The notes beneath the pieces are model-generated. The model did no database searches and was not told where the DNA came from. It saw nothing but the letters and a program-made list of their open reading frames with translations. Shown here in pieces: positions 1 to 64,000 of a DNA stretch of 64,000 bases. The stretch is from Ensifer sp. Root278. Lineage in GTDB: Bacteria > Pseudomonadota > Alphaproteobacteria > Rhizobiales > Rhizobiaceae. How positions within the stretch are numbered: the stretch's first letter is position 1; the number at the start of each line of letters is the position of its first letter. The position numbers and the translations under genes are program-made. The DNA lies in assembly GCF_001429285.1 (NCBI RefSeq), contig NZ_LMJJ01000001.1, positions 316,565 through 380,564 of the forward strand, in the 5' to 3' direction.

Positions 1-1
1 G

Positions 2-910
2 TTGATCATGCTCTCTCTCCTCTGGGGCGGCTCCTTCTTCTTCATCGGTATCGCCGTCAAGGCGCTGCCGCCATTTACGATCGTGGCGCTGAGGGTCAGC
101 CTCGCGGCGGTCGCACTGCTCGTTTTCCTGCGCCTTGCGGGACTGTCGATGCCGCGGGACCCGCGTGTGTGGCTGGCGTTCTTCGGCATGGGGCTGCTCA
201 ACAATCTCATCCCCTTTTCGCTCATCGTCTGGGGGCAGACGCATATCGCCAGCGGCCTCGCCTCGATCCTCAACGCCACCACGCCGCTTTTCGGCGTGAT
301 CGTCGCGCATCTGCTGACCGATGACGAGAAGCTGACCGTCAACCGCTTCGCCGGCGTGGTCGTCGGTTTCCTGGGCGTTGCCATGATGATTGGTCCGGCG
401 GCACTCGGCGGGCTCGGCTCGAACCTTGTTGCTCAGCTTGCCGTTCTCGGTGCGGCGCTCTCCTATTCGCTCGCCGGTGTCTTTGCCCGCCGCTTCAAGC
501 GCATGGGCGTGGCACCGATCGTGACGGCCACCGGCCAGGTCTCTGCTGCCAGCATCATGCTGGTGCCGCTGTCGCTGCTCGTCGATCATCCCTGGACGCT
601 TACGATGCCCGGCCTCGACGTCTGGGCCGCAATCGTCGGCATTGCTCTGGTCTCCACGGCGCTCGCTTATGTCCTGTTCTTCCGCATCCTGGAAACGGCT
701 GGAGTCACCAACCTGATGCTCGTCACCTTCCTGATCCCGGTCAGCGCCATTCTGCTTGGCGCGACGTTCCTGGGCGAGACGCTGGAGCCCAAGCACTTTC
801 TCGGCATGGCGCTGATTGCAGCGGGTCTGGCAGCAATCGACGGGCGACTTCTTCGCCTCTTTTCTCGGCCGGCCGTCGACCCCAAGTTAGAGTGCCGCGA
901 GAACGTCTGA
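2..910 (+). CDS. EamA/DMT-family transporter (5' truncated)
   Basis: Inner-membrane drug/metabolite exporter of the EamA family. The visible 302 residues are almost all hydrophobic segments arranged as two EamA repeats. Repeat 1 carries the LLWGGSFFFIG signature at the very start and repeat 2 starts near residue 145 (GAALSYSLAGVFARRF). Family members normally have a few residues before the LWGGSFF helix, so the true start probably lies upstream of the window. The TTG at position 2 is only the first codon available. A strong terminator follows at 935-973. The substrate cannot be inferred. Confidence 0.85.
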   Translation: MIMLSLLWGGSFFFIGIAVKALPPFTIVALRVSLAAVALLVFLRLAGLSMPRDPRVWLAFFGMGLLNNLIPFSLIVWGQTHIASGLASILNATTPLFGVIVAHLLTDDEKLTVNRFAGVVVGFLGVAMMIGPAALGGLGSNLVAQLAVLGAALSYSLAGVFARRFKRMGVAPIVTATGQVSAASIMLVPLSLLVDHPWTLTMPGLDVWAAIVGIALVSTALAYVLFFRILETAGVTNLMLVTFLIPVSAILLGATFLGETLEPKHFLGMALIAAGLAAIDGRLLRLFSRPAVDPKLECRENV

Positions 911-934
911 GCGTTCCCTTCTTACACGCATTGC

Positions 935-973
935 GGGCCGGTGGGCGAAAGCACCACCGGCCCTGTTTTTTTC
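935..973 (+). terminator. Rho-independent terminator after the EamA gene
   Basis: A perfect 10-bp stem (GGGCCGGTGG at 935-944, CCACCGGCCC at 954-963) has a 9-nt loop and is followed by a run of T residues. It ends the EamA transcript and insulates the sigma-factor cassette that starts just downstream. Confidence 0.9.
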
Positions 974-981
974 AGCTGGGT

Positions 982-1008
982 TGTCGGCTATTCCTTGCCG
1001 CCACCGTC
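982..1008 (+). promoter_or_regulatory. Predicted ECF42-type promoter upstream of the DGPF gene
   Basis: TGTCGG (982-987), a 17-nt spacer, then CGTC (1005-1008). The reported ECF42 target consensus is TGTCGA in the -35 region and CG(A/T)C in the -10 region. The same pair with the same spacing recurs at 2696-2722, and both copies continue as CGTC-Y-TTG. It lies 25 nt before the DGPF start codon, consistent with autoregulation of the sigma operon. This is an inference from sequence similarity. Confidence 0.6.
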
Positions 1009-1032
1009 TTTGTTTCAGGAGCAGGAGTTCCG

Positions 1033-1407
1033 ATGCTTTACGCCGTGTTTTGCTACAACAACGAAAATGTCACCAGTGAGTGGAGCAAGGAGCAGGATGA
1101 TAAGGTCATGCGTGACTTGGCGGCCGTACAGAGCAAATATGCTGAAGCCGGAAAACTTGGGCCGGTGGCCCGCCTGATGCCAACGACAACGGCGACGACG
1201 CTTCGGCACACTCACAGCGAGACGATCGTCACCGACGGCCCTTTCGCCGAAACCAAGGAACAGTTGCTCGGCTTCTATGTCGTCGACTGCGCGTCTATGG
1301 ACGAAGCACTCGAATTTGCTCGTGATCTGAGTTCTGCCAACCCGGCGGCCGGCTCCTACGAAATCCGACCCCTTGCCATCTACAAACCCAGTGAGCTTGC
1401 TTCATGA
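1033..1407 (+). CDS. YCII/DGPF-domain protein, partner of ECF42 sigma factor
   Basis: A 124-residue YCII-related protein. The hallmark DGPF motif is visible in IVTDGPFAETKEQLLGFYVVD, near residues 77-97. Genes of this type sit next to ECF42 sigma factors in many bacteria; their biochemical role is not established. I chose the ATG at 1033 because family members begin MxYxxxCY and a GGAG-like site precedes it; an upstream in-frame codon would add non-family sequence. Its stop overlaps the sigma-factor ATG by 4 nt (ATGA), so the two are translationally coupled. Confidence 0.85.
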   Translation: MLYAVFCYNNENVTSEWSKEQDDKVMRDLAAVQSKYAEAGKLGPVARLMPTTTATTLRHTHSETIVTDGPFAETKEQLLGFYVVDCASMDEALEFARDLSSANPAAGSYEIRPLAIYKPSELAS

Positions 1408-2678
1408 CAGACACAGCCTGGATAGACCTCGCACTCGTTTCAGCCCGGCCGCAGGCAGTGGGCGCATTGCTGCGCTATTTCCGTAATCTCGATACGGCCG
1501 AGGAAGCGTTCCAGGAGGCTTGCATCCGGGCTTTGAAGACCTGGCCGAAGAGTGGCCCGCCGCGCGATCCTGCGGCGTGGCTGATCTTCGTCGGCCGCAA
1601 CAGCGGCATCGACAAGGTCCGGCGCCAGTCCCGCGAGACGGCGCTGCCACCGGAGGAAATGCTCTCCGATCTCGAGGATCAGGAGAGCAATCTCGCCGAC
1701 CGGCTGGATGGCTCGCAATATCGCGACGACATTCTTCGGCTGCTGTTCGTCTGCAGCAACCCGGCTCTGCCGGCAACCCAGCAGATCGCGCTGGCTCTGC
1801 GCATCGTCTCGGGCCTTTCGGTCAAGCAGATTGCCCGCGCCTTTCTCGTCAGCGAAGCGGCGATGGAGCAGCGCATCACCCGCGCCAAGTCCCGCGTCGC
1901 GGCGGCCGGCCTTGCTTTCGAAACGCCCGATGTTGCCGATCGTGCCGACCGGCTCGCCGCCGTCGCAACGATGATCTATCTCGTCTTCAACGAAGGCTAT
2001 TCGGCGATGAACGGCCCGGAAAGCGTCTCGGCCGATCTCTGCGAGGAGGCGATCCGGCTCGGGCGTCTGCTGCTGGAGCTTTTTCCCGCGGAACCGGAGA
2101 TCATGGGGCTGACGGCGCTGATGACGATACAGCATTCCCGCGCGCGCGCCCGTTTCGATGCCGATGGCGCCGTCATCCTGCTCGAAGACCAGGATCGCGG
2201 ATTGTGGAACCGCCCACTGATTGATGAGGCGCTGGCGCTGATCGACAGGGCGATGCGCCACCGCCAGCCCGGCGCCTATCAGATCCAGGCCGCGATCGCT
2301 GCCCTGCATGCGCGGGCGGAACGCCCTGAAGACACCGACTGGGCGCAGATCGACCTGCTGTACCAAGCGCTCGAACGGCTGCAGCCCTCGCCGGTGATTA
2401 CCCTCAACCGGGCCGTTGCCGTCTCGAAGCGTGACGGTCCGGAGGCGGCACTCGCCATGATCGAGCCGCTGGCCGGCAAACTGTCTGGCTACTTCTATTT
2501 CCACGGCCTCAGCGGCCACCTCCTGAAGCAGCTCGGCAAGGTCCGCGAGGCACGCGTCGCTTTTGATCATGCCATCGCGCTTGCGACCAACGCCGCCGAA
2601 TGCGCCTATATCCGCATGCAACTCGACAAGCTCGACGAGGAGCCGGGCGTCGAAGACGCCGTCGTCAAAAAAAGATGA
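1404..2678 (+). CDS. ECF42-type RNA polymerase sigma factor with C-terminal TPR-like extension
   Basis: A 424-residue sigma factor, more than twice the usual ECF length. Sigma region 2 lies near residues 10-80 (LLRYFRNLDTAEEAFQEACI) and region 4 near 110-170 (IVSGLSVKQIARAFLVSEAA). About 240 residues of helical, TPR-like sequence follow, including the conserved block MGLTALMTIQHSRARARFD. This architecture plus the coupled DGPF gene identifies group ECF42, which has no anti-sigma factor; the C-terminal domain is thought to be needed for activity. No anti-sigma gene is adjacent here. Two predicted ECF42 promoters flank the gene, at 982 and 2696. Confidence 0.9.
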   Translation: MTDTAWIDLALVSARPQAVGALLRYFRNLDTAEEAFQEACIRALKTWPKSGPPRDPAAWLIFVGRNSGIDKVRRQSRETALPPEEMLSDLEDQESNLADRLDGSQYRDDILRLLFVCSNPALPATQQIALALRIVSGLSVKQIARAFLVSEAAMEQRITRAKSRVAAAGLAFETPDVADRADRLAAVATMIYLVFNEGYSAMNGPESVSADLCEEAIRLGRLLLELFPAEPEIMGLTALMTIQHSRARARFDADGAVILLEDQDRGLWNRPLIDEALALIDRAMRHRQPGAYQIQAAIAALHARAERPEDTDWAQIDLLYQALERLQPSPVITLNRAVAVSKRDGPEAALAMIEPLAGKLSGYFYFHGLSGHLLKQLGKVREARVAFDHAIALATNAAECAYIRMQLDKLDEEPGVEDAVVKKR

Positions 2679-2695
2679 AAAAGCCACGAGGCGGC

Positions 2696-2722
2696 TGTCG
2701 GGGCGGGCCGCCTTGCTTCGTC
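2696..2722 (+). promoter_or_regulatory. Second predicted ECF42-type promoter, upstream of the DoxX gene
   Basis: TGTCGG (2696-2701), a 17-nt spacer and CGTC (2719-2722), identical in both boxes and in spacing to the element at 982-1008. It lies 35 nt before the GTG start of the DoxX-like gene and just after the sigma-factor stop codon. It suggests that the DoxX gene is a separate target of the adjacent sigma factor. Confidence 0.6.
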
Positions 2723-2757
2723 CTTGGACTGAAAACGAGATCCAAGGAGAAATCCCA

Positions 2758-3171
2758 GTGAATACCAGCCTTGCCATTTCCGCCCCGACTGCCAAATCCG
2801 TCATCCTCGGCCGCGTCCTCAGTGGCGTGCTCGTCGCCTTCCTGGTCTTCGATGCCGTCATCAAGCTCGTGCCGCTTCAGGTCGTTACCGAAACCATCTT
2901 GGCGCTTGGTTACTCGGCAGATCAAAACCTGGCGCGTCTGCTCGGGGTGCTCACGCTGCTCTGCACCGTGCTCTACGTGATCCCGCGGACCTCGATCCTC
3001 GGCGCCATTCTGCTGACCGGTTATCTCGGCGGCGCCATGGCGACGCATCTTCGGGCCGGCAGTCCACTCTTCAGCCATCTGTTCTTCGGTTTCTACCTGG
3101 GCGTCATCGCCTGGGGCGGCCTGTGGCTCCGAGATTCGCGCCTGCGCAGCCTGATCCCATTCAAGAACTGA
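2758..3171 (+). CDS. DoxX-like integral membrane protein
   Basis: A 137-residue protein with four predicted membrane segments and the DoxX-like pattern: VLSGVLVAFLVFDAVIKL in the first helix, then GYLGGAMATHLRAG, the usual loop before helix 4. DoxX-like proteins are small inner-membrane proteins of unclear, possibly redox-related function. The start is GTG at 2758, chosen because CCAAGGAGA lies 6-14 nt upstream; extending upstream would read into the sigma-factor 3' end with no family match. It follows a predicted ECF42 promoter, so it probably belongs to the sigma-factor regulon. Confidence 0.8.
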   Translation: MNTSLAISAPTAKSVILGRVLSGVLVAFLVFDAVIKLVPLQVVTETILALGYSADQNLARLLGVLTLLCTVLYVIPRTSILGAILLTGYLGGAMATHLRAGSPLFSHLFFGFYLGVIAWGGLWLRDSRLRSLIPFKN

Positions 3172-3206
3172 AAACTGCCTTCCAACCGAACAAGTGAAAG
3201 TCGATC

Positions 3207-3572
3207 ATGACCAGGACTGTCGAAGATTACATTGCCGGCCTTTCCGGGGTTCCGGGAGACGTGGCAAAACGTCTGCACGCAGCGCTCATTGCCGCAGGCG
3301 GGCTCACCGATATCGTGAAGTGGGGCCACCCCATCTACGAGGCCGGCGGCGCAGTCTGCCTCCTGAAGGGAGCAAAGGATCACGTGACCTTCGGCTTCTG
3401 GCGTGGGGCGGAGATGCTCGATCTCGATCCGCGCCTGGAAAAGGGCGGCGGCAAGGGTGACATGGCCTATATCCGCCTGCGCGCCACGGACGACGTCGAC
3501 GACGCCCATGTGGCCCGCTTGGTCGCAAAGGGCATTGAACTCAACCGGCTGAAAGGCGATCCGATGAAGTAG
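3207..3572 (+). CDS. DUF1801-domain protein
   Basis: A 121-residue soluble protein of the DUF1801 (YdhG-like) family. Recognisable parts are the N-terminal VEDYIAGLSGVPGDVAKRLH helix, the IVKWGHPIYE turn (the family's K-W-x-x-P-x-Y pattern), the CLLKGAKDHVTFGFWRG strand pair and GDMAYIRLR. The function is unknown. It lies 35 nt after the DoxX-like gene on the same strand with no terminator between them, so it may be co-transcribed. Confidence 0.75.
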   Translation: MTRTVEDYIAGLSGVPGDVAKRLHAALIAAGGLTDIVKWGHPIYEAGGAVCLLKGAKDHVTFGFWRGAEMLDLDPRLEKGGGKGDMAYIRLRATDDVDDAHVARLVAKGIELNRLKGDPMK

Positions 3573-3685
3573 CGGTTCGCGAAACAAACTTGCAGCGCTG
3601 CCGGTAAAACAGAGCGCCTTTATCGGCTGCGATGCAATATCTCTTCACGGGAACAGGCATTCACGCCAGATCCCGCGAGGCAAAC

Positions 3686-4300
3686 ATGATCCTCTACTAT
3701 CAGACCCACTCCCCCTTCGCCCGCAAGGCGCTCGTCTTCGCCCACGAGGCCGGTCTCGCCGAACGGCTGAAGGTCATCCACCACGAGACCAGCCCGACTC
3801 GGCGCAACGACGAAGTCTATGCCGAAAACCCGCTTGGCAAGGTGCCGGTGCTGTTGCGCGAGGGGCAGGAACCGATCTTCGACAGCGACGTCATCTGCGC
3901 CTATCTCGACACGCTGCAGGATGGACGCAAGCTGATCCCGGAAAGCGGCGAACCGCGCTGGCGGGCGCTGCGCATGCAGTCTGTGGCGCAGGTCCTCGCC
4001 CAGACCGGCATCGGTCTTCGCTGGGAATGGGAGCGTCGGCCGGAGCACTTGCGTTTTCCGGAACTCGCCAAGGGGTATGAAGAGAAGATCGAGGAGACCT
4101 ACGATTGGCTGGAGCGCACGCTGGAGCCCGAGGCGGCCGTTGATATCGGCCAGATCGCGCTGGCGACGGCGCTCTCCTGGATGGCATTTCGCAACCTGCC
4201 ATCGTTCCGTAACCGCCCGACGCTGACACGCTGGTTTGACGTGTTCGAGGAGCGCGCCTCGATGCGGTCGACACCGCTCTCCGGTGAAACGTTCGATTGA
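3686..4300 (+). CDS. Glutathione S-transferase family protein
   Basis: A 204-residue cytosolic GST-fold protein. The N-terminal thioredoxin-like domain begins MILYYQTHSPFARKALVFAH, with S9 in the catalytic-loop position. It also contains NPLGKVPVLL with the cis-Pro and the E/D-S motif FDSDVICAYLD that binds the gamma-glutamyl group. The C-terminal helical domain runs from about residue 90. The ATG at 3686 is preferred because the GST fold begins immediately; an upstream ATG would add 18 unrelated residues. It may be the last gene of the accessory cassette and converges on hemW. Confidence 0.85.
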   Translation: MILYYQTHSPFARKALVFAHEAGLAERLKVIHHETSPTRRNDEVYAENPLGKVPVLLREGQEPIFDSDVICAYLDTLQDGRKLIPESGEPRWRALRMQSVAQVLAQTGIGLRWEWERRPEHLRFPELAKGYEEKIEETYDWLERTLEPEAAVDIGQIALATALSWMAFRNLPSFRNRPTLTRWFDVFEERASMRSTPLSGETFD

Positions 4301-4330
4301 GTCTGTAGCCGGCGAAGACCGCCTGCTGCC

Positions 4331-5515
4331 TCAGGGGCAAGCGAGGTCGGCCACCACGGCGTCGAGGATCAGCATTCCGGCCGGCGTGCAGCGCAGGCGC
4401 GAATTGCCGAGCCGCTCGATGAAGCCGTTGTCGATCAGGAACTGTTCGCGCTCCGGGTCCGGATCGCGGCCGGAAAGGGTCTGCCAGCGGGCAAGGTCGA
4501 CACCTTCCTTGAGGCGCAGGCCCATTAGCAGCAGTTCATCCGACTGCGCTTCGAGGTCGAGCGCCTCGCGTTCGACCATGCCGTGGCCGTAGGTCTCGAC
4601 GAGGCGCAGCCATTCCTCGGGCTTGCGTTCGGTGGCCGTCGCGACCTTGCCGCCGCCGATGCCGAGGCGCCCGTGTGCGCCGGGGCCAATACCCGCATAG
4701 TCGCCATAGCGCCAGTAGGTCAGGTTGTGCCGGCTTTCAGCACCCGGACGGGCGTGGTTGGAGACCTCGTAGGCCGGCATGCCGATCGATGCCGTGATCG
4801 CCTGCGTTGCCTCGTAGAGCACGGCCGATTGTTCGCCGTCCGGAACGATGAGCTTTCCGGCCTTGTGCAGGCCGTAGAAGGGCGTGCCCTCTTCGATTGT
4901 CAGCTGGTAGAGCGACAGGTGATCGACCGCGTAGGAGACGGCCTCCTTCAACTCGCGCTCCCACTCTTCGACCGTCTGGTTCGGGCGGGCATAGATCAGG
5001 TCGAAGGACATGCGCGGGAAGATCTCGCGCGCCAGCCGGATCGCCTTCAGCGCGTCTTCGACATTGTGCAGCCGCCCCAGGAATTTGAGGTCGCGGTCGT
5101 TCAGCGCCTGGACGCCGAGCGAGACGCGGTTGACGCCAGCAGCACGATAGCCGTGGAAGCGCGTCGCCTCGACACTCGAAGGGTTGGCTTCCATGGTGAT
5201 CTCGATGCCGTCGGGCACGTGCCAATGGCGAGCGATACCCTGGAGGATCGCGTCCACCGTCGAGGGCTCCATCAGCGACGGCGTGCCGCCGCCCATGAAG
5301 ATGCTGGTGACGGTGCGCGGACCTGAGAGCTCACGCACCTCTTCCATCTCCTTCAGGAAAGCGGCAACGAAACGCGGCTGGTCCACGGGCTGGTGGCGCA
5401 CATGGCTGTTGAAGTCGCAATAGGGGCATTTGGCCGCGCAGAACGGCCAGTGTACATAGACCCCGAAACCGGGGTCCATGCCGTCACCAATCGCCGATAG
5501 CGTGGCCGTCTGCAT
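4331..5515 (-). CDS. hemW: Heme chaperone HemW (radical SAM, coproporphyrinogen III oxidase-like)
   Basis: A 394-residue radical-SAM protein of the HemW family, often mislabelled oxygen-independent coproporphyrinogen oxidase. The cluster motif is in VHWPFCAAKCPYCDFN (CxxxCxxC). GGGTPSLM and the HemW-type C-terminal domain with HNLTYWRYGDYAGIGPGAHG follow. The start was set at the ATG at 5515; an alternative ATG at 5530 adds five residues. The reading frame stays open upstream to 5665 only because a palindromic repeat (5548-5593) and the 3' end of rdgB have no stop there, so longer calls would be artefacts. Confidence 0.9.
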   Translation of the reverse strand: MQTATLSAIGDGMDPGFGVYVHWPFCAAKCPYCDFNSHVRHQPVDQPRFVAAFLKEMEEVRELSGPRTVTSIFMGGGTPSLMEPSTVDAILQGIARHWHVPDGIEITMEANPSSVEATRFHGYRAAGVNRVSLGVQALNDRDLKFLGRLHNVEDALKAIRLAREIFPRMSFDLIYARPNQTVEEWERELKEAVSYAVDHLSLYQLTIEEGTPFYGLHKAGKLIVPDGEQSAVLYEATQAITASIGMPAYEVSNHARPGAESRHNLTYWRYGDYAGIGPGAHGRLGIGGGKVATATERKPEEWLRLVETYGHGMVEREALDLEAQSDELLLMGLRLKEGVDLARWQTLSGRDPDPEREQFLIDNGFIERLGNSRLRCTPAGMLILDAVVADLACP

Positions 5516-5547
5516 CGTTGCGTCTCTCATGGTCACTTTCAGTAGGG

Positions 5548-5593
5548 AGCGGGATGCGGGCGGGAAACCGCACACACTTTTCCTCATCCCGCT
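5548..5593. repeat. Palindromic intergenic repeat, type A copy 1
   Basis: Outer arms AGCGGGATG and CATCCCGCT enclose the core GGAAACCGCACACACTTTTCC. It sits between the rdgB stop and the hemW start. Other copies are at 32042, 38967, 39711 and 41013. In the opposite orientation the element can be read as the peptide [13 protein letters not shown]. Confidence 0.9.
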
Positions 5594-5597
5594 CAGA

Positions 5598-6242
5598 TCA
5601 GGCTCCGAGGCAGGTCTCGGCAAAAATCTTGAAGGCGCGGGCGCGGTGCGACAGGGCCTGCGCATCGCCCGGCTTCCAACCGTGTTTCTCGTCGGCGCTC
5701 ATTTCGCCGAAAGTGGTCTCGTAGCCCTTCGGCTGGAAGACCGGATCGTAGCCAAAACCCTGGCTGCCGCGCGGCGGCCAGACCACGAAGCCTTCGACCT
5801 CGCCACGGAAGAGCTCGACATGGCCGTCCGGCCAGGCAAGGCAGAGCACCGAGACGAAGCGGGCGGCGCGCTCGGAGGGCGTCGTTGCGCCCTTTTCCTG
5901 CAGTGCGTTTTCGACCTTCTCCATCGCCATGGCGAAATCACGGCTGCCGTCCTCGCGCTCGGCCCAGTTGGCGGTATAGACGCCGGGCGCGCCGTCGAGT
6001 GCGTCGATTGAAAGACCGGAATCGTCCGAAAGCGCCGGCAGACCCGAGGCCTTGGCGGAGGCGAGCGCCTTGATGGTGGCGTTCTCCTCGAAGGTGGTGC
6101 CGGTTTCGTCGGGCTCGATGAAATTGAGGTCCGCCGCCGACTTCGCCTCGAAGCCGAGCGGGCCGATGAGATCGCGGATTTCGCGGATCTTGCCGGCATT
6201 GTGGCTGGCGACGATCAGCGTCTTGTTGTCGAGTTTGCGCAT
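5598..6242 (-). CDS. rdgB: XTP/dITP pyrophosphatase (RdgB/HAM1)
   Basis: A 214-residue house-cleaning enzyme that hydrolyses non-canonical purine triphosphates (dITP, XTP) to monophosphates. Key motifs are the N-terminal [11 protein letters not shown] phosphate loop, [34 protein letters not shown] and the C-terminal SHRARAF. The start is the ATG at 6242 (MRKLDNKTL); upstream in-frame codons give no family sequence. It is part of a minus-strand run rph-VOC-rdgB-hemW, an arrangement common in rhizobia apart from the VOC gene. Confidence 0.95.
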
Positions 6243-6259
6243 GGTATCTCGTTTCATAT

Positions 6260-6679
6260 TCATTCGATGGACCAGAGGCCCGGCTCCGCACATTCAAGGC
6301 TGTTGCCGGCCGGATCGCGGAAGTAGAACGACCGCGCGCCGTTCGGCCAGCGCAGATCGCTTTCGATCTTGATACCGGCCGCTTCCAGTTTCGCTTTCCA
6401 GGCGTCGAGCGTCTCGGCGCGCACGCGAAAGCACATGTGTCCCCGGCCGGTCGTGCCATGCGGTGGCACCGGCAGGGCGGCGTCCGGCGCTGGCGGTTTC
6501 ACCGTCTCGGCCGGATTGAAGATCAAAAGCACGCCTTGGCCGCAGCGGAAGAACACGTGCCGGTTTCCAGCGCGGGTGATCTTCTCAAGGCCGAGAACGC
6601 CGCCGTAGAAGGCCTCGGCGGCATCGAGATCGGTCGCGTAGAGCGCAGTCTCGAGTATGCCTTCCAGTGCCGGGGCCAT
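6260..6679 (-). CDS. VOC-family (glyoxalase/dioxygenase-like) protein
   Basis: A 139-residue single-domain vicinal-oxygen-chelate protein with the beta-alpha-beta-beta-beta pattern. It opens [24 protein letters not shown]. The middle [13 protein letters not shown] supplies a probable metal histidine, and the ending [17 protein letters not shown] carries the conserved D-P-x-G-N and terminal glutamate. VOC proteins include glyoxalases, fosfomycin and bleomycin resistance proteins and dioxygenases; the substrate cannot be read from sequence. It lies between rph and rdgB with 14-17 nt gaps, so it is co-transcribed with them. Confidence 0.8.
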
Positions 6680-6693
6680 CTTTTCTCCTGTGG

Positions 6694-7413
6694 TCAGCCT
6701 GCAATCGCCTGCTTCTGCAGCGCGACCAGTTCGGCAATGCCGTTCTTTGCCAAGCCCATCAGGCTTGCGAATTCCTCTTCCGAGAACGGCTTGCCTTCGG
6801 CCGTGCCCTGGATTTCAACGATGCCGCCGGAGCCGGTCATGACGAAGTTGGCGTCGGTCTCGGCGGCGGAATCTTCGAGGTAATCGAGGTCGATCACGGA
6901 CTGGTTGGCGAAGATGCCGCAGGAGATGGCGGCGACATGGTCCTTCAGGACCTTCTCGACCTTGACCATGTTGCGCGCTTCCATCCACTTCAGGCAATCG
7001 TAGAGAGCGATCCAGGCACCGGTGATCGAGGCCGTGCGCGTGCCGCCATCGGCCTGAATGACGTCGCAGTCGATCGAGATCTGGCGCTCGCCGAGCGCCG
7101 GAAGGTCGACGACGGCGCGCAGCGACCGGCCGATCAGGCGCTGGATTTCCTGGGTGCGGCCGCTCTGCTTGCCGTTTGCCGCCTCACGCTTCATGCGCTC
7201 GCCGGTGGCGCGCGGCAGCATGCCGTATTCCGCCGTCACCCAACCCTTGCCGCCGTTGCGCAGCCAGGCCGGAACCTTTTCCTCAAGGCTGGCGGTGCAC
7301 AGCACGTGCGTGTCGCCGAACCGCACCAGACAGGAGCCTTCCGCGTGCTTGGAAAAATTGCGCTCGAAAGAAACCTTGCGCATTTGGTCGGTTTTTCTGC
7401 CGGATGGCCGCAT
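6694..7413 (-). CDS. rph: Ribonuclease PH
   Basis: A 239-residue phosphorolytic 3'-5' exoribonuclease that trims tRNA 3' ends. The sequence matches the family from [20 protein letters not shown] onwards, with the RNase PH core [18 protein letters not shown] and the nucleotide region TSITGAW-like [11 protein letters not shown]. The start is the ATG at 7413; a TTG two codons upstream is possible but unnecessary. It is the first gene of the minus-strand rph-VOC-rdgB-hemW series and diverges from hrcA across a 160-bp gap. Confidence 0.95.
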
Positions 7414-7506
7414 CGTCAACTCCTATCGTATCTCGTCAGCCTTCTAGAGCATGGCGCAGGCAAAGGGAACCGGTGGATAGCCGGGGGACCAGTCGATTTT
7501 TCCCTT

Positions 7507-7535
7507 TTGCCATCGGGCGGCAGGATCATTATATT
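7507..7535 (+). promoter_or_regulatory. Sigma-70-like promoter of hrcA
   Basis: TTGCCA (7507-7512), a 17-nt spacer and TATATT (7530-7535) form a good vegetative promoter. The predicted transcription start near 7542 leaves only a few nucleotides before the ATG at 7550, which supports translation from the ATG at 7574. I found no CIRCE inverted repeat (TTAGCACTC-N9-GAGTGCTAA) in this gap. Confidence 0.55.
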
Positions 7536-7573
7536 CCGGGCACGGTAGGATGTGCCTGCGAGTGTGGAGTGAC

Positions 7574-8653
7574 ATGGTACTGCGCAATCCCGGAGCAAAG
7601 GAAATCGCAGCCGCGCTGGATGAGCGCTCGGGCGAAATTTTCCGTCGCATCGTGGAAACCTATCTGACGAGCGGCGAGCCGCTCGGCTCGCGCAATCTGT
7701 CGCGGCTCCTGCCGATGTCGCTCTCTCCCGCTTCCGTTCGCAATGTGATGAGCGATCTCGAAGATCTCGGTCTCATCTACTCGCCGCATGTCAGCGCTGG
7801 CCGTCTGCCCACCCAGACGGGGCTGCGCTTCTTCGTCGATGCCTTCATGCAGGTCGGCAATCTCTCGGTCGAGGACCGGGCGTCGATCGACCGTCAGGTG
7901 CGGCGCGATGATCATATGCAGCCGGTCGATGCGCTGCTGACCGAAGCCAGCCAGATGCTGTCAGGCATGTCACGCGGGGCCGGCCTCGTCATCACCGCCA
8001 AGGCCGATCCCGTACTGAAGCATGTCGAGTTCATTCGCCTGGCGCCGACCAAGGCGCTGGCCGTTCTCGTCGGCGAGCACGACCAGGTGGAAAACCGCAT
8101 CATCGAACTACCCGCCGGGGTCACCAGCTCGCAGCTCACCGAAGCCGCGAATTTCCTTAACGCCCATCTTGCCGGCCAGACGATCGGAGAGGTGCGCACC
8201 CAGCTTGAAACGGTGAAGCAGACGGTGCGCGGCGAACTCGACGCGCTGTCGCAAGACCTCGTCGAGCGCGGTCTCGCCATCTGGTCGGGCAATGAAGGCG
8301 ACGAGAAGCCGGCGCGGTTGATCGTGCGCGGCCGTGCCAACCTGCTCGAAGGGCTGGAGGGGGCCGAGGATATCGATCGGCTGCGCATGCTCTTCGACGA
8401 CCTCGAAAAGAAGGACAGCCTGATCGAGCTGCTCGATCTTGCCGAGAGCGGTCCGGGCGTCCGGATCTTCATCGGCTCGGAAAACAAGCTCTTCTCGCTC
8501 TCCGGCTCCTCGCTGATCGTCGCGCCCTATCGCGATGGCGAGGATCGCATTGTCGGCGCGGTCGGCGTCATCGGACCGACGCGGCTCAACTACTCCCGCA
8601 TCGTGCCGATGGTCGATTATACCGCGCAGCTGATGTCGCGGCTTTCCCGCTAA
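7574..8653 (+). CDS. hrcA: Heat-inducible transcription repressor HrcA
   Basis: A 359-residue repressor that binds CIRCE operators of chaperone genes, with GroEL as co-factor. The N-terminal winged helix contains [27 protein letters not shown] and [27 protein letters not shown], the family signature. The GAF-like central region and the C-terminal [22 protein letters not shown] are typical. I start at the ATG at 7574 because the promoter would leave almost no leader for the ATG at 7550. It diverges from rph and lies upstream of grpE, the usual hrcA-grpE pairing. Confidence 0.92.
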
Positions 8654-8665
8654 AGGCGGGCTTTT
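8646..8665 (+). terminator. Weak terminator overlapping the hrcA stop codon
   Basis: CCCGC (8646-8650) and GCGGG (8656-8660) form a 5-bp stem followed by CTTTT. The hrcA TAA codon lies in the loop. The stem is short, so this is a candidate only. Confidence 0.35.
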
Positions 8666-8669
8666 AGTC

Positions 8670-8739
8670 GCTGCATGTCTCCTTAAATCGACCTCGATCA
8701 AGGACAAAGACATGCAGCAAATCAAAGTGTTACAGCAAC
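8670..8739. repeat. RIME-like intergenic repeat, type E copy 1
   Basis: Arms GCTGCATG (8670-8677) and CATGCAGC (8711-8718) enclose a CCTTAAATCG...AAGGACAAAG hairpin, followed by AAATCAAAGTGTTACAGC. This form resembles the intergenic mosaic elements common in rhizobial genomes. A diverged copy in the other orientation is at 20469-20540. It fills most of the 265-bp hrcA-grpE gap. Confidence 0.75.
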
Positions 8740-8918
8740 CTTTGCGCGTCTGATCAGTCGCGCGGCGCTGTAGGAGCGCGATTGAACCCTTGATTTTTCG
8801 GCCCCAAACCTCGATATCGGCTTCAAATCCAGTCACAGGGCATTTTTGCTGACACGCAGGCTCGCGCTTGCGGCGTGGAAATGCGAAGGACGATAGAGAC
8901 GACACTGCGGAGAACGTC

Positions 8919-9536
8919 ATGACCGACGATACGAACAAGCACGGACCCGAGGCCACCGACGAGGTATTCGATGCCGCGCCCGATGCGGCCGACGCCGCTG
9001 AAGCTGCGCCGGTTGCCGAGCCCGATCCGTTGGAGCTCGCCAGGGCGGAGAGCGCCGAGCTGCGTGACAAGTACCTTCGACTTGCCGCCGAGATGGACAA
9101 CCTGCGCCGCCGCACCGAACGCGACGTGAAGGATGCGAAGTCCTATTCCGTCGCCGGCTTCGCCCGCGACATGCTCGCCGTTTCGGATAACCTGCGCCGC
9201 GCCCTCGATGCCATTCCGGCAGAGGCCAGGGAAGCAGGCGAGGCTGGCCTCACCGCCCTGATCGAGGGCGTGGAAATGACCGAGCGCTCGATGCTTTCAG
9301 CGCTTGAGCGCCACGGCGTCAAGAAGCTTGAGCCGGAAGGCCAGAAGTTCGACCCGAACTTCCATCAGGCAATGTTCGAGATTCCCAATGCGGACGTGCC
9401 CAACAACACGGTGTTGCAGGTCGTTCAAGCCGGCTACGTGATCGGTGACCGTGTTCTGCGTCCGGCCATGGTCGGCGTCTCCAAGGGCGGACCGAAGGTC
9501 GTGGCCGGCGAAAACGGTGACGCACCGACTGCCTGA
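8919..9536 (+). CDS. grpE: Nucleotide exchange factor GrpE
   Basis: A 205-residue DnaK co-chaperone that drives ADP release. The N-terminal 35 residues are acidic and alanine-rich. The long dimerisation helix follows ([26 protein letters not shown]), then the beta-domain with the signature [23 protein letters not shown] and [18 protein letters not shown]. The ATG at 8919 has GGAGAA 5-10 nt upstream; an upstream TTG (8868) would only add 17 non-conserved residues. A strong terminator follows at 9560. Confidence 0.95.
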
Positions 9537-9559
9537 TCCAACTGATCAGAGTTTAAAGA

Positions 9560-9595
9560 AACGCCGCGCGAAGTTCGCGCGGCGTTTTTGTTTTG
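9560..9595. terminator. Bidirectional terminator between grpE and lactone oxidase
   Basis: Perfect 12-bp arms ACGCCGCGCGAA (9561-9572) and TTCGCGCGGCGT (9574-9585) are followed by TTTTGTTTT on the plus strand and a T-rich stretch on the minus strand. It lies between convergent genes. Confidence 0.9.
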
Positions 9596-9615
9596 AGCGG
9601 CGTCAGCCGCAAACG

Positions 9616-10851
9616 CTATCCGAAAAGCTGGTGCAGGTGATCGTTGAGGAAGCGGCCCTCCGGATCGACCTTGGCCCTCAGCGCCCGGAAATCGCCTGCA
9701 CGGGGATAGAGCGCCGTCACATCCTCGGCGCCGAGGAAATGCAGCTTGCCCCAATGCGGCCGTGAGCCGTACTGCCGCAGGATCGTATCGACATCCCTCA
9801 GGTAGTCCCAATAATCGGTTCCCGGCTCGCCCGAGACCGAGAGCGTGATCGAGTCCTGCTCGAAGAAGGGGCTGATCCAGCCGGTGTCTCCGGCGGTGAA
9901 ACGGTACTCGATCGGATAGATGCAGGTCGGGTGCTTTTCCAGCATCAGCTTGCGCACCGCCTTCACCGCATCCTTGCCGTGGGCGACGGGCACCGCATAT
10001 TCGAGTTCGTGGAAATTCGGCACGTATTCGATCGGATAGATCTCGGAGGAATATGCGATCTTCTCGAAGCGGCGCTCCGTCGGTGCTTCCTCGGTGATGT
10101 CGATCACCTTCATCTCGCAGACGTCGGAGGTGCTGTCTGTGGTCGAGACCGATGCGGTGTCCGGCAGGCAATAGCAATGCCGGCTCTCGGGCACTGGGCA
10201 CCAGAAAAAGCCGAAGTGGCGGTGTTTGGCGGCCAGTTCGTCGTGCTGTTCGATCATTTCGTCGAAGGTGCAGCGCCAGAGCCTTTCATGCAGATTGTAG
10301 CTGTCCATCGCCTGCAGCGTGATCTCCGAGATCACACCAAGCATGCCGACCGATACCCGCGCCGCCTCGAGCAGATCCGGTGTCGTCTCGTCGACAACGA
10401 GAATGCTCCCATCCGGCTGCACCAGGCGCATGCCGACGATCTGCGAGGCCATGTTGCCGAGCTTGGCGCCGGTCCCATGCGTCCCGGTCGTCAGCGCGCC
10501 AGCCAACGCCTGGCTGTCGATGTCGCCCTGATTGATCAGCGACAGGCCGTTGGATTTCAGCACCTTGCCGAGCTGATTGATGGTGGTACCCGCCTTCACC
10601 GCGACGCGCTTGCGCGCGTAGTCGATGCCGACGACACCCTGCATGTTGGAGAGCGTCAGCTGCAGCCCGCTGGTCAGCGCCACCGGCGTGAAGGAATGGC
10701 CGGAGCCGGCGCAGCGCACGTTCAGCCCTTGCGACGTCGCCTCGCGCACCATTTCGGCAAGAGCTGCCTCGCTCTCCGGCGCGCCGCGATGACGCACGAT
10801 GCATGATTGGTTTCCGACCCAGTTGCGCCAGTGGCCACCTGCCTGAAGCAT
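9616..10851 (-). CDS. FAD-linked sugar-lactone oxidase (D-arabinono-1,4-lactone/L-gulonolactone oxidase family)
   Basis: A 411-residue flavoprotein. The N-terminal PCMH-type FAD domain spans about residues 15-180, with AGSGHSFTPVALTSGLQLTL and the flavin motif ALTTGTHGTGAK. The C-terminal ALO domain ends with RPHWGKLHF (the family's HWGK catalytic region) and DPEGRFLNDHLHQLFG. Members oxidise aldonolactones such as L-gulono- or D-arabinono-lactone to ascorbate-type products and H2O2; the natural substrate here is unknown. The start ATG at 10851 has GAGGGGA immediately upstream. It lies 11 nt after a co-directional SDR gene, so the two probably form an operon. Confidence 0.85.
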   Translation of the reverse strand: MLQAGGHWRNWVGNQSCIVRHRGAPESEAALAEMVREATSQGLNVRCAGSGHSFTPVALTSGLQLTLSNMQGVVGIDYARKRVAVKAGTTINQLGKVLKSNGLSLINQGDIDSQALAGALTTGTHGTGAKLGNMASQIVGMRLVQPDGSILVVDETTPDLLEAARVSVGMLGVISEITLQAMDSYNLHERLWRCTFDEMIEQHDELAAKHRHFGFFWCPVPESRHCYCLPDTASVSTTDSTSDVCEMKVIDITEEAPTERRFEKIAYSSEIYPIEYVPNFHELEYAVPVAHGKDAVKAVRKLMLEKHPTCIYPIEYRFTAGDTGWISPFFEQDSITLSVSGEPGTDYWDYLRDVDTILRQYGSRPHWGKLHFLGAEDVTALYPRAGDFRALRAKVDPEGRFLNDHLHQLFG

Positions 10852-10862
10852 TTTCCCCTCCC

Positions 10863-11630
10863 TCAAACCGCGGTGAAGCAATTGTCGACGAACAGATGCG
10901 TGCCGTTGATGAAGCTCGCCTCATCGCTCGAAAGAAACAGCGCCGCGTTCGCCACCTCTTTCGGGTCGCACATGCGGCCCTGCTGCACGGCGATGGCCGC
11001 CTCCGAAACGTCGACCCCGTATTTGCTGAGGCCGACGAGCTCGCGCTTGCCATGATCGGTGGCGATAAAGCCCGGGCAGACGGCATTGCAGCGGATGCCG
11101 CGGTCGCGGAACTCGACGGCGATGGCGCGGGCGAACATGTGGCAGGCGCCCTTGGTCGTGTCGTAGAGCACCTCCATCGGCGTTGCCGCCACGGCCGAGA
11201 TCGACGAGGTGCAGACGATGCTGCCGCCGCCGGCGGAAAGCATGCCGGGCAAAACAGCCTTGGTCATCAGAAACATGCTGCGCACATTGACCGCCATCAG
11301 TCGGTCCCATTCGTCTTCCTCGACCTCGAGGAAGGGGCCGACGGCAAGAATGCCGGCGTGATTGAAGAGCACCGTGATGGCGCCGAACGCCGCCTCCACC
11401 GCCTTGACGGCCGATGTCACTTCTGCGGATACCGAGACGTCGGCAGGGGCAAAAATCGCCTCGCCGCCATTGGCGCGGATCGATGCCGCGACCTCTTCGC
11501 CCTTGCTGCGCGGCAGGTCGACGATACCGACCTTGGCGCCTTCGCGCGCGAAAAGCTCCGACGCCGCCAGGCCGCAGCCTCCCGCGCCACCGCTGATCAG
11601 CGCCACCTTGCCTGAAAGCCTGCCTGCCAT
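10863..11630 (-). CDS. Short-chain dehydrogenase/reductase (SDR)
   Basis: A 255-residue classical SDR. The NAD(P) glycine motif appears as SGGAGGCG, the structural motif as NHAG, and the catalytic residues as the serine of CTSSISA with YDTTK. The C-terminal NAALFLSSDEASFINGTHLFVD is the typical FabG-like ending. The start is the ATG at 11630 with GGAGGG upstream. It forms an operon with the downstream lactone oxidase and diverges from a LuxR-type regulator. The pairing suggests a sugar to lactone to oxidised-lactone route, which is inference. Confidence 0.85.
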   Translation of the reverse strand: MAGRLSGKVALISGGAGGCGLAASELFAREGAKVGIVDLPRSKGEEVAASIRANGGEAIFAPADVSVSAEVTSAVKAVEAAFGAITVLFNHAGILAVGPFLEVEEDEWDRLMAVNVRSMFLMTKAVLPGMLSAGGGSIVCTSSISAVAATPMEVLYDTTKGACHMFARAIAVEFRDRGIRCNAVCPGFIATDHGKRELVGLSKYGVDVSEAAIAVQQGRMCDPKEVANAALFLSSDEASFINGTHLFVDNCFTAV

Positions 11631-11740
11631 TGCGCCCTCCTCATCGGCGTTCGCCGCAGTGTTCGCCAAGGGCGACCCGTTTCGCGACGACCTGTTGCTC
11701 TCCCGGGGGGAATTATTGTTGACGAAGCAGGGGCTGTCGA

Positions 11741-11756
11741 TATCCCATGGGGGATA
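11741..11756. promoter_or_regulatory. Dyad-symmetric candidate operator between SDR and LuxR-type genes
   Basis: TATCCC and GGGATA are perfect 6-bp arms around a 4-nt centre, 25 nt before the regulator's ATG and about 110 nt before the SDR start. The position suits binding by the adjacent regulator. No experimental support. Confidence 0.35.
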
Positions 11757-11781
11757 CGAGGAGCGGGGGGATGAAACCGGA

Positions 11782-12594
11782 ATGCTGGCAAGGGAGTCCG
11801 CTGATATTTCGGCGATGATCGGTCTGATCGGCACGCAGGATTTCGGCCAGGCGCTCGACCGGATGCTGCGGTCGTTCACCAGTTTCGACCTCTCCGTCGC
11901 CTTTGCCTATCCGTACGATGCCAGGCCGATCGTGCTGCACGACGGCTACACGGCAAAGGTATCGGCGAGCGCGCTTTCCGCCTATCTCGGCGGCGCCTAT
12001 CTGCTCGATCCCTTCTACGTCGCCTGCTCTGCCGGCCAGCCGGCCGGCCTCTGGCGCATGCGAGAACTCGCGCCGGACCGATTCTTCCAGTCCGACTTCT
12101 CGTCGTCCGCCGAGGTTCACCCCTGCGTATCGATGGAATCGGGTGTGCTGGTGGAGGAGGTCGGCTTCGTCATTCCGCTCGACGGTGGCCTGCAGGCGAC
12201 CTACTCGCTGATGCGCGGCCGCGGCGGCCAGCCTTTCAGCGAGGCCGAACTCGAGCGACTGCGCGTCTATGAGCCGATCGTGCGCGAGGCGGTCCGCTCG
12301 AACTGGCGCCAGCACGGCCGGAGCTTTGCGCCGCCGCCCTCCGAAGAGGGCGACAATGTAATGGAAGCGGCGTTCGACAGCCTTTGTTCAGACCGGCTGA
12401 CGAAGCAGCAGCGCAACATCGTGCGGCTGATCCTTCGGGGACACAGCAACCTTTCGATCGGCAAGGTGATGAACATTGCCGAGGGAACGGTCCGGATCCA
12501 TCGCAAGAACATCTATCGCCGGCTCGGCATTTCGAGCCAGGGCGCTTTGTTCCGGATTTTCATAGATCATTTGAACGGTCGTCAGCTTTACTGA
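11782..12594 (+). CDS. LuxR-family transcriptional regulator
   Basis: A 270-residue protein with a LuxR-type HTH at about residues 205-262: LTKQQRNIVRLILRGHSNLS, then AEGTVRIHRKNIYRRLGI. The N-terminal ~190 residues have no domain I can name and do not show the tryptophan/tyrosine pattern of acyl-homoserine-lactone-binding domains. No autoinducer synthase gene is near. The ATG at 11782 is preferred over far-upstream codons, which would overlap the divergent SDR gene. Divergent placement suggests control of the SDR-lactone oxidase operon. Confidence 0.8.
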   Translation: MLARESADISAMIGLIGTQDFGQALDRMLRSFTSFDLSVAFAYPYDARPIVLHDGYTAKVSASALSAYLGGAYLLDPFYVACSAGQPAGLWRMRELAPDRFFQSDFSSSAEVHPCVSMESGVLVEEVGFVIPLDGGLQATYSLMRGRGGQPFSEAELERLRVYEPIVREAVRSNWRQHGRSFAPPPSEEGDNVMEAAFDSLCSDRLTKQQRNIVRLILRGHSNLSIGKVMNIAEGTVRIHRKNIYRRLGISSQGALFRIFIDHLNGRQLY

Positions 12595-12604
12595 CGCAGG
12601 CACT

Positions 12605-12635
12605 GCGCGTCCGGCGGACGCGCGCCGTTGCTATT
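12605..12635. terminator. Candidate terminator between convergent regulator and ptsN
   Basis: GCGCGTCC (12605-12612) and GGACGCGC (12616-12623) form a perfect 8-bp stem with a 3-nt loop, followed by GCCGTTGCTATTTT on the plus strand. The T-tract is weak. Confidence 0.45.
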
Positions 12636-12636
12636 T

Positions 12637-13101
12637 TCAGGCGGCGTGCGAGGTCGCGTCGTCGTCGAGCAGCGTGTAGATCGCGCTGGCGGAATCGCTC
12701 GAGCGGATCTTGGCGACCATGTCCTGATCACGCAGGACGCGGGCAATGCGCGACAGGGCCTTGAGGTGATCGGCGCCGGCACCTTCCGGGGCGAGCAGCA
12801 GGAAGACGAGGTCGACGGGCTGGTCGTCGAGCGCTTCGAAATCGACAGATGTTTCCAGTCGCGCGAAGATGCCGATGATCGAGGGAAGATTGTTGAGCTT
12901 GCCGTGCGGGATGGCGATGCCATTGCCGACACCGGTGGAGCCAAGACGCTCCCGCTGCAGGATCACGTCGAAGATTTCACGCTCGGGAAGCCCGGTGATC
13001 TTTGATGCTTTTGCCGCCAATTCCTGGAGGAGCTGCTTTTTCGAGTTGGCCCTCATGGCCGGGATGATCGCATTTTGATGCAGTAGACCTGCCAATGCCA
13101 T
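12637..13101 (-). CDS. ptsN: PTS IIA-like nitrogen regulatory protein PtsN (EIIA-Ntr)
   Basis: A 154-residue EIIA-type protein of the nitrogen PTS. The phosphorylated histidine is H66 in GIAIPHGKL. DFEALDDQPVDLVFLLLAPEGAGADHLKALSRIARVLRD matches the EIIA-Ntr core (PTS_EIIA_2). It receives phosphate from NPr and, in rhizobia and other proteobacteria, influences potassium uptake and carbon/nitrogen balance. It lies downstream of hpf and rpoN on the same strand, the conserved rpoN-hpf-ptsN order. A strong hairpin separates it from hpf. Confidence 0.93.
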   Translation of the reverse strand: MALAGLLHQNAIIPAMRANSKKQLLQELAAKASKITGLPEREIFDVILQRERLGSTGVGNGIAIPHGKLNNLPSIIGIFARLETSVDFEALDDQPVDLVFLLLAPEGAGADHLKALSRIARVLRDQDMVAKIRSSDSASAIYTLLDDDATSHAA

Positions 13102-13238
13102 TCTTTTGTCCTCGTTCGCCGGTTAGAGCCGGACAACATCATCATAAATGCGTCGCAATGGCTCTAACCATCTTTGTCATGGCGGGTTCCATGCACAGAA
13201 AAGTCACATTTTCCGGCCTGCCCGCTGATTCTGGGCGC

Positions 13239-13266
13239 GGGGAGTGCCGGCGTGCCGGCACTCCCC
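13239..13266 (-). other. Strong hairpin between hpf and ptsN
   Basis: A perfect 12-bp stem, with outer arms GGGGAGTGCC and GGCACTCCCC extended by two G-C pairs, has a 4-nt loop (CGTG). It begins 8 nt after the hpf stop codon and has no T-tract on either strand. It could be an attenuator, a stabilising 3' hairpin or a processing site between the two genes. Confidence 0.6.
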
Positions 13267-13273
13267 TATCCGC

Positions 13274-13846
13274 TCATGCTTTGATATTGGCAGCGTCAAT
13301 CCAGCCAATATTTCCATCGTTGCGTCTGTAGACGATATTCAGATCGTCCTTGCCGGGGCTACGGAACATCAGGACGGGTTCATCGGTCATGTCGAGTGCC
13401 ATCACGGCGCTGGCGACAGACATCGTCCTCAATTGTTTCGTGCTTTCGGCGACGATCGTCGGTGCATAATCCTCGGGGACCTCATCGTCCTCGAACGGCA
13501 CCGAATCCATCACCGTGTAAGCCACTTCGGCAGCATTCGTACCGTTGCCGTTATGGTGATCCTTCAGCTTCCGCTTGTAGCGGCGCAGACGCTTTTCGAT
13601 GCGATCCGACGCCGCGTCAAACGCAGCCTGTGGGTCGTTCGCCTGACCGTTCGCCTGCATAACCACGCCCGTATCGAGATGAAGCTTGCAGTCGGCGCTG
13701 AAGCGCGGCCCGGATTTTTCCACAGTGACCTGGCTTGAATATCCTCCGTCGAAATATTTGGTAACGGCCTGCTCGATCTGCTCGCCGATGCGAGCTCGAA
13801 ACGAATCGCCGATTTCCATCTGTTTACCGGATACACGCACACTCAT
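13274..13846 (-). CDS. hpf: Ribosome hibernation-promoting factor, long form
   Basis: A 190-residue protein. The N-terminal HPF/YfiA domain (about 1-100) begins MSVRVSGKQMEIGDSFRARI and contains KYFDGGYSSQVTVEKSGPRF. The C-terminal dimerisation domain (about 130-190) includes EPVLMFRSPGKDDLNIVYRRNDGNIGWID. Long HPF forms 100S ribosome dimers on its own. The ATG at 13846 fits the family start and is preceded by GAGAGGAAA; upstream codons add non-family residues. It lies immediately downstream of rpoN. Confidence 0.92.
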   Translation of the reverse strand: MSVRVSGKQMEIGDSFRARIGEQIEQAVTKYFDGGYSSQVTVEKSGPRFSADCKLHLDTGVVMQANGQANDPQAAFDAASDRIEKRLRRYKRKLKDHHNGNGTNAAEVAYTVMDSVPFEDDEVPEDYAPTIVAESTKQLRTMSVASAVMALDMTDEPVLMFRSPGKDDLNIVYRRNDGNIGWIDAANIKA

Positions 13847-14071
13847 GGAGTTTCCTCTCTCGTTCGTGATTTGCGCAGCCAGTCTATTCCAAGCGGTCCC
13901 GTCATCCAAGCCTTTCAGGCTTGCGGGCGCGCCTCTGTCGCAGCTACCGGTCGTACCGGTCCGCTTCCGGGGCGAGCTTGTCCCCGGCAATTGCGGCGGG
14001 CTCATATCGCCTGTGTCGGAGAGAGTCAATCGAAGGTCGCAAAAAAGTTAATGCGGCTTAACTTCCGGTGC

Positions 14072-15610
14072 TCAGAAACCGGCGGCTTTGGCCAGCGCCC
14101 GCTTTTCCCGTCGCCGCTGTACGGAGGAGGGGATGCTCATCGCTTCGCGATATTTGGCGACAGTGCGACGGGCAAGGTCGATACCAGCCTTCTTGAGGAC
14201 ATCGACGATATCGTCGTCGGAAAGCACCGCTTCGGCGCTTTCCTCCTGGATCATCGCGCGGATCCGGTGGCGCACGGCTTCCGCCGAATGGCTGTCGCCG
14301 CCCTCGGCCGAGCCGATCGAGACGGTGAAGAAATATTTGAGTTCGAACAGCCCGCGCGGCGTCAGCATGTATTTGTTCGAGGTGACGCGGCTGACGGTCG
14401 ATTCATGCATCTTGATCGCGTCAGCGACGGTCTTGAGGTTCAGCGGCCGTAGGTGACCGATGCCGTTGGCCAGGAACGCGTCCTGCTGGCGAACGATCTC
14501 CGTGGCGACCTTCATGATCGTTCGGGCGCGCTGGTCGAGGCTGCGTGTCAGCCAGTTGGCGTTCTGCAGGCATTCGTTGAGGAAGGCTTGGTCGGCACTG
14601 TTTTTCTGCGTCCCGCGCGAGACCTTGGCGAAATAGTCCTGGTTGACCAGCACGCGCGGCAGCGCGTCCGGATTGAGTTCGATCATCCAGGAGCCGTCGG
14701 GCGCGGCCCGCACGACGATGTCGGGCACGATCGCCTCGCTGACGCTGGTCTCGAAACTGGTTCCGGGCTTCGGATCGAGCTTGCGGATTTCCGCCAGCAT
14801 GTCGATCAGGTCCTCTTCATCGACGCCGCAGATCTTCTTGAGCGTCGCGAAATCGCGCCGCGCCAGCAGTTCGAGATTGGCGAGCAGTGCCTCCATCGCC
14901 GGATCGAGGCGGTCGCGGGCGCGCAACTGGATTGCAAGACATTCGCCAAGCGAACGCGCGAAGACACCGGGCGGATCGAACTGCTGCAGCGTCAGCAATA
15001 CCCGCACGACATCCGTATGCGCGGCGCCCAGCCGTTCGGCGACTTCGCCAAGGTCCGCCTGGAGATAGCCGGCGTCGTCGAGCTGATCGATAAGGTGCTG
15101 CGCGATCAGCCGATCCGAGGGGGCGGGCAGCGCAAATGGCAATTGCTCCGTGAGCGTCTCGCGCAGGCTCTTGCGGCCGGCAACGAAGTCGTCGAGGTCA
15201 TAGTCTTCGCCTTCACTGCTGCCGGGCATCGATTTCCACTGGCCGAGCAGTTCCGGGGCATCGGCGCGCTGCGGTGTCGTGTCGTCCTGAAAGACATTGG
15301 CGAAGTCGGCGTCGAGTTGCTCGCCAAGCCGCTCGCTGGTCGGCGATGTCGCGCTGTCGTAGAGATCGTCCTGCGCGCCGAAGTCGTCGCCGGCAGGCTC
15401 GTCCCCGGCTGTGCTCTCGCCGCGCTCCGGCGTGCCTGGCAGATCGTCATTCGCCTGAAATTCGAGCAGCGGGTTCTTTTCGACTTCCTGGGCGATGAAC
15501 TGATTGAGTTCGAGATGCGTCATCTGCAGCAGCTGGATCGACTGCATCAGCTGTGGCGTCATCACCAGGGACTGGGACTGGCGCAGATGAAGGCTGGCGG
15601 ACAGTGCCAT
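14072..15610 (-). CDS. rpoN: RNA polymerase sigma-54 factor
   Basis: A 512-residue sigma-54. The N-terminal glutamine-rich activator-interacting region begins MALSASLHLRQSQSLVMTPQ. An acidic, variable region II covers about residues 50-120, the core-binding domain follows, and the RpoN box ARRTVAKYRE is at residues 480-489. In rhizobia it directs transcription of nitrogen fixation, dicarboxylate transport and nitrogen assimilation genes. It follows lptB with a hairpin in the gap (15725-15746) and precedes hpf-ptsN, the classical rhizobial arrangement. Confidence 0.97.
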   Translation of the reverse strand: MALSASLHLRQSQSLVMTPQLMQSIQLLQMTHLELNQFIAQEVEKNPLLEFQANDDLPGTPERGESTAGDEPAGDDFGAQDDLYDSATSPTSERLGEQLDADFANVFQDDTTPQRADAPELLGQWKSMPGSSEGEDYDLDDFVAGRKSLRETLTEQLPFALPAPSDRLIAQHLIDQLDDAGYLQADLGEVAERLGAAHTDVVRVLLTLQQFDPPGVFARSLGECLAIQLRARDRLDPAMEALLANLELLARRDFATLKKICGVDEEDLIDMLAEIRKLDPKPGTSFETSVSEAIVPDIVVRAAPDGSWMIELNPDALPRVLVNQDYFAKVSRGTQKNSADQAFLNECLQNANWLTRSLDQRARTIMKVATEIVRQQDAFLANGIGHLRPLNLKTVADAIKMHESTVSRVTSNKYMLTPRGLFELKYFFTVSIGSAEGGDSHSAEAVRHRIRAMIQEESAEAVLSDDDIVDVLKKAGIDLARRTVAKYREAMSIPSSVQRRREKRALAKAAGF

Positions 15611-15724
15611 GCTGACGCGAAACTCCCGAGAAATCTCCTGGGCCGCGGTGTTTCTCCGGTCGCCGGGGTGGCCCTTATCAATTGGCCCAAAAATTGCTTA
15701 TCGAGAAGGTTTGGTCAAGCGTGG

Positions 15725-15746
15725 TCGCGGGCGGAATCGCCCGCGA
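15725..15746 (-). other. Hairpin between lptB and rpoN
   Basis: TCGCGGGCG and CGCCCGCGA form a perfect 9-bp stem with a GAAT loop, 7 nt after the lptB stop codon. No T-tract follows on the minus strand. It is a possible transcript 3' end or processing signal separating the Lpt genes from rpoN. Confidence 0.5.
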
Positions 15747-15753
15747 AGCGGTC

Positions 15754-16572
15754 TCAAAGGCTGAAATTGTCGCCGAGATAGAGCCGGCGCACGTCAGGAT
15801 TGGTGACGATATCGTTGGCGCGACCATGAGTCAGCACTTCGCCGGCATGGATGATATAGGCGCGGTCGATGAGGCCGAGCGTCTCGCGGACGTTGTGGTC
15901 GGTGATCAGCACGCCGATGCCGCGCGAGGTCAGGTGACGGACAAGCGCCTGGATATCGGCGACCGAGATCGGATCGACACCGGCAAAGGGCTCGTCGAGC
16001 AACATGAAGGTCGGATCTGTCGCAAGCGCACGGGCGATTTCGAGACGCCGCCGCTCGCCGCCCGAAAGCGCAATCGCGGGGGACTTGCGCAGGTGCGTGA
16101 TGTTGAACTCGCCGAGCAGGTCGTTGAGCTTGCTCTCGCGCCGCTCCAGGTTCTTGTCATGGACCTCGAGCACGGCGCGGATGTTTTCCTCGACCGTCAG
16201 CCCGCGAAAGATCGATGCTTCCTGCGGCAGGTAACCGACGCCAAGACGGGCACGCCGGTACATCGGCATGGTCGTGACGTCGTTGCCATTGATCTCGATC
16301 GAGCCTTCGTCGACCGGTACGAGGCCGGTGATCATATAGAAGCAGGTGGTTTTGCCGGCGCCGTTCGGTCCGAGCAGGCCCACGGCTTCGCCGCGCCGCA
16401 CCACCAGTGAAACGCCGTTGACGACGCGGCGCTCGCGATAGGCCTTCGTCAGGCCGCGCGCGATCAGCGTGCCGTCGTAACGCGCCTTGTCGACCGCGTG
16501 TCCGGAAACAACCGCAGCTGTCGCCGACGGCTTGCGGACCCGTTTGCGCTTGTGAAGGAAGGGAAAGTGCAC
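15754..16572 (-). CDS. lptB: LPS export ABC transporter ATP-binding protein LptB
   Basis: A 272-residue ABC ATPase that powers LPS extraction from the inner membrane by LptFG. It shows Walker A GPNGAGKT, the Q-loop LPQEASIF, signature LSGGERRR and Walker B LLDEPFAGVDPISV, followed by the H-loop in LITDHNVRET. The start is GTG at 16572 and gives a ~35-residue basic N-terminal extension absent from E. coli LptB; a later internal start is conceivable. It lies between lptA (12 nt upstream) and rpoN, the widely conserved lptC-lptA-lptB-rpoN cluster. Confidence 0.93.
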   Translation of the reverse strand: MHFPFLHKRKRVRKPSATAAVVSGHAVDKARYDGTLIARGLTKAYRERRVVNGVSLVVRRGEAVGLLGPNGAGKTTCFYMITGLVPVDEGSIEINGNDVTTMPMYRRARLGVGYLPQEASIFRGLTVEENIRAVLEVHDKNLERRESKLNDLLGEFNITHLRKSPAIALSGGERRRLEIARALATDPTFMLLDEPFAGVDPISVADIQALVRHLTSRGIGVLITDHNVRETLGLIDRAYIIHAGEVLTHGRANDIVTNPDVRRLYLGDNFSL

Positions 16573-16584
16573 GAGCGATCTACG

Positions 16585-17145
16585 TCAGTTCTGCTTGCGG
16601 GACTTCGGGTCGAGCTGGATCTGCACGCGGCCGCCGCAGGCTTCGAGCTGAGCCTCCCCGGTTTCCATTTGGACGTTGAGCTGGCAGCCGACGAAGACGT
16701 TTTTGCCTTCCGACAACACCACCTTTTCGCCCTTCAGCACGAAGACCTGTTTCGTCATGTCGAAGGAACCGGTGTCTGCCGTTGCCTGCTGCGTGCCCGA
16801 GCTCAGGAAAACCTTCTGGCTGACCTCGATGCGGTCGATGTCGGCGTCGCCGCTCGAAACCGAGCCGCCGCCGGACTTGTAGTACACCACCATGTTGCCG
16901 GCCTGCAGCGTCGTCGTGCCCTGCACGACCTTGACGTTGCCGGTGAAGATCGCCTTGCTCTCCGGATCCTTGATTTCGAGCTTGTCGCTCTCGATCTGGA
17001 TCGGCTTGTCGTTGGAGAGTTCAAGGCCCTTCATCTTGCTGGATGTGGCCTGCGCCGAAGCGCCGGAGGCAATGATCAAAGCGCCGACACCGGCAATCGC
17101 CAGGCTGGCGGAAATCTTGAAAAAAGAGGCGGTTGTGACCGACAT
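16585..17145 (-). CDS. lptA: LPS transport periplasmic protein LptA (OstA-like)
   Basis: A 186-residue periplasmic protein that bridges LptC and LptD in the LPS export path. A signal peptide of about 34 residues ends near GASAQA. The OstA/LptA beta-jellyroll follows with PIQIESDKLEIKDPESKAIF and TTTLQAGNMVVYYKSGGG. The start is the ATG at 17145; a GTG three codons upstream (17154) is an alternative. It is located between lptC and lptB. Confidence 0.9.
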   Translation of the reverse strand: MSVTTASFFKISASLAIAGVGALIIASGASAQATSSKMKGLELSNDKPIQIESDKLEIKDPESKAIFTGNVKVVQGTTTLQAGNMVVYYKSGGGSVSSGDADIDRIEVSQKVFLSSGTQQATADTGSFDMTKQVFVLKGEKVVLSEGKNVFVGCQLNVQMETGEAQLEACGGRVQIQLDPKSRKQN

Positions 17146-17160
17146 GGAGTGCACCGGGTC

Positions 17161-17871
17161 CTATTTCGCGTTCTTGCGGATGGCGGTGGGCTCGACGTTC
17201 ACCCTCACCATGCCCTCAAATATTACAATACGTCCCTTATCCGTCATTCGCAGCGTCTGCGCAATGATCGAACCGCCCTTCATGCTGATCGCAACGGGCT
17301 GTTTCGTTTCCATCTCGCCGGCATTGATGTCCAGATAGGCCGACTGGAAGTCGGCGTTGATGCCATTATTGACGGAAATGGTGAACGGGGCGTTCATATC
17401 GAGCGTATTGGCGCCGCGGTCGTAGATGCCGTTGGTGGCGTCCACCGTCGCGACCATCGAATCCTTCATCGGCATTTCCGCATGGATCGTCTGCAGCGTG
17501 ATGATGTCAGGATTGGCGATGTCCTGGAGCGCTCGCTGGGCCTTCATCGAATAGCTGATCCCCTGCTTGTTGCGGCCGGAGATGGCCGGATTCTGCATCA
17601 CGATCTTGCCGTCCTCGATCGTCGCCGTTTCGAGTTGCAGATCGACGGGCATGAAGGCCCGGACGAAGGAAACGGCGGCAAAGATCACCGCGATGACGCC
17701 GGCGACCACGGGCAGGATGACTTTCAGCCGGCGGACGCGCACGGAGTGTCTCGCGGCGAGCGCATAGGCGTCGGCGGAGCTCTCACCCGTATCGGCAAAA
17801 ATGCCCGGGGCTGGCGCGTGGTTCAACATGAAAGGGCCTGTCGGTTCTACTGCTTTTATCGCTGAACCCAT
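17161..17871 (-). CDS. lptC: LPS export protein LptC
   Basis: A 236-residue bitopic inner-membrane protein. One transmembrane segment (VILPVVAGVIAVIFAAVSFV, about residues 50-70) is followed by an LptC/YrbK periplasmic domain (TATIEDGKIVMQNPAISG). Rhizobial LptC proteins are longer than the E. coli form, as here. The ATG at 17871 is chosen; another at 17829 would trim 14 residues. It is the first gene of the lptC-lptA-lptB run and diverges from the S49 peptidase gene over a 221-bp gap in which I see no clear regulatory signal. Confidence 0.85.
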   Translation of the reverse strand: MGSAIKAVEPTGPFMLNHAPAPGIFADTGESSADAYALAARHSVRVRRLKVILPVVAGVIAVIFAAVSFVRAFMPVDLQLETATIEDGKIVMQNPAISGRNKQGISYSMKAQRALQDIANPDIITLQTIHAEMPMKDSMVATVDATNGIYDRGANTLDMNAPFTISVNNGINADFQSAYLDINAGEMETKQPVAISMKGGSIIAQTLRMTDKGRIVIFEGMVRVNVEPTAIRKNAK

Positions 17872-18092
17872 CAAGGGATCATATACATACAATGGTGTAA
17901 GTCGTCGCAAATATGGATATTTTTTGCTGCTGCACAATGGCGCTGCAAAAAAACTCGGGTGAAGCACGAAAACGCCAGCCGCGGCTTTCAACCGTGGCCA
18001 AGCGCGTTTATGGAATATGCCTCTGCGCGCGCAGATAGCACGTTCCCGCGGAAACTGACAGAAGCTGCGCCAACAATTCGGGAGAAACCCAC

Positions 18093-19052
18093 ATGGACGA
18101 ACTCGCCATCGCCGATCGCCGCAGCCTGCGCCGGAAACTCAGTTTCTGGCGCTTTGTGGTGGCGGGGCTGCTTCTTGTGGCAGCGCTCGCGATCTTTGTC
18201 TGGTCGGGCGCTGCGGACGATGTCGGCCGCACTCGTCAGCACGTGGCTCGCGTCACCATTAGTGGTCTGATCCAGGACGACCGGGAGCTTCTCGATCGCC
18301 TCCAGAAGATCGCCGACAACGACAGCGTCAAAGCACTGGTCGTCACCATTTCGTCCCCGGGCGGCACCACCTATGGCGGCGAAGTGATCTACAAGGCGAT
18401 CCGCAAGGTTGCCGCCAAGAAGCCCGTTGTCTCCGATGTGCGCACGCTCGCCGCTTCTGCGGGTTACATGATTGCGCTCGCAGGCGACACGATCGTCGCG
18501 GGCGAAAGCTCGATCACCGGCTCCATCGGTGTCATCTTCCAGTATCCGCAGATCAAGGACCTGATGGACAAGCTCGGCGTGTCGCTGGAATCGATCAAGT
18601 CGCGGCCGCTGAAGGCGGAGCCGTCGCCCTTCCATCCGGCGAGCGACGAGGCGAAGGCGATGATCCAGTCGATGATCGATGACAGCTATGCCTGGTTTGT
18701 CGACCTGGTTGCCGAGCGCCGCAAGCTTCAGCGCCCCGAGGCGCTGCTGCTCGCCGACGGCCGCATTTTCACCGGCCGCCAGGCGCTGAAGGCGAAGCTC
18801 GTCGACACGCTTGGCGGCGAGGACGAAATTCGCGCCTTTCTGACGGAGAAAAAGGTATCGAAGGACCTGCCGATCGTCGATTGGGAAGCACCGCGCAAGA
18901 CCCTGCCTTTTGGCCTCGGCGCGCTGGTCGGCAACTGGATCAAGATGTTGGGATATGACGCTTTTCCGGCAATGAGCGGCCTCGAAAAAATTGCGGGCGA
19001 CAAGTTGTTTCTTGACGGTCTTGTTTCCGTTTGGCAGGTTGATGGCCAATGA
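18093..19052 (+). CDS. sppA: S49-family signal peptide peptidase (SppA-like)
   Basis: A 319-residue membrane-anchored serine protease. One transmembrane helix (FVVAGLLLVAALAIFVW, residues 21-37) precedes a ClpP-like fold. The nucleophile serine is in TLAASAGYMIALAGD and the general-base lysine in IKSRPLKAEPSPF. GSIGVIFQYPQI and LADGRIFTGRQALKAKLVD are typical of S49 peptidases. It degrades cleaved signal peptides and other membrane peptides. The ATG has GGAGAAA upstream. It is followed directly by ihfB. Confidence 0.9.
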   Translation: MDELAIADRRSLRRKLSFWRFVVAGLLLVAALAIFVWSGAADDVGRTRQHVARVTISGLIQDDRELLDRLQKIADNDSVKALVVTISSPGGTTYGGEVIYKAIRKVAAKKPVVSDVRTLAASAGYMIALAGDTIVAGESSITGSIGVIFQYPQIKDLMDKLGVSLESIKSRPLKAEPSPFHPASDEAKAMIQSMIDDSYAWFVDLVAERRKLQRPEALLLADGRIFTGRQALKAKLVDTLGGEDEIRAFLTEKKVSKDLPIVDWEAPRKTLPFGLGALVGNWIKMLGYDAFPAMSGLEKIAGDKLFLDGLVSVWQVDGQ

Positions 19053-19181
19053 GGAAGGCGACATATACCCAGCCTGAGCCGTGAGGAGTTGGCGGCGTTT
19101 TTGCAAGCGTCGTCGATATTCTTGCAGCAATCACAATGCAGACCGAAAAAGCAAAACAAACAAGAATTTGAGGGGGCGACA

Positions 19182-19484
19182 GTGATCAAGTCAGAACTGG
19201 TGCAGATTGTTGCAGCTCGCAATCCGCATCTCTATCACCGCGATGTCGAAAACATCGTCAATGCGGTTCTCGATGAGATCACGGACGCGCTCGCGTCAGG
19301 CAACCGGGTCGAACTGCGCGGCTTCGGTGCCTTCTCCGTCAAGAACCGGCCGTCGCGTTCCGGGCGCAACCCGCGCACCGGCGATTCCGTCTTCGTCGAG
19401 GAAAAGTGGGTGCCGTTCTTCAAAACCGGCAAGGAATTGCGCGAGCGCCTTAATCCCGGCATGAATGGTGACGACGAAGACTGA
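19182..19484 (+). CDS. ihfB: Integration host factor subunit beta
   Basis: A 100-residue DNA-bending HU/IHF-family protein. The start is GTG at 19182 ([10 protein letters not shown]) with GAGGGGG upstream, which gives the standard IHF-beta length. The signature [22 protein letters not shown] is the DNA-binding beta-arm. [13 protein letters not shown] is a short acidic tail. IHF bends promoter DNA and is needed for many sigma-54 promoters. The next gene, a LapA-domain protein, is a frequent ihfB neighbour; an 8-bp inverted repeat (CCGCGTGG/CCACGCGG, 19532-19557) lies in the gap. Confidence 0.93.
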
Positions 19485-19581
19485 TCGTCTTTCTCGGTCT
19501 CAGCGGCCTGGCGCAATGGACGCCCGTCGTCCCGCGTGGCCAACGGAAACCACGCGGCCGCTCGCAAGCTGGAGCGCTTGA

Positions 19582-19926
19582 ATGTTCAAGAAACTGATCA
19601 ATATCGTTGTTCTCATTCCGGTTGGCGTGATCCTGATCGTTCTCAGCGTCGCCAATCGCCAGAGCGTGACGCTGGCACTGAACCCTTTCCGCCCGGAAGA
19701 CAGCGTGCTTTCGGTCAGCGCGCCCTTCTTCGTCTTCCTGTTCCTTGCCGTCATCGTCGGCATGATCCTCGGCGCAGCAGCGACCTGGTTCAGCCAGGGC
19801 ACGTACCGTCGCCGTGCACGCACCGAGGCGAATGAGGCGGTGAAGTGGCATCGCGAAGCCGAGAAGCATCGCAGCCAGGCAGAAAAGCTCGCCACTCAGG
19901 CGACGTTGGCTGCCCCTCAGAACTGA
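19582..19926 (+). CDS. LapA-domain (DUF1049) membrane protein
   Basis: A 114-residue protein with two transmembrane helices (residues 4-24, LINIVVLIPVGVILIVLSVA, and 50-68, FFVFLFLAVIVGMILGAAA). The LapA core SVANRQSVTLALNPF lies between them and a basic, coiled-coil-prone C-terminus follows (RTEANEAVKWHREAEKHRSQ). E. coli LapA works with LapB in LPS assembly quality control; whether that applies here is inference. No lapB is adjacent. Confidence 0.8.
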   Translation: MFKKLINIVVLIPVGVILIVLSVANRQSVTLALNPFRPEDSVLSVSAPFFVFLFLAVIVGMILGAAATWFSQGTYRRRARTEANEAVKWHREAEKHRSQAEKLATQATLAAPQN

Positions 19927-19959
19927 ACGTTTGACTTGACGCTGCGGAGTGGCGAGCCG

Positions 19960-20418
19960 TCAGCTCGCCGCTTCCGCGGTACCGCTGACGGCGGCGCCGA
20001 AGTCGGTAAAGAACTGCTGGGCCAACTTCTTTGCGGTCGAATCGATGAGGCGCGAGCCGAGTTGGGCGAGCTTGCCGCCGATCTCTGCCTTGACGTCGTA
20101 ACGCAGCACTGTGTCTGCGCCATCCTCCGTCAACGTGACGTCGGCGCCCCCCTTGGCAAAACCGGCGATCCCGCCCTTTCCTTCGCCCGAGATCGTGTAG
20201 CCCTCTGGCGGATTGAGATTGGAGAGCACGACATTGCCGGTGAAGGAGGCAGAGACCGGTCCGATCTTGATCTTCACAACCGCTGCAAGTTCGGTCGGCG
20301 AAGTCATCTCCAGCGACTGACAGCCGGGGATGCACCGTTTGAGGATTTCCGGATCGTTGAGGCCGCGCCACACGGCGTCGCGCCCAGCCGAAATCCGTTC
20401 TTCGCCGGTCATGTCCAT
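19960..20418 (-). CDS. SRPBCC-fold CoxG-like protein
   Basis: A 152-residue protein of the CoxG (carbon monoxide dehydrogenase subunit G) subgroup of the SRPBCC/START fold. DAVWRGLNDPEILKRCIPGC and the paired PVSASFTGNV and SGEGKGGIAGFAKGGADV segments are characteristic. No CO dehydrogenase genes are nearby, so the name describes the family only. The ATG at 20418 has GGAGGAAA upstream. It converges on the LapA-domain gene; 34 bp separate the two stop codons. Confidence 0.75.
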   Translation of the reverse strand: MDMTGEERISAGRDAVWRGLNDPEILKRCIPGCQSLEMTSPTELAAVVKIKIGPVSASFTGNVVLSNLNPPEGYTISGEGKGGIAGFAKGGADVTLTEDGADTVLRYDVKAEIGGKLAQLGSRLIDSTAKKLAQQFFTDFGAAVSGTAEAAS

Positions 20419-20468
20419 GCGCTTTCCTCCCATTGCAGTGCCGCGCATCGGCATCGACGCGCCAAAGT

Positions 20469-20540
20469 CGTTGTAACACTTTAGGTCTGCTGCAGAATTT
20501 TGTCCTCACGCCGTTTCCGACCCGAGGAAATTTGCAGCGG
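20469..20540. repeat. RIME-like intergenic repeat, type E copy 2 (diverged)
   Basis: The sequence opens GTTGTAACACTTTAGGTCTG and continues through arms GCTGCA (20489-20494) and TGCAGC (20533-20538) with TTTGTCCT between. It is an inverted, diverged relative of the element at 8670-8739. It occupies part of the 307-bp divergent gap 20419-20725; I see nothing else certain there. Confidence 0.6.
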
Positions 20541-20725
20541 GTTCTCCCGCGCCGATCTTCGCAAAACGGAAACGACTTTGCCAAGTGCATCAGCGATGCT
20601 ATTTGCAGCTTCAATAGATGCTGCGGCTGAAGGCTGCGGCGACAAACCTCATGGCGTCCGCCCGCGCGCACTCGATACTGCAGCGGGCAGGCGGCACATG
20701 CACTAACAAGCCCAGGGATCTCAGC

Positions 20726-21880
20726 GTGAAGGAAAAGGACCGGCGGTCGAAGAATGCCTCCGTGACGATGGCCAAAGGCCGCGGCGCCGAGGCGCGTGGC
20801 GGCGGTCGCCACGATCAGAAGCGTCCGGTACCGCCGAAGGGCGGCGGCTTCAAGGAACGGCCGGCGCGCCCGGTGGCAGCGCAGGCCGCGGAGACACGCG
20901 ACAGGCCCGCCAAACAGGCAGCCGTGCAGGAAGCACCTGTACGGGCGATTGCTCGGCGAACCGGCGAAAAGCCGGCCGAGCGCGTGCCGCTCATTCTCGA
21001 GACCGTGGGCGCTTCCGGCTACCATCTGATCGACAGCGGCGCCGGCGAGAAGCTCGAACAATACGGTCCCTATCGCATCGTGCGTCCCGAGGCGCAGGCG
21101 CTCTGGCCGCGCAGCCTGGCGGACGGCGTCTGGGAAAAGGCCGACGCGATTTTCACCGGCGACACCGACGAGGACGGCATGGGCCGCTGGCGCTTTCCGG
21201 GCGCCGTGCTCGGCGAAACCTGGCCGATGCAGCTTCTCGGAACCGATTTCCACGGCCGCTTCACCTCGTTCCGCCATGTCGGCGTCTTCCCCGAACAGCT
21301 CGCGCACTGGAGCTGGGTCAAGGACCAGGTGGAAGCTGCAGGGCGACCGCTCAAGGTTCTGAACCTGTTCGGCTATACCGGGGTCGCCTCGCTGATCGCC
21401 GCCAAGGCCGGCGCCGAGGTCACCCATGTCGACGCCTCGAAGAAGGCGATCGGCTGGGCACGCGAGAACCAGCTGCTGGCGCGGGCCGACAAGCTGCCGA
21501 TCCGCTGGATCTGCGACGACGCAATGAAGTTCATCCAGCGCGAAGAGCGCCGCGGCAGCCGCTACGACATCATTCTGACCGACCCGCCGAAGTTCGGCCG
21601 TGGTCCGAATGGCGAGGTCTGGCAGCTTTTTGATCACCTGGCGGCGATGCTCGACATCTGCCGCGAGATCCTCTCGCCGGAGGCGCGCGGCCTGGTGCTG
21701 ACCGCCTATTCCATCCGGGCGAGCTTCTATTCGATCCATGAACTGATGCGCGAGACGATGCGCGGCCGCGGCGGCCGGGTGGAATCGGGCGAGCTCATCA
21801 TCCGCGAGGGCGGGCTTGACGGACGCGAGCCGGGCAGGGCGCTTTCGACCTCTCTCTTCAGCCGCTGGGTACCGCAATGA
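20726..21880 (+). CDS. Class I SAM-dependent rRNA methyltransferase (RlmI-like)
   Basis: A 384-residue protein. About 80 N-terminal residues are basic and low in complexity (KDRR, GRGAEARGGGRH, KGGGFKERPARP), probably disordered. A catalytic region follows: motif I LNLFGYTGVASLIAAKAGAEV, VDASKKAIGWARENQLLA and motif IV TDPPKFGRG. The domain resembles 23S rRNA cytosine-C5 methyltransferases of the RlmI/YccW type, but the PUA domain expected at the N-terminus is not apparent. The GTG at 20726 or the ATG at 20768 could be the start. The stop overlaps the next methyltransferase gene by 4 nt. Confidence 0.75.
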   Translation: MKEKDRRSKNASVTMAKGRGAEARGGGRHDQKRPVPPKGGGFKERPARPVAAQAAETRDRPAKQAAVQEAPVRAIARRTGEKPAERVPLILETVGASGYHLIDSGAGEKLEQYGPYRIVRPEAQALWPRSLADGVWEKADAIFTGDTDEDGMGRWRFPGAVLGETWPMQLLGTDFHGRFTSFRHVGVFPEQLAHWSWVKDQVEAAGRPLKVLNLFGYTGVASLIAAKAGAEVTHVDASKKAIGWARENQLLARADKLPIRWICDDAMKFIQREERRGSRYDIILTDPPKFGRGPNGEVWQLFDHLAAMLDICREILSPEARGLVLTAYSIRASFYSIHELMRETMRGRGGRVESGELIIREGGLDGREPGRALSTSLFSRWVPQ

Positions 21881-22737
21881 CGAACGACAGAAGCGAACAC
21901 GGCGCCGGTCGTGTGGGTCAGGTAAAGGAGGTCACGAGCCTCACCAACCCGATCATCAAGGATATCCGCGCGCTGGCACAGAAGAAGCATCGCGACGAGA
22001 CGCGGTCCTTCATGGCCGAAGGCCTGAAGCTGGTGATCGACGCGCTCGATCTCGGCTGGAAGATCAAGACGCTGATCTATGCCAAGGCGGCCAAGGGCAA
22101 GCCGCATGTGGAGCAGGTGGCGGCGAAGACCTTCGCCAAGGGTGGTCTGGTGCTCGAGGTCAGCGAGAAGGTGCTGACGACGATCACCCGGCGCGACAAT
22201 CCTCAGATGGTCGTCGGTATCTTCGAGCAGCGCTACCAGGCGCTAAAGGATCTGAAGCCGCAACTGGGAGAAACCTATGTGGCGCTGGACCGGGTGCGCG
22301 ATCCCGGCAACCTCGGCACGATCATCCGCACGGCCGATGCCGCCGGTGCCTCCGGCATCATTCTCGTCGGCGAGACCACCGACCCGTTTTCGCTTGAAAC
22401 CGTGCGCGCCACCATGGGCTCGGTCTTCGCGATGCCGGTGGCACGCGCCAGCGTGGACGACTTCATCCGCTGGCAGAAATCCGCCGGCGTGAAGGTGGTT
22501 GCCACCCATCTCGCCGGCGCCGTCGATTACCGCACCATCGATTACAAGTCGAAGCCCGTGGTGATCCTTATGGGCAACGAACAGGCGGGTCTGCCGGAGG
22601 AGCTTGCCCGTGAGGCAGGTGCGCTCGCACGCATCCCGCAGGCCGGACGCGCCGATTCACTCAACCTTGCGATCGCTACCGGCATCATGCTGTTCGAGGC
22701 GCGCCGTCATCTGCTGACGCTGGACGCCCGCGCATGA
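21877..22737 (+). CDS. TrmH/SpoU-family (SPOUT) RNA 2'-O-methyltransferase
   Basis: A 286-residue protein. The N-terminal substrate-binding region starts [20 protein letters not shown]. The SPOUT knot has motif 1 [16 protein letters not shown], motif 2 [16 protein letters not shown] and motif 3 [20 protein letters not shown]. Such enzymes methylate ribose 2'-OH in rRNA or tRNA; the target position cannot be assigned. It overlaps both neighbours by ATGA, so the class I methyltransferase, this gene and lspA are translationally coupled. Confidence 0.88.
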
Positions 22738-23225
22738 GCGAGAGGCAGGTTCTGTTTTCGCGGCCGCTGCCGATCGCGGTCTTCATCCTTCTCGCGCTCA
22801 TCGCCGATCAGTTGATCAAGTATCTGGTCGAGATCTACCTGCCCTTTAATCAGGCGGTCCACGTCGTGCCGATGCTGGCGCTTTACCGTACCTACAACTA
22901 TGGCGTCGCCTTCTCGATGCTGTCGGGCATGGAAGGCTGGTTCATCGTCGGCATGCGGCTTGCCGTCGTCGCTTTCGTGCTCTGGCTCTGGAAGCGCACG
23001 CCGAAGGACCGGTTCTTTGCGCATTTCGGCTACGCGCTGATCATCGCCGGCGCACTCGGCAACCTCGTCGACCGGCTGATCTTCGGCTACGTGATCGACT
23101 ACATCCTTTTCTATACCGAAACATGGTCCTTCGCCGTCTTCAATCTGGCCGATACCTTCATCACCATCGGCGCCGGAGCCATCATCCTTGACGAACTGCT
23201 GCACGCGAAAAAGGCCGATCGTTAA
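22734..23225 (+). CDS. lspA: Lipoprotein signal peptidase (signal peptidase II)
   Basis: A 163-residue inner-membrane aspartyl protease with four membrane segments that cleaves prolipoprotein signal peptides after diacylglyceryl transfer. The catalytic aspartates are in ALGNLVDRL and [24 protein letters not shown] is the conserved N-A-F region variant (NYGVAFS). Its ATG overlaps the stop of the SPOUT methyltransferase gene. Confidence 0.95.
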
Positions 23226-23280
23226 GATTTTACCGGTGCATTGAAGCCATTCGGAACGCTTGTCGTGTTAGCCGGATTGC

Positions 23281-25557
23281 ATGAGCGAACCGTCACGATT
23301 GCTGGAGCGGATCGAATCCGGCTTCCGGACAGGAAGCCGGACGGGTGACGCGCCGCCGGTGGCTCCGCTCCCTGTCGAGGTATCGCCTCCGGCTCACGAG
23401 CAGGAAGCACCCGTCAAGGGCAAGCGCCATGCGGTCAATCAGGCGTCGCTGGCATTGCTCGGCCTTGTCGCCTCCGGTCTCATTCTCGTCATCGGCATGA
23501 GCGCCGGCTTTTACCTGTTTTCCGCAGCGATTGCGGCGGCAGGCTCTGTCGGCGTGTTCCTGCTCGTCGTCGAAGCCATACGGTCGTTCGATGGCAGGCA
23601 GGCAGGCGACGAAGCGGACCGGGATCGCGATTGGCATCGCTCCGAGACGTCGGCGTTGCTCTCGACCATTCACGATGCGCTGGGTGACCTCGCGATCATG
23701 CGCGGCATGGACGGAAAGATCGTTCATGCCAACGCGGTCTTCCATCAGGTCTGCGGCCACTCCGATGTCCACGGCCTCGATTGCGCGGCGCTTGGCCTGA
23801 GCTTCGAGCCAAAGGCTGCGCCCAATCACTATCTGGTCCGGATTGCCGCATCGGACGGCGTGCGCCTTTACGACTGGCACGACGTGATCGCCCGCGATCC
23901 GGCAAGTGGCAGGCTCATGCGCCACAGCATCGCGCGCGACGTCACCGAGGAGGCCGCGGCGGCGCGTGAGCGCGAAGCGGCGCGCCGGCGGGCAGAGGAG
24001 GCGAGCAAGGCGAAGTCGAGGCTTCTCGCCACAGTCAGCCATGAGATCCGTACGCCGCTTTCCGGCATCCTCGGCGTGAGCCACCTACTCGGCCAGACCC
24101 GGCTGTCGAGCGAGCAGAAGAACTACCTCGCCGGCATGCAGCAGTCCGGCCATGCGCTGGTCCAGCTCGTCGAGGACCTGATCGATTTCTCGTCGCTGTC
24201 GGCCGGTCGCTTCCAGTTTCGCCCGACCCGACAGGATCCGCGTGGCGTCATCGAGAGCGTGGTGGAAATGCTCTCCAACCGGGCGCATGAGAAAGGCATC
24301 GAGATCGGTGCCACGGTCGCCGTCGATGTGCCCGCTGAGATGGCCTTCGATGCGGCGCGCCTGCGCCAGGTGCTCTTCAACGTGATCGGCAATGCGGTGA
24401 AGTTCACCGAGGTCGGCGGCGTCTTTGTCGGCGCCGATACGGTCGACGAATGCGTGCGGATCCGGATCGACGACACCGGTCCGGGCATGTCGCCTGACGA
24501 CCTGAAGCGCATTTTCGAGGAGTTCGAGCAGGCCGGAAACGACGAACAGCGGGCGAAGGGCACCGGCCTTGGCCTCGCCATCTCCCGCAGGATCATGCAG
24601 GCCTGCGGTGGCAGCCTTACGGCCGCAAGCGCGCCGGGACGCGGCAGCCGTTTCGAAATTCGTCTGCCATTTGCCGAGATCGAGGCGGTCGCACCGGAGC
24701 GCCGGTCGTGCCTTGCGGGCTCGCATGTCCTGGTGATGGCGCCCGATGGTCCGGCCTCGGCGGCGCTCGCCGCGACGATCGCGACACTCGGCGGGCGGTG
24801 CCATCGTGCCACCACGCTTGCCGCGGCCCAGCATGTCCTTGCGGACGTGCTCGCCGGCGGCGCGCCGCTGACGGACGTGATCGTCGACCACCGCCATGCC
24901 CAGCAATACAAGCAGCTTCTTTCCCTGCAGCCGTCCGTTGCACGGCTGGAGGTGCGGCGCACCTATCTGATCAATCCGGAGGAGCGCAACAGCCACCCCG
25001 TCAACCAGATGGACGGCTACGAGGCATGGCTGATCCGGCCGCTGCGCGAAAAGTCCCTGGTCGAGGTGCTGCTCGGTCGCCTGAAGGGTATCGAGAAACG
25101 CGACGCGATCAACGACAACCGGCCCGTTCTGCGAGAGGAGCCTGCGACCACGCCTGTTTACAACAGGGCGAATGGGATCCTGCTGGCCGAAGACGATCCG
25201 GTCAACGCGCTGATCGTTCGCACCGTGCTCCAGCGCTCGGGGTATTCGGTCCGCCTTGTCAGCGACTTCGGCGCCGTTGCTGAGGCCCTGCATGCGCCCG
25301 GCCAGCGCTCGCTTCCGGAGCTGCTGGTGACCGATCTCAACATGCCGGGTGGCGACGGCCTTTCGCTGCTGCAGCACCTGCGCGCCGATGAGGCCGCGCG
25401 ATCCGCGCCCCGGCTGCCCGTCATCGTCCTGACGTCGGATGTTCGTGCCGACATGCGCGAAAGGCTGATGGGCGCCGGCGCCGACTTCGTGTTGTCGAAG
25501 CCCGCCGATCCGCAACTGCTGACATCGGAGATCGCCCGCCTGCTGCGCGAACGGTAA
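23281..25557 (+). CDS. Hybrid sensor histidine kinase/response regulator
   Basis: A 758-residue membrane kinase. Two transmembrane helices (about 55-100) are followed by a PAS-like segment (about 120-220, MDGKIVHANAVFHQVCG). HisKA carries H254 in ATVSHEIRTPLSGILG. The HATPase has N-box NVIGNAVKFTEVG, G1 DDTGPGMSP and G2 GTGLGLAIS. A degenerate receiver-like region covers about 480-590 and a full receiver 630-755, with D685 in VTDLNMPGGDG and the lysine of LSKPAD. No phosphotransfer domain is present, so phosphate must pass to a separate Hpt protein or be used internally. The signal is unknown. Confidence 0.88.
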   Translation: MSEPSRLLERIESGFRTGSRTGDAPPVAPLPVEVSPPAHEQEAPVKGKRHAVNQASLALLGLVASGLILVIGMSAGFYLFSAAIAAAGSVGVFLLVVEAIRSFDGRQAGDEADRDRDWHRSETSALLSTIHDALGDLAIMRGMDGKIVHANAVFHQVCGHSDVHGLDCAALGLSFEPKAAPNHYLVRIAASDGVRLYDWHDVIARDPASGRLMRHSIARDVTEEAAAAREREAARRRAEEASKAKSRLLATVSHEIRTPLSGILGVSHLLGQTRLSSEQKNYLAGMQQSGHALVQLVEDLIDFSSLSAGRFQFRPTRQDPRGVIESVVEMLSNRAHEKGIEIGATVAVDVPAEMAFDAARLRQVLFNVIGNAVKFTEVGGVFVGADTVDECVRIRIDDTGPGMSPDDLKRIFEEFEQAGNDEQRAKGTGLGLAISRRIMQACGGSLTAASAPGRGSRFEIRLPFAEIEAVAPERRSCLAGSHVLVMAPDGPASAALAATIATLGGRCHRATTLAAAQHVLADVLAGGAPLTDVIVDHRHAQQYKQLLSLQPSVARLEVRRTYLINPEERNSHPVNQMDGYEAWLIRPLREKSLVEVLLGRLKGIEKRDAINDNRPVLREEPATTPVYNRANGILLAEDDPVNALIVRTVLQRSGYSVRLVSDFGAVAEALHAPGQRSLPELLVTDLNMPGGDGLSLLQHLRADEAARSAPRLPVIVLTSDVRADMRERLMGAGADFVLSKPADPQLLTSEIARLLRER

Positions 25558-25605
25558 CTTCGGCAGTGGTAACCGTAACCATCGGGGCGTGGGGGTTGTA
25601 TGCCG

Positions 25606-25623
25606 CTTTCATGTCACTATGTT
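25606..25623 (+). promoter_or_regulatory. Candidate PHO box upstream of olsB
   Basis: CTTTCAT (25606-25612), a 4-nt spacer and CTATGTT (25617-25623) resemble two PhoB half-sites (CTGTCAT), with the first half 6/7 and the second 4/7. It lies 45 nt before the olsB ATG. Ornithine-lipid synthesis is phosphate-starvation induced through PhoB in Sinorhizobium, so the placement is plausible. Confidence 0.4.
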
Positions 25624-25668
25624 GTTGCAGAAACGTGGTCTAAGCCCGGCAGATAGAATTGATTCGGG

Positions 25669-26568
25669 ATGACGCGGATGGCCATCGAGCTACTGGATTC
25701 AGCGAACGTGGTTGACACTTCTCAGGCTTGCATCGGCAAGAAGGCTGCCGCCCCGACGACTGACGTTCTTGGCAGGATCGCCAATCTCGAGACGCGCCTG
25801 GCACGGACGGCATCGGAGATCGATGCCGCCCAGGCCGTACGCTACAAGGTTTTCGTCGAAGAGATGAATGCGCAGGTTGGCGCCGAAGCCGACCGCCGCA
25901 AGCGCGACATCGACAGCTGGGACGCGATCTGCGATCACCTTCTGGTTCTCGATACCTCGATCGAGGGCGATGCCGAGGATCAGATCGTCGGCACCTATCG
26001 CTTGCTCCGCCAGGACGTGGCCGAGCGCTCGGGCGGTTTCTACTCGGCTTCCGAATTTGCCATCGACCAGCTTCTCGCTCGCCATCCGACCAAGCGCTTC
26101 ATGGAGCTTGGCCGTTCCTGCGTGTTGCCGGACTACCGTACCAAGCGGACGGTGGAACTGCTTTGGCAGGGAAACTGGGCCTACGCCCTCAAATACGGCA
26201 TGGACGCCATGTTCGGCTGCGGTTCGTTCCCCGGCGTGGTGCCGGCCGAGCATGCGCTGGCGCTTTCCTTCCTGCATCACAACATCCGCGCCCGTGACGA
26301 ATGGGCCGTGAGCGCACGTCCGGAACTGCATCGGACCATGGATTTGATGCCGGCCGAGGCGATCAATGCGAAAAAGGCGCTCGGCGCCCTGCCGCCGCTG
26401 ATCAAGGGCTATATGCGTCTGGGCGCAATGGTCGGCGACGGCGCGGTGGTCGATCATGCATTCCGCACGACGGATGTTTTGATCGTGCTGCCGATCAGCA
26501 ATATCTCCGGCCGTTATCTCAATTATTACGGCGCAGACGCAGGGCGGTTCGCGACCTCCGTCTCCTGA
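25669..26568 (+). CDS. olsB: L-ornithine N-alpha-acyltransferase OlsB
   Basis: A 299-residue GNAT-like acyltransferase that transfers a 3-hydroxyacyl group from ACP to ornithine, making lyso-ornithine lipid. Recognised by VRYKVFVEEMNAQVG, KRDIDSWDAICDHLLVLD, GTYRLLRQDVAERSGGFYSA and FMELGRSCVLPDYRTKRTVE. It sits next to tme, as in S. meliloti. The ATG at 25669 is used; the ATG at 25678 is an alternative. A candidate PHO box precedes it, and the probable second enzyme, olsA, lies 15 kb downstream in this window. Confidence 0.88.
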   Translation: MTRMAIELLDSANVVDTSQACIGKKAAAPTTDVLGRIANLETRLARTASEIDAAQAVRYKVFVEEMNAQVGAEADRRKRDIDSWDAICDHLLVLDTSIEGDAEDQIVGTYRLLRQDVAERSGGFYSASEFAIDQLLARHPTKRFMELGRSCVLPDYRTKRTVELLWQGNWAYALKYGMDAMFGCGSFPGVVPAEHALALSFLHHNIRARDEWAVSARPELHRTMDLMPAEAINAKKALGALPPLIKGYMRLGAMVGDGAVVDHAFRTTDVLIVLPISNISGRYLNYYGADAGRFATSVS

Positions 26569-26607
26569 CGGGCGCGCGACTGGATTAACCAAGTCTTAAT
26601 GACGAGT

Positions 26608-26822
26608 TTGACTTTCGAGACTGAAAGAGAGACTTGTATTGTCAAGTTATTCTCTAATTTCATCACGAGAGAATAGAGAAAATAACGGAGGAATGGCCGA
26701 TCATTTCCGGAGGTTGGCCGGCATGAAATCCCAAATCCTCCGTCTTTCATTACCTGAAACGTAGTTCGGTTGCCTGATTATGAGCTCGCTTCTTCTCTCC
26801 AGGGGATGCGGGCTCTTCTTTT
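26608..26822 (+). ncRNA. Unexplained AT-rich intergenic transcription unit candidate
   Basis: The 340-bp gap after olsB is much richer in A/T than its surroundings. It holds a TTGACT box (26608-26613), an inverted repeat TATTCTCT/AGAGAATA (26648-26655 and 26668-26675), two GGAGG stretches and a terminator-like hairpin at 26782-26822. No convincing gene is present; a 23-codon ATG frame at 26693 has its GGAGG too close to be used. It could encode a small RNA or simply be the long olsB 3' UTR. Both ends are guesses. Confidence 0.3.
26782..26822 (+). terminator. Terminator-like hairpin in the olsB-tme gap
   Basis: GAGCTCGC (26782-26789) pairs with GCGGGCTC (26808-26815), including one G-T pair, and is followed by TTCTTCTTTTT. 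The loop is 18 nt. Confidence 0.55.
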
Positions 26823-26843
26823 TATAACTTGTAGCGATTTGTT

Positions 26844-26895
26844 ACTATTTCGGCAGACCTGGCGACTTTGAGTGCCAGGCCTGCGCCAAAATAGT
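26844..26895 (-). other. Long imperfect hairpin downstream of tme
   Basis: ACTATTT...CCTGGC pairs with GCCAGG...AAATAGT over about 20 bp with a few mismatches, 14 nt beyond the tme stop. No T-tract follows on the minus strand, so it may be a stabilising 3' structure or an inefficient terminator. Confidence 0.5.
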
Positions 26896-26908
26896 ACATC
26901 CGTCGGTG

Positions 26909-29194
<2,286 letters not shown>

Positions 29195-29297
29195 GTTTCC
29201 TCTATCCTCCTGTGGGCGAGCCTTGCGGCGCGCCTCTTTATGGTTGTCGTCTACAATTGCTTGGGGATAGTGTGCCATCTCTTTTTTCGGAACAATC

Positions 29298-32051
29298 ATG
29301 AATTTCGTGACAGACCAATCGAACCGCGCCGGGGAGGTGTTGTCCGCAGCCGAACTGGCGAGCGAGGAAAGCCGTTCCACGGCCACGCCGATGATGGAAC
29401 AGTTCATCGAGATCAAGGCGAACAACCCGGATTCGCTGCTGTTCTACCGCATGGGCGACTTCTACGAGCTGTTCTTCCAGGACGCGGTCGAAGCGTCGCG
29501 CGCGCTCGGCATCACGCTGACGAAGCGCGGCCAGCACATGGGACAGGAAATCCCGATGTGCGGCGTACCGGTGCATGCCGCCGACGATTATCTGCAGAAG
29601 CTGATCGGCCTCGGCTTCCGCGTCGCCGTCTGCGAGCAGGTCGAAGACCCGGCGGAGGCCAAGAAGCGCGGCGGCAAGTCGGTGGTGCGCCGCGACGTCG
29701 TGCGCCTGGTGACACCGGGCACGATCACCGAAGAGAAGCTGCTGTCGCCGTCGGAGACCAACTACCTGATGGCGCTGGCGCGCATCAAGAGCGGGTCCGA
29801 ACCCGCTTACGCGCTTGCCTGGATCGATATCTCCACCGGCATCTTCCGGCTGGCCGAGACCGCCGAAAGCCGGCTGCTCGCCGATATCCTGCGCATCGAG
29901 CCGCGCGAACTGATCCTTGCCGATACGGTGTTTCACGATCCGGAATTGAGGCCCGTCTTCGACGTGCTCGGCCGCGTGGCCGTGCCGCAGCCGGCGGTGC
30001 TGTTCGACAGCGCGACGGCCGAGGGCCGCATTAGCCGCTATTTCGGCGTCAAGACGCTCGACGGCTTCGGCACATTCTCGCGCGCCGAATTGGCCGCCGC
30101 TTCGGCTGCGATCTCCTATGTCGAGAAGACCCAGCTTGCCGAACGTCCGGCGCTCGGCACCCCCGAGCGCGAAAGTGCCGCCTCGACGCTGTTCATCGAT
30201 CCGGCGACCCGCGCCAACCTTGAACTGGTCAAGACACTCTCCGGCGCGCGCGAGGGCACGCTGCTGAAGGCGCTCGACCGCACGGTGACGAGCGGCGGCG
30301 CCCGGCTTCTCGCCGAGCGGCTGATGTCGCCGCTGACCGATCCGGACCGTATCAACCAGCGCCTCGACTCGATCGAGATCCTTGCGGATCAGCCTTCCTT
30401 CGCAGGCGACCTGCGCGACGCGCTGCGCCGTGCGCCGGATATGCCGCGCGCCCTGTCGCGACTGGCGCTCGGCCGCGGCGGTCCCCGTGATCTCGGCGCC
30501 ATCCAGGCCGGCTTGCATGCGTCGGCGTCGATTTCGCGCCGGATGGCGGCCGGCACGCTATCGGATGAGCTGAAGGAAGCACGCGCCGCGATCGATGCGC
30601 TGCCTGCGGGTCTGCTCGGCCTGCTCGACGCCACCCTTGGCGAGGAACTGCCACTGCTGAAGCGCGACGGCGGCTTCCTGCGCTCAGGTGCCAATGCCGA
30701 GCTCGACGAAGTCCGGGCGCTGCGCGACCAGTCGCGGCGGGTGATCGCCGGGCTGCAGCTGCAATATTCCGAAGAAACCGGCATCAAGTCGCTGAAGATC
30801 AAGCACAACAACGTGCTTGGTTATTTCATCGAGGTGACCGCCGGCAATGCCGGCTCGATGACCGATACGGATGCCGGCCGCGCCCGCTTCATCCATCGCC
30901 AGACCATGGCCAATGCCATGCGCTTCACCACGACGGAGCTGGCGGAACTTGAAAGCAAGATCGCCAACGCCGCCGACCGCGCCCTGTCGATCGAGCTTGA
31001 AGCCTTCGAGGCGATGACGGCCGAGGTCGTTGCGGCTGCCGAGACGCTCAAGGCGGCGGCATTGGCGCTGGCGACCGTGGACGTCTCCGTCGGCCTTGCC
31101 GTGCTTGCTGAGGAGCAGGCCTATGCACGGCCTAACGTCGACCGCTCGCGCAAGTTCGCGATCGACGGCGGCCGCCATCCTGTCGTCGAGCAGGCGCTGA
31201 AGCGCCAGGCAAGCAATGCCTTCGTCGCCAATGGCTGCGATCTCTCACCTCCTGAGGGCGAAGAAGGCGGTGCGATCTGGCTGCTCACCGGTCCCAACAT
31301 GGGCGGTAAATCGACCTTCCTGCGCCAGAATGCGCTGATCGCGATCATGGCGCAGATGGGCACTTTCGTTCCCGCCGCAAGCGCCCATATCGGCATCGTC
31401 GACCGGCTCTTCTCCCGCGTCGGCGCCTCCGACGATCTGGCGCGCGGCCGCTCGACCTTCATGGTCGAGATGGTCGAGACGGCGGCAATCCTCAACCAGG
31501 CGACCGACCGCTCGCTGGTGATCCTCGACGAGATCGGTCGTGGCACCGCCACCTTCGACGGCCTGTCGATCGCCTGGGCGGCGGTCGAGCACCTGCATGA
31601 GGCAAACCGCTGCCGCGGCCTGTTTGCCACCCACTTCCATGAGCTGACGGTGCTTTCGGAAAAGCTCGGCCGTCTCTCGAACGCGACGATGCGCGTCAAG
31701 GAATGGCACGGCGACGTGATCTTCCTGCACGAGGTAGGCCCGGGCGCTGCCGACCGGTCCTATGGCATCCAGGTCGCCCGCCTTGCCGGCCTGCCGGCCT
31801 CGGTGGTGGCGCGTGCCAAGGACGTGCTCGCCAAGCTCGAGGATGCCGACCGCAAGAACCCGGCGAGCCAGCTGATCGACGATCTGCCGCTCTTCCAGGT
31901 GGCGATCCGCCGCGAAGAGGTGAAGGCCGCAGGTCCGTCCAAGGTCGAGGAGGCGTTGAAGACGCTGAACCCAGACGACATGACGCCGCGCGAAGCGCTC
32001 GACGCGCTCTATGCGCTGAAGAAGGAACTGAGCGTCGCCAAGGCGGGATGA
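29298..32051 (+). CDS. mutS: DNA mismatch repair protein MutS
   Basis: A 917-residue mismatch-recognition ATPase. The mismatch-binding FYE motif is in [17 protein letters not shown]. Connector, lever and clamp domains follow. The ATPase has Walker [11 protein letters not shown] (about residues 664-673), [22 protein letters not shown] and Walker [23 protein letters not shown]. The last codons and the TGA stop lie inside a type A palindromic repeat (32042-32087), so the extreme C-terminus (KAG) is partly repeat-encoded. It diverges from tme over 103 bp. Confidence 0.97.
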
Positions 32052-32087
32052 GGAAAAGTGTGTGCGGTTTTCCGCCCGCATCCCGCC
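32042..32087. repeat. Palindromic intergenic repeat, type A copy 2 (overlaps mutS stop)
   Basis: Arms GGCGGGATG and CATCCCGCC enclose the core AGGAAAAGTGTGTGCGGTTT. The mutS TGA codon is positions 8-10 of the element, so the element begins inside the coding sequence. Confidence 0.92.
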
Positions 32088-32286
32088 AACCGCTGGCTAA
32101 AGCGGCGCGCGCCTTTTTCCTGTGCAGCCTTCCGTAAAAAGGCTATACAGCGCCGCGCGCCTTTGCCGGCGCGGCGATTGAAATGCTGTGTGGTCTTTGT
32201 TCGGCCTCGGTCGTAAGGATCATGCAGGAGCGCTCGATCGCGAGCGAACCACGCAACCAGTCGGACAGGACGCCCCTCGGCACTAC

Positions 32287-35130
32287 ATGGGCAGACACGA
32301 AACTTTCTTTCCCGAAATCCTCGATGTCGCAGCGCTCCGGGCAAAATGCGACTTCATCGCCTCGGCCCATGCCGAGCAGCGCGAGCCGATGCGCCAGGCG
32401 CTGCTGGCCGCCTTCAAGCAGGCAAACGTCGCCGGCCGGGCCAAGGCGCGCGAACTGTTTTATGCCGACGGAGCCGGCATTCTGTGCGCCGAGCGCATTT
32501 CCTGGCTGCAGGATCAGCTGATCACCGTACTGCATGATTTCGTGCTGAACGAGATCTTCGACGCTGCCAATGCGCCGCCGGCCTCGCGCATCGCGGTGGC
32601 TGCGGTCGGCGGTTATGGCCGCGGCACGCTGGCGCCGGGCTCGGACATCGACCTTCTGTTCCTGCTGCCGGTCAAGAAGGCCGTGTGGGCGGAACCGGCG
32701 ATCGAGTTCATGCTCTATATCCTCTGGGATCTGGGCTTCAAGGTCGGCCACGCCACCCGCACCATTGACGAATGCATCCGCCTGTCGCGCGCCGACATGA
32801 CCATTCGCACGGCCATTCTCGAGACGCGTTACATCTGCGGCTCCGAGACGCTGAGCGCCGAGCTCGAAACGCGCTTCGATCATGAAATCGTGCGCAACAC
32901 AGGCCCGGATTTTATCGCCGCCAAGCTTGCCGAGCGTGATGAGCGCCACCGCAAGGCCGGTGATACGCGCTATCTCGTCGAGCCGAACGTCAAGGAAGGT
33001 AAGGGCGGTCTTCGCGACCTGCACACGCTGTTCTGGATCGCCAAATATTTCTACCGCCTCAAGGACACCGCCGACCTCGTGAAGGTCGGGGTATTGTCGC
33101 GGCAGGAGTACCAGCTTTTCCAGAAGGCCGAGGATTTCCTCTGGGCTGTGCGCTGCCATATGCATTTCCTGACCGGCAAGGCGGAAGAGCGGCTCTCCTT
33201 CGACATCCAACGGGAGATCGCCGAAGCGCTGGGCTACCACGACCATCCGGGCCTTTCCGCCGTCGAGCGCTTCATGAAGCACTTCTTCCTGGTGGCGAAG
33301 GACGTCGGCGACCTGACCCGCATTTTCTGCGCCGCACTCGAAGACCAGCAGGCCAAGGATGCCCCCGGCATCTCCGGCATCATCGGCCGCTTCACCCATC
33401 GCAGTCGCAAGATCCCCGGCACGCTCGATTTTGTCGACGACGGCGGCCGCATCGCGCTCGCGAGCCCCGACGTCTTCAAGCGCGATCCGGTCAACCTGCT
33501 GCGCTTCTTCCACATCGCCGACATCAACGGGCTTGAGTTCCATCCGGCGGCACTGCGCCAGGTGACGCGGTCGCTGAGTTTGATCAAGCCGGCGCTGCGC
33601 GAAAACGAGGAGGCGAACCGCCTCTTCCTGTCGATCCTCACCTCGCGCCGCAAGCCGGAACTCATCCTCAGGCGCATGAACGAAGCGGGCGTGCTCGGCC
33701 GCTTTATTCCGGATTTCGGCAAGATCGTCTCGATGATGCAGTTCAACATGTATCATCACTATACGGTCGACGAGCACCTGCTGCGCACCGTCGACGTGCT
33801 CTCGCGCATCGAAGGCGGCATCGAGGAGGAGGCGCATCCGCTGGTCGCCCAGCTGATGCCGGGGATCGAGGAGCGCGAGGCGCTCTACGTCGCCGTGCTG
33901 CTGCACGACATCGCCAAGGGCAGGCCCGAGAATCACTCGACCGCCGGCGCAAAGGTGGCGCGCAAGCTCTGCCCGCGCTTCGGGCTGTCGCCAAAGCAGA
34001 CCGAACTCGTCGCCTGGCTGATCGAGGAGCATCTGTTGATGTCGATGGTCGCCCAGACGCGCGACCTCAACGACCGCAAGACGATCGTCGACTTCGCCGA
34101 GCGGGTGCAGTCGCTCGACCGGCTGAAGATGCTCTTGGTTCTGACCGTTTGCGATATCCGCGCCGTCGGTCCAGGCGTCTGGAACGGCTGGAAGGGGCAA
34201 CTGTTGCGCACGCTCTATTACGAGACCGAACTGTTGCTGTCGGGCGGCTTCTCGGAACTGTCGCGCAAGGAGCGCGCCGCGCATGCCGCGATGATGCTCG
34301 GCGAGGCGTTGACGGACTGGTCCGAGAAGGAGCGCGACGACTATGTGCGCCTGCATTATCAGCCCTATCTGCTGACCGTCGCGCTCGAAGATCAGGTGCG
34401 CCATGCACGCTTCATCCGCGAAGCGGACGCCGCCGACAAGGCGCTGGCGACGATGGTGCGCACGCACCAGTTCCATGCGATCACCGAAATCACCGTGCTT
34501 TCGCCCGACCATCCGCGTCTCCTGACCGTGATCGCCGGCGCCTGCGCTGCCGCCGGCGCCAACATCGTCGATGCCCAGATCTTCACGACCTCTGACGGAC
34601 GGGCACTGGACACGATCCTGGTGAACCGCGAGTTCGCCGTCGACGGGGATGAGATGCGGCGAGCGGGCAGCATCGGCAAGCTGATCGAGGACGTACTTGC
34701 CGGCCGCAAACGCCTGCCCGAAGTGATTGCCAGCCGGACGAAGGTGAAGAAGCGCACCAAGGCGTTTACCGTGACGCCCGAGGTGACGATCAGCAACACA
34801 TTGTCGAACAAGTTTACGGTGATCGAGGTCGAGGGCCTCGACCGTCCGGGCCTCTTGTCCGAGATCACCGCAGTGCTTTCCGATCTCTCGCTCGATATCG
34901 CCTCGGCGCACATCACCACCTTCGGTGAGAAGGTGATCGACACCTTCTATGTCACCGACCTCGTCGGTCAGAAGGTGACGAGCGAGAACCGTCAGATGAA
35001 CATTGCCGCCCGCCTCAAGGCCGTCATGGCCGGTGAGGGTGACGAAGCCCGCGACCGCATGCCCTCCGGCATCATCGCGCCGCCACCGGGTGTCTCCTCC
35101 GCTCAAAGAACGACAAAAGCCGAAACATGA
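32287..35130 (+). CDS. glnD: Bifunctional uridylyltransferase/uridylyl-removing enzyme GlnD
   Basis: A 947-residue nitrogen sensor that uridylylates and deuridylylates PII proteins according to glutamine. The nucleotidyltransferase motif GSDIDLLF begins at about residue 118. The HD domain has H540/D541 in [15 protein letters not shown]. Two C-terminal ACT domains lie near 735-815 and 845-925 ([20 protein letters not shown] and [20 protein letters not shown]). The start at 32287 ([12 protein letters not shown]) agrees with the rhizobial GlnD N-terminus; an upstream GTG at 32188 would add 33 unrelated residues. It overlaps murJ by 4 nt. Confidence 0.97.
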
Positions 35131-36731
35131 GTCTGGTCAAGAAATTTGCAACCGTCGGCGGCGCGACGCTTGGAAGCCGCCTGTTCGGCTTCATCCGCGA
35201 AACCTTCATGGCGGCCGCCCTCGGCACCGGCCCGGTCGCCGATGCCTTCAACACGGCCTTCCGCCTGCCGAACACCTTCCGCCGGCTGTTTGCCGAAGGG
35301 GCCTTCAACTCCGCCTTCGTGCCGCTCTTTGCCAAGGAGATCGAGGCGAACGGCATGGAGGGCGCGCGGCGCTTTTCCGAGGAAGTCTTCGGCGTTCTCT
35401 TCACCGTGCTTCTGTTCCTGACGATCGCGATGGAACTGACGATGCCCTTCATCGTCAGCAAGCTGATCGCCCCCGGTTTTGCCGACGATCCGGAAAAGCT
35501 CGGCAACACCATCGTCTTTGCAGGCATCATGTTCCCCTATCTCGCCTGCATGTCGCTGGCGGCGATGATGGGCGGCATGCTGAACTCGCTGCATCGCTTC
35601 TTTGCGGCAGCGATTGCGCCGGTGTTCCTCAATGTCATCCTGATCGCGGTGCTGGCCTACGCCTGGTATGAGGGCCAAGATCCGGTGGCCGTCGGCTATG
35701 CGCTGTCCTGGGGGGTCATGGCGGCCGGTCTGGTGCAGCTTGCGATCGTCTGGATCGCCGTGCGCGACGCCGGCATCAAGATCGGCCTCCGCCGGCCGAA
35801 GATGACCGCCAGTGTCAGGCGCCTGCTGGTGCTAGCCCTGCCGGCGGCGATCACCGGCGGCATCACCCAGATCAACCTCTTGATCAATACCAATATCGCC
35901 TCGGCGAGCGAAGGCGCGGTCTCGTCGCTGGTCTATGCGGACCGGATCTACCAGCTTCCGCTTGGCGTCGTCGGCATCGCGGTGGCAACCGTGCTGCTGC
36001 CGGAACTTGCCCGGGCGCTGCGTTCCGGCAATGTCAACGAAGCGTCGAACCTGCAGAACCGCTCGGTCGAGTTCACGTTGTTCCTGACGCTGCCGGCGGC
36101 AGCTGCGTTGCTCGTGATGTCCGAGCCGATCGTCCGGCTGCTCTTCGAGCGCGGCAAGTTCTCGCCGGAATCGACCGTCATCGTCGGTCACATCCTGGCA
36201 ATTTACGGTCTCGGCCTGCCGGCTTTCGTCTTGATCAAGGCCTTCATTCCCGGCTTCTTCGCGCGCGAGGATACGCGCACGCCGATGATCTTCGCCGCCA
36301 TCTCCGTCGTCGTGAACGTCTCGCTGGCGCTGACCCTGTTTCCGCGGCTCGGCGCAAGCGGCATCGCTACAGCCGAGATCGTCGCCGGCTGGGTGAACGC
36401 CGTCCTGCTCTTCGCAACACTCGTCTGGCGCGGCCATTGGGGCAGGGACATCCCGTTGCTGACCCGCATTCCGCGCCTCGCCATCGCGGCGGCGGGCATG
36501 GCTGCGGCGCTGTATTTCGCGATCGACTGGTTCGCCTTCGAGCTCTCTTCCGCCGCGCCGCTCGTGACACGGGCAGTAACCCTGCTCGGTCTGGTCTCGG
36601 TGGCGATGGTGATCTACTTCGCGCTCGCCTTCGGTCTCGGCGGCGCCAGCCTCGGCATGATCCGCCGGAGCATCAAGCGCAAGGCCAAAGCACCGGCAGA
36701 ACCCGCTGCAGCACCGGAGGCGAGCGACTGA
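35127..36731 (+). CDS. murJ: Lipid II flippase MurJ (MviN)
   Basis: A 534-residue polytopic inner-membrane protein of the MOP superfamily with about 14 hydrophobic segments. It flips lipid II across the inner membrane for peptidoglycan synthesis. Signature stretches are [40 protein letters not shown] and [20 protein letters not shown]. The C-terminus is basic ([18 protein letters not shown]). Its start overlaps the glnD stop (ATGA) and its stop shares one base with the next ATG, so glnD-murJ-VOC are tightly coupled. Confidence 0.95.
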
Positions 36732-37123
36732 TGCGCCAGACGATCGCACGCATTGCCCTGGTCGTGCCGGACTACGATGCCGGCATCGCCTTCTATTGCG
36801 GCAAGCTCGGCTTCGACCTCGTGGAAGACACGAGGCTCGACGACAGCAAGCGCTGGGTCGTCGTTCGCCCCAAGGGCGCGGTTGAGACTTCGCTGCTGCT
36901 TGCCAAGGCCGACGGCGAACGCCAGGAGGCGGCGATCGGCAACCAGACCGGCGGCCGTGTCGGCTTCTTCCTCTTCACCGACGATTTCGCGCGCGACCAT
37001 GCGGCGATGCTGGCCGACGGCGTCGCCTTTCTGGAAGCGCCGCGCCACGAGCCCTATGGCACGGTGGCGGTCTTCAGCGATCCGTTCGGCAACCATTGGG
37101 ATCTGCTGCAACCGGCGGAATAG
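36731..37123 (+). CDS. VOC-family (glyoxalase-like) protein
   Basis: A 130-residue single VOC domain. It opens IARIALVVPDYDAGIAFYCGKLGFDLVEDT, has the middle strand VGFFLFTDDFARDH and ends FSDPFGNHWDLLQP, which carries the conserved D-P-x-G-N. The expected first metal histidine is absent from the N-terminal strand, where RIALVVPD stands, so metal binding may be incomplete. The substrate is unknown. It starts on the last base of the murJ stop and precedes trpS. Confidence 0.8.
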   Translation: MRQTIARIALVVPDYDAGIAFYCGKLGFDLVEDTRLDDSKRWVVVRPKGAVETSLLLAKADGERQEAAIGNQTGGRVGFFLFTDDFARDHAAMLADGVAFLEAPRHEPYGTVAVFSDPFGNHWDLLQPAE

Positions 37124-37234
37124 ACGAGGCTGCGGCGACCTCTTGATTGCCTACCGCCACCCGTGCATAAGCCATGCCGTTAGCTACATGGGCGACAAAG
37201 CCCTGGGGCCCTCCACCAGCCTATTGAGGACGAC

Positions 37235-38299
37235 ATGAACGAATTCAAGCCGCTCGTATTCTCCGGCGTACAGCCGACGGGCAATCTCCATCTCGGCAAT
37301 TATCTCGGTGCGATCCGCAAGTTCGTGGCACTGCAGGAAAACAACGACTGCATCTACTGCGTCGTCGACCTGCATTCGATCACGGCCCAGCTCGTGCACG
37401 AGGACCTGAAGGGGCAGATCCGCTCGATCGCCGCCGCCTTCATCGCTTCGGGCATCGATCCGAAGAAACATATCGTCTTCAATCAGTCGGCCGTGCCCCA
37501 GCATGCCGAACTCGCCTGGATCTTCAATTGCGTCGCCCGCATCGGCTGGATGAGCCGCATGACGCAGTTCAAGGACAAGGCCGGCAAGGACCGCGAGAAC
37601 GCCTCGCTCGGTCTGCTAGCCTATCCGAGCCTGATGGCGGCCGACATTCTCGTCTATCGTGCCACCCACGTTCCTGTCGGTGACGACCAGAAGCAGCACC
37701 TGGAGCTGACGCGCGACATTGCCCAGAAGTTCAATATCGACTTCATGGAGCATATCCGCAGCGCCGGCTACGGTGTCGATATGGTTGTCGGCGAAGAGCC
37801 GATCCACGCCTATTTCCCGCCGGTCGAGCCGCTGATCGGCGGCGCGACGCCGCGCGTCATGTCGCTGCGTGATGGCACGAAGAAGATGTCGAAATCCGAC
37901 CCGTCCGACCTTTCGCGCGTCAACCTGATGGACGACGCCGAGACGATCTCGAAGAAGATCCGCAAGGCCAAGACCGATCCGGATGCGCTACCAAGCGAGG
38001 TCGAAGGGCTCAAGGGTCGTCCGGAAGCGGAAAACCTCGTCGGCATCTATGCGGCGCTGTCGGACAAGACCAAGGAGCAGGTGCTGGCCGAGTTTGGCGG
38101 GCAGCAGTTCTCGGTCTTCAAGCCGGCGCTCGTCGACCTCGCGGTCGAGGTCCTGTCGCCGATCACCGCCGAAATGCGCCGCCTGATGGGCGACACCGCT
38201 CACATTGACGCCATTCTCCGCGATGGCGGCGAGCGAGCGCGGGCGCGGGCGGAAAAGACGATGAGCGAAGTGCGCGAGATCATCGGTTTTCTGCAGTAG
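37235..38299 (+). CDS. trpS: Tryptophanyl-tRNA synthetase
   Basis: A 354-residue class I aminoacyl-tRNA synthetase. The HIGH-like motif is in [20 protein letters not shown], and the KMSKS loop is perfect in [21 protein letters not shown] and [15 protein letters not shown] are also typical of bacterial TrpRS. Its ATG at 37235 follows GAGGACGAC. A perfect inverted repeat follows its stop at 38306-38331. Confidence 0.96.
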
Positions 38300-38305
38300 T
38301 TGACT

Positions 38306-38331
38306 GAATCCGGGTCCTCGGACCCGGATTC
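38306..38331 (+). repeat. Perfect inverted repeat after trpS
   Basis: GAATCCGGGTCC (38306-38317) and GGACCCGGATTC (38320-38331) form a 12-bp stem with a 2-nt centre, 7 nt beyond the trpS stop. No T-tract follows, so it may be a repeat element or a 3' stabiliser rather than a terminator. Confidence 0.7.
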
Positions 38332-38346
38332 ACTTCGGTTCAGGAG

Positions 38347-38400
38347 TCGGAGCGGACCAAGAGCGGAAGGCCACGGGCACTTTTCCGTGTCCCGCTCCGA
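38347..38400. repeat. Palindromic intergenic repeat, type D
   Basis: Arms TCGGAGCGG (38347-38355) and CCGCTCCGA (38392-38400) enclose a segment containing CACTTTTCC, the same core string found in type A and B elements. The outer arms differ from all other copies. Confidence 0.6.
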
Positions 38401-38452
38401 AACGCGAAAATCAGACCTTGCGGCGGCCAACCCGGGATGTATTGTTCACCCT

Positions 38453-38944
38453 ATGGTCTCGACCCGACTCTCTCGACTTGAAGGTCACCGCCGCAAATTC
38501 ATGGCGGTGATAGACGATACCCCGGAATGCGGGCGCGCCGTGCACTATGCGGGCATGCGCGCCAAGAACTCCAATGGCGGTCTCGTCCTGCTCTATGTGA
38601 TCGCCGATGGCGACTTCCAGCAATGGCTGGGGGTCGAGGAAATCATGCGTGCGGAAGCGCGCGAGGAAGCCGAGGCGACGCTCGCCAAGGTGGCCCAGTC
38701 GGTCCGCGAACGGATCGGTATCGAGCCGGAGATCGTCATCCGCGAGGGAACTGCCACGGAGCAGATTCATGCGGCGATCGAGGAGGACCGCGACATCGCC
38801 ATTCTGGTGCTCGCCGCCGGATCGGCAAAAGAGGGCCCAGGCCCGCTGGTGTCGTCGATCGCGGGCAAGGCAGCCGCCTTCCCGATCCCCGTCACGGTCA
38901 TCCCCGATGCCCTGACGGACGAGGAGATCGACGCGCTCAGCTGA
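38453..38944 (+). CDS. Universal stress protein (UspA family)
   Basis: A 163-residue cytosolic USP-fold protein. RRKFMAVIDDTPECGRAVHYAGMRAKNSNGGLVLLYV is the first strand-helix unit. The C-terminal half (DIAILVLAAGSAKEGPGPLVSSIAGKAAAFPIPVTVIPD) has a diverged version of the G-x2-G-x9-G(S/T) ATP-binding motif, so nucleotide binding is uncertain. The start is the ATG at 38453 (MVSTRLSRLEGHR); the frame is open upstream through repeat DNA, which is not family sequence. The role is presumed stress-related. Confidence 0.8.
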   Translation: MVSTRLSRLEGHRRKFMAVIDDTPECGRAVHYAGMRAKNSNGGLVLLYVIADGDFQQWLGVEEIMRAEAREEAEATLAKVAQSVRERIGIEPEIVIREGTATEQIHAAIEEDRDIAILVLAAGSAKEGPGPLVSSIAGKAAAFPIPVTVIPDALTDEEIDALS

Positions 38945-38966
38945 CCTGCGTCGCTTTTCATGGGTC

Positions 38967-39014
38967 AAGCGGGATGCGGGCGGAAAACCGCTCACACTTT
39001 TCCTCATCCCGCTT
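38967..39014. repeat. Palindromic intergenic repeat, type A copy 3
   Basis: Arms AAGCGGGATG and CATCCCGCTT enclose the core GGAAAACCGCTCACACTTTTCC. It lies in the 166-bp gap between the stress protein gene and nfu. Confidence 0.92.
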
Positions 39015-39110
39015 TATGTACTCTTGCGACCAGAGGGCCATGCCCCTATATTCTTTTGAATAATTCTAAAGAGCTGGGCGACTGTCGCTCCCGGCGAAAC
39101 GGAGACAGAC

Positions 39111-39677
39111 ATGTTCATTCAGACCGAAGCCACGCCGAATCCGGCAACGCTGAAGTTTTTGCCGGGCAAGGTTGTTATGGAAAACGGCACCGCCGAATTC
39201 CGCGACGAGGAAGAAGCCCGCGCCGGCTCGCCGCTGGCGGCACGGCTGTTTTCGATTCCGGGCGTCACCGGCGTCTATTTCGGCTACGATTTCATCACCG
39301 TCAGCAAGGAAAGCCAGGAGTGGCAGCACCTGAAGCCAGCGATCCTCGGTTCGATCATGGAGCATTTCATGTCGGGCCAGGCGATCATGGCTGGCAGCGG
39401 CCGCGCCGAGCAGTCGGATCAGGAAGACGAGTTCTTCGACGAAGGTGACGAGACGATCGTTGCCACGATCAAGGAGCTTCTGGAAACCCGCGTGCGCCCG
39501 GCCGTTGCACAGGACGGTGGCGACATCACCTTCCGAGGCTTCAAGGACGGCACCGTTTTCCTCAACATGAAGGGTGCCTGCTCGGGCTGCCCGTCGTCCA
39601 CGGCGACGCTGAAGCATGGCGTGCAGAACCTGCTGCGCCATTTCGTTCCCGAGGTGCAAGCCGTCGAGGCCGTCTGA
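39111..39677 (+). CDS. NifU/Nfu-type iron-sulfur scaffold protein
   Basis: A 188-residue Fe-S carrier. The N-terminal Nfu_N domain (about 1-88) starts MFIQTEATPNPATLKFLPGK. The C-terminal NifU domain (about 110-180) contains the cluster-binding CSGCPSS. The architecture equals eukaryotic NFU1 and bacterial NfuA-like carriers, which deliver 4Fe-4S clusters to target enzymes. It is distinct from the nif-specific NifU. MiaB, a radical-SAM client type, is encoded a few genes downstream. Confidence 0.9.
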   Translation: MFIQTEATPNPATLKFLPGKVVMENGTAEFRDEEEARAGSPLAARLFSIPGVTGVYFGYDFITVSKESQEWQHLKPAILGSIMEHFMSGQAIMAGSGRAEQSDQEDEFFDEGDETIVATIKELLETRVRPAVAQDGGDITFRGFKDGTVFLNMKGACSGCPSSTATLKHGVQNLLRHFVPEVQAVEAV

Positions 39678-39710
39678 CACCGGACGCCGTCCGGCGTCTC
39701 GCGAAAAAGG

Positions 39711-39754
39711 GCGGGATGAAGAAAAATGTGCGCGGTTTTCCGCCCGCATCCTGA
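39711..39754. repeat. Palindromic intergenic repeat, type A copy 4 (diverged)
   Basis: The left arm GCGGGATG is intact; the right arm reads CATCCTG. The core is AGAAAAATGTGCGCGGTTT, with several changes from the consensus. It lies between nfu and tsaB. Confidence 0.8.
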
Positions 39755-39833
39755 CCTGACCGAGTAGTATCGATTTTGCCGCAAAGCCTGGTCGGCCTTG
39801 CGGCTTGTGGCGTCTGAAAGATCCAGCGTTGAA

Positions 39834-40493
39834 ATGATTGTACTTGCGATCGACACGTCCGGCTCCGGCTGCTCCGTTGCCGTCTACGACGGCGAAGCGG
39901 CTGTCGTGCTCGGGCGCTCGGGCGCCGATCTCGGCAAAGGTCATGCCGAGCGGCTGATGGAATTCGTTGACGAGGCGCTGGCCGCGGCTGGCCGATCGCT
40001 TGCCGATATCGACCGCATCGCGGTCACCGTCGGTCCGGGCTCGTTCACCGGCATTCGCGTCGGCGTGGCGGCCGCTCGTGGCCTGGCGCTGGCGCTCGGC
40101 AAGTCTGCGGTCGGCGTCTCGACGCTCGCAGTCCTGGCTGAAGGCATACGTGCTGCAGCGCCCGGCAGGGACATCCTCGTGGCCATAGATGCCAAGCGGG
40201 ACGAAGTCTATGTCCAGGCTTTCGGCGCGACCGGTGATGCCATAAGTGAGCCCGAAGCGCTCGCTGTCGAGGTGGCGCGCGAACGCTTCTCCGGCTTTGA
40301 TGGCGTCATCGGCGGCTCCGGCGCGGCTCTCGTTGCCCCGAACGCCCCTGCCAAACCCTCCGAACTCATCGATGTTGCCTTTGTCGCCGCGCTCGGCGCC
40401 GCTGCTGATCCAGCCTCGGCCAAGCCGCGACCGCTATATCTCCGAGGCCCCGACGCCAAGCCGCAGGTGGGCTTCGCGATTGCCCGAGCGTAG
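39834..40493 (+). CDS. tsaB: tRNA threonylcarbamoyladenosine synthesis protein TsaB
   Basis: A 219-residue ASKHA-fold protein, inactive paralogue and partner of TsaD in t6A37 synthesis. The N-terminus IVLAIDTSGSGCSVAVYDGE and the signature VTVGPGSFTGIRVGVAAARG are clear. The start is the ATG at 39834; an upstream ATG would add 12 non-family residues. The rimI gene follows by 6 nt, the common bacterial tsaB-rimI pair. Confidence 0.93.
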   Translation: MIVLAIDTSGSGCSVAVYDGEAAVVLGRSGADLGKGHAERLMEFVDEALAAAGRSLADIDRIAVTVGPGSFTGIRVGVAAARGLALALGKSAVGVSTLAVLAEGIRAAAPGRDILVAIDAKRDEVYVQAFGATGDAISEPEALAVEVARERFSGFDGVIGGSGAALVAPNAPAKPSELIDVAFVAALGAAADPASAKPRPLYLRGPDAKPQVGFAIARA

Positions 40494-40499
40494 ACCGAG

Positions 40500-40997
40500 A
40501 TGAGCTTCACCGATTACTTCACTCGCCGTACCGAGTTCGACATTTTTCCGCTGGAGGAAGCCGACCTTCTTGCGGCGGCAGCGCTGCACCGCCAGCGTTT
40601 TGCAAGCCCCTGGACCGACGGCGAAATTCACGCGCTGCTGGTGCAGGACACGGTATTCGGTTTTGTCGCCCGCCAGACGAACGGCTCGTTCCGTCCGGCC
40701 TTTGGCGGTTTCGTCCTGTCGCGCGCCGTCGCCGGCGAGGCCGAAATCCTGACGATCGGCGTCGAGCCGCGTTATGCGCGCTCCGGTCTCGGCTGGCGGC
40801 TGATGCAGGCGGCGATGCGCGAGGCCCTGGTCAAGGGTTCCGAAGCGCTGTTCCTCGAAGTGGACGAGACCAATCAAGCGGCGATGGGGCTTTACCGTAA
40901 GCTCGGCTTCAACAAGGTCGGCGAACGCCGCGCCTATTACCAGGACAAGGCCGGCCAGCGGACTGCCGCGCTTGTCATGAGGCTTGATCTTCGCTAG
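40500..40997 (+). CDS. rimI: Ribosomal-protein-alanine N-acetyltransferase RimI
   Basis: A 165-residue GNAT acetyltransferase. Motif A ILTIGVEPRYARSGLGWRLM (acetyl-CoA binding) and motif B LEVDETNQAAMGLYRKLGFNKVGERRAYY match RimI, which acetylates the N-terminal alanine of ribosomal protein S18. Co-localisation with tsaB supports the assignment. A type A repeat follows at 41013. Confidence 0.88.
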   Translation: MSFTDYFTRRTEFDIFPLEEADLLAAAALHRQRFASPWTDGEIHALLVQDTVFGFVARQTNGSFRPAFGGFVLSRAVAGEAEILTIGVEPRYARSGLGWRLMQAAMREALVKGSEALFLEVDETNQAAMGLYRKLGFNKVGERRAYYQDKAGQRTAALVMRLDLR

Positions 40998-41012
40998 TCC
41001 CAAGCGCGGATT

Positions 41013-41060
41013 AGCGTGGGATGAGGAAAAGTGTATGCGGTTTTCCGCCCGCATCCCGCT
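41013..41060. repeat. Palindromic intergenic repeat, type A copy 5
   Basis: Arms AGCGTGGGATG and CATCCCGCT enclose the core AGGAAAAGTGTATGCGGTTT. It lies between rimI and the acyltransferase gene, in the same orientation as copies 2 and 4. Confidence 0.92.
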
Positions 41061-41097
41061 CTAACTTTTCAAGGATGCGCGCGGGAACTCTTTCCGG

Positions 41098-41889
41098 ATG
41101 ATCAATTGGCTACGGATTGCGATCTTCGCAGCGCTTCTGGCGCTGGTTTCGGTCGTTCTGATGCCGATCCAGATCGTCTGCCTCTGGCTCGACCTGAAAC
41201 CCCGCCGTCGCTTACCGCGATACTGGCACCGGCTCGCCTGTTATCTTCTCGGCATTAAGGTGCGGGTTCACGGCGAGGTCGAGCGGCGGCGGCCGCTGCT
41301 CATCTGCGCCAATCACGCCTCCTGGAAGGACATTCTGGTACTGTCCTCGGTCACCGACGTCGTCTTCGTCGCAAAGTCCGAAGTGAAAAGCTGGCCGGTC
41401 TTCGGCCACCTCGCACGATTGCAGGCGTCGATCTTCGTCGAGCGCGAGCAGAAGCGCTCGACCGGCAAGCAGGTGAGCGAAATCGGTCAGCGCATGGCGT
41501 CGGGCGAAATCGTCGTGCTCTTTCCGGAGGGAACGACCTCGGATGGCAACCGCCTGTTGGAGATCAAGACCTCGCTCTTCGGCGCTGCTGCTTCCGCCGT
41601 GCCGCATTCGCCGACCGGGCTCGTGCATGTCCAGCCAGTCGCGATCTCCTATACCGGCATCCACGGCATGCCGATGGGTCGCTTCAATCGGCCGATTGCC
41701 GCATGGCCGGGCGACACCGAACTGGTGCCGCATCTGCTCGGCATCCTGCGCGAAGGGGCGATCGAGGTTGACGTCGATTTCGGTGAAGCCATCGACTACG
41801 ATCGGCACACCAATCGCAAGGAAGTGAGCCGCAAAGTCGAACAGCGCATCCGTAGCATGCTGTCGGACCGGTTGCGCGGACGGACCTGA
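41098..41889 (+). CDS. olsA: PlsC-family acyltransferase, probable lyso-ornithine lipid O-acyltransferase OlsA
   Basis: A 263-residue membrane-associated acyltransferase. An N-terminal hydrophobic helix (WLRIAIFAALLALVSVVLM) precedes the acyltransferase motifs NHASWKDILVL (H-x4-D), ASIFVEREQKRSTG, LFPEGTTSDGNRL and VQPVAISY. These define the AGPAT fold, which covers both PlsC and OlsA. I favour OlsA because S. meliloti olsA lies in this same chromosomal neighbourhood, with olsB nearby; a housekeeping PlsC remains possible. Confidence 0.7.
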   Translation: MINWLRIAIFAALLALVSVVLMPIQIVCLWLDLKPRRRLPRYWHRLACYLLGIKVRVHGEVERRRPLLICANHASWKDILVLSSVTDVVFVAKSEVKSWPVFGHLARLQASIFVEREQKRSTGKQVSEIGQRMASGEIVVLFPEGTTSDGNRLLEIKTSLFGAAASAVPHSPTGLVHVQPVAISYTGIHGMPMGRFNRPIAAWPGDTELVPHLLGILREGAIEVDVDFGEAIDYDRHTNRKEVSRKVEQRIRSMLSDRLRGRT

Positions 41890-41959
41890 CGCCTGCCGGC
41901 AAAGGCAGCCGTGCCGAAAATACTTCAACTTCGGGCCGCTTTGCACTAAGTAAGCCGCC

Positions 41960-43360
41960 ATGACCCAGGATACAGCCCTTCTGTCGACAACGCCCGTAAC
42001 GGGCGACGAGCGCGTGCCGGCCCGCAAGGTCTTCGTCAAGACCTATGGCTGCCAGATGAACGTCTATGATTCCGACCGCATGTCGGATGCCTTGTCGCGT
42101 GATGGTTATGTCTCGACCGACGTGCTGGAAGATGCCGACTTCGTGCTCCTCAACACCTGTCATATCCGTGAGAAGGCGGCGGAAAAGGTCTATTCCGAGC
42201 TTGGCCGCCTGCGTGACCTGAAGAAGGCGAAGGCCAAGGAAGGCCGCGAGATGGTGATCGGCGTTGCCGGCTGCGTCGCACAGGCCGAAGGCGACGAGAT
42301 CCTCAGGCGCGCGCCGGCGGTCGATCTGGTGATCGGCCCGACGACCTATCACCGCCTGCCGGAAGCACTGAAACGTGCCCGCAGCGGCGAGCGCGTCGTC
42401 CAGACGGACTATGCCGTCGAGGACAAGTTCGAACACCTGCCGGCGCCCGACAGGGCGAAGACCCGCGCCCGCGGCGTCACCGCCTTCCTGACGGTGCAGG
42501 AGGGTTGCGACAAGTTCTGCACCTTCTGTGTCGTGCCCTATACGCGCGGCTCGGAAGTTTCCCGCCCGGTTGCGCAGATCGTCTTTGAAGCGGAAAAGCT
42601 GGTCGATGGCGGCGTCCGTGAAATCACCCTGCTCGGCCAGAACGTCAACGCCTGGCATGGCGTCGGACCCGATGGCCGCGAATGGGGGCTTGGCGACCTG
42701 CTCACGCGTCTCGGCGAGATCGAGGGGCTTGCGCGGCTCCGCTACACGACGAGCCACCCGCGCGACATGGACGACAGCCTGATCGAAGCGCATCGCTCGA
42801 TGGGCAAGCTGATGCCTTACCTGCACCTGCCCGTGCAGTCCGGCTCCGACCGCATCCTGAAGGCGATGAACCGGAGGCACACCGCGGCCGAATATCTGGC
42901 GCTGATCGAGCGTATCCGCGCGGTCCAGCCGGACCTCGCACTGTCGGGCGATTTCATCGTCGGCTTCCCGGGCGAGACCGACGAGGACTTCGAAGACACC
43001 ATGCGCCTGGTCGAGGCCGTGGGTTATGCACAGGCATTTTCATTCAAATATTCGACACGCCCCGGCACGCCCGGCGCCGAGCTCGGCGACCAGGTTCCCG
43101 AGGACGTAAAGGCCAAGCGCTTGGAAAAATTGCAGGCTTTGCTGTTTTCGCAGCAGCGCGCCTTCGCCGAATCCTGCGTCGGCCGCGAAATCGACCTGCT
43201 TTTGGAGAAGGCAGGACGCATGCCGGGCCAGCTCGTCGGGCGTTCCCCTTGGCTGCAGCCCGTGAATGTTGATGCAAAAGCATCGCAAATCGGTGACATT
43301 ATCAAGGTGCGAATCATCAAGGCCGGGCCGAACAGCCTGTTTGCGGAGATGATCGGGTAA
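41960..43360 (+). CDS. miaB: tRNA-2-methylthio-N6-dimethylallyladenosine synthase MiaB
   Basis: A 466-residue radical-SAM methylthiotransferase acting at tRNA A37. The N-terminal UPF0004 domain has three cluster cysteines ([25 protein letters not shown]). The radical-SAM motif is [17 protein letters not shown] (CxxxCxxC). The TRAM domain occupies about residues 385-455 ([20 protein letters not shown]). The ATG at 41960 starts the run miaB-phoH-ybeY-corC-lnt, a conserved series in alphaproteobacteria. Confidence 0.96.
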
Positions 43361-43387
43361 GGACCGAACACAAGGAGCCTGAACCGC

Positions 43388-44443
43388 TTGAACGGACACG
43401 AACTGATCTCTTCATCATCGCGCCAGTCGAAAACAACTGCGACAGACGCCAATCACTTCGTGCTCACGTTCGAGAACAACCGGTTCGCCAGCGAACTCTT
43501 CGGGCAGTTCGACCAGAATCTGAAGCTCCTCGAAGAGCGGCTCCGGATCGAAGCGCACCCGCGCGGTAATTCCGTTGCGATCTCAGGTGATGTCGTCGCC
43601 ACCAATCAGGCGCGGCGCGCTCTCGATTTTCTCTATGGACGGTTGCAGAGCGGCGGATCGATCGATACGTCGGATGTGGAAGGCGCGATCCGGATGGCGG
43701 TCGCTGCCGACGATCAGCTACAATTGCCGACCATGGAGAAAAAAGCCAAATTGACGATGGCGCAGATTTCGACGCGCAAGAAGACGATCGTCGCCCGCAC
43801 GCCGACGCAGGATGCCTATATCCGCGCGCTCGAGCGTTCCGAGCTCGTCTTCGGTGTCGGTCCGGCTGGTACCGGCAAGACCTATCTCGCGGTTGCCCAT
43901 GCAGCACAGCTGCTGGAGCGCGGCGCCGTCGACCGTATCGTGCTTTCGCGTCCTGCCGTCGAGGCAGGCGAGCGCCTGGGCTTCCTGCCCGGCGACATGA
44001 AGGAGAAGGTCGACCCCTATCTCCGGCCCCTCTACGACGCGCTCTATGACATGATGCCGGGTGACAAGGTCGAACGGGCGATTACCGCCGGCGTCATCGA
44101 AATCGCGCCGCTCGCCTTCATGCGCGGCCGTACCCTCGCCAATGCCGCCGTCATCCTCGACGAGGCGCAGAACACGACATCGATGCAGATGAAGATGTTC
44201 CTGACCCGTCTCGGCGAAAACGGCCGCATGATCGTCACCGGCGATCCGAGCCAGGTCGACCTGCCGCGCGGCGTCAAGTCCGGCCTGGTCGAGGCCCTGC
44301 AGATCCTGAGGGGCGTCGAGGGCGTTTCGGTGGTGCGCTTCAAGGACGTCGACGTCGTCCGTCATCCGATGGTGGCGCGTATCGTCAGGGCTTACGAGTC
44401 CCACACGGCCGTTCACGACGAAAGCGAGCAGAGCGACCGCTGA
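43388..44443 (+). CDS. phoH: PhoH-family ATPase
   Basis: A 351-residue cytosolic protein. An N-terminal KH-like region precedes the PhoH ATPase domain. Walker A GPAGTGKT begins near residue 158, then LSRPAVEAGERLGFLPGDMKEKVDPYLRPL, Walker B AAVILDEAQNTT and TGDPSQVDLP. PhoH-like ATPases pair with YbeY and are linked to RNA metabolism. The start codon is TTG at 43388, supported by AAGGAG at 43371-43376. It sits between miaB and ybeY. Confidence 0.93.
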   Translation: MNGHELISSSSRQSKTTATDANHFVLTFENNRFASELFGQFDQNLKLLEERLRIEAHPRGNSVAISGDVVATNQARRALDFLYGRLQSGGSIDTSDVEGAIRMAVAADDQLQLPTMEKKAKLTMAQISTRKKTIVARTPTQDAYIRALERSELVFGVGPAGTGKTYLAVAHAAQLLERGAVDRIVLSRPAVEAGERLGFLPGDMKEKVDPYLRPLYDALYDMMPGDKVERAITAGVIEIAPLAFMRGRTLANAAVILDEAQNTTSMQMKMFLTRLGENGRMIVTGDPSQVDLPRGVKSGLVEALQILRGVEGVSVVRFKDVDVVRHPMVARIVRAYESHTAVHDESEQSDR

Positions 44444-44461
44444 TCGGCGGTCGTTGCGATC

Positions 44462-44983
44462 ATGACGGCATTGGACATCCAGATCAGCGTGGAAGAAGGC
44501 AATTGGCCCGAGGAAGAGGCCTTGCTTGCCTTCTCAACGCCCGTGCTCGAAGCGGCTGCAGCCTATCTCGCGGCCGAAGAGAAGCAGCCGCTGCCGCAGA
44601 TGCCGCCGGAACTTTCCCTTGTCTTCACCGACGACGCTTCCATGCGGGCGATCAACGCCGAATGGCGCAACCAGGACAAGCCGACCAATGTGCTGTCCTT
44701 CCCCGCTTTCCCGGTGAAACCGGGTGCGATGCCGGGACCGATGCTGGGTGACATCATCGTCGCCCGCGAGACGCTCGAGCGCGAAGCCGTGGAACTCGAG
44801 AAATCCTTCGATGCGCATCTGACGCATCTTCTCGTGCATGGATTCCTGCATCTTTTCGGTTATGATCATATGGAAGATGACGAAGCCGAAAGAATGGAAA
44901 GCCTGGAGACTCGCATTTTGGCGCGTCTTGGCTTATCTGACCCCTACGGGGTCGTACCCCGGATTAACAGTTTGGACCGATGA
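44462..44983 (+). CDS. ybeY: Endoribonuclease/rRNA maturation factor YbeY
   Basis: A 173-residue metalloprotein required for 16S rRNA 3' maturation and ribosome quality control; in S. meliloti YbeY also affects small-RNA regulation. The zinc motif H-x3-H-x5-H appears in [32 protein letters not shown] is the conserved N-V-L-S-F-P segment. Its stop overlaps the next gene by ATGA. Confidence 0.95.
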
Positions 44984-46149
44984 GCGATTACAAAACACAG
45001 CCCGTCGCGCTGGCGACCGAGGAGGCAGACGCCTCCGGAGAGGCGGAGGCGGGCAGTAGTAGCACCGCCACTCGACACGAGGGCACGAAATCCACTTCTA
45101 CCTTCTGGAGCCGGGCCGCGCGCCTGTTGCGCGGCGCAAGTCCATCGAGCCTGCGCGAGGATCTTGCCGACGCGCTTCAGACCGATGCCGACAGCAACAC
45201 GGCCTTCTCGCCCGGCGAACGGGCGATGCTCAACAACATCCTGCGTTTCCGCGAGATCAGGGTCGAGGACGTCATGGTCCCGCGTGCCGACATCGAAGCA
45301 GTCGACCAGAGCATCACCATCGGCGAGCTGATGGTGATCTTCGAGGAGTCCGGCCGCTCGCGCATGCCGGTCTATAACGAAGGGCTCGATGATCCCCGCG
45401 GCATGGTGCATATTCGCGACCTGCTTTCCTATGTCACCAAGCAGGCCCGCAACCGGCGCCGCAACGGCAAGGCGCCGGCTGCCGTGACGGTCACGGGCGA
45501 AAAGACCGAGAAGACGCCCCGATCGCCGAAGGCGAGCTTCGACCTCTCCCGCGTCGATCTCGGCAAGTCGCTGGAAGAGGCGGGCATCGTCCGCCAGCTC
45601 CTGTTCGTGCCGCCTTCGATGCTGGCCTCGGACCTGATGCAGCGCATGCAGGCCGCCCGTATCCAGATGGCGCTCGTCATCGACGAATACGGCGGCACCG
45701 ACGGTCTCGTTTCGCTCGAAGACATCGTCGAGATGGTCGTTGGCGATATCGAGGACGAGCACGACGATGACGAAGTGATGTTCGCCCGTACCTCGGACGA
45801 TGTTTTCCTCGCCGACGCTCGCGTCGAGCTGGAAGAGATCGCCGCGGCGATCGGCCCCGATTTTGACGTGCGTGAGCAACTCGAAGACGTCGACACGCTC
45901 GGCGGCCTGATCTTCGCCTCGCTTGGCCGCATTCCGGTGCGCGGCGAGGTCGTTCAGGCCATTCCGGGCTTCGAGTTCCAGATCCTCGACGCCGACCCGC
46001 GTCGTGTGAAACGCGTTCGCATCATGCGCAAGCGTCCGCCGGCTCGCCGTCGCCCGTTGCGGCCGGAGGGTGAAACCGTTCCGGAGACGGTTATGGTCAA
46101 TCGTGCCAACGGTGCAGCATCTTCCGAAGCAGCGGCCGACGAGCAATAA
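44980..46149 (+). CDS. CorC/HlyC-type CBS-domain protein
   Basis: A 389-residue cytosolic protein without membrane segments. Paired CBS domains cover about residues 85-265 ([39 protein letters not shown]), and a CorC_HlyC C-terminal domain covers about 275-365. The annotation hemolysin (TlyC) is common in rhizobia, but the domain composition fits CorC, a magnesium/cobalt efflux-associated protein. N-terminal and C-terminal tails are low in complexity. It is coupled to ybeY and precedes lnt, as in E. coli ybeZ-ybeY-corC-lnt. Confidence 0.88.
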
Positions 46150-46159
46150 TCGTTCGGCT

Positions 46160-46185
46160 CCCGCGCACGTTTCCATGTGCGCGGG
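46160..46185 (+). other. Hairpin after the CorC-like gene
   Basis: CCCGCGCAC and GTGCGCGGG form a perfect 9-bp stem with an 8-nt loop, 10 nt after the stop codon. No T-tract follows. The rest of the 265-bp gap up to lnt has short inverted repeats (for example GGCGCC at both ends of 46346-46383) but nothing I can name. Confidence 0.5.
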
Positions 46186-46414
46186 GCAGGGTGCGCGGGG
46201 CAGATGCCTCTCACCCATCCACTTGACGTCTCCCGGCTTGAACGCGGTTCTCAAGGACCGGCGGTTCGACCCAAGCCGGAGCACATGCCTTCCATATCCA
46301 AATCCGCCCCTGAAGGGGACAAGCAGCCGGTTTTTTGGAACACTGGCGCCGATTGATTCGGTTGTTGTTTCGCTCCGGCGCCGCGGCTAGCGGCCGGGAT
46401 CGACTGGAGGCTGC

Positions 46415-48010
46415 ATGGTAAGACTGGCTGGCAGGGTGATGCTTCTCTCCGGTTTCCCGAGGGCATTGCTCGCGTTCCTTGCGGGGCTTCTCGCGGTTCT
46501 GGCGCAACCGCCCTTCGGCATCTTCGCCTTTGCTTTCGTCGCTTTCCCGATCCTCGTCTGGCTGCTCGACGGCGCGACCGGAAATCCGGATGGCGGCATC
46601 GTCAGGCGGCTCTGGCCGGCGGCGGCGATCGGCTGGTGGTTCGGCTTCGGCTACTTCCTCGGCGGTCTCTGGTGGCTCGGCAACGCGCTCCTGGTGGAGG
46701 CCGACGACTTCGCCTGGGCGTTGCCGCTCGCTGTGGTCGGTCTCCCGGCCTTCCTGGCGCTCTTTTATGCGCTCGCGACGCTGATCGCGCGCCTGTTCTG
46801 GTCCGATGGTGTCGGGCGGATCGCGGCGCTTGCTCTGGCCTTTGGCCTTTGCGAATGGCTGCGCAGCTTCCTCTTCAGCGGATTTCCCTGGAATGCCATC
46901 GGCTATGCGGCGATGCCGATGCCGCTGATGATGCAGTCTGCAAGCGTCGTCAATCTTGCGACCATCAACGTGCTGGCGGTCTTCGTCTTCGCGGCACCCG
47001 CACTCATTGCCACCGGCAGGGGAAGTCGGATTGGTCTCGCGGCCGCACTCGTCCTCCTCACGGCGCATATCGGCTTCGGCTTCTATCGCCTGGCACAGCC
47101 AGCCCCCGCTGCGGCCGAGCCGCCGTTGACGGTCCGTCTCGTCCAGCCGGTGATCGATCAGGCGAAAAAGCTCGACGACCGCGAGCGTGCGGCGGTCTTC
47201 GAGGAGCATCTTTCGCTCACCACCGCCGCGCCCGAAAACGGCGGCAAGCGCCCGGACATCGTCGTCTGGCCCGAGACCTCGATCCCCTTCATCCTCACCG
47301 ACAACCCGGACGCCCTGGCGCGCATCGCCGAGGTGCTCGACGACGATCAGATCCTCATCGCCGGTGCGGTACGCGCCGAGGACGCGGGCGCCGGCCTGCC
47401 GCCGCGCTACTACAACTCGATCTATGTCATCGATGGCCGCGGTCAGATCATTGGTGCCGCCGACAAGGTGCATCTCGTCCCGTTTGGCGAGTATCTGCCG
47501 TTCGAGGAGGTGCTGTCGTCCTGGGGCTTGAGTTCCATCGCCGCCTCCATGCCGGGCGGGTTTTCGGCGGCAAAGAGCCGCTCGCTGCTGACCTTGCCCG
47601 GCGGCAGGAAGTTCTATCCGCTGGTCTGCTACGAGGCGATCTTCCCCGACGAGATCGACGGGGCCGCGCGCGGAACGGATGCGCTTCTCAACATCACCAA
47701 TGATGCCTGGTTCGGCGACACGCCCGGTCCGCGCCAGCATTTCCATCAGGCACAACTGCGCGCCATCGAGACCGGAACCCCCCTGATCCGCGCAGCCAAC
47801 AGCGGTATATCAGCAATTGTTGATGCACGTGGGGTTTTAATGGTAGGATTGTCCTACAATTATAGGGGAGTGGTCGACACACTTCTGCCGGGAAAGATGC
47901 CTACGCCTTTGGACGACGCTATGCGAAGCCGAATCTTCTGGCTGAGTGCACTCTTGCTCCTTCTGGTTGCAGTGTTTTCGCGTGTTGGTTTTAATATTAG
48001 GAAGAATTGA
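46415..48010 (+). CDS. lnt: Apolipoprotein N-acyltransferase
   Basis: A 531-residue inner-membrane enzyme that adds the third acyl chain to lipoproteins. About six N-terminal hydrophobic segments precede a nitrilase-like periplasmic domain. The catalytic triad is visible: E287 in VVWPETSIPF, K351 in AADKVHLVPFGEYLPFE and C405 in PLVCYEAIFPDE. The ATG at 46415 has CTGGAGG upstream. It works downstream of LspA, which is also encoded in this window (22734). Confidence 0.95.
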   Translation: MVRLAGRVMLLSGFPRALLAFLAGLLAVLAQPPFGIFAFAFVAFPILVWLLDGATGNPDGGIVRRLWPAAAIGWWFGFGYFLGGLWWLGNALLVEADDFAWALPLAVVGLPAFLALFYALATLIARLFWSDGVGRIAALALAFGLCEWLRSFLFSGFPWNAIGYAAMPMPLMMQSASVVNLATINVLAVFVFAAPALIATGRGSRIGLAAALVLLTAHIGFGFYRLAQPAPAAAEPPLTVRLVQPVIDQAKKLDDRERAAVFEEHLSLTTAAPENGGKRPDIVVWPETSIPFILTDNPDALARIAEVLDDDQILIAGAVRAEDAGAGLPPRYYNSIYVIDGRGQIIGAADKVHLVPFGEYLPFEEVLSSWGLSSIAASMPGGFSAAKSRSLLTLPGGRKFYPLVCYEAIFPDEIDGAARGTDALLNITNDAWFGDTPGPRQHFHQAQLRAIETGTPLIRAANSGISAIVDARGVLMVGLSYNYRGVVDTLLPGKMPTPLDDAMRSRIFWLSALLLLLVAVFSRVGFNIRKN

Positions 48011-48155
48011 CCTAAAACCCCTAAAATTGCATAGTGGTCCGCACCATCGTCCTTGTTGTGGCGGCTTTGTCGTATCACCGTGGCGGTCGCCTCGGTGAGC
48101 GGTGCTTCATGCCGGGCGGTGGATCAAACGAAACAGCGTGTTTGGGAACGCAGAT

Positions 48156-48575
48156 ATGATCGAAAACAAAAAGAAGCCGAACCCGATCGACATTCATGTC
48201 GGTAGTCGGATTCGTCTTCGCCGCACGATGCTTGGCATGAGCCAGGAGAAGCTCGGCGAAAGTCTGGGGATCACTTTTCAGCAGATCCAGAAGTATGAGA
48301 AGGGCACGAATCGCGTCGGCGCGAGCCGGTTGCAGAACATTTCGGGCATCCTGAATGTTCCGGTTTCCTTCTTCTTCGAAGATGCCCCGGGTGATAGCGG
48401 TACCGGTCAGCCCGGCATGGCAGAAGCGTCCAGTTCCAACTACGTTGTCGATTTCCTGTCGTCCTCCGAGGGGCTGCAACTCAACCGCGCTTTCGTCAAG
48501 ATCACCGATCCGAAGGTTCGCCGCCGGCTTGTCGATCTGGTCAAGGCTCTCGCTGCGGAAGCAGAAAGCGAATAG
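48156..48575 (+). CDS. XRE-family transcriptional regulator (PraR-like)
   Basis: A 139-residue regulator with a Cro/C1-type HTH (residues 10-70): VGSRIRLRRTMLGMSQEKLG, ESLGITFQQIQKYEKGTNRV. A short C-terminal region ends KVRRRLVDLVKALAAEAESE. Close relatives are conserved next to metK in rhizobia; I believe it corresponds to PraR, a biofilm and symbiosis regulator described in Rhizobium and Azorhizobium, but I cannot verify this. The start is the ATG at 48156; upstream in-frame sequence is not conserved. A terminator follows. Confidence 0.85.
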   Translation: MIENKKKPNPIDIHVGSRIRLRRTMLGMSQEKLGESLGITFQQIQKYEKGTNRVGASRLQNISGILNVPVSFFFEDAPGDSGTGQPGMAEASSSNYVVDFLSSSEGLQLNRAFVKITDPKVRRRLVDLVKALAAEAESE

Positions 48576-48605
48576 TTCCAACGTTCCCCGTCGGGACTTG
48601 AAAAC

Positions 48606-48630
48606 AAAGCGGCCTTTGTGCCGCTTTTTT
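48606..48630 (+). terminator. Rho-independent terminator after the XRE regulator
   Basis: AAAGCGGC (48606-48613) pairs with GCCGCTTT around a 6-nt loop and ends in TTTTTT. It separates the regulator from metK. Confidence 0.9.
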
Positions 48631-48680
48631 CATGCGCGCTTTTCTCCGGGCGCGCCAAAGTGATTGGCTCTGACGGTGAT

Positions 48681-48696
48681 ATAAAGATATATTTAT
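48681..48696. promoter_or_regulatory. Candidate operator upstream of metK
   Basis: ATAAAGATATATTTAT is a near-perfect dyad (14 of 16 positions symmetric) centred about 87 bp before the metK ATG. It resembles AT-rich dyads of the ATAAAGATATCTTTAT type that I recall near methionine-cycle genes controlled by ArsR-family regulators in alphaproteobacteria. The assignment is tentative. Confidence 0.4.
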
Positions 48697-48775
48697 GTCG
48701 TTGTGCGCTTGTTTTTCGGGCGCAAAACCACTAACACCATGCCAGCGCTTTTTCTTCATTGAGGGGACTTCCCGC

Positions 48776-50044
48776 ATGCGTGCAAACTACCTGTTCACGA
48801 GTGAATCTGTAGCCGAAGGTCATCCGGACAAGGTGTGTGACCGTATCTCCGACGAGATCGTGGATCTGGTCTACCGCGAAGCGGCCAAGACCGGTGTCGA
48901 CCCGTGGGGCGTTCGCATCGCCTGCGAAACCCTGGCGACCACCAACCGCGTCGTCATCGCCGGCGAAGTGCGCCTGCCGCCGAGCCTTCTGAAGAAGGAC
49001 AAGGACGGCAACGACGTCATCAACCCCTCGAAGTTCAAGTCCGCCGCCCGCAAGGCGATCCGCGAGATCGGCTATGAGCAGGACGGCTTCCACTGGAAGA
49101 CGGCCAAGATCGACGTGCTTCTGCACTTCCAGTCCGCCCACATCGCTCAGGGCGTCGACAGCGCTGCCGACATGCAGGGCGAAGAGGGTGCCGGCGACCA
49201 GGGCATCATGTTCGGCTACGCCTGCCGCGAGACCGCCGAACTTATGCCGGCGCCGATCTACTACTCGCACCGCATCCTCAATCTGCTCGCCGCCGCCCGC
49301 AAGAAGGGCGAAGGCGAAGTCGCCAAGCTCGGTCCGGACGCCAAGAGCCAGGTCACCGTGCGCTACGTCGATGGCAAGCCGGCGGAAGTCACCTCGATCG
49401 TTCTGTCGACGCAGCATCTCGATGACACCTGGGATTCGGCCAAGGTTCGCTCGGTTGTCGAGCCCTATATCCGCGAAGCGCTCGATGATCTGAAGATCGC
49501 CGACGATTGCACCTGGTACATCAACCCGACTGGCAAGTTCGTCATCGGTGGCCCGGACGGCGACGCCGGCCTCACCGGCCGCAAGATCATCGTCGACACC
49601 TATGGTGGTGCTGCGCCCCATGGCGGCGGCGCCTTCTCGGGCAAGGACACGACCAAGGTCGACCGTTCGGCTGCCTATGCCGCGCGCTACCTGGCAAAGA
49701 ACGTCGTAGCCGCCGGTCTTGCCGATCGTTGCACGATCCAGCTCTCCTACGCCATCGGCGTTGCCCAGCCGCTGTCGATCTATGTCGACCTGCACGGTAC
49801 CGGCAAGGTCTCGGAAGACCAGGTCGAGCAGGCCATCCGCAAGACGATGGACCTGTCGCCGTCTGGCATTCGCCGTCACCTCGACCTCAACAAGCCGATC
49901 TACGCCAAGACGTCTGCCTACGGCCACTTCGGCCGCAAGGCTGGCCGCGACGGTTCCTTCTCCTGGGAGAAGCTCGATCTGGTGAAGCCGCTGAAGGCGG
50001 CGATCGAGCAGAGCGGTGCCGTCAACGGCCGGGCAGCCGCGTAA
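48776..50044 (+). CDS. metK: S-adenosylmethionine synthetase
   Basis: A 422-residue enzyme making SAM from methionine and ATP. Signatures are the N-terminal [20 protein letters not shown], the hexapeptide region [12 protein letters not shown] and the phosphate loop [16 protein letters not shown]. It is longer than E. coli MetK (about 384), with insertions as in other alphaproteobacteria. The start is the ATG at 48776 after GAGGGGAC; an upstream ATG at 48695 would add 27 unrelated residues. A dyad operator candidate and a terminator bracket the gene. Confidence 0.96.
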
Positions 50045-50124
50045 TCCTGCGATTGGCGTGGCGTGTAACGCCGCGCATTGAAGATAGCGCAGCGGCCTGC
50101 TATCAGGCGCTTGCGAAATTCAGG

Positions 50125-50170
50125 GCGGGCGCTCCGGCAAGGAGCGCCCGCTTCGTTCATTTTGATTTTG
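50125..50170 (+). terminator. Terminator after metK
   Basis: GCGGGCGCTCC (50125-50135) and GGAGCGCCCGC (50141-50151) make a perfect 11-bp stem with a GGCAA loop, followed by TTCGTTCATTTTGATTTTG. The T-tract is interrupted but the stem is strong. Confidence 0.7.
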
Positions 50171-50213
50171 GGTCGGCTTGATCGGGGATCAGCGTGACCA
50201 AGGGACAAACGAC

Positions 50214-50912
50214 ATGACCGAACCGCGCCGTGCCAGAGCAACCGAGGCCTTTTTCGGCCGCCGCAAGGGCAAGCCGCTGCGCGAGCGGCAGGCGGCGCAT
50301 CTGGAAACCGTGCTGCCGACGCTGAAGCTCGATCTGTCGAGCCCGGCTCCGGCGGAACTGAAGACGTTGTTTCCTCAGGGCGTCGATCGCATCCGGCTGG
50401 AAATCGGCTTCGGCGGCGGCGAACATCTGATCCACCGCGCCGCCGAGACGCCTTCGACAGGCTTTATCGGCGTCGAACCCTTCGTCAATTCCATGGCCAA
50501 GCTCGTCGGCCACATCGAGGCTCGCGGTGTCAGCAACATCCGCCTTTATGACGACGACGCCACCCAGGTTCTCGACTGGCTGCCGGCCGCTTCCGTCGAC
50601 CAGATCGACCTGCTCTATCCGGACCCGTGGCCGAAGCGCAAACACTGGAAGCGCCGCTTCGTCTCCAAGGTCAATCTCGACCGCTTTGCGCGCGTGCTGA
50701 AGCCGGGCGGGCTTTTCTGCTTCGCCTCGGATATCGACACCTATGTCAATTGGACGCTGTTGCATTGCCGCGATCACGCGGCCTTCGAATGGACGGCGGA
50801 GAAGGCAGCCGACTGGCTGACGCCGTACGAGGGGTGGCCGAGCACACGCTACGAGGCCAAGGCACGCCGGGAAGGCCGGAGCTCCGCCTATCTCACTTTC
50901 CGCCGAGCCTAG
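50214..50912 (+). CDS. trmB: tRNA (guanine-N7-)-methyltransferase TrmB
   Basis: A 232-residue class I methyltransferase that makes m7G46 in tRNA. Motif [29 protein letters not shown] and the signature [22 protein letters not shown] are diagnostic. The start is the ATG at 50214 with AAGGGAC upstream. Its TAG stop abuts a triple tandem palindromic repeat. Confidence 0.95.
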
Positions 50913-51067
50913 CAATTCCAGAAAAAGTGCGAAGCGGTTTTCCGCCCGGAATTGCGGCACTCCAAAATCAATTCCAGGAAAAGTGCGAAGCGGTTTTCCG
51001 TCCGGAATTGTGTCGCTTCACAGTCAATTCCAGGAAAAGTGCGAAGCGGTTTTCCGTCTGGAATTGC
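50912..51067. repeat. Three tandem palindromic repeats, type B (56-bp period)
   Basis: Three copies of CAATTCC...GGAATTG start at 50913, 50969 and 51025, an exact 56-nt period. Each encloses the core GAAAAGTGCGAAGCGGTTTT (copy 1 has one altered base beside it). The 13-14 nt between copies differ from one another. The array fills most of the 222-bp trmB-DUF1150 gap. Confidence 0.95.
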
Positions 51068-51134
51068 GTCGTTCAATGCAGAGCGGCGGCTTCAATTCAG
51101 CCCCATAGATCTACCGTCAGCGACGGCAGCCTGA

Positions 51135-51392
51135 TCAATGCAGGGTGACCGTCTTCAGGTCATCCTCGGCGGCCTTGAAGAAGGTGCTGGAACGATTGTC
51201 GGTCAGGAGGATCGGCGTGCCGTCGGCGCCGAACAGGGCCCAGAGATCGATGCCCGGTCCCATCTCGGGTGCTTCCGGGAAGCAGCGCGAGACTTCTTCC
51301 GAACGCATTTTCCGGATGTAGCCGATTTCGCCTTCGCCGAGATGTGCGAGGTCGTTCTTCGACAGTGACGAGCTGACAGCTTTCAGTCCCAT
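51135..51392 (-). CDS. DUF1150-family small protein
   Basis: An 85-residue protein of the DUF1150 family, restricted largely to alphaproteobacteria. DLAHLGEGEIGYIRKMRSEE and IDLWALFGADGTPILLTD are the conserved segments. The function is unknown. It lies 47 nt downstream of an hsp20 gene on the same strand, a frequent pairing, and probably shares its heat-regulated transcript. Confidence 0.85.
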   Translation of the reverse strand: MGLKAVSSSLSKNDLAHLGEGEIGYIRKMRSEEVSRCFPEAPEMGPGIDLWALFGADGTPILLTDNRSSTFFKAAEDDLKTVTLH

Positions 51393-51439
51393 GGTGATAC
51401 TCCGTGGTCGCCGGCCAGGGGAAAATCCCGCCGGTTATC

Positions 51440-51871
51440 CTACTCTGGGACTGAAATGTTAATTTTCTTTACCATACGCACCGGTTCGGGACGGACGAGG
51501 TCGACGGAGAGCAAGCCGTTGCGCAGCTCGGCGCCGAGAACTTTCATGCCATCGGCGAGAACGAAGGTGCGTTGAAACTGGCGCGCAGCGATACCGCGGT
51601 GCAGGTACTCGCGATCGCCGTTGTCGACCTGGCGGCCACGGATGACGAGCTGATTCTCTTCGGTGGTCACTTCGAGGTCTTCTTCGGAAAACCCGGCCAC
51701 GGCAAGCGTGATTCTGAGCCGCTCGGGTGCGTCAACGGCGGCATCGCCGCGGATCCGCTCGATGTTGTAGGGCGGGTATCCGTCATTGCCCTTGGCGATG
51801 CGCTCAAGGGTCTTTTCCATTGTGTCGAAACCCAGCAGAAGCGGGCTCGTAAAGGGCGTAATTCGGCTCAT
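51440..51871 (-). CDS. Small heat-shock protein Hsp20 (IbpA-type)
   Basis: A 143-residue class A rhizobial small heat-shock protein that holds unfolding proteins for refolding by DnaK/ClpB. The N-terminal segment begins RITPFTSPLLLGFDTMEKTL and includes GYPPYNIER. The alpha-crystallin domain (about 35-125) ends with the conserved GLLSVDLVRPEP and KKINISV carries the I-x-V-type tail. A ROSE-like RNA thermometer lies directly upstream of its start codon, with the Shine-Dalgarno AAGGA at 51880-51884. Confidence 0.9.
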   Translation of the reverse strand: MSRITPFTSPLLLGFDTMEKTLERIAKGNDGYPPYNIERIRGDAAVDAPERLRITLAVAGFSEEDLEVTTEENQLVIRGRQVDNGDREYLHRGIAARQFQRTFVLADGMKVLGAELRNGLLSVDLVRPEPVRMVKKINISVPE

Positions 51872-51984
51872 TCTTCAAGTCCTTGCGAGATCAAGCGACC
51901 GATGTTCGGACCTGCCCAGCAGCATCCTTGCCGCAATATGGTAGCTGTGCGCAATGAGTGCAAGCCGCTTGCCTCGGACGTGCA
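51872..51984 (-). promoter_or_regulatory. ROSE-like RNA thermometer in the hsp20 leader
   Basis: On the minus strand the hsp20 Shine-Dalgarno AAGGAC pairs with an upstream GTCGCTTG (51892-51899), closing a hairpin at 51879-51899. The anti-SD contains UCGCU, an exact match to the U(U/C)GCU motif conserved in ROSE elements, and the pairing leaves its G bulged, the hallmark of ROSE. The leader length depends on the predicted promoter. The family occurs upstream of rhizobial small heat-shock genes. Confidence 0.6.
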
Positions 51985-51990
51985 CGCAAA

Positions 51991-52017
51991 TCATAGTCCG
52001 CTCTCGCAGAATCCAAG
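51991..52017 (-). promoter_or_regulatory. RpoH-like promoter candidate for hsp20
   Basis: On the minus strand CTTGGA (52012-52017), a 15-nt spacer and CTATGA (51991-51996) loosely resemble a rhizobial sigma-32 promoter (CTTGAA and a C-rich/TAT -10). It would place the start near 51984 and give a leader of about 110 nt, suitable for a ROSE element. Confidence 0.35.
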
Positions 52018-52136
52018 AGTGGGACGAGGAGGGCGCATGCGACGCTACCCGTATCCGCTCCGGTGCATTGAAATCGATCGCGCCTGGCTTTGGGTCGGGT
52101 CGACCCAGCCAAACGTGATCCAGGGAGGACGAGAGA

Positions 52137-53081
52137 GTGCCCGTGCCCAGAAAGATAATCATAGACACCGATCCCGGGCAGGACGATGCCGCCGCCATCA
52201 TGCTCGCTTTCGGCAGTCCGGAAGAGATCGACTTGCTCGGCATCACCACGGTCGCCGGCAACGTGCCGCTGACCTTGACGGCCCGCAATGCGCGCATTCT
52301 CTGCGAGCTCTGCGACCGGCCGAAGGTTCGGGTTTTTTCCGGCGCCGACAAGCCGATCGCCCGTCCGCTGGTCACCGCCGAGCACGTGCACGGCAAGACC
52401 GGCCTCGACGGCCCGACGCTCGATGAGCCCAGGATGAAACTCGAGGAGCAGCACGCGGTCGACTTCATCGTCGAAACGCTGCGCAACGAGGCAGAGGGCT
52501 CGGTGACGCTCTGCACGCTGGGACCGCTCACCAACATCGCGCTCGCGCTCCAGAAGGCGCCTGAGATTGCGCCGCGGGTGAAGGAACTGGTGATGATGGG
52601 CGGCGGCTTCTTCGAAGGCGGCAACATCACGCCGGCGGCCGAGTTCAACATCTATGTCGATCCGGAAGCCGCCGATATCGTCTTCCGCTCGGGCATTCCG
52701 ATCGTGATGATGCCGCTCGACGTCACCCATCGCGTGCTCACCCACAAGGCGCGGGTGCAGAAGATCCGCGACATCGGCAGCCGCCCGGCGATCGCCATGG
52801 CCGAGATGCTCGAATTCTTCGAACGCTTCGACATCGAGAAATACGGCACCGATGGCGGCCCGCTGCACGACCCGACGGTCATCGCCTATCTGCTGCGCCC
52901 CGAGCTTTTCACCGGTCGGGATTGCAACGTCGAGATCGAAACCAAGTCGCCGCTGACGGCGGGCATGACGGTTGTCGACTGGTGGCAGGTCACCGGCCGG
53001 CCGCACAATGCCAAGGTCATGCGCTTCGTCGACGACCAGGGCTTTTTCGATTTGTTGACCGAGCGCCTGTCGCGCATCTGA
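52137..53081 (+). CDS. Nucleoside hydrolase (inosine-uridine preferring family)
   Basis: A 314-residue enzyme that hydrolyses ribonucleosides to base and ribose. The calcium-binding signature is IIIDTDPGQDDAAA. VMMGGGFFEGGNITPAAEFNIYVDPEAA contains the ribose-binding N-x-x-x-D region, and LHDPTVIAYLL has the catalytic-region HD. The start is GTG at 52137 with GGGAGGA upstream. Base preference cannot be read. Ribokinase, the next step for ribose, is encoded 3 kb away. Confidence 0.9.
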   Translation: MPVPRKIIIDTDPGQDDAAAIMLAFGSPEEIDLLGITTVAGNVPLTLTARNARILCELCDRPKVRVFSGADKPIARPLVTAEHVHGKTGLDGPTLDEPRMKLEEQHAVDFIVETLRNEAEGSVTLCTLGPLTNIALALQKAPEIAPRVKELVMMGGGFFEGGNITPAAEFNIYVDPEAADIVFRSGIPIVMMPLDVTHRVLTHKARVQKIRDIGSRPAIAMAEMLEFFERFDIEKYGTDGGPLHDPTVIAYLLRPELFTGRDCNVEIETKSPLTAGMTVVDWWQVTGRPHNAKVMRFVDDQGFFDLLTERLSRI

Positions 53082-53111
53082 GCCTACGCTCGATCATCAT
53101 GCTTCAAACAA

Positions 53112-53143
53112 AAACGGCGCCCCGAGAGGCGCCGTTTCTTTTC
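53112..53143. terminator. Bidirectional terminator between nucleoside hydrolase and chemoreceptor
   Basis: AAACGGCGCC (53112-53121) and GGCGCCGTTT (53128-53137) form a 10-bp stem with a CCGAGA loop. T-rich tails follow on both strands. It lies between convergent genes. Confidence 0.9.
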
Positions 53144-53155
53144 TCGATCTGTTGA

Positions 53156-55944
<2,789 letters not shown>

Positions 55945-56844
55945 CTAGATACGCGACGCCACTTCCGAGGAAAGCGGGATCGAGGGCTGGGCGCCGCTCT
56001 TCAGGCAGGCGAGCGAGCCGGCGACGGCTGCACGGCGCAGCGCATCGGGAAAGGCAATGCCGGCGTCGAGGCTGGCGGCAAGATAGCCGCAGAAGGTGTC
56101 GCCGGCGCCGACGGTATCGACCGGTTCGATCTTCAGGCCCTTGGCACGCTGGATCTCGCCTTCGTGCACGGCGACGACGCCTTCGGCGCCGAGCGTGACG
56201 ATGACCGTCTGGCCGGTCTCGGCGTGAAGCGCCTTCATCGCGTCTTCGCGTTCCGCGCTGCTGATGCCGCTCCTGCCGGCAAGCAGCTCGAATTCGGTCT
56301 CATTGGCAATGACGATATCGGCCATGCGCCCGAGGCGAGCCGCATCCGCGGTCAACGGCGCGATGTTGATGACAGACCGGACGCCCTTCTGCTTGGCTAC
56401 ATTGAGCGCCTTCTCGACGGAGGCTGCCGGAATTTCGAGCTGCAGCATCAGCGTGTCGCCGGGCTTCATGCCGTCGACGGCTTTCACCGCATCGGCCTCA
56501 TTGACAGTCGCATTGGCACTGGCGACGACGACGATGACGTTTTCGCCGTCACCGCCGACCAAGATATGCGCGGTGCCGGTTGGCTCTTCCACCGTCTTGG
56601 TCAGGGAGAGGTCGGTGCCAGCACCCTTCAGCAGTTCCAGCGCGCCATCGGCAAAACTGTCCTTGCCCACAGCACCAGCCATCTTAACTGTCGCTCCCGC
56701 ACGTCGCGCGGCAAGCGCCTGGTTTGCGCCCTTGCCGCCGGCGGCGGTCGAAAAACCAGTTCCGGCAACGGTCTCGCCCGGCTTCGGAAGGCGTGCGGTC
56801 GTGGCGATCAGGTCCATGTTGATGGACCCAAAAACAGTGATCAT
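55945..56844 (-). CDS. rbsK: Ribokinase
   Basis: A 299-residue PfkB-family kinase that phosphorylates ribose to ribose-5-phosphate. PfkB signature 1 is GGKGANQALAARRAGATVKM (typical ribokinase) and signature 2 is EPVDTVGAGDTFCGYLAASL, with catalytic D in GAGD. The N-terminus ITVFGSINMDLIA is characteristic. No ribose transporter genes are adjacent; a nucleoside hydrolase and a chemoreceptor are the nearby genes. Confidence 0.93.
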   Translation of the reverse strand: MITVFGSINMDLIATTARLPKPGETVAGTGFSTAAGGKGANQALAARRAGATVKMAGAVGKDSFADGALELLKGAGTDLSLTKTVEEPTGTAHILVGGDGENVIVVVASANATVNEADAVKAVDGMKPGDTLMLQLEIPAASVEKALNVAKQKGVRSVINIAPLTADAARLGRMADIVIANETEFELLAGRSGISSAEREDAMKALHAETGQTVIVTLGAEGVVAVHEGEIQRAKGLKIEPVDTVGAGDTFCGYLAASLDAGIAFPDALRRAAVAGSLACLKSGAQPSIPLSSEVASRI

Positions 56845-56895
56845 GTGAAAATTTCCCGTCGGATTGCAAAGTGGGCCGGAGAGTGCCCGACAGCC

Positions 56896-58089
56896 TCAGT
56901 CCTCGTCAACCACCCGCAGGCGCAATTGCCCGACGCGGTTGTCGACGGCGGCACGCGGATCGCTTGCTTCTTGCGTCCCGCCTTCGGCTTGAAGTTCGAG
57001 CGCCTCGATCTTGGCGCCGCGCCGCGTGAGCTTGCTGGACGAAATCAGAATATCCTCGACGTCCTTCTGGCTCATGGCGAAATGGCCCTGAAGCTTGCGC
57101 ACGCGCTCGTCGAGACGGCTGAGGTCCTCCATCAGCCTGGCTACTTCACCCTGGATCAGATGCGCCTGCTCGCGCATGCGCGCATCCTTGAGGATCGCCT
57201 GGATCACCTGGATCGACAAGAGCAGCAGCGACGGCGAGACGATGACGATCCGCTGGCGATGCGCCTTCTGCACGATCGCTTCGAAATGCTCGTGGATTTC
57301 GGCGAAGATCGATTCCGATGGCACGAAGAGGAAGGCGGTGTCCTGTGTCTCTCCGGGGATCAGGTATTTGCTGGCGATATCGCGCACATGGGTTTCCATG
57401 TCGCGGCGGAAGAGTTGCGCGATCTGTTGGCGGCGTTCCGCATTCGGGGCATCCCGCATCGCGTTCCAGGCTTCCAGCGGAAATTTCGCGTCGATGACGA
57501 GCGCCGGCTGGCCGTTCGGCATGCGGATGGTGCAGTCGGGTCGTGCGCCGTTCGACAGCGTCGTCTGAAATTCAAAGGCGCCCATCGGCAGCCCATCGGC
57601 GATGATCGCCTCCATGCGTGACTGGCCGAAGGCGCCGCGCGTCTGCTTGTTTGAAAGGATCGCCTGCAACCCGGCCATGTCCTTGGCCAGCGACTGGATG
57701 TTGTTCTGGGCATTGTCGATGACCGCCAGGCGCTCCTGCAGCCGCCTGAGGTTTTCGTGCGTCGCCTTGGTCTGTTCGGTGATCGAAGTGCCGATCCGAT
57801 GGGTCATGCCGTCGATGCGCTGGCTGAGGGACTGGTTGAGTTCGGCCTGCCGGGCGCCGAACACCTCGGCCATGGCGGCAACCCGCCCCTGCATCTCCGT
57901 CTGGGCGGCAAGCAGCATCGCCATCTGTTCCTGCCGCTCCTCGTCGCGGGTATCCCGCCGCCGCGAGAGCGCCATCAGCAGCGCGACTACCACTATCAGG
58001 CCGCCGGCGATGGCGAGATGGCCCAGCGTGACCGGCAGAGTGCCGATGAAAAACAATGGCTGGGAAAGGTCGATGGGCGCTGGTTCCAT
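56896..58089 (-). CDS. rmuC: DNA recombination protein RmuC
   Basis: A 397-residue protein with an N-terminal transmembrane helix ([21 protein letters not shown]), a coiled-coil stretch (about 50-150) and the RmuC nuclease-like domain (about 165-345). The domain contains [19 protein letters not shown] and [18 protein letters not shown]. RmuC proteins limit DNA inversions and are linked to recombination. It is divergent from def with a 150-bp gap. Confidence 0.9.
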
Positions 58090-58239
58090 GGTGTAAGCCT
58101 AACAGATTCGCGGATGTTTTATAGATCAAAACATGAACATCTGTACCGTGCGGTTAACGCGAGGCCATGGGAAACGGCCGCTGAGGGTGGCAAGGCAATT
58201 TTCTTGCACGCCGGTGGAAAGATCGGCTATGGGAGCAGC

Positions 58240-58764
58240 ATGACGATCAAGCCGCTTATCATCCTTCCCGATCCTGTGCTTCGCCAGGTTTCCACGCCGA
58301 TCGAAACCATCGACGCGGACATCCGCCGTCTGGCCGACGATATGCTCGAAACCATGTATGACGCGCCCGGCATCGGCCTTGCCGCGATCCAGATCGGCGT
58401 TGCCAAACGCATGCTGGTGCTCGACGTTTCGAAAGAAGGCGACGACAAGACCCCGCTCGTCTTCATCAATCCCGAGATCGTTGCTTCGTCCGATGAGCGT
58501 TCGATCTACGAGGAAGGCTGCCTGTCGATCCCGGACTATTACGCCGAGGTCGAGCGCCCCGCGGCGATCACCGTCAAGCATCTCGACCGTGACGGCAAGG
58601 AACAGATGATCGAGGCCGATGGCCTGCTCGCCACCTGCCTGCAGCATGAGATCGATCACCTGAACGGCGTGCTGTTCATCGATCACATCTCCAAGCTCAA
58701 GCGCGACATGGTGATCCGCAAGTTCACCAAGGCCGCCAAGACGCGCGGTGCGAAGGCGATCTGA
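58240..58764 (+). CDS. def: Peptide deformylase
   Basis: A 174-residue metalloenzyme that removes formyl groups from nascent proteins. All three motifs are present: [10 protein letters not shown] (motif 1, G-x-G-x-A-A-x-Q), EGCLS (motif 2) and QHEIDHL (motif 3, metal histidines). The start is the ATG at 58240 after GGGAG; the frame is open far upstream but is not family sequence. It precedes fmt, the enzyme that adds the formyl group to initiator tRNA. Confidence 0.97.
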
Positions 58765-58831
58765 CGCCGACCACGCAAGCGGTCGCGAACAGATCGCGCG
58801 ATGGCACGATTTGAGGGCGGGGATCCACCGA

Positions 58832-58874
58832 GCAATCCCAGGAAAGCGTGAAACGGTTTTCCGCCCGGGGTTGT
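58832..58874. repeat. Palindromic intergenic repeat, type B variant
   Basis: Arms GCAATCCC and GGGGTTG, paired through G-T matches, enclose AGGAAAGCGTGAAACGGTTT, a diverged form of the type B core. It lies in the 181-bp def-fmt gap. Confidence 0.8.
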
Positions 58875-58945
58875 CCTGTTTCAGAGAATGAGATCATTTC
58901 GCTGTTTCCCCGCATGAAGTGATCTGAAAGGACGGAGTTACCGCC

Positions 58946-59881
58946 TTGTCACTTCGCATCATCTTCATGGGTACGCCGGAGTTTTCGGTGCCGACGCTGG
59001 CGGCGCTTGCCGAGGCTGGCCACCAGATTGTTGCCGCCTATACGCAGCCGCCGCGGCCGGGCGGCCGACGCGGGCTCGATCTGCAGAAGTCGCCGGTGCA
59101 CCAGGCGGCCGAGCTGCTCGGCATCCCCGTGCTGACGCCGGTCAACTTCACGGACGAGCCGGATCGCCAGACCTTCCGCGACTTCGACGCCGATGTCGCC
59201 GTCGTCGTCGCCTATGGCCTGCTTCTGCCCGAGGCGATCCTCACCGGCACCAAATACGGCTGCTACAACGGCCATGCTTCGCTGCTGCCGCGCTGGCGGG
59301 GTGCTGCCCCCATCCAGCGCGCCATCATGGCCGGCGATCATGAGACCGGCATGATGGTGATGAAGATGGACAAGGGGCTCGATACCGGCCCCGTCGCCCT
59401 CACCAAGGCCGTCCAGATCGGCGAGACGATGACGGCGGGCGAATTGCACGACCGGCTGATGCAGGTCGGTGCGACGCTGATGAAAGAGGCGATGGCCAAG
59501 CTTGCGGCCGGCGATCTGCCGCTGACCGCGCAGCCCGACGAGGGCGTCGTCTATGCGGCGAAGATCAGCAAGGCGGAAACCCGCATCGACTTTGCCCGCA
59601 GCGCTCGCGAGGTGCATGATCATATTCGCGGCCTGTCGCCATTCCCGGGTGCGTGGTTCGAGCTCGAAATCGCCGGCAAGCCGGAACGTATCAAGGTTCT
59701 GAATTCCGAGCCGGCATCGGGTGCCGGCGAGCCCGGCACGGCGCTTGACGACAATCTCACGATTGCCTGCGCCGAGGGTGCGGTTCGGCTCACGCGCCTG
59801 CAGCGCGCCGGCGGCAAGGCGCTCGGCGCCGCCGACTTCCTGCGCGGAACGCCGGTCGCGTCCGGCACGAGGGTCGGCTGA
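58946..59881 (+). CDS. fmt: Methionyl-tRNA formyltransferase
   Basis: A 311-residue enzyme that formylates Met-tRNAi from 10-formyl-THF. The N-terminus [19 protein letters not shown] and the catalytic block [19 protein letters not shown], with the conserved N-x-H pair, plus DTGP are diagnostic. The start codon is TTG at 58946, supported by AAGGACGGAG at 58928-58937. The stop shares its last base with the truA ATG. Confidence 0.96.
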
Positions 59882-60624
59882 TGCCGCGGTTCAAGCTGAC
59901 CGTCGAATATGACGGCTCCGACTATGTCGGCTGGCAGCGGCAGGACAACGGCCAATCCGTGCAAGGGGCGATCGAAAAGGCGGTGCTGTCCTTGACCGGC
60001 GAGACCGTTTCGATCCGCGGCGCCGGCCGCACCGATTCCGGCGTGCATGCCAGTGGCCAGGTCATGCATGTCGATCTGACGCGCCCGTGGAAGCCCTATA
60101 CGCTGCGCAACGCGCTGAACGCGCATCTGGGGCTTGCGGGTGAGCGTGTGGCGATCCTCGAAGCCGAGGAAACGTCGCCGGAGTTCGACGCGCGTTTCTC
60201 GGCGCTGCGCCGGCACTATCTCTACCGCATCATTTCCCGGCCGGCGCCGCTGGCGCTAGAAGCCAGGCGCGCCTGGTGGGTGCCAAAGCCGCTCGACCAC
60301 GCGGCGATGCACGAAGGCGCGCAACGTCTAGTCGGCCACCATGACTTCACCACGTTCCGCTCCGCCCATTGCCAGGCAGCGAGCCCGGTGCGCACCCTCG
60401 ATCGGCTGGATGTCGCGCTCGTCGCCGGTGTCATCGAAATCCGCGCCACGGCGCAGAGCTTCCTGCACAACCAGATCCGCTCCTTTGCCGGTTCGTTGAA
60501 GCTGGTGGGCGAGGGGAAGTGGACGCCGGACGACCTGCAGGCCGCACTCGAAGCGCACGATCGCAAGGCCTGTGGCCCCGTGGCCCCGCCCGACGGGCTC
60601 TATTTCCTGCAAGTGGATTATTGA
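59881..60624 (+). CDS. truA: tRNA pseudouridine(38-40) synthase TruA
   Basis: A 247-residue pseudouridine synthase. The catalytic aspartate is in [14 protein letters not shown]. The N-terminus [18 protein letters not shown] and the C-terminal [18 protein letters not shown] are typical. It begins on the last base of the fmt stop codon (TGATG), so the genes are translationally coupled, and def-fmt-truA form a conserved cluster. Confidence 0.96.
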
Positions 60625-60697
60625 TCGCCGGCTGATCCCGGGCTCCAAGCGTGTCTCGATCTTCAGATTCGCTCGCGCTTTGAGTCCTTGAAATTCC

Positions 60698-60742
60698 GCA
60701 TGTCGTTATCGCAAAACCGCTGCGCACTTTTGCGCGACATGC
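60698..60742. repeat. Palindromic intergenic repeat, type C
   Basis: Arms GCATGTCG (60698-60705) and CGACATGC (60735-60742) enclose GCAAAACCGCTGCGCACTTT, the same core arrangement as types A and B but with different outer arms. It lies between the convergent truA and membrane-protein genes. Confidence 0.85.
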
Positions 60743-60743
60743 G

Positions 60744-61340
60744 CTAGCCCGGGATCAGGCCGAAGAAGCGCTGCAGGAGATCACCGATCATCATCGACGG
60801 CAGCAGGAAGAGCGCCGTCAGCGCCGAGGCAAGCAGGGTCTGGCTGCCGGTAATCATGCGCAGGAGCCGGAAAAGCACCGCGACGCTGACGACGAGCAGC
60901 GCCAGCCAGATCAGGCTCGTCAGGCCCTGGCTTCCCGGAATGATCAGGCGGATGGCGGCGGGAATGGCCATCGCATAGGAAAGCGGGACGGAGAGCCAGT
61001 TGGTGGTGACGACGATGGGCACCACGGCCCCGGCAAAGCCGAGCGGGCGCGACAGAGTGGCGATCAGCACCAGCGGCAGCAGCCAACTGACGAGATCGAC
61101 GACCAGAAGCTTGAAGATGAAACCGATGCCGATGGTCGTTCCGGCAGGCATCGCCGAGAGATAATAGAACCGCCAGGACGCCCATGTGACGGCGATCGCC
61201 GGCAGGCACCAGAGCATGGAGGTGAAGGAGCGCCAGAGGCCGCTCTCACTGAAATCCAGCCAGCGGAATCCCTCCTCTTTGCCCTGCGCCAAGAGCCAGA
61301 GGCCCTTGATATAGGCAAGCACCTCATCAAGCAGCGGCAT
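60744..61340 (-). CDS. Hypothetical integral membrane protein
   Basis: A 198-residue protein I cannot assign to a function. It has a short N-terminal amphipathic region ([20 protein letters not shown]) and about five hydrophobic segments from residue 40 on, including [20 protein letters not shown] and [20 protein letters not shown]. The overall plan resembles Yip1-like membrane proteins, which is only a guess. The ATG at 61340 lies inside the last codons of dapE (14-nt overlap), so it is translationally coupled to lysine/DAP biosynthesis; the link is conserved in related rhizobia as far as I recall. Confidence 0.7.
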
Positions 61341-62520
61341 GGCCGAACCAGCTGAAAATGAAGGTTTCATAGATATTCGTCAGCGTCTCGAGGTCGGCGA
61401 CGGCGACGCGCTCGTCGACCATATGCATGGTCTGGCCGACCAGACCGAATTCGACCACCGGGCAATAGTCCTTGATGAAGCGCGCATCCGAAGTGCCACC
61501 CGTGGTCGACAGCTTCGGCTGCCGGCCGGTGACAGCCTCGACCGCGCCCGAAAGAGAATCGATCAGCGCATTGTTGCGCGTCAGGAACACGTGGCTCGGG
61601 CGCTCGGCCCAGGTGATCTCGTAGCGGACGGGCGCGCGGTCCGGGCGCAGGCTGCCGGCGGCTGCGGCACGGTCGAGCCGCGCGACGATCTCCGCCATCA
61701 GGCTTTCCGCCGTCCAGGTGTCGTTGAAGCGGATGTTGAAGGCGGCACTCGCCTTGGCCGGAATGACGTTGACGGCGCCATTGCCGACATCGATCGTCGT
61801 CACCTCAAGGTTCGATGCCTGGAAACTCTCGGTGCCGTTGTCGAAGGGCGGATCCATCAGCGCCTGGGTCAGTTGCAGGATGCCGCGCACCGGATTGTCG
61901 GCAAGGTGCGGATAGGCGGCATGGCCCTGCACGCCATTGACGGTGATGCGGCCGGAGAGCGAGCCGCGCCGGCCGATCTTGATCATGTCGCCGAGATGGT
62001 CCGGATTGGTCGGTTCGCCGACGAGGCAGGCGTCCCAGCGCTCGCCCTTGTCGGCCGCCCATTGCAAGAGCTTGGTGGTGCCATTGATTGCCGGCCCCTC
62101 TTCGTCACCGGTGATGAGGAAGGAAACCGAGCCTTTCGGGAGCCCATGTTTTTCGATGTGGCGGGCGATCGCCGCCACGAAGCAGGCGATGCCGCCCTTC
62201 ATGTCGACGGCGCCGCGGCCGTACATCTCATCACCGGCGATGTCGGCCGAGAACGGGCCGTGGCTCCATGCGGCTTCGTCGCCGACGGGCACGACGTCGG
62301 TGTGGCCGGCGAACATCAGGTGCGGGCCTTCCGTTCCGAGCCGGGCATAGAGGTTCTCGATATCGGGCGTGCCGACGTCCTTCGCCACCACGCGATCGAC
62401 CGCAAAGCCGAGCGGCTTCAGCATCGCCTCAAGGGCGGAAAGCGCTCCGCCTTCGGCTGGGGTGACAGAGGGGCAGCGAATGAGGGTGGCGAGATTGGCG
62501 ATCGGATCGGTGGGGGTCAT
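61327..62520 (-). CDS. dapE: Succinyl-diaminopimelate desuccinylase
   Basis: A 397-residue M20-family zinc hydrolase of the DAP/lysine pathway. Metal and catalytic motifs are [28 protein letters not shown] and [13 protein letters not shown]. The dimerisation lid lies at about 185-300 and [20 protein letters not shown] carries the later metal-region residues. The ATG at 62520 is used. dapD, often adjacent in rhizobia, is not upstream here. Confidence 0.95.
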
Positions 62521-62591
62521 CTAACGCTATGCCGTCTGCTTGGCCGCTGGGGCCAATGGAATGGAGGCTGCTGGTTTATCCGATCGCCAGC

Positions 62592-62626
62592 GAACTGTCA
62601 CGCGGGATGGGGAACTGTCACGCGGG
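62592..62626. repeat. Tandem 15-bp direct repeat upstream of dapE
   Basis: GAACTGTCACGCGGG occurs at 62592-62606 and again at 62612-62626, a 20-bp period (two helical turns). It lies 72-106 bp before the dapE start. The spacing suits a dimeric regulator bound on one DNA face, but no regulator is identified. Confidence 0.75.
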
Positions 62627-62633
62627 GATGCAA

Positions 62634-62700
62634 TGCGGCGCCGCGCCTGGGCGGAGGCGCGACGCCGCAGCGTCAGCGGGCCGGGATGGATCCGGCCCGC
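62634..62700. other. Pair of strong hairpins between dapE and the RND gene
   Basis: TGCGGCG-C-CGCGCC pairs with GGCGCG-A-CGCCGCA (62634-62669). GCGGGCCGG pairs with CCGGCCCGC (62676-62684 and 62692-62700). Neither is followed by a T-tract on either strand; the second lies 28 nt beyond the RND gene stop and may still serve as its transcript end. Confidence 0.55.
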
Positions 62701-62727
62701 GTGAAGAGTGTAACGGGTAGAAGGGCC

Positions 62728-64000
62728 CTATTCTCCGGGTGCGAGATGCGGCGCTTCGATATGGGCTCCGGCGTGCTTCAGAGGCCGCTCGCCGGTAAGC
62801 TTGCGGATCAGCACGTAGAAGACCGGCGTCATGAAGATGCCGAAGGCGGTGACGCCGATCATGCCGGCAAAGACCGCGACACCCATGGCCGAGCGCATTT
62901 CCGCACCGGCCCCCGTGGACGTGACCAGCGGCACGACGCCCATGATGAAGGCCATCGAGGTCATCAGGATCGGACGAAGACGCAGCCGGCTCGCCTCGAT
63001 CGCGGCCTTGACCGGGGTGCTGCCCGACAGTTCGAGTTCGCGGGCGAACTCGACGATCAGGATGGCGTTCTTCGCCGAAAGGCCGACCAGCACGATCAGG
63101 CCGATCTGGGTGAAGACGTTGTTGTCGCCTCCCGTCAGCCAGACGCCCACCAGCGCCGCCATGATGCCCATTGGTACGATCAGGATGATCGAGATCGGTA
63201 GCGTCAAGCTTTCATACTGGGCCGCAAGCACGAGATAGACCAGCAGCAGTGCCAGCGGGAAGACCAGGATACCGGAATTGCCGGCCAGGATCTGCTGGTA
63301 GGTGAGATCGGTCCACTCGTAGCCGATGCCGGGCGGCAGGGTTTCGGCGGCGATCTTCTCGATGGCTGCCTGCGCCTGGCCGGACGAGAACCCCGGAGCC
63401 GGGCCGCCGTTGATGTCGGCCGACAGGAAGCCGTTATAGCGGATCGCCCGTTCGGCGCCGACGGTCTGCTCGACCTTCAACAGTGCCGACAGCGGGATCA
63501 TCTCGCCGGTCTGCGAACGCACCTTCAGCTTGCCGATGTCGTCGGCATGGCTGCGGTAGTTGGCATCCGCCTGGATGCGCACGCTGTAGGTGCGGCCGAA
63601 GGCGTTGAAGTCGTTGACATAGAGCGAGCCCAGGTAGATCTGCAGCGTCTCGAAGACGTCGGTGACCGCCACGCCGAGCTGGCGCGCCTTGACACGGTCG
63701 AGGTCGGCATAGAGCTGCGGCACGTTGATCTGGAAGCTCGAATAGAGCCCGGCCAGCTCAGGCGTCTGATAGGCCTTAGCAAGGAACGCCTTGGTCGCCT
63801 CGTCGAGCGCCTGGTAGCCGAGGCCATTCTTGTCCTCGAGCTGCAGCTTGAAACCGCCTGTTGTGCCGAGGCCCTGCACGGGCGGCGGCGGGAACATGGC
63901 GATGAAGGCATCCTGGATCGCGCCGAATTCCTGGTTGAGCTGCATGGCGATCGCACCGCCGGACAGTTCGGGCGTCTTGCGTTCCTCGAAGGGTTTCAGG
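62728..64000 (-). CDS. RND efflux transporter permease subunit (C-terminal part, runs off the window)
   Basis: About 423 C-terminal residues of an AcrB/MexF-type inner-membrane proton antiporter. Its periplasmic porter sequence contains QINVPQLYADLDRVKARQLG and GFLSADINGGPAPGFSSGQA. TM8-TM12 follow from LVFPLALLLVYLVLAAQYES. The TM10 region VLVGLSAKNAILIVEFAREL and RLRPILMTSMAFIMGVVPLV are hallmark RND stretches. The frame stays open to the window edge, so the N-terminal ~600 residues lie outside. The substrate is unknown. Confidence 0.92.
   Translation of the reverse strand, partial: LKPFEERKTPELSGGAIAMQLNQEFGAIQDAFIAMFPPPPVQGLGTTGGFKLQLEDKNGLGYQALDEATKAFLAKAYQTPELAGLYSSFQINVPQLYADLDRVKARQLGVAVTDVFETLQIYLGSLYVNDFNAFGRTYSVRIQADANYRSHADDIGKLKVRSQTGEMIPLSALLKVEQTVGAERAIRYNGFLSADINGGPAPGFSSGQAQAAIEKIAAETLPPGIGYEWTDLTYQQILAGNSGILVFPLALLLVYLVLAAQYESLTLPISIILIVPMGIMAALVGVWLTGGDNNVFTQIGLIVLVGLSAKNAILIVEFARELELSGSTPVKAAIEASRLRLRPILMTSMAFIMGVVPLVTSTGAGAEMRSAMGVAVFAGMIGVTAFGIFMTPVFYVLIRKLTGERPLKHAGAHIEAPHLAPGE

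Follow-up and report, generated by a model that had tools for sequence, protein, structure and literature searches.

Genes and promoter boxes of an ECF42 locus

In the 64,000-nucleotide stretch of the Ensifer sp. Root278 genome analysed here (hereafter the window), a YCII-family gene and an ECF sigma factor gene are followed by genes encoding a DoxX-like membrane protein, a DUF1801 protein and a glutathione S-transferase (GST), with a TGTCGG-N17-CGTC box in front of both the YCII and the DoxX gene (Table 1).

Table 1. Features of the locus, in window coordinates
Feature	Position	Strand	Basis
Box 1, TGTCGG-N17-CGTC promoter 5' of the DGPF-sigma operon	982..1008	+	Sequence, conservation in relatives
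YCII-family protein with DGPF motif	1033..1407	+	Pfam YCII, E 3.7e-20
ECF42 sigma factor, RpoE10 orthologue, with C-terminal extension	1404..2678	+	Sigma70_r2, Sigma70_r4_2, DUF6596; 85% identity to S. meliloti 4H41
Box 2, TGTCGG-N17-CGTC promoter 5' of DoxX	2696..2722	+	Sequence, conservation in relatives
Predicted transcription start, DoxX operon	2731	+	Equivalent to end of printed SMc01149 promoter (PMC6180224)
DoxX-like membrane protein, first gene after box 2	2758..3171	+	Pfam DoxX_2, E 4.2e-17
DUF1801 protein, possible read-through from box 2	3207..3572	+	Pfam, E 3.3e-15
Glutathione S-transferase, possible read-through from box 2	3686..4300	+	Pfam GST_N_2, E 6e-16

The YCII gene runs into the start of the sigma gene, and its product carries the DGPF motif at residues 68-71, as read from the sequence. 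The sigma factor has the sigma2 and sigma4-only architecture of ECF proteins (Sigma70_r2 at residues 15-77, Sigma70_r4_2 at 121-164), followed by a C-terminal extension over approximately residues 165-424 that contains DUF6596 (183-284) and matches the extension of about 200 residues typical of ECF42. TPR profiles scored against this extension stayed under their curated cut-offs (TPR_21, E 0.0012; TPR_2, E 0.011). Domains, extension and YCII/DGPF neighbour all bear out the ECF42 type proposed in the initial annotation. ECF42 sigmas of Streptomyces likewise reportedly have DGPF partners, and are said to read a promoter box of the form TGTCGA / CG(A/T)C; in S. venezuelae, the main known ECF42 targets are said to be DGPF genes.

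Box 1 consists of TGTCGG (982-987), 17 nt and CGTC (1005-1008) continuing as T-TTG (pattern span 982-1012), and box 2 of TGTCGG (2696-2701), 17 nt and CGTC (2719-2722) continuing as C-TTG (2696-2726). Spacer length is identical and both continue as CGTC-Y-TTG, so that the pattern TGTCGG-N17-CGTC-Y-TTG claimed for both the DGPF-ECF42 operon and DoxX is confirmed. Box 2 starts 17 nt past the stop codon of sigma, and 35 nt separate its end from the DoxX GTG start; the start of the DoxX operon is predicted by equivalence with the end of the SMc01149 promoter. A T-rich run just 5' of box 1 (967-973) is kept in many relatives and may raise promoter strength. By eye, 2721-2748 forms an inverted repeat, TCCTTGG...CCAAGGA, that runs from the last part of box 2 across the ribosome-binding region. 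A hairpin around box 2, likewise seen by eye, was rejected as a terminator, as the terminator search gave no + strand site there. This search also found no terminator-like site between the DoxX, DUF1801 and GST genes, which are separated by gaps of 35 and 113 nt, making it plausible that DUF1801 and GST are transcribed by read-through from box 2.

Judged by identity and neighbourhood, the sigma factor is orthologous to Sinorhizobium meliloti RpoE10 (SMc01150), which a study of 2018 classed as ECF42 with the YCII neighbour SMc01151, and both overexpressed and deleted (PMC6180224). A related locus (L071) encodes a sigma factor of 85% identity, with boxes 5' of the operon and after sigma; the first gene behind box 2 differs, being AHSA1 in this locus and DoxX in the window. 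The described RpoE10 locus (SMc01151, SMc01150, SMc01149-SMc01148) shares with the window its gene order and TGTCGG-N17-CGTC on both sides, whereas behind box 2 it has genes for a predicted hydrophobic-ligand binder (AHSA1 in strain 4H41) together with a glyoxylase-like protein, in place of a leading DoxX gene. The box is printed for three promoters of S. meliloti Rm1021, SMc01149, SMb20475 and SMc01151, in agreement with the TGTCG(G/A)-N17-CGTC form of ECF42 target promoters (PMC6180224). Since the orthologue and its promoter form are thus published, the initial annotation was wrong to call ECF42/DGPF systems essentially undescribed in rhizobia. The kind of sigma factor and its promoter are already known; our addition is a larger, conserved and testable promoter set.

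Conservation of the boxes and the genes behind box 2

Box conservation was assessed in 81 loci, comprising the window and the best 80 of 572 relatives. Within this set, TGTCGG-N17-CGTC lies upstream of the operon in 73/81 loci (77/81 with TGTCGA counted) and downstream of sigma in 50/81, whereas spacers of any other length between 10 and 24 gave, taken together, 8 upstream and 4 downstream matches in the same zones. The exact form of the box at both positions of the locus is therefore not a product of chance. The upstream box is missing from four of these loci (L089, L100, L103 and L134) and the downstream box from 31. The initial annotation had made its reading depend on the presence of the boxes in orthologous loci, and in most of these they are kept. 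When 14 hand-picked box-bearing loci, extending out to Inquilinus, were aligned, TGTCG and CGTC were invariant and the spacer variable.

The conservation of box 1 is in tension with published data on autoregulation. Overexpression of RpoE10 raised six S. meliloti genes, of which four rose at least twofold; these four lie in two box-bearing operons. SMc01151, marking RpoE10's own operon, was not raised, and its RACE-mapped start overlaps the motif (PMC6180224). Both observations would fit a DGPF-sigma operon transcribed from another promoter, with box 1 being weak or serving some other use. However, the exact spacing recurs in 73-77 of the 81 loci, box 1 ends 24 nt 5' of the YCII start codon, and it is more widely conserved than box 2 (73 vs 50 of 81). 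Moreover, a search for sigma-70-type promoters in 850-4400 found none, although this is a weak test in this organism. Overall, we consider it rather unlikely that box 1 is not autoregulatory.

The gene that follows box 2 varies. The box was found after sigma in 49 of the best 80 of 572 relatives, and automatic ORF calls, which missed DoxX in one locus (L056), placed AHSA1 first behind it in 33, DoxX in 8, SnoaL/VOC in 5 and others in 3. DoxX stands immediately behind box 2 in the window and in two relatives (L055 and L057), while four others (L058, L059, L060 and L063) carry consecutive genes for AHSA1, a second protein (SnoaL/VOC in three of the four), DoxX and DUF1801. Among ten genus genomes the box is 5' of DoxX in seven and 5' of AHSA1 in three. 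The simplest reading would be that the promoter stayed in place while the two genes nearest to it were lost, leaving DoxX first. The DoxX-like target of the initial annotation holds in so far as a box does precede DoxX; DoxX comes first in only part of the lineage, with AHSA1 the commoner first gene. In three loci (L113, L114 and L130), two small genes behind sigma resemble, by eye, an antitoxin and PIN-domain toxin pair.

Dispersed box-bearing sites

A loose form of the motif (N16-18, CGWC) has six matches in the window, where 1.38 would be expected, and 0/100 shuffles reached six. With 398 matches in the Root278 genome it is uninformative alone, and it was rejected as a means of finding the regulon. 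Exact TGTCGG-N17-CGTC occurs 36 times in this genome (14 for the reversed-pattern control) and TGTCGG-N17-CGTCYT 12 times (reversed control 3), with 11-16 sites of the latter form in each of nine genus relatives (reversed control 0-4). Based on automatically picked next genes, 11/12 Root278 sites and 109/132 sites across the ten genus genomes lie 5' of 13 recurrent targets, the other 23 genus sites falling outside them. The target families of Root278 sites that recur in the genus are VOC, PhnB, GST, RibD_C, DUF1428, DGPF-sigma, DoxX and MFS. The regulon that the initial annotation called readable is thus larger than it proposed. Between genomes, mean spacer identity is only 0.41-0.81 for 12 targets, which argues that recurrence of the box does not simply reflect recent ancestry.

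Root278 sites were ranked by a weight matrix trained on sites from relatives (24 from the upstream and 24 from the downstream position), in which the high scores of the two window sites owe something to their orthologues in the training set. Fourteen sites score at least 9, ten of them 24-47 nt 5' of an ORF, and Pfam assigns nine targets of high-scoring sites to Glyoxalase (2), 3-dmu-9_3-mt (2), GST (2), DUF1428, YCII and RibD_C. Two Root278 sites form a divergent pair, 28 bp apart, 5' of DUF1428 and PhnB-like genes, and an alpha/beta hydrolase gene has a box with one mismatch ~35 nt 5' of its approximate start. Coding-like ORFs, as judged by codon usage, overlap 27/111 sites of the 13 targets. 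ORF overlap was rejected as a filter for false sites, as 11/14 high and 18/22 low scorers overlapped an ORF in this GC-rich genome.

Two further Root278 sites were recorded. One (L166; G000:C43:306084-306112) has a TetR-like gene on one side and, ~240 nt downstream, an RND-type efflux gene on the other, both labelled by reading; it is near-identical in 8/10 genus genomes and possibly belongs to the regulon. The other (L157; G000:C40:547712) is a perfect N17 box 164 nt 5' of another YCII gene, in which CGTC is followed by AT, placing it outside the strict CGTCYT pattern.

Farther afield, eight named genomes, ranging from S. meliloti to Inquilinus, contain 10-16 sites each (control 0-6). Of the 90 sites analysed among 94, BLAST (E 1e-4) placed 69 5' of target families, and Pfam added 4 to give 73/90; the remaining 17/90 include likely chance sites. 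All 11 sites of S. meliloti 4H41 precede target families. One of the 17 unassigned sites, in Bradyrhizobium retamae (L384), lies 38 nt 5' of a gene for Ku, a DNA end-joining protein that does not belong to the usual families. Background frequencies were taken from every reading frame, using ORFs of 80 aa or longer and keeping overlapping ones; many of these ORFs are not genes. Reference proteins of the target families matched 2/240 window ORFs, namely the two targets, and no ORF in ~148 kb of Root278 sequence outside the window (0/344 and 0/259; 0/603). An N16 pattern control yielded 8 sites, of which 6 had a called next ORF, none in target families.

Site density was also compared between genomes with and without DUF6596 among 81 genomes of the order. 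The difference was not significant (one-sided p = 0.076), and site density was rejected as a DUF6596 marker across the order. Five or more sites, a threshold chosen afterwards, occur in 9/81 genomes, all with DUF6596, and in 0/45 genomes without it, a comparison that genome size may confound. Among genomes with DUF6596, 13/36 lack any site; further ECF42-like sigmas may recognise different boxes.

Might the sigma factor instead be a local switch, reading the two boxes of its own locus, or only box 2, with the scattered sites being coincidental or the property of another factor? The small published response of six S. meliloti genes (PMC6180224), the frequency of the loose motif in Root278, and the 17/90 and 23/132 sites outside target families all lean this way. 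Against this, the same families stand behind sites on dispersed contigs of distant genomes and are absent from background ORFs, and SMb20475, itself a scattered target, responded to RpoE10 overexpression (PMC6180224). We therefore regard a purely local role as very unlikely.

The scattered sites could also be read mainly by a second ECF42-like sigma factor, or by both sigmas. Root278 encodes a second DUF6596 sigma beside a YCII gene on contig C40 (G000:C40:696791-697971; L004, L038), and GGTCGA-N17-CGTC, with two mismatches, lies 54 nt 5' of this YCII match. Yet a single ECF42 sigma is reported for Rm1021 (PMC6180224, PMC10880074), while strain 4H41 has 11 sites, and a genome with one DUF6596 sigma (G013) has boxes on both sides of it and 7 sites. 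These data make a predominant role of a second sigma quite improbable, though the second DUF6596 sigma of Root278 could share targets.

A putative detoxification-type regulon

We consider it likely that an RpoE10-type ECF42 sigma reads its own operon, the DoxX-DUF1801-GST operon and about ten scattered promoters of detoxification-type genes. The boxes, their conservation and the gene set behind them are documented here at the level of sequence, and the sites most likely constitute one dispersed, detoxification-type regulon, whose direct control, signal and role we infer. In the proposed mechanism, the sigma factor with core RNA polymerase would open promoters with TGTCGG-N17-CGTC, transcribing its own DGPF-sigma operon and the adjacent DoxX-DUF1801-GST operon. 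The approximately ten scattered promoters would drive small ligand-binding or detoxification-type enzymes and an MFS transporter, the enzymes comprising VOC/glyoxalase, PhnB-like, GST, YCII, DUF1428, RibD-like reductase and alpha/beta hydrolase proteins, and AHSA1 in relatives. The C-terminal extension would control sigma activity, and the position of the DGPF gene makes its product a candidate partner.

Work on other systems offers a precedent for the latter step. The S. venezuelae ECF42 sigmas Sven_0747, Sven_4377 and Sven_7131 share a long C-terminal extension with the sigma of the window (PMC8999054), and two papers, PMC8999054 among them, describe ECF42 activity as governed by the C-terminal extension, perhaps via a bound protein. 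Pseudomonas putida ECF-10 resembles the window's sigma in its ECF42 group and its neighbourhood as described (PMC6180224), and is linked in P. putida to antibiotic stress resistance and biofilm. In S. meliloti, a heterologous ECF42 switch behaved the same in the wild type and in an ECF-free strain, a hint that RpoE10 is quiet in laboratory culture (PMC10880074).

A role in chemical defence fits this gene set, as the targets belong to families that handle reactive or foreign molecules and include an MFS transporter. The regulon might instead be real but serve ordinary metabolism, given that VOC, AHSA1, GST and YCII families have many functions; S. meliloti without any ECF sigma is, moreover, described as symbiotically normal and wild-type-like for most of the culture phenotypes tested (PMC6180224). 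P. putida ECF-10 points the other way, having been tied to antibiotic and oxidative stress (cited in PMC8999054 and PMC6180224). So does the composition of the site set, a combination of GST, glyoxalase-type and transporter genes such as detoxification typically involves. We thus hold an ordinary metabolic function to be a possible, less favoured explanation, and retain defence against toxic molecules as the preferred role.

On a broader view, for which we see roughly even chances, alphaproteobacterial ECF42 runs an old, dispersed response of 10-15 promoters to toxic or reactive molecules that includes MFS and probably RND transporters. The extension would act as sensor and DGPF as its partner, and the promoter beside sigma would be a fixed port for exchanged genes (AHSA1, DoxX, SnoaL/VOC). 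We recognised no description of a wider ECF42 box regulon in the open-access papers searched. ECF42 is described as a sigma group of wide distribution, and the rhizobial study reports six responding genes (PMC6180224), in contrast to the ~11 promoters per genome found here, which suggests that the published S. meliloti response is an undercount. Recurring in many genomes ahead of the same enzyme families, this sequence-readable promoter supplies a concrete gene list and points to chemical stress.
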